From assembly GCA_002104985.1 (NCBI GenBank), contig MCGO01000390.1, positions 1 through 20,739 on the forward strand: DNA of 20,739 nucleotides, written 5' to 3'. Source of the stretch: Rhizoclosmatium globosum (taxonomy: Eukaryota; Chytridiomycota; Chytridiomycetes; Chytridiales; Chytriomycetaceae). Positions 1 to 20,739 of this stretch are shown piece by piece (the stretch's first letter is position 1; the number at the start of each line of letters is the position of its first letter). Position numbers and translations under genes: made by a program. A model generated the notes under the pieces. That model was given only the letters and a program-made list of their open reading frames with translations. It did no database searches and was not told where the DNA came from.

Positions 1-28
1 TCATATATCAAAAAAATAAGTAAAGGAA

Positions 29-987
29 ATGCCATTCTCAGTCCAAGACATTCCCAATCTCGCTGGCAAGACCTTTGTTGTCACAGGCGGCAACACAGGT
101 TTAGGTTCGAGACGTGCCTACAGCTTGCAATCCATAATGCTGGAACCATCATAATTGCTCTCGCTCTGAAATCAAGGCAAACGAGGCTATTGCCAAGATC
201 ACTAAAGTGGCTCCTGGTGCAAAGGTCAAGTTCTTGGAGCTCAAGCTCAATGACTTGAAGCAAGTGGACGCTGCTGCCAAGAAACTCGTTTCCTCTGGTG
301 TCATGTTGATGTGTTGATAAACAATGCGGGTGAGTGTCGGGTCATTGTTGTTATCAACTCATGACTGACAATATAGGATCTTCAATACTCCTTTCGCTCT
401 CACTTCTGACGGTATTGAGGAGCAGTTTGAGTAAACCACGTCGGTCACTTTGCCTTCACCATGGCTCTAATGCCTGCCATTCTGAAGTCCACAGAACCAC
501 GCATTGTAAACGTTTCATCCACTTCTCACACGCAAAGCTCCTAAAGAAGGGATTTTGTTTGAAAAGCTCAACGATTCTTCAGCATTATCGAGTTACCAGC
601 GATATGGACAATCAAAGCTCGCCAACATTTTATTCACGAAGTCTCTCCACAAACGGTTTGGCGACCGCATTACGTCAACAGCGCGAACCCTGGATTCACT
701 GCGACTGATGTTGGACAGAACAGGAGAATGGAATCATGAAGTTGGTAATTAACAACATCTTAAAACCGTTGTTTTCGGCCAGTGTCTTGGATGGTGCTTT
801 GACACAGATTTATCTCGCTTGTAGCACAGAGATTGTGGAGAAGGGGTATAAGGACGGATATTTCGCTCCAATCGCGGATAAGAAGCGTGGCGAAAAGGAG
901 TTGTCTGCGTTAGGACGTAATGAGGACTTGGCTGAAAAACTGTGGCAGTTTACGGAGAATCTAGTGAAGGAGAAGATTGCGGCATAA
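29..987 (+). CDS. Short-chain dehydrogenase/reductase (retinol dehydrogenase/WW-oxidoreductase-like), frame-broken
   Basis: This is an NAD(P)-dependent oxidoreductase of the classical/extended SDR type; its substrate cannot be told. The start ATG at 29 is followed by a Rossmann glycine motif (VVTGGNTGLG, about 85-110). An NNAG motif lies at about 320-330, VNVSS at about 510, and the catalytic YGQSKLAN segment at about 600-625. The TAA stop is at 985-987. An intron at 330-376 has a GTGAGT donor, a CTGAC branch-like site and an ATAG acceptor. The reading frame slips near 107, 158, 301, the intron junction, 431, 536 (one extra A), 671 and 735. Homology continues without gaps after each slip, so I read these as single-base consensus errors or a very young pseudogene. 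The length of about 300 residues is normal for the family. Family certain; intactness uncertain. Confidence 0.8.
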
Positions 988-1089
988 GTTTCTTGTAATG
1001 AATCTTGAGATTGCGCAGAATTGAATAAAAAAATAACATCGATTTTCAGTCTTTCAGTTCACTTGAAATTGTCTCAGAATCAACGAAAG
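988..1089 (+). promoter_or_regulatory. Short intergenic spacer between SDR and CK1-A
   Basis: Only 102 bp separate the SDR stop from the CK1-A start codon. This spacer must hold the SDR 3' end and at least part of the CK1-A promoter. It contains an A-rich run near 1024-1036. I see no clear TATA box or terminator. Confidence 0.3.
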
Positions 1090-3160
1090 ATGGATTCGGA
1101 CGCCACAACACTACCCGCCCCCACTCTCCCCGCGAACCCTCTCAAACCGGCGTCACCAGAGAAAGAAGTCTCACACGCGACGGCCGTGGACCTTCCACCA
1201 TCGACACCCTGGGAAAAACCATCCACCGAATTCGACAAGCCACAGCCCGCTCCTCCGCCGTCCCAGCCACAACTCCAAATAACAAGCCAAGTCCAAGCCA
1301 CGCCGCAGCAGCAGCAGCAGTCATCTCTCGCTGCGATGGCTGCAAACGGTCTCTCCAACTCAACATCGTCGAATAACGCAAATATGGTCGGGACGCACTT
1401 TAAAGTCGGGCGGAAGATTGGTGAAGGCTCTTTGGTGTTATTTATGAGGTGTGTTGAGTGTTTTTGGCTCTAAACCTTGGTGATGAATGATCTAACTGAA
1501 TTGTTCTGTAGGGACTCAATGTCATTAACAATATTCCTGTCGCGATTAAATTTGAGCCGAGGAAGTCGGAGGCTCCTCAGTTGAGGACGAGTATAGGACG
1601 TACAAGATTCTTGCCAATACGGGTGAGTCTGAAAATGATTTAAGCAATTAATTTTGTGCTCATTTGTGTTTTGAATAGTTGTGTACCCAATGTATACTAT
1701 TTGGTCAAGAGGGTTTACATAATATTCTTTGTATTGATCTATTGGGACCAAGTCTGGAAGACATGTTTGATCTATGTCAACGAAAGTTTTCGCTCAAAAC
1801 TGTCGCAATGGTTGCGAAAGCCATGGTATGCGACTGATCTGATCCGTCACTCAATAGATCTAACACCGAATGACAACAAAAAGGTGACACGAATCCAATC
1901 CGTCCACGACCGCCACCTAATCTACCGCGACATCAAACCCGACAACTTCCTCATTGGCCGACTCCCAAGATCGTCCGAAATGGCGGCCCGTGCAGCAGGT
2001 ACAAACAACCCAGACCCATACGGTGTCGTGTCAAACCACACAAAAGAGTGGAACCACCCCGCGTCACAGGTCTTTCTTGTTGATTTCGGAATGGCAAAGT
2101 TGTATCGAGATCCAAGAACGGGTCAGCATATCCCGTACAGAGAGAAAAAGAGTTTGAGTGGAACGGCGCGGTATATGAGTATTAATACGCATTTGGGGCG
2201 AGGTATTCTTGCGTTTTTTATTCAGTGTTATGAAGGACTTAACAGATACATTCAAACAGAACAGTCTCGGCGTGATGATTTGGAATCGCTGGGACATGTG
2301 TTCATGTACTTTTTGCGTGGGTCTCTACCGTGGCAAGGAATGAAGGCTGCTACCAACAAACAGAAGTATGAAAAGATTGGAGAAAAGAAACGAACTACGC
2401 CGATACAGGAGCTGTGTGAAGGATTTCCTGTGGAATTCTCAATCTATCTTAAATACTGTCGTGACTTGAAGTTTGATGAGTCGCCTGATTATGAATATTT
2501 GAAGGGTCTATTCTCAAAAGGTATAGCGGCTGGTTTGTGTGTTTATAAAAGCTTCTGACTCTCAGGAAAAACACAGTATTGCAAGATATTAATGAAGTCG
2601 AAGACGGAGTGTATGACTGGATGATTGCAATGGATATTCAACGGCGTGAAAGAGAACTTGAACGGGAACGCCGAAGCAGAGGAGCAGGCGGTGCCGGCCA
2701 TCAAAGCAGCACCACTCTGCAAGTTCAAGTAACACATGCTCCTCAAATGTCTACAATGAGTCCCAACGTGCCTACACCTGGAATCCGACCAGTACCACCT
2801 GCAGGAGACTCCATTCGTCCTGCACATGGAACATCGTTCATGACATCTGCCACACCTCTTAACCAACAGGTGCAGCAGCAACAACAGGCACCTCAAACAC
2901 CACTAAAAGCGATTGCTGAGAATCGCGCGAGTGATACAAGGACACCAGTATCAAGAGGAGCAGCGAATTATCCAAGGGGTGCAGCGAATGTGGGACAAGT
3001 TTCGGATATGCCATCAATGTCGCAAACACAGCAGCAACAGCAACAGCAGCCGAGGGTTTCTGTAAAGGGGGCAGGAGTGCCACCTAATTCTGGAGGATTG
3101 AGACGGCGTAAAAAGTGGTGGGAGAGTTTGTGCTGCTGTGGATCAAGGGCTGTTGAGTAA
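1090..3160 (+). CDS. Casein kinase I, Yck-type, with Cys-rich C-terminal tail (CK1-A)
   Basis: Ser/Thr kinase of the casein kinase I family, closest by motif to fungal Yck/CK1-gamma. Six exons: 1090-1448, 1512-1622, 1679-1825, 1884-2202, 2260-2520, 2577-3160. The start is the first ATG in frame. The N-terminus is Pro/Gln-rich. The kinase core shows a glycine loop (KIGEGS), [16 protein letters not shown] (1923-1946), DFGMAK (2082-2099), and the CK1 signature around [18 protein letters not shown]. The tail is Gln-rich and ends with [14 protein letters not shown] and six more residues. In Yck proteins cysteines at the end are palmitoylated to hold the kinase at membranes; here that is inferred. 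Single bases appear missing near 1433, 1586, 1681 and 1702. Adding four bases makes all exon phases consistent, giving about 594 residues. Confidence 0.9.
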
Positions 3161-3371
3161 TGATTGGTTGTTTATTGGTGACGTGATGTGTCTCGTTGTT
3201 GTGAAACGATTTGGATGGGTGGTGTGGAATGGCGTGTGCCTATAACAGGATAATGTGTAATACACTACCTGATTTCTTTTATTCTTCAAGATAGAGTGGC
3301 TTTATTAGTGAGGGCGCAATAAGGAAATTTGGATTTCGCTTCATTCATTTTGAAACCGAAACACACACCAA
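3161..3371 (+). promoter_or_regulatory. Spacer between CK1-A and CK1-B
   Basis: A 211-bp interval between two genes on the same strand, holding the CK1-A 3' end and the CK1-B promoter. It is T/G-rich in its first half. No motif could be assigned with confidence. Confidence 0.3.
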
Positions 3372-5535
3372 ATGATGCGGCCCAGTGAGACGCCGACGTC
3401 CAGTTCGACGCTCTTGAACAACTCGTCGATCGCGGGCAACTACTCCTCAGGCGCAAACGCAAACGCAACAACACCGACACGTGGCGCCACAATTGCTGCG
3501 ATCGGAGTTGGAGTTGGAGTTGGTGGTCTCGTTGGCGGCCAAAGTCCGTCGCCATCGCCGCGCCACGTGCCCGTCCACTCGGCGGCAAACCAGAACAACT
3601 CAAACTCAAATGCTGCAAACGGCGGCGGCACTGCGTCTTCGGCCTCGTCTGTCCGCTCAAACTCAAATCCAAACATTGTTGGAATGCACTACAAAGTCGG
3701 GAAGAAGGTCGGCGAGGGCTCTTTCGGTATTGTCTACGAAGGTGTGTGTGTGCGTGTGTCGTGGTATCAATCCTCTGATGCATATCGATACAGGTGTCAA
3801 TATGCTCAACAACCAACCCGTCGCAATCAAATTCGAACCACGAAAGACGGATGCTCCACAATTGAGAGACGAATATCGTACATTCAAGATCCTTGCCAAC
3901 TCTGGTAATGTGTCTTTTTGGTTACCCTTCAAGCAAACCATTGACTGTCTGGTCCCTTATTTTCAAACCCCACCCCACCCAAACCACCCCCCAACCATTG
4001 CTGCAACACAGTCGGTGTCCCGAACGTTTACTTTTTTGGACAAGAGGGTCTTTACAACATTCTATGCATTGATTTATTGGGACCAAGTTTGGAAGACATG
4101 TTTGACCTCTGTAAACGAAAGTTTTCAGTCAAGACTGTGTGTATGGCTGCGAAACAGATGGTGAGACTTTTCTTCTCCTCCCCTTTTCAGATAATACAAG
4201 TGGGTGGGTGTGACTAATGTCGTCGGACTTTTCAACAGATCACACGAGTGCAAACGATTCACGAACGAAACATGATTTACAGAGACATCAAACCAGATAA
4301 CTTTTGATTGGACGCTTACCTCGAAACAGCGAGCTTGTAGCAAACATTGGGAAATCATCTGGTGAGATTTTCTAGAGAAATTGGCATATTGTGTCTCCAT
4401 TGTGATCTGATAGATTATCGTGTAGATCCATACGGTGTCGTTGCAAATCACTCTATCCTGGAACCACATCCTGCCGCACAAATTCACATTATCGATTTTG
4501 GAATGGCCAAAATGTATCGAGACCCCAAAACAAAGCAACACATCCCATACCGCGAAAAGAAGAGCTTGAGCGGAACTGCCCGTTACATGTCCATCAACAC
4601 CCATTTAGGACGAGGTAAACGGCCGACTTCATCCTTGTGTTTTTCGATCCTGACATAATCTCTTGCACCAGAACAATCCCGTCGAGACGACCTGGAATCC
4701 CTAGGCCACGTATTCATGTACTTTTTGCGTGGTGCATTGCCGTGGCAAGGAATGAAGGCGGCGACAAACAAGCAAAAGTATGAAAAGATTGGGGAAAAGA
4801 AACGCACGACTCCTCTTCGTGAGTTGTGTGATGGGTTCCCTGACGAATTCGCCATGTACTTGCAGTATTGTCGGGACTTGAAGTTTGAGGAGACACCTGA
4901 TTATGATTATTTGCGGGGGTTGTTTACGAATGGTGAGTTTCGTGGTTTTTGAGTGATGGGGTTTCTGATGTATTTGGTGCAACAGTGTTGGTTCGGATGG
5001 GTGAACATGACGATGGAGTGTTTGATTGGATGATTGCTATGGATTCGCAGCGAAGAGAGCGTGAAAGGGTGAAGGAGGCTGAGAGGGAACAGAGGGAACG
5101 GGAGCGATTGGCCCGACAAGCCCACATGCAGCAATTGCAGCAGAATATGCTTTCAACACCATCTATTTCTTCGCATACTCCAATCAGCTCTGGACCTTTG
5201 CGACCTGGGAGTCCTTGAATCGCAGTGGATCACTTGGGCATATGCCTCCTGTGAGAAGAGATACCACACCAAAGGAGGCACCAAGAGTCTCAGTTCAGCG
5301 AAGTCAAACAACGAGGCCGATTCAGGCTGCAGTAGTGGATCAACAGCATCGGTTCTCTGTGCCTGGGTTTTTGAAGAGTTCAGGAAAGAGCCAGCATGAA
5401 AACCAAGGCAGGAAGTCGTTTGGAGTGTTTGGGCAGCGAACTACAACACCTATACCGATGCAAGCAGAATCAACGGAGGATAAAGAGAATAAGGACAAGT
5501 GGTGGAAGAAGCTGTTTAAGAAACGGTCTGACTGA
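3372..5535 (+). CDS. Casein kinase I, Yck-type, tail without cysteines (CK1-B)
   Basis: Tandem paralogue of CK1-A. Seven exons: 3372-3741, 3794-3904, 4012-4160, 4239-4361, 4426-4614, 4672-4932, 4986-5535. The gene begins with ATG ATG; the first is taken as start. The N-terminus is rich in Ser, Asn, Ala and Gly with a Gly-Val run. The core has [21 protein letters not shown], an YRDIKPDN motif (about 4281-4304), DFGMAK and the CK1 signature before LGREQSRRDD. The 261-nt exon before the last intron has the same length as in CK1-A. A basic helical stretch ([14 protein letters not shown]) follows the kinase domain. The protein ends [12 protein letters not shown], without the Cys cluster of CK1-A. 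One base is missing in the T-run near 4306 and one near 5215; adding them gives 584 residues with consistent phases. Confidence 0.9.
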
Positions 5536-5874
5536 GGTTATTGATTGGTGATAATGTATTCATTCTGGGCCATTTAACTTTCTCGTTTCCTTGTTTTCTA
5601 CATTGTGTCTTTATAGAATCTCGCGTTCATGTTTCATGTGCTGTTTCAGTTTCAGATAGAGGGTGAATGGTTTTGGCAGTGGGAGTGCAAGAAAAATCTC
5701 TCAGTGCGTCTCCACCAACCACCCTTGGCTGTCTGTGATCGTCTGCCGCCCAGTACCACCACGAACCAATTGCACCTGACTTGACTTAGCGCATTCACAC
5801 TAAGTCAACACTCCTCAGCAAGACCCGCGGCACCAGGACACCACCACTCTCCAAAGAACCAAACGAACCAATCA
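5536..5874 (+). promoter_or_regulatory. Upstream region of the interrupted CK1-C gene
   Basis: A 339-bp spacer between the CK1-B stop and the CK1-C ATG. It is T-rich near 5575-5650. A CTTAGTG-type inverted pair (ACTTAGCG near 5784 and CACTAAGT near 5798) and C/A-rich sequence lie just before the ATG. It presumably holds the CK1-B 3' end and the CK1-C promoter. No coding region is seen. Confidence 0.4.
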
Positions 5875-5892
5875 ATGAGCGCACCAAACGCC
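5875..5892 (+). pseudogene. CK1-C exon 1, first six codons, cut off by retrotransposon
   Basis: ATG AGC GCA CCA AAC GCC encodes M-S-A-P-N-A, and the element's TGTAAC end begins immediately after it. Placed before the sequence at 20014, these codons continue in frame into the Gln-rich N-terminus of a third Yck-type kinase. The spacing after CK1-B (339 bp) and the same orientation fit a third member of the tandem array. The ATG has A at -3. This start is inferred from the join, not from similarity of the six codons themselves. Confidence 0.8.
5889..5892. repeat. Target-site duplication, left copy (CGCC)
   Basis: The four bases immediately before the left TG end are CGCC, matching the four bases immediately after the right CA end. 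They fall within codons 5-6 of CK1-C. Confidence 0.85.
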
Positions 5893-6929
5893 TGTAACAA
5901 GTAAGGGTTGCTTCCCCTTTCCAGGTTTCAATCCTCGCTACCATCCTACAACACTCGCTCCTAGGTCTACGCTTACTTGCCAAAAAGCACGGTACGAATC
6001 AGTACCCTGGTCCCTCCTCCGTGGCTCCAATGATTCCAGGTACTGTCTGAAAGACCCAAGGTCTTCGCTCGCTAAGACACTAATCCCAGGCTGACGTAAA
6101 TAAAGAACAATAAAAGAAATAACACATCGCTACGCTCTACCACTCCCTCCTAATGTTCCAGTAGTCCGTTACCGTTACATCATCCACTCCGCTCATCCGC
6201 TTGTTACTCCCGAGGCAAGATCCGTTACCCCCGAGAGACCCGACTTCGCTAACATTCCTGAACGCCTCGGTGCGCCACCATAGCCCTTATGTCCATAGTG
6301 TGGAGTCTACGCTGATAGTTCCAGTCGCCGCTGGCTTTCCACCGCTTCCTCTGTGCAACAGATCCATGGGTCAGCGTTCAAGCCTACAACCCATGGCAAG
6401 GCACGTGCTCCGTGGCCGGAGGAACCTGGGGTGCTCCACACACGCTAGCCCCAGCCCCCGCCATGCACACGTACCCCACACATCCAGCCTACTCGTTCAG
6501 TCCAGAGGTAGCCCACTCCTCTCTTCGATTCGTCCCCTGCTACCTCCTTTGGTTCGCTAACCTGTAGTTCGCTAATCCGGCATCGGACTCCCTAACTCGG
6601 CCTTTCCCTTCGGTCGAGGTGACTTGTGTCTCGCTGATCCAGAGTACTCGCTCCGGCGCGTCTACCGTGAAACCGGCCTATGGTGGCGTCTCCCTAAGAG
6701 CGGCCACGCCCGTCTGTTACACGTCGACGCCGTCGCTCGCTCGAGGTCCGTCTCGCTCTGGGCGACCTTGATCGACTCGCTCGCCTTTCAATTCGCAACA
6801 ACTTTTTATTCCAATAATAGACACTGTTCTAATCTAAAGTCCCCAACTAAAATTCCAAAAATAGATAAAGAAAACGTGTCGAGTCCAAGTCCGAACCAAA
6901 CCCCAGAACGTGCGCCTGCACACGTTACA
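5893..6929 (-). repeat. 3' LTR (left copy, 1037 bp)
   Basis: Runs from TGTAAC to GTTACA and is repeated at 18974-20009. A by-eye line comparison shows no substitution and a single length difference: five C at 6228-6232 against four at 19309-19312. A TTTATT at 6805-6810 reads AATAAA on the element strand and could be a poly(A) signal or an A/T promoter element. TCGCT (AGCGA on the element strand) occurs 14 times. Open frames inside the LTR do not resemble proteins. Confidence 0.97.
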
Positions 6930-6933
6930 GTAG

Positions 6934-6943
6934 CCTCTTTTTT
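6934..6943 (-). other. Polypurine tract of the retrotransposon
   Basis: On the element strand this reads AAAAAAGAGG, four bases before the 3' LTR. An all-purine run at this place is the usual plus-strand DNA primer of LTR elements. Confidence 0.75.
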
Positions 6944-7077
6944 AACTATGTATCCGCCCCTTGGATACACAACTGGTTCCAACTTTTCCTGACTTCTTGA
7001 ACTGGGTATAAAAACTCCACCTTGAAGAAAACTATCTAGCCCCAAAAGTCACAACTCCCTATTCTCAATCAAAAACC
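6944..7077 (-). other. 3' untranslated stretch of the element
   Basis: 134 bp between the pol stop codon and the polypurine tract. No env-like or other coding frame lies here. On the opposite (+) strand a TATAAAAA occurs at 7007-7014, with no gene following that would need it. Confidence 0.5.
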
Positions 7078-10000
7078 TCATTCCTCCTCTTGTGTTTGTT
7101 CACCTCCTAACCTACTACTTCTCCGAGGCCTTTGATTCTGACCTCCCCCTTGTCCTTCCACTTGTTTCCGCCTTTTCTCTGTTCTCTTAAGCTCTGCTGC
7201 AGCTTTAGTTATATAAGTGCCAACAGTCACAGGTCCCAACAGAAACTCATCGTCAGGTACAATGTCTCTGGGTAAGTCATCCACTCCTTTATACCGATCA
7301 TCAATCCATTTCCGATACACCGTGTAAGCCCTACTTTTTATCTGTTTCTGGTAACCCCAGAAAATCTTTAATGTTTCCTCCGGTAGTGTATCGTCGGTAT
7401 GCATTTGTAATTCTCTTACACCTTTCAACTTTACCACATAAAAGAATCCTGTTCCTTCTCGTCCCACATGAGTAATGGCCAAAATTTTATGTAAAGGATC
7501 TGTGTCCTCGGTATGGTCATACTCTTCCATCTTTCTTCTCAAAGAAGGGTGAGTCGCAAACAATGGTTCGTGAGAGTACAAAGGTCTCCTCGTTAGGATA
7601 CGCCCTTGTTTCTTCCACGCAGCTATTTCAGCTTTTAACTCCTCTTCTTTTGACACTTGTCGCACTGCCCTTTCAGCTGACTCTATTGGTCTCCTATGAA
7701 CATAGGGTCTTAACCTACTCACATGTGCTTCACGTTGAACAACTTCTCCCCCCGGAAAAGTTTCCACCACTCTAAATAAAGTTCCTGAATCACCTTTAGA
7801 CTGATCCATGATTCTTACAGGTCCAACCCATCTAAAGATAAATTTCTTTGGAGCTTTCAATCTCTGCATCTCACTTTCAAGAGGTACCGCTAACCAAGCT
7901 CTGTCGCCGATCTCAAAGGTATGAGGTGCGCGGTCGTTTTCCAACGATTTTTCCCTAAGGGCCTCTTTTGCCTTGGCCACCTTTTCTTTTATAACGCTTT
8001 GAGCTGCGTGAAGTCCTTTAAGGATGTACTTCATAAACAGTTTACGCCGCTCCTCATCCTTGAGTTTTCTAGTATCGACTACGGGTCGATCAACTGCCTC
8101 TTCTAACTCAACTTCCTCGTCAGCTTCTTCATCGACAAAAACTTCAAAGATATTCCCTCGGCTCTCTTCGAATACGAAGGTCTCGGTCGACTTTACTCCC
8201 ACTGAATATTCTGGTGGGTTTATTATCCAGAATTTTCCTGCCTTGTCCCAAAGCGGTTCAGCACCAAATAAATGTAAATCTCTCCTTCGAGGATCAACAA
8301 GACTAACAGTTTTGTCTAAGTATTCCTCTTTCTCGTACGAACGATAAGTGCACTTCACGACTCCGACACCTTGTTCGCGTCCTAAGGTTACAACCGGTCT
8401 GCCATCGTTATACTCAAGATCTTCAGGCGAAGGTCCAATCTCCAAACTATTCGTTCGGCTATACACGGCCACAAGTCGAGAAACAGGTACCTTACCCATT
8501 CTTTCGTCAAAACCGTTCTCCTTCCCCGGGCTCAAACGATACACCGCGTCCCGTAAGTCAGCTCTCGATCCATCTCTCAAATAAATACAATTTGGGAAAG
8601 GACTAACTTTTGACTTCATTTTAGGATCGTACACTAAACACAACACATCCAAGTCGTGTCTTTCGAGGATGTCTCTTAGCATCATCCACAAAGGTTGATC
8701 GTCTTTGGTGTATCCGTACAGGTGTTTGCAACACTTATCTTTAAACTGCTCAACACTAACAAACTGGGCAACAGAAATCCTAGGAAGCCCTTCCCGTTTC
8801 CTATTGCTTTCCGCGTTTCCCTCGATATGTATGTTCGTTTCAGCTTCAATCCTTTCGACAGCCGCAGCTTCTTCTTCGTAAACCGCGTCATCAGGGTTAA
8901 CGTCCCTGGGACTAATTCCAACGAACATATCCGTAGGTAGTCTCGCGTCTCTACCATGCCATGCAAAGTAGGGTGTCTCGTTAGTGGTTCCATGTGGGTG
9001 CGTTCTATACGCAAACATTACAAAAGGGAGTATCTCTTCCCAATCGTTAAACTTAAATTTATCAATATACGCTCTTATCTCCTGTGATAGAGTTTTGATC
9101 ATCCTTTCGGCAGGTCCATTTGCTCTCGGCCAATAAGGCGCGGTAAAGGTCTTTTCGAATCCCAACCATCGGCTCAGTTGATGCACCAATGTACTATCAA
9201 GCGGCGGTCCTCCATCAGTGTGTAAGAAGACAGGTATTCCGTACCTACAGAATATCTGAGTCACTAATGCTTTACAAACAGTTTCCCCTGTCAAGTCAGG
9301 AATAGGGATGGCTTCAGCCCACTTCGTAAAGCTATCTACCCACACCATTATATAACGGTTTCCATTAGGGTTCTCTTTTCCCGTATCCATAAAATCTAGG
9401 AACGTTCGCTCCATTGCAAACTCTCCCAAAGGTATTGGATGTAAGTAACCAGTTTTCGTATGAAAGTCCTTAGATTTATTACAGGTTTCACACGATTCCA
9501 CGTGGTTCCTCAGATCTTTAACAATATCTGGCCACCAGAATCTATCCAACAACACGGGTAACACCTTCGCATGGCCGAAATGCCCTGCGTAGATATCGTC
9601 GTGGTGCCTCTCAAGAATTGTTCTCTTCAAAGAGTCAGGTACGCATAAAGCTATTCTTCCTGATGCCCTCCTAACCACATTTGTGTTTAAGTCCGAAACA
9701 AAGAACAGTAAGCCATTCAAGTCCAAAACCATTCGCTTTGATCTTGTAGCCATAGTTTCAGCATCCAAGTCGTCGGGTATTTCGAACTTCTCTTTGAAGC
9801 GAATAATGGGTCCTAAATAAGGATCCTCCAACTGCTTCTCACGCCATGTTTTCAAGGATTCTCCTTGAGTGAAGGACATAACTCCTAAATTAATCTCCAA
9901 TTCTTCCTCACAGAGTTTTATTGATTCCATCGCAAATGTTGAAAAGTCCGACGTTGTCTTTCCATTCAGCCACTCTGTGGTGTCTACTAACATTTCTTCT

Positions 10001-11364
10001 CCTATTTTAGGGAATCCCTTCAAACTCGTGTGTAATTCGACTCTCAAGTGGTCACTCCCACTCATGTCTGCATCGATTCGAACGTCGAATCCTTCCTCTT
10101 CGATTCGCTTATCTATTAACACATGGTCGATTCTCCAAAAGGGATATTCCGTCTTATTCTTAGCCTTCAACAGCCAAGTCGCTCCCAAGTCATCAGGATG
10201 TTTCACTCGAAAACCATCATGATAGTTCTCAGTCATTCTCTTGAACCATTCCTGTTCTTCCTTACTAATAGTTGAGGGGAATCGGTTCACCAATTTGTCT
10301 TCTAATACTATCGGCGAAACATCATTCATTGTCGGCGCAATATTCATGTCTCCCAACAAGATTACAAGGTGATCTTCTCTCAAGTTGTCACAGTGTGTCT
10401 TGAGGTCGTCTAAAAACTTCAATTTATACTCTTGGCGCTCTGAGTGTCTCATTCCACTCGGTACATAAGTATTTACTATTGCTACATCTCCAAGGATCAG
10501 GGTTAACACTCGTCCTTTATCTCCATCGTAGACAAGTGTCTCTCCGCCCTTAGATGTCTCCATTCCTTCGATGGTCTTGGCTTCTACTTTTCCGTAGAGT
10601 TCCTTCCTCCACAAGATTGCGACTCCTGCGTATCCTGTTTCTGAATCATTCAACGAACAGTTCCAGTTCGGAAGCTCCTTTAAAGCAGCGAATAACTTCT
10701 TACTTTTATTATTCGTACCCATTCGTGTTTCCTGTAGACAAACGATACTACATCTCTGTGAATTTAAGAAATGTTCGACTCTTTCTGTCAAAGGTAAGAG
10801 TTTAAGGTCGTGTTCTTCGTCGTATTTCTTCAATAAACTCCGCAATCCGTTGATATTCCATGTTGAAACGTTTATACTCTTCGAGATTGGCATTGTCTCA
10901 GGTTTCTGTCTCGGTACTTTCTGCACGTCTCTCAAGCTTTTCAGGCGCTTATCTGTTTTAGACTTATTCATAAGTCTCGTTCCTAAGTCGGTCATAAGAT
11001 CGTTCGTGCTCTCAGGTTCAGCTGCTTCTGCAACCTGATTCGAAGTATATGTTTCCAAGAACAATCTACGGTGTTCGCTCTTTGCGAACTCTCTCTGTTT
11101 GTCAGTCGTAGCATATTTATTATACATGTATGTTTGGTACAAAGTTTTTAAAGGGGTATTCTCGTTCTCCCTTCCAGAATCCCCGGTCTCTTGACCATCA
11201 GCCTCTTTTTTAATCGCGTGCTTCACTCCTGTGAAGTCAACTCTTGATAGTGTATCTGGTACAACCTGGTTTTTTCCTGGTACGTGAATGATTGACAAAT
11301 CATAATCTGAAAGGGCGTAAGCCCATCTCGCGAATCTTCCTGTCAAAGCACCGCTTTTCACCAT
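7078..11364 (-). CDS. pol: Pol, 3' part: RNase H end, ExoIII/APE1-like domain, integrase, C-terminal tail
   Basis: A single uninterrupted frame of 1428 codons; numbering below starts at the Met codon at 11364, which lies inside RNase H and is not a true start. Order: RNase H end with final Asp in PDTLSR (36-41); linker (42-163); ExoIII/APE1-like endonuclease (about 165-447); integrase zinc finger (588-628) and catalytic core (about 645-815); unrecognised insertion (about 825-1095); integrase C-terminal GPY/F-like module (about 1150-1222, RWVGPVRI and VSRLRPY); chromodomain-like segment (about 1290-1340, FFYVVKLKG and LPEETLKIF); basic C-terminus (RRKQVEG, RPRRSSRLG). It would be part of a polyprotein cut by the element's protease. 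The frame is continuous over 4.3 kb, unlike the neighbouring RT region. Confidence 0.93.
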   Translation of the reverse strand: MVKSGALTGRFARWAYALSDYDLSIIHVPGKNQVVPDTLSRVDFTGVKHAIKKEADGQETGDSGRENENTPLKTLYQTYMYNKYATTDKQREFAKSEHRRLFLETYTSNQVAEAAEPESTNDLMTDLGTRLMNKSKTDKRLKSLRDVQKVPRQKPETMPISKSINVSTWNINGLRSLLKKYDEEHDLKLLPLTERVEHFLNSQRCSIVCLQETRMGTNNKSKKLFAALKELPNWNCSLNDSETGYAGVAILWRKELYGKVEAKTIEGMETSKGGETLVYDGDKGRVLTLILGDVAIVNTYVPSGMRHSERQEYKLKFLDDLKTHCDNLREDHLVILLGDMNIAPTMNDVSPIVLEDKLVNRFPSTISKEEQEWFKRMTENYHDGFRVKHPDDLGATWLLKAKNKTEYPFWRIDHVLIDKRIEEEGFDVRIDADMSGSDHLRVELHTSLKGFPKIGEEMLVDTTEWLNGKTTSDFSTFAMESIKLCEEELEINLGVMSFTQGESLKTWREKQLEDPYLGPIIRFKEKFEIPDDLDAETMATRSKRMVLDLNGLLFFVSDLNTNVVRRASGRIALCVPDSLKRTILERHHDDIYAGHFGHAKVLPVLLDRFWWPDIVKDLRNHVESCETCNKSKDFHTKTGYLHPIPLGEFAMERTFLDFMDTGKENPNGNRYIMVWVDSFTKWAEAIPIPDLTGETVCKALVTQIFCRYGIPVFLHTDGGPPLDSTLVHQLSRWLGFEKTFTAPYWPRANGPAERMIKTLSQEIRAYIDKFKFNDWEEILPFVMFAYRTHPHGTTNETPYFAWHGRDARLPTDMFVGISPRDVNPDDAVYEEEAAAVERIEAETNIHIEGNAESNRKREGLPRISVAQFVSVEQFKDKCCKHLYGYTKDDQPLWMMLRDILERHDLDVLCLVYDPKMKSKVSPFPNCIYLRDGSRADLRDAVYRLSPGKENGFDERMGKVPVSRLVAVYSRTNSLEIGPSPEDLEYNDGRPVVTLGREQGVGVVKCTYRSYEKEEYLDKTVSLVDPRRRDLHLFGAEPLWDKAGKFWIINPPEYSVGVKSTETFVFEESRGNIFEVFVDEEADEEVELEEAVDRPVVDTRKLKDEERRKLFMKYILKGLHAAQSVIKEKVAKAKEALREKSLENDRAPHTFEIGDRAWLAVPLESEMQRLKAPKKFIFRWVGPVRIMDQSKGDSGTLFRVVETFPGGEVVQREAHVSRLRPYVHRRPIESAERAVRQVSKEEELKAEIAAWKKQGRILTRRPLYSHEPLFATHPSLRRKMEEYDHTEDTDPLHKILAITHVGREGTGFFYVVKLKGVRELQMHTDDTLPEETLKIFWGYQKQIKSRAYTVYRKWIDDRYKGVDDLPRDIVPDDEFLLGPVTVGTYITKAAAELKRTEKRRKQVEGQGGGQNQRPRRSSRLGGEQTQEEE
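8080..8895 (-). other. Unrecognised ~250-residue insertion between integrase core and its C-terminal module
   Basis: In Ty3 elements the stretch after RLPxD normally goes within some tens of residues to a helix and the GD-x-VWL/GPY module. Here the equivalents are RLPTD (809-812) and GDRAWLAV (1153-1160), about 340 residues apart. The helical lead-in (KGLHAAQSVIKEKVAKAKE) is present from about 1116, so roughly 825-1095 is extra. It contains mixed alpha/beta-looking sequence with DLDVLCLVYDP and FWIINPPEYS, and an acidic stretch near 1078-1090. I do not recognise the fold. Confidence 0.7.
8900..9630 (-). other. Integrase zinc finger and DDE catalytic core
   Basis: The HHCC finger is H588-x6-H595 and C625-x2-C628 of the pol frame. 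The catalytic triad is Asp657 (FLDFMD), Asp717 (HTDGG) and Glu753 (GPAERM), with exactly 35 residues between the second Asp and the Glu, as in retroviral and Ty3 integrases. The segment W-P-R-A-N-G-P-A-E matches the usual P-x-x-N-G-x-x-E region. The core ends near AWHGRDARLPTD. It inserts element cDNA into the host genome. Confidence 0.95.
10024..10872 (-). other. ExoIII/APE1-type endonuclease (EEP) domain inside pol
   Basis: Residues about 165-447 of the pol frame carry the ordered motifs of AP endonucleases: TWNINGLR (168-175, Asn170 matching APE1 Asn68), CLQETR (209-214, Glu212 matching Glu96), NTYVPSG (298-304, Tyr300 matching Tyr171), GDMNIAP (338-344, Asp339 and Asn341 matching Asp210 and Asn212), FWRIDHVLID (409-418, Asp413 matching Asp283) and SDH (437-439, matching the Asp308/His309 pair). 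Every catalytic position I can place is kept, so the domain is predicted to nick DNA, possibly at abasic sites. It is joined in frame to RNase H on one side and integrase on the other. Motif wording is nearer to cellular ExoIII/APE1 than to typical LINE endonucleases; that is a by-eye judgement. Confidence 0.9.
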
Positions 11365-11640
11365 TGTACAAGAGCTGAATGATCAGTTTCGATAGTAACT
11401 GGTCGATCGAAGATATACTTATCGAAGCAGCCACAAGCCCATACTACCGCAAGACCTTCTCGGTCTGTGTTCGAGTACTTCTGTTCCACTTCGTTCAGCG
11501 TTCTCGAAATGAATGCAACAGGTTTTCTATCTGCTCGAGTTCCTTTCGGTCCTTTTGCGTAGAGTGCACCGCCTAAAGCCGTGCCAGAAGCATCACATTC
11601 GATGATATATTCTTCGTTATCTCCCGGTAAGTATATATTT
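11365..11640 (-). CDS. pol: RNase H domain of pol (N-terminal and central part)
   Basis: On the element strand this interval encodes IIECDASGTALGGAL, TLNEVEQKYSNTDREGLAVV and ETDHSAL, giving the Asp, Glu and Asp of the RNase H active site. The last Asp lies in PDTLSR of the next frame. The frame breaks by one base near 11362, just after the ETDHSAL segment, where the long pol frame takes over. RNase H removes the RNA strand during reverse transcription. A second break near 11640 separates it from reverse transcriptase. Confidence 0.85.
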
Positions 11641-11645
11641 TATCG

Positions 11646-12700
11646 TCACACAAAGCTGCTATTAATTTCTAAACGCTGCTTCGCATGCTTCTGTCCAACC
11701 CACGATTTATCTCCTTTCAAGAGCGAGTACAACGGCGCTGCAATAGACGCGAAATCTTTAATGAATCTTCGGAAGTAGTTTCCAAAACCTAAGAAAGACT
11801 GCAATTGTCTAATTCCCGTTGGTACAGGCCAGTTTCTCAATTTAGAAATCTTATCTGGATCTCTCCTTAAACCGTCCTTCGAAATAACATGTCCCAAAAA
11901 TGGTAACTCTTGGTGGAAGAGTGCACATTTCGACGGTTTTATTTTCAAATTATACAAGTACATTCGCTCCAGAACCTTCTCAAGGTGTTCAAAGTGTTCT
12001 TCCTCTGTCTTCGAATAGATTATAATATCATCCACGTATACCAACGCGAAAACAATTTATACCCAGCTAACACTGCGTCCATCATTCGTTGGAATGTTGG
12101 TGGTGAGTTTGTAAGCCCGAACGGAAGAACCTTAAAATGGTAAAGTCCTTGTGACGAGATAAGGCAGTCTTCTCTTTACTCTCTTCGTCCATAGGAATCT
12201 GCCAGAATCCACTCATCAAATCCACTGATGAGAAATAATGTTTTCCCGAAACCATGTCAAGGTCTCGTCTATTTTGGTAGAGGGTATCTGTCAGGTATCG
12301 TTATCTGATTTAGTTTCCGAAAATCAGCACAGAATCTCCAATTACCATCGGCTTTCTTCGCCAAAACCACTGGAGCGGCATATTGAGACGTTGACGGTTC
12401 AATTACCTCATCTTTCAACATTTTCTCAATATGTTCTCGCAATATCTGAGTTCGACCCGCCCCTTCCGGGTATGGGTGTAATGAGGTATGCGAGCTCCTG
12501 GTTTCAACTCAATTTTATGTGCAGGGACTCTTTTCGTTCCTGTCACTACATCACTTTTAAAGACATCAATATATTTTCCAATTAAGTCCAGAAGCCTCCT
12601 TTTTGTGTCTGGGCCATAAAAGTCGGAGTCCATATGACTCAAGTCAATCTTATTAAAGATTTCTTCGTTCGACTTATACTCTTCAGGCATGTAATCTCTT
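11646..12700 (-). CDS. pol: Reverse transcriptase domain of pol, frame-broken
   Basis: Ty3-type reverse transcriptase. Segments visible in order on the element strand: VPAHKIELKPGARIP (near 12530), the DGNWRFCADFRKLNQ block (near 12340), SVDLMSGFWQIPMDEE with the first catalytic Asp at 12220-12222, FGLTNSPPTFQRM (about 12083-12124), YVDDIIIYS with the Asp pair at 12027-12032, and FLGHVI plus FLGFGNYFRRFI in the connection. These are the classical blocks 1-7 of Metaviridae RT. The frame shifts near 12450, 12275, 12240, 12150 and 12045, mostly by one base, and catalytic residues remain recognisable. Most of the slips look like lost single bases. Confidence 0.85.
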
Positions 12701-13786
12701 TTATCCTCTTTTGTATATCATGTCCTGGTGTTGAATTCATGATTGGGTCAGGATCCAATTCCGATTCTACTATCTTCGTGTAGGTATAAGGGTCGGCGTC
12801 TTTAAATCTTTAATAAATCTCGGATCGCGAATAGTCTATCCATTCAGCGCGTCTTTCACGTATTCTTCGTTCCGACGCGAAGTTTCATCTTCTAATTCAT
12901 ATTTCTTGTCAATCTTCTTTGACAATTCATCGACGATGTCCTCTATATGCAACATCACCGCTCTGAACTCTTTATGAGTACGGGGTTTCTTCCTTCCTAC
13001 TGATTGTAAGATCGGGTCGAGGAAGTCCTTTTCTTTAAACAGTTTGTTCACTGAGGTAGGTTTCTGTTCAAGCACAGACTCGAAGAAATCCTCATCTAAT
13101 GAAACGTAAAGTTCTATCCGTCCTTCCGTTTCGTAGTCGGCCTCGTCTGACTCCTTCTCTGAGTCTTCGTCGGAATCCTCTTTATTCGGTGGGTCGACAA
13201 AGTCGAGTTCGTCAACCAGTATAGGTTGGACCCTAACCTCTTCTTCTAAAGGCGTTTCGGGTGGTTTGTCCTCCATTAAACAGCTAAGAAACGCGATGTT
13301 ATTCTCTGGATTATGCATTTTCGCTGTAATGCCATTTCGATCATCATTGATTGATCGTTCACGTCTATACTTTTAGGTACATCTAATACAGGTACGTCCC
13401 CACATTGGACGGTTGCTAAGCATATTCCTTCATCTAATTTTAATTTCCGATCCCACATAAGTCAGTTGCATTTTAACTGCTTTCGAGTTGACATCTTCAA
13501 CCCGATATATCGTATTTGCTACGAGAATTCCTCTGCTCGCCATATCAGGGAAACCTTGAAGTAAGCAATTTTCTTGGTTGTTGGGTAGCTTTCTATCCAA
13601 CTCTACTAAAACTTCTTCCTTCCATTGTTTCAGGAGTATATTTTCTTTAAGAACCATCGTCGGTTCTCTTCTGGAACATACTCTTCATAATATTTTAATG
13701 GTACACTCAATCGTTCTTTATTGTGTACTAGTTCACCATTTTTCGTGTAGAACGAACGTGCTTTCATTCTGGGACCATAGAATAGC
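12701..13786 (-). CDS. Protease-to-RT linker of the polyprotein, frame-broken
   Basis: Three overlapping open pieces (13657-13430, 13458-13276 and 13318-12836) follow each other on the element strand and appear to be one protein. The first two (VANTIYRVEDV, LDEGICLATVQ) resemble the beta-rich segment found after the protease in many Ty3 elements. The third is very acidic (runs such as EDSDEDSEKESDEADYE) and ends with a charged helical stretch. From 12836 to 12700 I see only a short link to RT. No enzyme motif is visible. Confidence 0.55.
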
Positions 13787-14140
13787 CTATCGATTGAAAG
13801 CACAAGTCCATTTCAAATAGTTTAATGGCTGGTGTTCCAGTATTGGTCTTGGCAATCCTGGAACCAGCGAAAACTTCACTTGTCTTTTGTATCCGTTTCT
13901 TTCGCCAATGCAAACGTCGGCGTAAAAATAACCTATCATGGTCATTGATCCCGCTATCCCCTTCGTTGTTCTCAACGAATCATACTTGAATAGTCGAGCC
14001 GACACGAAATGACTTGTAAATTCCAAAGAAGCCGAATTATTGGTTCGCTCCGGTATCTACAAGTGCATCTGAAAAGTGATCATTCCACAACAGGCTTATC
14101 GTCGTGATTCGAAAAACTCCATCCAACATGGAATAGTGCA
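13787..14140 (-). CDS. Retropepsin-type aspartic protease, frame-broken
   Basis: The active-site segment DALVDTGAN is encoded with DTGA at 14046-14057 on the element strand. It is preceded in the same frame by a beta-like segment (ISLLWNDHFS). The frame breaks just after DTGAN near 14040 and resumes in the frame 14026-13787, which carries VKFSLVPGLPRPIL, the position of the second conserved hydrophobic-Gly element of retropepsins. The enzyme would cut the Gag-Pol polyprotein. The active-site Asp is present. Confidence 0.75.
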
Positions 14141-14552
14141 AGTTCCACGTTTATATTTTGTAATTGGTTCCTGGGAGTCGGAACTCGCCGTAGCTATTGA
14201 TCCATCTTCAAGACAGCAGTGAGTTTTTCTTCGAACTCAACGTTCTTTCGAGTTTACAGAACGTTTTTACCTTAGGTGCAAGTTATTCTTCTTCTCACGT
14301 CCTTTCTTATTCAGAAAGATGGGTTTTTAAGATATTCCTGAGGGTATAACCTCTCGTGATTTGTACCAACTTTGGATTAACTCACTTATAGGTACAGATT
14401 CCATTCGTACCTATGAATCGGCGAAATCTGGGCGTCGAATGCTTTTGAAAGAGGGTCAATCGACTCCTTCGACGGTATTTCCAATTCCATTCTTTCTTCA
14501 TTCGACTCCGTTCCTTCTTGAGTCGATTTTCCCAGTATGCATTCTCACATCA
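14141..14552 (-). other. Gag-protease junction region, frames broken
   Basis: About 410 bp on the element strand with only short open pieces between the zinc-knuckle remnant and protease. Charged, low-complexity coding sequence seems likely (for example KNVEFEEKLTAVLK near 14250), but no domain can be named. No gene on the + strand is supported. Confidence 0.4.
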
Positions 14553-14837
14553 CTACTTTAAGATTTTATTTTCAAAAGCTAACTCTCCATTATTAGAGGT
14601 TTCAACAGTAAGTTCAGAATCATTATTACACGTAAATTCAATAGGCACTTCGAATTGAGAAACATTATTAATTAAGTTTAAGGTTTGTCGTTGTTGTTTG
14701 TTGTTTCTGTCAAATGTTATTTCATTCACAGTCTCCTTGTTCTGAAATCTGTCGCCGGCTCGTTCAGCTTTCACAGCAACGGATAGCTTTCTCTACTACG
14801 TCGCATACGGACAGTCAGCGTCGATTGGCCTTCCTCC
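14553..14837 (-). CDS. gag: Gag C-terminus with disrupted CCHC zinc knuckle
   Basis: On the element strand a CFTCKEEG segment (about 14825-14850) is followed, one base out of frame, by DADCP. This gives C-x2-C-x4-(H)-x4-C, with the His codon broken by the shift near 14830. This is the nucleic-acid-binding knuckle expected at the end of Gag. The open piece 14774-14553, rich in Asn, Gln and Glu, follows it and probably belongs to the Gag-protease linker. The assignment of the knuckle rests on spacing across a frame break. Confidence 0.6.
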
Positions 14838-17507
14838 TTACAAGTGAAACATTCTGTGGCATAGGCGATTCGAGACTCTCCAATTCTGACGTTGATCCGT
14901 ACTCATATTGAAGGTGTTTGCAATCAATTCGAACTTCTCGTCCCAGTTTTGAGGGTTCGTTTCCTGGTTCACCTGCATCAAAGCCGTGTGTAAAACCTTT
15001 TCCATGTTCGTATTAGGTCCGATTCCTTGACCATAGCGGCGTCCTTCCGACGGCGCACGGTCACGATCTCTTTCACGATCATTCCGGTGACGACTCTGTT
15101 CACGTTTACGCTCTTCCAGGAGCACCTGCGTCAACTTTCCAATATCAGCTGACGTCTGCGCTTGTTGAAGTGCCACGTGTTGTACTGCGGTTTCCAAAGA
15201 CGAAAGTCTGCTATCTTCGCGACTAGACTTCTTGTTACGTATTTCTCCGTTAAAACCTTTCTTGTACAAGAATTGAGCAACCATGTCCATAGTTACACGT
15301 GAATCAGTGTACTTGACTTTCGAACCAGCCACTACAAAGTCGTGGTCATGTAGACGTTGAATTATACCGTCTTGCGTCGATTCTGGAATTTTAGCAATGA
15401 ATGTATCTTTCAACGTTTGTGCACTAACTGCTTTGTCACCCAACAGGTGATTCGCGTTCTTACGCATTTCGCTTTCCTTCAACGCATTGTTCGAACTCCA
15501 TTCCCCGTTAATCAAGGCTTGAGCCGCTTTAAATTGGACAATCGACGAGGTAACCAAAGTCTCCCATGCCCAATTAAAGTTATTAAACGTAGGGTCTCGA
15601 CGCAAAGAAGCCTTGAACGTCATGATATCGCTATCAGTAGAGTCCATGGGCAACGTTTGAACAAAGTTCTTGATGAACTCATCATCGGTCTTGTACCTCT
15701 TGTCTTGACCCACATAATCAGCTTTCAAGGCGTCGACGGCTCTCTTCCATGTTTCACGAGTATCCTTGTTCAAAGGTTCATTATGGAAGGACCTGACTCT
15801 TGTATCGAAGTTATTGTTTCCATACAATACACCCGTCAGTTTATCGGCAAAATCAGTGAAACCTGTCATGGTATTCGAACCAATGTCAGAAACAGCATTA
15901 TTGAGGCTCTTAACTTGTAAGCCAATTCCGGAAACTTCTTGGTTTACTGACTCCGTCGCTGTAGCTAGACGTTCACTGTGTCTTGCAATCAAGTTTGCAT
16001 GACCCTCAGCTTTTCTGTTCGAATGAACCAACTCATCCAACATAGTTCTCGGACCTTCTTGTTCTGGTTCCTCTTCCTGGTCTTGAGGTTCATCCGGGAT
16101 AATTTCTACCGGCGTCAATGCATTATTGGGATATGTTTTTCCCAACTCATTCATCAGTTTGCGATAGTTATCATGGCTGTACGCTCTAACTCGAGTACCA
16201 GTCCTTGCTTCAAGGTGTTCTTTAACTTCCTTGAAGATTTGGCGAAGGGTTACGTCACTGGTAACCTCAATGTTATCTGGGATCCGGAGGGTACCCGAAG
16301 TCTCAGTCCAAGAGTAAGATACTCCGTTAATACTGAATTGAATCATGATTCTAGGTGTTGTATTGTTAAACCAAATCCATAAGACACCAACGATCAAGGG
16401 TGTCCATAACAGGGACATCATAACACTCACGGGAACAAGATAGGTTGAGGACCAGCCATCAATACTCGAAATACCGGTCGTCGGTTTAATTATAGAAGCA
16501 ACTATCAAGTTGAAGAGGAGCCGATTCTTGGATCTTTTTGAAATACAACCTCTCCTCCCACCGCTTCTTAAAACTTCATCTCGGGTCATTTTCAAGCAAT
16601 TATTATTCAAATAAACTCGATTAAACTCATTAAATGATGTAGATTCAACAACACACTTCAAAGAATAAAGGATTACTTCAGAAATAATGAAAGTAACAAA
16701 TTCAGTTACACTTGTGGGATCAGCTTCGCTAGTTCCTTTCGCGAGAATATCTTCCTCCAGAGGATGAGTAATTTGGACGTCCGCGGTTTGAGGGACGTGG
16801 ATCCCATTCACCTGTTCGAGAATGAATCCTTGATCACCTCTTCCTTCAACCTCACCTCTGTGGTCGTCATATTCGCGCTGTCCATAGCGATTACCTCTCA
16901 TACGGTTATTACGGTTATTTTTCTTTTGAGCTCGATTGGCTTTTCCGAAATCCTTTTGCTGGGCCAGATAACCTCCGATCTGCGCTCCAGTCAATGCCGC
17001 AATTCCGATATTGTCTTTCGTAAGTGGCGTAGATGCGGTAATCCCCGATTGGAGATTAATTCCGGCCACAACTTTCTGAAGGTTCGAGAGCTCTTCTTCT
17101 CTCGCCTTTTTCAAGAAGAACGTCTTTCCTACAGGAAAGAAGGACTTAGAATAATCATATAGTCCCCTCCAAGTCGAAACTTGGGTACGCAGATATAAAA
17201 ATCTGGAAATTCCTACAACAACGCTCCACAACTCAACCCAAAATAAAGTCAACTTACTTTCATCCCTATCCGTGGTGGTGTTCCCGATTGTCCTTTCCTT
17301 GGGCACGGATCCAACTGGCTTGGTTCGCATAATCCAATTCTCTTGAAGAGTATTGACGTTACGCCACGCGTTAGTCAGCTGTTCATTGAGAGAATCGATT
17401 TGTTCTTTAAGTCTGAAAACATGTTCCTCGTTGTTTACCATAGCATCGGCTCCTTCGGGAGGAGTCGACCCTGTAGTCACGGTTAGTTTGGCCTCGGCTT
17501 CCTTCAA
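14838..17507 (-). CDS. gag: Gag polyprotein, main intact block (about 889 codons)
   Basis: Continuous frame; its first codon is TTG in mid-protein, so it continues from the block at 17811. Numbering from 17507: coiled-coil part (1-60), moderately hydrophobic segment (about 84-106), RG/RN-rich basic patch (about 187-226), hydrophobic 27-residue segment (354-380) that looks membrane-spanning, acidic Glu/Pro stretch (471-486), a predominantly helical capsid-like part (about 490-760, with TWKRAVDALK and FNWAWETLV), a short coiled coil (765-800) and an Arg/Asp/Glu-rich tail (800-820). It forms the particle that packages element RNA. About 900-1000 residues is large for a Ty3 Gag, and a hydrophobic segment in its middle is unusual. 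Confidence 0.75.
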   Translation of the reverse strand: MKEAEAKLTVTTGSTPPEGADAMVNNEEHVFRLKEQIDSLNEQLTNAWRNVNTLQENWIMRTKPVGSVPKERTIGNTTTDRDESKLTLFWVELWSVVVGISRFLYLRTQVSTWRGLYDYSKSFFPVGKTFFLKKAREEELSNLQKVVAGINLQSGITASTPLTKDNIGIAALTGAQIGGYLAQQKDFGKANRAQKKNNRNNRMRGNRYGQREYDDHRGEVEGRGDQGFILEQVNGIHVPQTADVQITHPLEEDILAKGTSEADPTSVTEFVTFIISEVILYSLKCVVESTSFNEFNRVYLNNNCLKMTRDEVLRSGGRRGCISKRSKNRLLFNLIVASIIKPTTGISSIDGWSSTYLVPVSVMMSLLWTPLIVGVLWIWFNNTTPRIMIQFSINGVSYSWTETSGTLRIPDNIEVTSDVTLRQIFKEVKEHLEARTGTRVRAYSHDNYRKLMNELGKTYPNNALTPVEIIPDEPQDQEEEPEQEGPRTMLDELVHSNRKAEGHANLIARHSERLATATESVNQEVSGIGLQVKSLNNAVSDIGSNTMTGFTDFADKLTGVLYGNNNFDTRVRSFHNEPLNKDTRETWKRAVDALKADYVGQDKRYKTDDEFIKNFVQTLPMDSTDSDIMTFKASLRRDPTFNNFNWAWETLVTSSIVQFKAAQALINGEWSSNNALKESEMRKNANHLLGDKAVSAQTLKDTFIAKIPESTQDGIIQRLHDHDFVVAGSKVKYTDSRVTMDMVAQFLYKKGFNGEIRNKKSSREDSRLSSLETAVQHVALQQAQTSADIGKLTQVLLEERKREQSRHRNDRERDRDRAPSEGRRYGQGIGPNTNMEKVLHTALMQVNQETNPQNWDEKFELIANTFNMSTDQRQNWRVSNRLCHRMFHL

Positions 17508-17945
17508 GCAACTGAAAAGTATCGCATTGCTTTTTGTGATGGTCGCGACGACCAGTCAAATGCTTGCAACGGTGTTCCAATTCAACAACCTTATTCTTGG
17601 CAGCTGTGTACTTGGTAACCGTCTTGTCAAGTTGCTCCATAATCAAATCGCGATCTTTCTTGACAGTTTCAAGCTCAGTCGCAGTCTCAATCGCTTGGTC
17701 TTGAACCGCAATCAAATTGTTTTGGACAGCGGTAAGCTTGGCACGCAAGTAGGTTTCGGGAGTCGTTGCCAACGGTTCTCCCATGTGAAGTTTCTTGACA
17801 GCCGTTTCCAAGAGTTGTCTTGGTCAACGTCAATTACCATGGTTGCACTTGGCAAGGGAGAGAGTTCATCCACAATCTCGTCCTCGGCCGTAGATGCCAA
17901 AGTGGACGCGCTTCCTTGAGTTTCAACAAGTTCTAATCACAGTTA
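17407..17945 (-). CDS. gag: Gag N-terminal region, coiled coil, frame-broken
   Basis: Two overlapping frames (about 17945-17712 and 17811-17407) join the main Gag frame through one-base shifts near 17815 and 17515. The combined sequence starts acidic (TAEDEIVDELSPLP) and then forms a long heptad-like coiled coil (AIETATELETVKKDRDLIMEQL). The frame at 17945 is open back to a stop but has no ATG until 17840-17838, so either translation starts there or an upstream exon or frame supplies the start. Confidence 0.6.
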
Positions 17946-17991
17946 TTCAGCGTGTACCTTCGCAACAGTATACAAACTATTGGTCTTGAGA

Positions 17992-18048
17992 TCACAACTC
18001 AATGTCGTCAAAGTCGTAATCAATAAGCTCTTCTTCCGTTTGGCTCAT
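17992..18048 (-). CDS. 18-codon acidic small ORF upstream of Gag
   Basis: ATG to TGA encodes MSQTEEELIDYDFDDIEL, with a real ATG start. It lies 47 bp upstream of the open Gag frame, is strongly acidic like the Gag N-terminus, and might be the first exon or the first codons of Gag, cut off by an intron or by a lost base. It could also be a regulatory upstream ORF or chance. Confidence 0.35.
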   Translation of the reverse strand: MSQTEEELIDYDFDDIEL

Positions 18049-18253
18049 GTTTTTAGGGTGTTTTTTGTTTTGCACTGAACAAAAAGAAAGAAAGTCTTTT
18101 AAAGTTTCTAAATCAGGAACGTGATTCTGAGAACGTGCCCTTTAGGTTGATTGTGATTGGTTGGTTTGCAAAAAACATGTCAGTGTTCTTTTATTAGCTT
18201 CACATCTCACGTCAAACAACACGTGTATACTCGTCATTACGGTTCTGGACTTC
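18049..18253 (-). other. Non-coding spacer between the small ORFs of the element
   Basis: About 205 bp without a convincing frame on either strand. It contains A/T-rich runs on the element strand. No RNA gene is seen. Confidence 0.4.
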
Positions 18254-18616
18254 TTAATCGTCCTCATTATCCGAAACTAGGTCTGGCATTGATGTATCAT
18301 CAGAGATGTCAACAAGTTCTGGTAAATCGTCCAACGTTGCCAAATCTGGTGTTGATAGTTCACAGTACAATGCTAAAGCATTCTGTAGAAACTCGCTTGG
18401 CGAAGTAGGAAATCCATATCTTGTACTCTGTACTTGATACAGGATCAAATCGTCTTGAATCCGAGTTCCACGAAAGTATTGTAGTGTTCCCAACAGCTCC
18501 TGTTGTTCCGGTGTGAGGGACTCATCGACGACTCCGGTTTGTTTGTCACAATCCCTCGGACAAGCTACTGCTTTCTCGGCCTCTGTCAAGGATGACAAGG
18601 TCAACGTCTTCGTCAT
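18254..18616 (-). CDS. Small acidic ORF in the element leader (120 codons)
   Basis: Starts at the ATG at 18616; the same frame is open farther to 18685 but without an ATG. It encodes a 120-residue protein with a short hydrophilic N-terminus (MTKTLTLSSLTEAEKA), a CPRDCD segment, a helical middle (LTPEQQELLGTL) and a very acidic C-terminus (ISDDTSMPDLVSDNEDD). No family is recognised. It precedes Gag in the region that is normally an untranslated leader in LTR elements. Confidence 0.5.
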   Translation of the reverse strand: MTKTLTLSSLTEAEKAVACPRDCDKQTGVVDESLTPEQQELLGTLQYFRGTRIQDDLILYQVQSTRYGFPTSPSEFLQNALALYCELSTPDLATLDDLPELVDISDDTSMPDLVSDNEDD

Positions 18617-18973
18617 TCGCTGAGTTTCCAGAATGTATCCGCGAATCCAAATTCGGAAATCGATTTTCACATCACTTATGGCCACGCAGTCATCTAAGTG
18701 ATATCATGTTTGTTATTTGTTCATGCCGTTGAACCCAAAAATCCATTCCAACTAAAATAAGTCCAACTTTAACAAAGTCATCCTTTTACTTCGATTTTAA
18801 ATTGTTTATTTATACATAGCTTCTCCAATAAACTAGTTCAGCTCTCACTAAGAGAGGCCTCATGTTTTAAACTACATGGAGTCTCATGTCTAATACATGG
18901 TACTACACACATTCCCGTGTGGTCAATCTCACTCACAACTCTAGGTTGTCGCTTTTACGTTGGGCCCCCATTC
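18617..18973 (-). other. 5' untranslated leader of the element
   Basis: About 357 bp between the 5' LTR and the first ATG frame. It carries the primer-binding site at its start. The rest is A/T-rich with no clear gene. Packaging signals are expected here but cannot be identified by eye. Confidence 0.5.
18958..18970 (-). other. Candidate primer-binding site
   Basis: On the element strand TGGGGGCCCAACG begins three bases inside the 5' LTR. TGG pairs with the CCA end of a tRNA, and the first seven bases (TGGGGGC) equal those of known tRNA-Pro primer sites. The remaining bases do not match the vertebrate tRNA-Pro site, so the primer identity is tentative. Confidence 0.6.
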
Positions 18974-20009
18974 TGTAACAAGTAAGGGTTGCTTCCCCTT
19001 TCCAGGTTTCAATCCTCGCTACCATCCTACAACACTCGCTCCTAGGTCTACGCTTACTTGCCAAAAAGCACGGTACGAATCAGTACCCTGGTCCCTCCTC
19101 CGTGGCTCCAATGATTCCAGGTACTGTCTGAAAGACCCAAGGTCTTCGCTCGCTAAGACACTAATCCCAGGCTGACGTAAATAAAGAACAATAAAAGAAA
19201 TAACACATCGCTACGCTCTACCACTCCCTCCTAATGTTCCAGTAGTCCGTTACCGTTACATCATCCACTCCGCTCATCCGCTTGTTACTCCCGAGGCAAG
19301 ATCCGTTACCCCGAGAGACCCGACTTCGCTAACATTCCTGAACGCCTCGGTGCGCCACCATAGCCCTTATGTCCATAGTGTGGAGTCTACGCTGATAGTT
19401 CCAGTCGCCGCTGGCTTTCCACCGCTTCCTCTGTGCAACAGATCCATGGGTCAGCGTTCAAGCCTACAACCCATGGCAAGGCACGTGCTCCGTGGCCGGA
19501 GGAACCTGGGGTGCTCCACACACGCTAGCCCCAGCCCCCGCCATGCACACGTACCCCACACATCCAGCCTACTCGTTCAGTCCAGAGGTAGCCCACTCCT
19601 CTCTTCGATTCGTCCCCTGCTACCTCCTTTGGTTCGCTAACCTGTAGTTCGCTAATCCGGCATCGGACTCCCTAACTCGGCCTTTCCCTTCGGTCGAGGT
19701 GACTTGTGTCTCGCTGATCCAGAGTACTCGCTCCGGCGCGTCTACCGTGAAACCGGCCTATGGTGGCGTCTCCCTAAGAGCGGCCACGCCCGTCTGTTAC
19801 ACGTCGACGCCGTCGCTCGCTCGAGGTCCGTCTCGCTCTGGGCGACCTTGATCGACTCGCTCGCCTTTCAATTCGCAACAACTTTTTATTCCAATAATAG
19901 ACACTGTTCTAATCTAAAGTCCCCAACTAAAATTCCAAAAATAGATAAAGAAAACGTGTCGAGTCCAAGTCCGAACCAAACCCCAGAACGTGCGCCTGCA
20001 CACGTTACA
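18974..20009 (-). repeat. 5' LTR (right copy, 1036 bp)
   Basis: Second copy of the LTR, lying at the upstream end of the minus-strand element and therefore expected to carry its promoter. It ends directly against CGCC and the interrupted CK1-C exon. It is identical to the left copy except for one C missing from the run at 19309-19312. Element transcription would run leftward, away from CK1-C. Confidence 0.97.
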
Positions 20010-20013
20010 CGCC
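20010..20013. repeat. Target-site duplication, right copy (CGCC)
   Basis: CGCC directly follows the right LTR end (GTTACA) and repeats 5889-5892. Removing the element and one copy restores a continuous frame, which supports 4 bp as the real duplication length. Confidence 0.85.
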
Positions 20014-20739
20014 AACCGCGCCTCGTCGCAGCCAACGGCCGCCCAGTCCGCCGCAACTCTCCTCGCAAAACAACAACAACAGCAACAGCAACAGTTCTCG
20101 CCGCAGCAGCAGTACAACGCCATGGTCGCTTCTGGCATCGTCCCTCTCTCCGCCGTGCCCCAGGCCTACTCCTCGCAGTCCGCACAACAGCAACAGCAAC
20201 AAACAGCTCAGAACCAGCCTCAGATCATCGGCTCGCAACAGGCCACCTCCTCGTCCTCCTCCTCAAAGAAATCATCCCTCAGTCACAATGTCGTTGGAAT
20301 GCATTACAAGGTTGGAAAGAAGATTGGTGAAGGATCTTTTGGAATGGTATATGAAGGTACGTCCTCAATCTTCACTTGTCGGCAATGATTGGAAGTTCTA
20401 ACGTTTTTGGGTTTTGTAGGAGTGAATGTGATCAATAACCAACCTGTTGCCATCAAGTTTGAGCCAAGGAAAACGGATGTTCCTCAGTTGCGTGATGAGT
20501 ACCGTACGTTCAAGATTCTTGCTGGATCAGGTACAATGGTCTTTGTTTTCAATGGCGCCCAATTTTTGTCGCAGCCACCACACCTTAATTGGATTCAGCT
20601 GACCTTTTTTGCACTTTTAACATTATAGTGGGTGTACCAAACGTTTACTACTATGGTGCTGAGGACTATACAATGTTCTTTGCTCGGATATGTTGGGACC
20701 TACCCTTGAAGATATGTTTGATCTTTGTAAACGGAAATT
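20014..20739 (+). pseudogene. CK1-C, remainder of interrupted casein kinase I gene (partial, runs off window)
   Basis: Third tandem Yck-type kinase. Exon 1 continues at 20014-20356, exon 2 is 20420-20530 and exon 3 starts at 20629 and leaves the window. Exon 2 has the same length (111 nt) and phase as in CK1-B. The N-terminus carries Gln runs (20069-20120, 20184-20205) and a Ser run (about 20250-20265), then [30 protein letters not shown] and a VGVPNVYYYG segment. A base is missing near 20683, before [13 protein letters not shown] in the shifted frame. The native first six codons are at 5875-5892, 14.1 kb away. An in-frame ATG at 20122 lies before the kinase domain and could give a shortened but complete kinase if this side is transcribed. 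Confidence 0.88.

Follow-up and report, generated by a model that had tools for sequence, protein, structure and literature searches.

Which enzyme is encoded by an ExoIII/APE1-like reading frame in the middle of an LTR element, does it belong to that element, and what would it do there? EEP domains nick targets in LINEs, and LINEs have neither an integrase nor an LTR. The window analysed here, i.e., the whole stretch of 20,739 nucleotides from Rhizoclosmatium globosum, is an entire contig of a 56.9-Mb assembly and holds a Ty3-type LTR element of 14,117 bp on its minus strand. An earlier note had read in this element a complete ExoIII/APE1-like domain, in frame between RNase H and integrase in an intact 1428-codon frame, and had found its motifs to look more like those of a cellular AP endonuclease than those of a LINE.

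The boundaries and domains of the element are given in Table 1. By blastn, the two LTRs were identical in 1037 of 1038 columns, with one 1-base gap and no substitutions. These near-identical LTRs, together with their TG...CA ends and the CGCC duplication at either flank, suggest a young, integrase-type insertion. A TGGGGGCCC run located 3 nt inside the 5' LTR is a candidate tRNA primer-binding site. The 1428-aa ORF (7078-11364, minus strand) exists as had been claimed, within the longer stop-to-stop frame, and EEP is indeed in frame with the integrase; the RT and RNase H of the window copy, however, are in other, broken frames, and the EEP frame holds the RNase H tail only. In an alignment with the copy on contig C43 (L021), gaps open 14 times in the 2115 columns (2.1 kb) of the RT/RNase H stretch, which also has 4 mismatches; the EEP-integrase frame has 6 mismatches and a single gapped base over 4306. 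Decay of the window copy and an unpolished assembly would both fit these broken frames. In the C43 copy, one 2867-aa frame contains, in order, a CCHC knuckle, a protease-like DTG, RT (RVT_1, residues 1106-1265), RNase H (1355-1460), EEP (1607-1878), H2C2 (2014-2071), and rve (2095-2184), so the 1428-codon frame covers the 3' portion of a longer Pol. The integrase beside EEP looks intact, as the note had it, with rve and H2C2 matched in the window frame and a D-x35-E (DD35E) motif in the C43 copy. No chromodomain was among the Pfam matches of the window frame.

Table 1. Features of the Ty3-type element in the window
Feature	Position	Strand	Evidence
Target-site duplication CGCC, left copy	5889..5892	.	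flank read
3' LTR (TGTAAC...GTTACA)	5893..6929	-	blastn of both ends
Open frame (1434 aa between stops) with the end of RNase H, EEP, H2C2, rve and an extended C-terminal tail	7078..11382	-	
Integrase core (rve)	9130..9399	-	Pfam E 9.9e-10, residues 656-745 of 1428-aa frame
Integrase_H2C2 zinc domain	9469..9642	-	Pfam, residues 575-632 of 1428-aa frame
ExoIII/APE1-family nuclease domain (EEP), 8/8 catalytic positions kept	10024..10872	-	
RNase H fragment, frame other than that of EEP	11358..11639	-	PF17917 (RT_RNaseH) E 4e-23
RT fragment, YVDDI motif	11646..12056	-	PF00078 (RVT_1) E 7.5e-13
N-terminal RT fragment	12269..12508	-	no Pfam match of its own; sequence is the RT start in other copies
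905-aa frame, gag-side region	14838..17555	-	no Pfam family above cut-off
5' LTR	18974..20009	-	blastn of both ends, boundaries read
Target-site duplication CGCC, right copy	20010..20013	.	flank read

The profile searches bore out the reading of a complete nuclease domain. PF03372 matched residues 168-439 of the 1428-aa frame (10048-10863; E 1.8e-18), and the 283-aa domain scored 136.2 bits against NCBIfam TIGR00633 ('xth'; cut-off 99.05) and 120.4 bits against the narrower family TIGR00195, missing the cut-off of 182.55. TIGR00633 was passed by all nine Ty3 domains scanned (the window domain; L041, 119.8; L029, 129.2; L031, 130.1; L026, 112.2; P0036, 134.6; P0040, 171.3; L035, 115.7; L034, 113.3), and by none of the three LINE-type or unassigned domains (L033, 41.5; L050, 65.1; L051, no score). 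When the window domain was compared with the PDB, all 51 sequences at E<=0.001 were named ExoIII or AP endonucleases and none was a LINE chain. For the LINE control L033, in contrast, LINE-1 endonuclease chains ranked above ExoIII, the top two rows being labelled LR1 and LTX, which we take to be L1-endonuclease variants. By fold, the domain falls in the ExoIII/APE1 family; LINE endonucleases were not among the 50 structure rows of the VIA alignment, which excludes no LINE relation. The closest database proteins were ~25-33% identical to the domain, and its capture from a host gene, as the note had suggested, would be conjectural. Together, the family scores, PDB matches and LINE control support the earlier assignment to the cellular ExoIII/AP-endonuclease type, at the level of sequence comparison. 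A LINE origin is not supported by the family scores or by the comparison with L033, but the trees leave the deeper relations unsettled.

The eight positions N, E, Y, D, N, D, D, and H, presumably catalytic, are all kept in the window domain, as had been noted, and in 13 of 14 Ty3 rows, the exception being L040, whose frame lacks the start of the domain. The abasic-pocket tryptophan, which we take to be W280 of APE1, is kept in 8 of the 14 rows, namely, seven of the window's lineage (X, below) and P0036, and is not kept in P0040 or in the five rows of a second lineage (Y). Since Y has not kept this residue, its nuclease may have a substrate other than abasic sites.

The domain is not confined to one copy of the family. 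Four other copies, L021, L022 (C372), L023 (C416) and L028 (C184), matched the element at 98.3-99.3% in long alignments, L023 being without an inner stretch upstream of RT, and all four copies fetched have kept EEP. The 849-bp domain is 100% identical in L021, L022 and L023 and has one gap in L028. Between the 424 and 428 bp that flank EEP, no exact repeat is longer than 8 bp. Copies without the domain and repeats from a nested insertion, which the earlier note had named as grounds for giving up its reading, were thus not found, and a nested insertion of EEP is ruled out by the presence of the domain in all the copies fetched and the lack of a flanking direct repeat of >8 bp.

The RNase H-EEP-integrase order proved to be real and to recur in further elements of the genome, which fall into two Ty3 lineages. 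In lineage X, to which the window element belongs, L021, L025, L026, L035, L036 and L037 have RT-RNaseH-EEP-H2C2-rve in a single frame, and L024 has the same order spread over three frames. Lineage Y has EEP at two positions, RT-RNaseH-EEP-H2C2 in L031, L034 and L038, and ahead of RT in L041 and L029. The RT of L029 had no Pfam match at E<=0.001, and its motif reads LQDD (LQDDL); the motifs are otherwise YVDDI, YIDDV or YIDDI in X and FVDDY or FVDDI in Y. No rve match was listed for L031, L034, L038 or L041, and a D-x33/34-E spacing is present in all four. Assignment to the Ty3 type rests on RT-RNase H lying before the integrase (L021, L025, L026, L035-L037), on an RT closest to Ty3, and on the LTRs and duplication; the best PDB match was Ty3 Pol for both X (L021, E 2.3e-108) and Y (L031, E 3.5e-40). 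RT-RNase H trees separated X from Y. The order within Y conflicts between trees, with L041 and L029 together in the RT tree (99/96) versus L029 outside in the EEP tree (98/93). An ordinary Ty3-type frame with a chromodomain and no EEP is also present (L042).

Across the assembly, there were at least 83 profile matches to PF03372, at least 60 to Integrase_H2C2 and at least 65 to RT_RNaseH, which were paired if they shared a strand with H2C2 and lay no more than 6 kb upstream of it. PF03372 was found there in 46 of the 60 H2C2 places, where places are copies rather than families and PF03372 alone does not distinguish the ExoIII type (nine domains were tested by TIGR00633). The order was RNaseH-EEP-H2C2 in 37 places and EEP-RNaseH-H2C2 in four; in five others EEP lay upstream with no RNase H match, three at ~1.96 kb, as in L029, and two at 325-385 bp. 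Thirteen places were RNaseH-H2C2 with no EEP match, and one was H2C2 alone. Eleven of the 13 have an ordinary short gap of 256-450 bp; the other two (C189 and C55) have a gap of ~1585 bp, a size as if a weak EEP were present. Unpaired with H2C2 were 35 of the 83 PF03372 matches, including L033, a LINE by its domains. Recurrence across the genome rules out chance or contamination as the source of the layout.

We compared the conservation of EEP with that of the core enzymes, given here as % identity of EEP/RT-RNaseH/integrase. Within X, the values were 82/90/88 for L021/L025, 62/65/61 for L021/L035, 60/66/61 for L025/L035 and 44/58/56 for L021/L026; within Y, they were 54/62/57 for L031/L038, 50/65/54 for L031/L034, 55/62/51 for L034/L038 and 43/40/33 for L031/L041. 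The linkers beside EEP were 71 and 79% identical in L021/L025, 31 and 32% in L021/L035, and 31-36% over L021/L035 and L025/L035, and EEP conservation was clearly above that of the linkers in these two distant X pairs. Synonymous sites were saturated, so that dS had no defined value for 21 of the 24 comparisons, and pN and pS were therefore used instead of dN/dS for five pairs. Throughout these, pS was 0.72-0.87 and EEP pN was 0.10-0.38 (L021/L035: pN 0.254 versus pS 0.873). From the identities and these values, we conclude that EEP is under purifying selection, which, as judged by sequence divergence, approaches that on the core enzymes in certain pairs and falls short of it in the rest.

When residues 160-800 of the window frame were used as a protein query, 25 proteins matched at E<=0.001, and PF03372 was listed in three of them, two of Ty3 type (P0036 and P0040) and one of group II intron type (P0046). 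The metagenomic P0036 (1710 aa) is 43% identical over the whole region; it begins at RNase H and continues as RNaseH-EEP-H2C2-rve, with a sub-threshold chromodomain match (23.8 bits versus a cut-off of 25.1). In P0040 (metagenome, 2380 aa), EEP precedes the protease and is followed by a DSG motif, RT, RNaseH, H2C2 and rve. The JGI label on P0040 is 'exodeoxyribonuclease III', which suggests that the layout sits unremarked in databases. With EEP of the 2867-aa frame as the query, none of 758 candidate proteins reached E<=0.001, and six peptide patterns scanned against IMG/VR likewise turned up no relative.

In the integrase tree, which used 15 of the 25 proteins, P0036 grouped with X (98/99), Y grouped with P0050 and P0052 (100/99), for which no PF03372 was listed, and P0040 fell outside both, its place not resolved. 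In the EEP tree, P0036 again grouped with X (100/99), Y held together (100/99), and P0040 stood apart, joined weakly to one ExoIII row (94/29). X and LINE formed one side of a branch in an EEP tree with support of 25/0, and in topology tests holding groups together, p-AU was 0.586 for X+Y, 0.547 for Y+LINE and 0.541 for X with ExoIII/APE. Ten of 35 database proteins served as ExoIII rows in the trees (26 of 35 in alignment A1). Rows omitted as near-identical or fragmentary were L022, L023, L027, L028, L030, L032 and L039, and also L036 in EEP trees; long branches omitted were L043, L050 and L051 from later trees and L033 from the second EEP tree and the EEP tree with P0036 and P0040. Since lineages without an EEP match lie between the carriers, three gains are the simplest reading, and the EEP trees do not reject a single X+Y clade. 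We tentatively propose that an ExoIII/APE1 AP endonuclease may have been taken up at least three times (X, Y and P0040), giving a particle-borne incision-repair of the element's own cDNA, a proposal that we consider somewhat short of probable. To our knowledge, such a function is known in no LTR element.

Compared with known systems, the element resembles Ty3/gypsy (Metaviridae) in its RT-RNase H-H2C2-rve order, TG...CA LTRs, DD35E motif, 4-bp duplication and best PDB match, and differs from ordinary members such as L042 in the extra ExoIII-family domain in Pol. As in APE-type non-LTR elements (LINEs), a PF03372-superfamily domain is joined to RT, although the domain of the LINE L033 fails to reach the ExoIII cut-off and has L1 endonuclease as its match. 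Unlike the cellular enzymes (ExoA 5cfe, Mth212 and human APE1), the domain is fused in Pol, and X has ~13 residues more than ExoA after NGLRSLLKK. For Kuafuorterviruses, LTR elements of animals, an Exo_endo_phos domain is reported in some members, sporadic and possibly acquired from hosts (PMC11673190). Their RT motifs as described there, IADD, VADD or LADD, set them apart from X, Y (FVDD) and L029. In rotifer elements (Juno/Vesta/TelKA), basidiomycete elements and retroviruses with a dUTPase, an enzyme acting on nucleotides or nucleic acid has likewise been added in Pol at positions that vary by group, but it is a nucleotide hydrolase and not an AP-endonuclease-type nuclease (PMC5408684). Some rotifer LTR elements have a DEDDy exonuclease, an added nuclease common to unrelated lineages; this one is of another family and a separate ORF3, whereas the window EEP is in frame within Pol (PMC5408684). 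A fungal transposable element screen lists Exo_endo_phos under LINEs (PMC10799480), and a camel table has Exo_endo_phos_2 in its LTR section beside LINE-1-type domains, entries that we read as nested LINEs. The earlier note knew of no described Ty3 clade with this layout; among the matches listed in the CC-licensed PMC literature, we likewise found no LTR lineage with an ExoIII/APE domain throughout, a description elsewhere being possible, and the sporadic Kuafuortervirus domains qualify the claim.

What might the nuclease do? Our preferred reading, to which we give about an even chance, is that it acts inside the particle, before integration, on the cDNA of the element itself. The nuclease is part of Pol and would therefore be packaged with RT and integrase. 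Its occurrence at more than one place in Pol suggests a module rather than a component of the RT or integrase structure. The AP endonucleases to which it is related also act, as a sideline, as 3'-phosphodiesterases and 3'-exonucleases, which points to damaged or unfinished cDNA as the putative substrate; in the ExoIII family, AP cleavage, 3'-phosphodiesterase, 3'-exonuclease and 3'-phosphatase activities come from one active site (PMC6093668). Judging from the integrase motif, the LTR ends and the target duplication, the element can probably insert without EEP, and with the integrase intact, we infer an AP endonuclease or 3'-repair nuclease acting on cDNA. It would cut the cDNA at abasic, perhaps also uracil, sites and clean damaged 3' ends before integration. 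By analogy with the dUTPase domains of some retroviruses and rotifer elements, it could thereby shield cDNA made where host repair is poor.

Three observations speak against cDNA repair. The scanned frames had neither a glycosylase nor a dUTPase among their listed domains, so abasic sites would need to arise spontaneously or from host enzymes, or else the domain would cut at uracil itself, as Mth212 is described to do (PMC6202378). EEP is conserved below the core enzymes in several pairs (L021/L026, L021/L025 and the Y pairs at 50-55%), and the abasic-pocket tryptophan is not found in Y or P0040. The last point would also fit a nuclease that serves reverse transcription, by 3'-5' exonuclease or RNase-H-like trimming, primer removal or proofreading, with damage not the main substrate. 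EEP adjoins RNase H throughout X and in some Y elements, and the 3'-exonuclease of the family shares its active site (PMC6093668); however, the ordinary frame L042 and 11 of the 60 census places, with short spacing, have no EEP, and X retains the tryptophan. We consider this role unlikely and place end trimming or proofreading second to cDNA repair and 3'-end cleaning.

Third in our order of preference, and improbable, is counter-defence, in which the nuclease would process cDNA damaged by deaminases or restriction factors, with a benefit only in hosts that have them. Two EEP lineages within one genome would fit such a shared pressure, and some retroviruses carry or package uracil-handling enzymes (PMC2427051), but nothing in our data separates this from plain repair. 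Nicking of chromosomal target DNA, aiding integration as LINE endonucleases do, comes last in that order and we think it very doubtful; the two Y layouts with EEP before RT (L041 and L029) are LINE-like, but the domain is not of LINE type, and an insertion by integrase of the usual kind would account for the integrase motif, the TG...CA ends and the duplication of 4 bp. Finally, that EEP is a functionless passenger, fused by chance and spread by the success of its element, is hardly credible. In its favour, the extra ORFs of rotifer elements did not depart significantly from neutrality (PMC5408684), and the Kuafuortervirus domains are described as sporadic and may come from hosts (PMC11673190); against it, two Ty3 lineages as well as P0036 and P0040 have retained the catalytic residues although synonymous divergence is saturated.

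These results carry a caution for annotation, in that Exo_endo_phos beside RT is not proof of a LINE. For HIV-1, UNG2 is packaged via integrase and its necessity is disputed, which shows that the handling of uracil in cDNA has been a live question (PMC2427051). An EEP in Pol would be a natural counterpart to the retroviral dUTPase. The cDNA of LTR elements and retroviruses is generally assumed to depend mostly on repair by the host, and a Pol-borne repair-type nuclease would make testable whether cDNA damage limits retrotransposition.

Compared with the C43 copy, a same-family element of this genome with Pol in one frame, the Ty3-type element of the window carried small indels clustered in the RT/RNase H stretch, and its EEP-integrase frame was almost free of them. 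This clustering could reflect decay or an assembly error in this short contig. C-terminal of the integrase core, a tail of approximately 600 residues gave no Pfam match; P0036, a metagenome Ty3-type protein with the same layout, has a tail of similar length with a weak chromodomain match.

Outside the element, a stretch was found in three copies, which we take to be the N-terminal side of casein-kinase-like genes; a Pkinase match (29.1 bits) was slightly below the cut-off. The third copy lies ~280 bp from the element.

Features and their coordinates
Feature	Location	Remark
Repeated stretch, three copies	1381-1433, 3672-3724, 20287-20339	74-75% alike
Pkinase match	1656-2558	
Tail	about 7080-8900	
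Indel cluster	11300-13399	
L029	G000:C146:333200-343052	
Places with a long RNase H-integrase gap	C189:10841-10963, C55:22032-22205	gap of about 1585 bp

The loci L029 and L030 hold a divergent LTR-type frame with the order EEP-RT-RNaseH-integrase, whose RT had no Pfam match at E≤0.001; in L029, the RT motif is LQDD at the place where Y/FxDD is usual. At two further places in this genome the RNase H-integrase gap was long, and the profile search gave no PF03372 match there; perhaps the EEP has diverged still further in these gaps.

In P0046, a metagenome protein of 959 aa, an N-terminal ExoIII domain (TIGR00633, 263.1 bits) is fused to an RT/maturase of group II intron type (RVT_N, RVT_1, GIIM). 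P0046 is a further case of an AP endonuclease joined to a retroelement-type RT.
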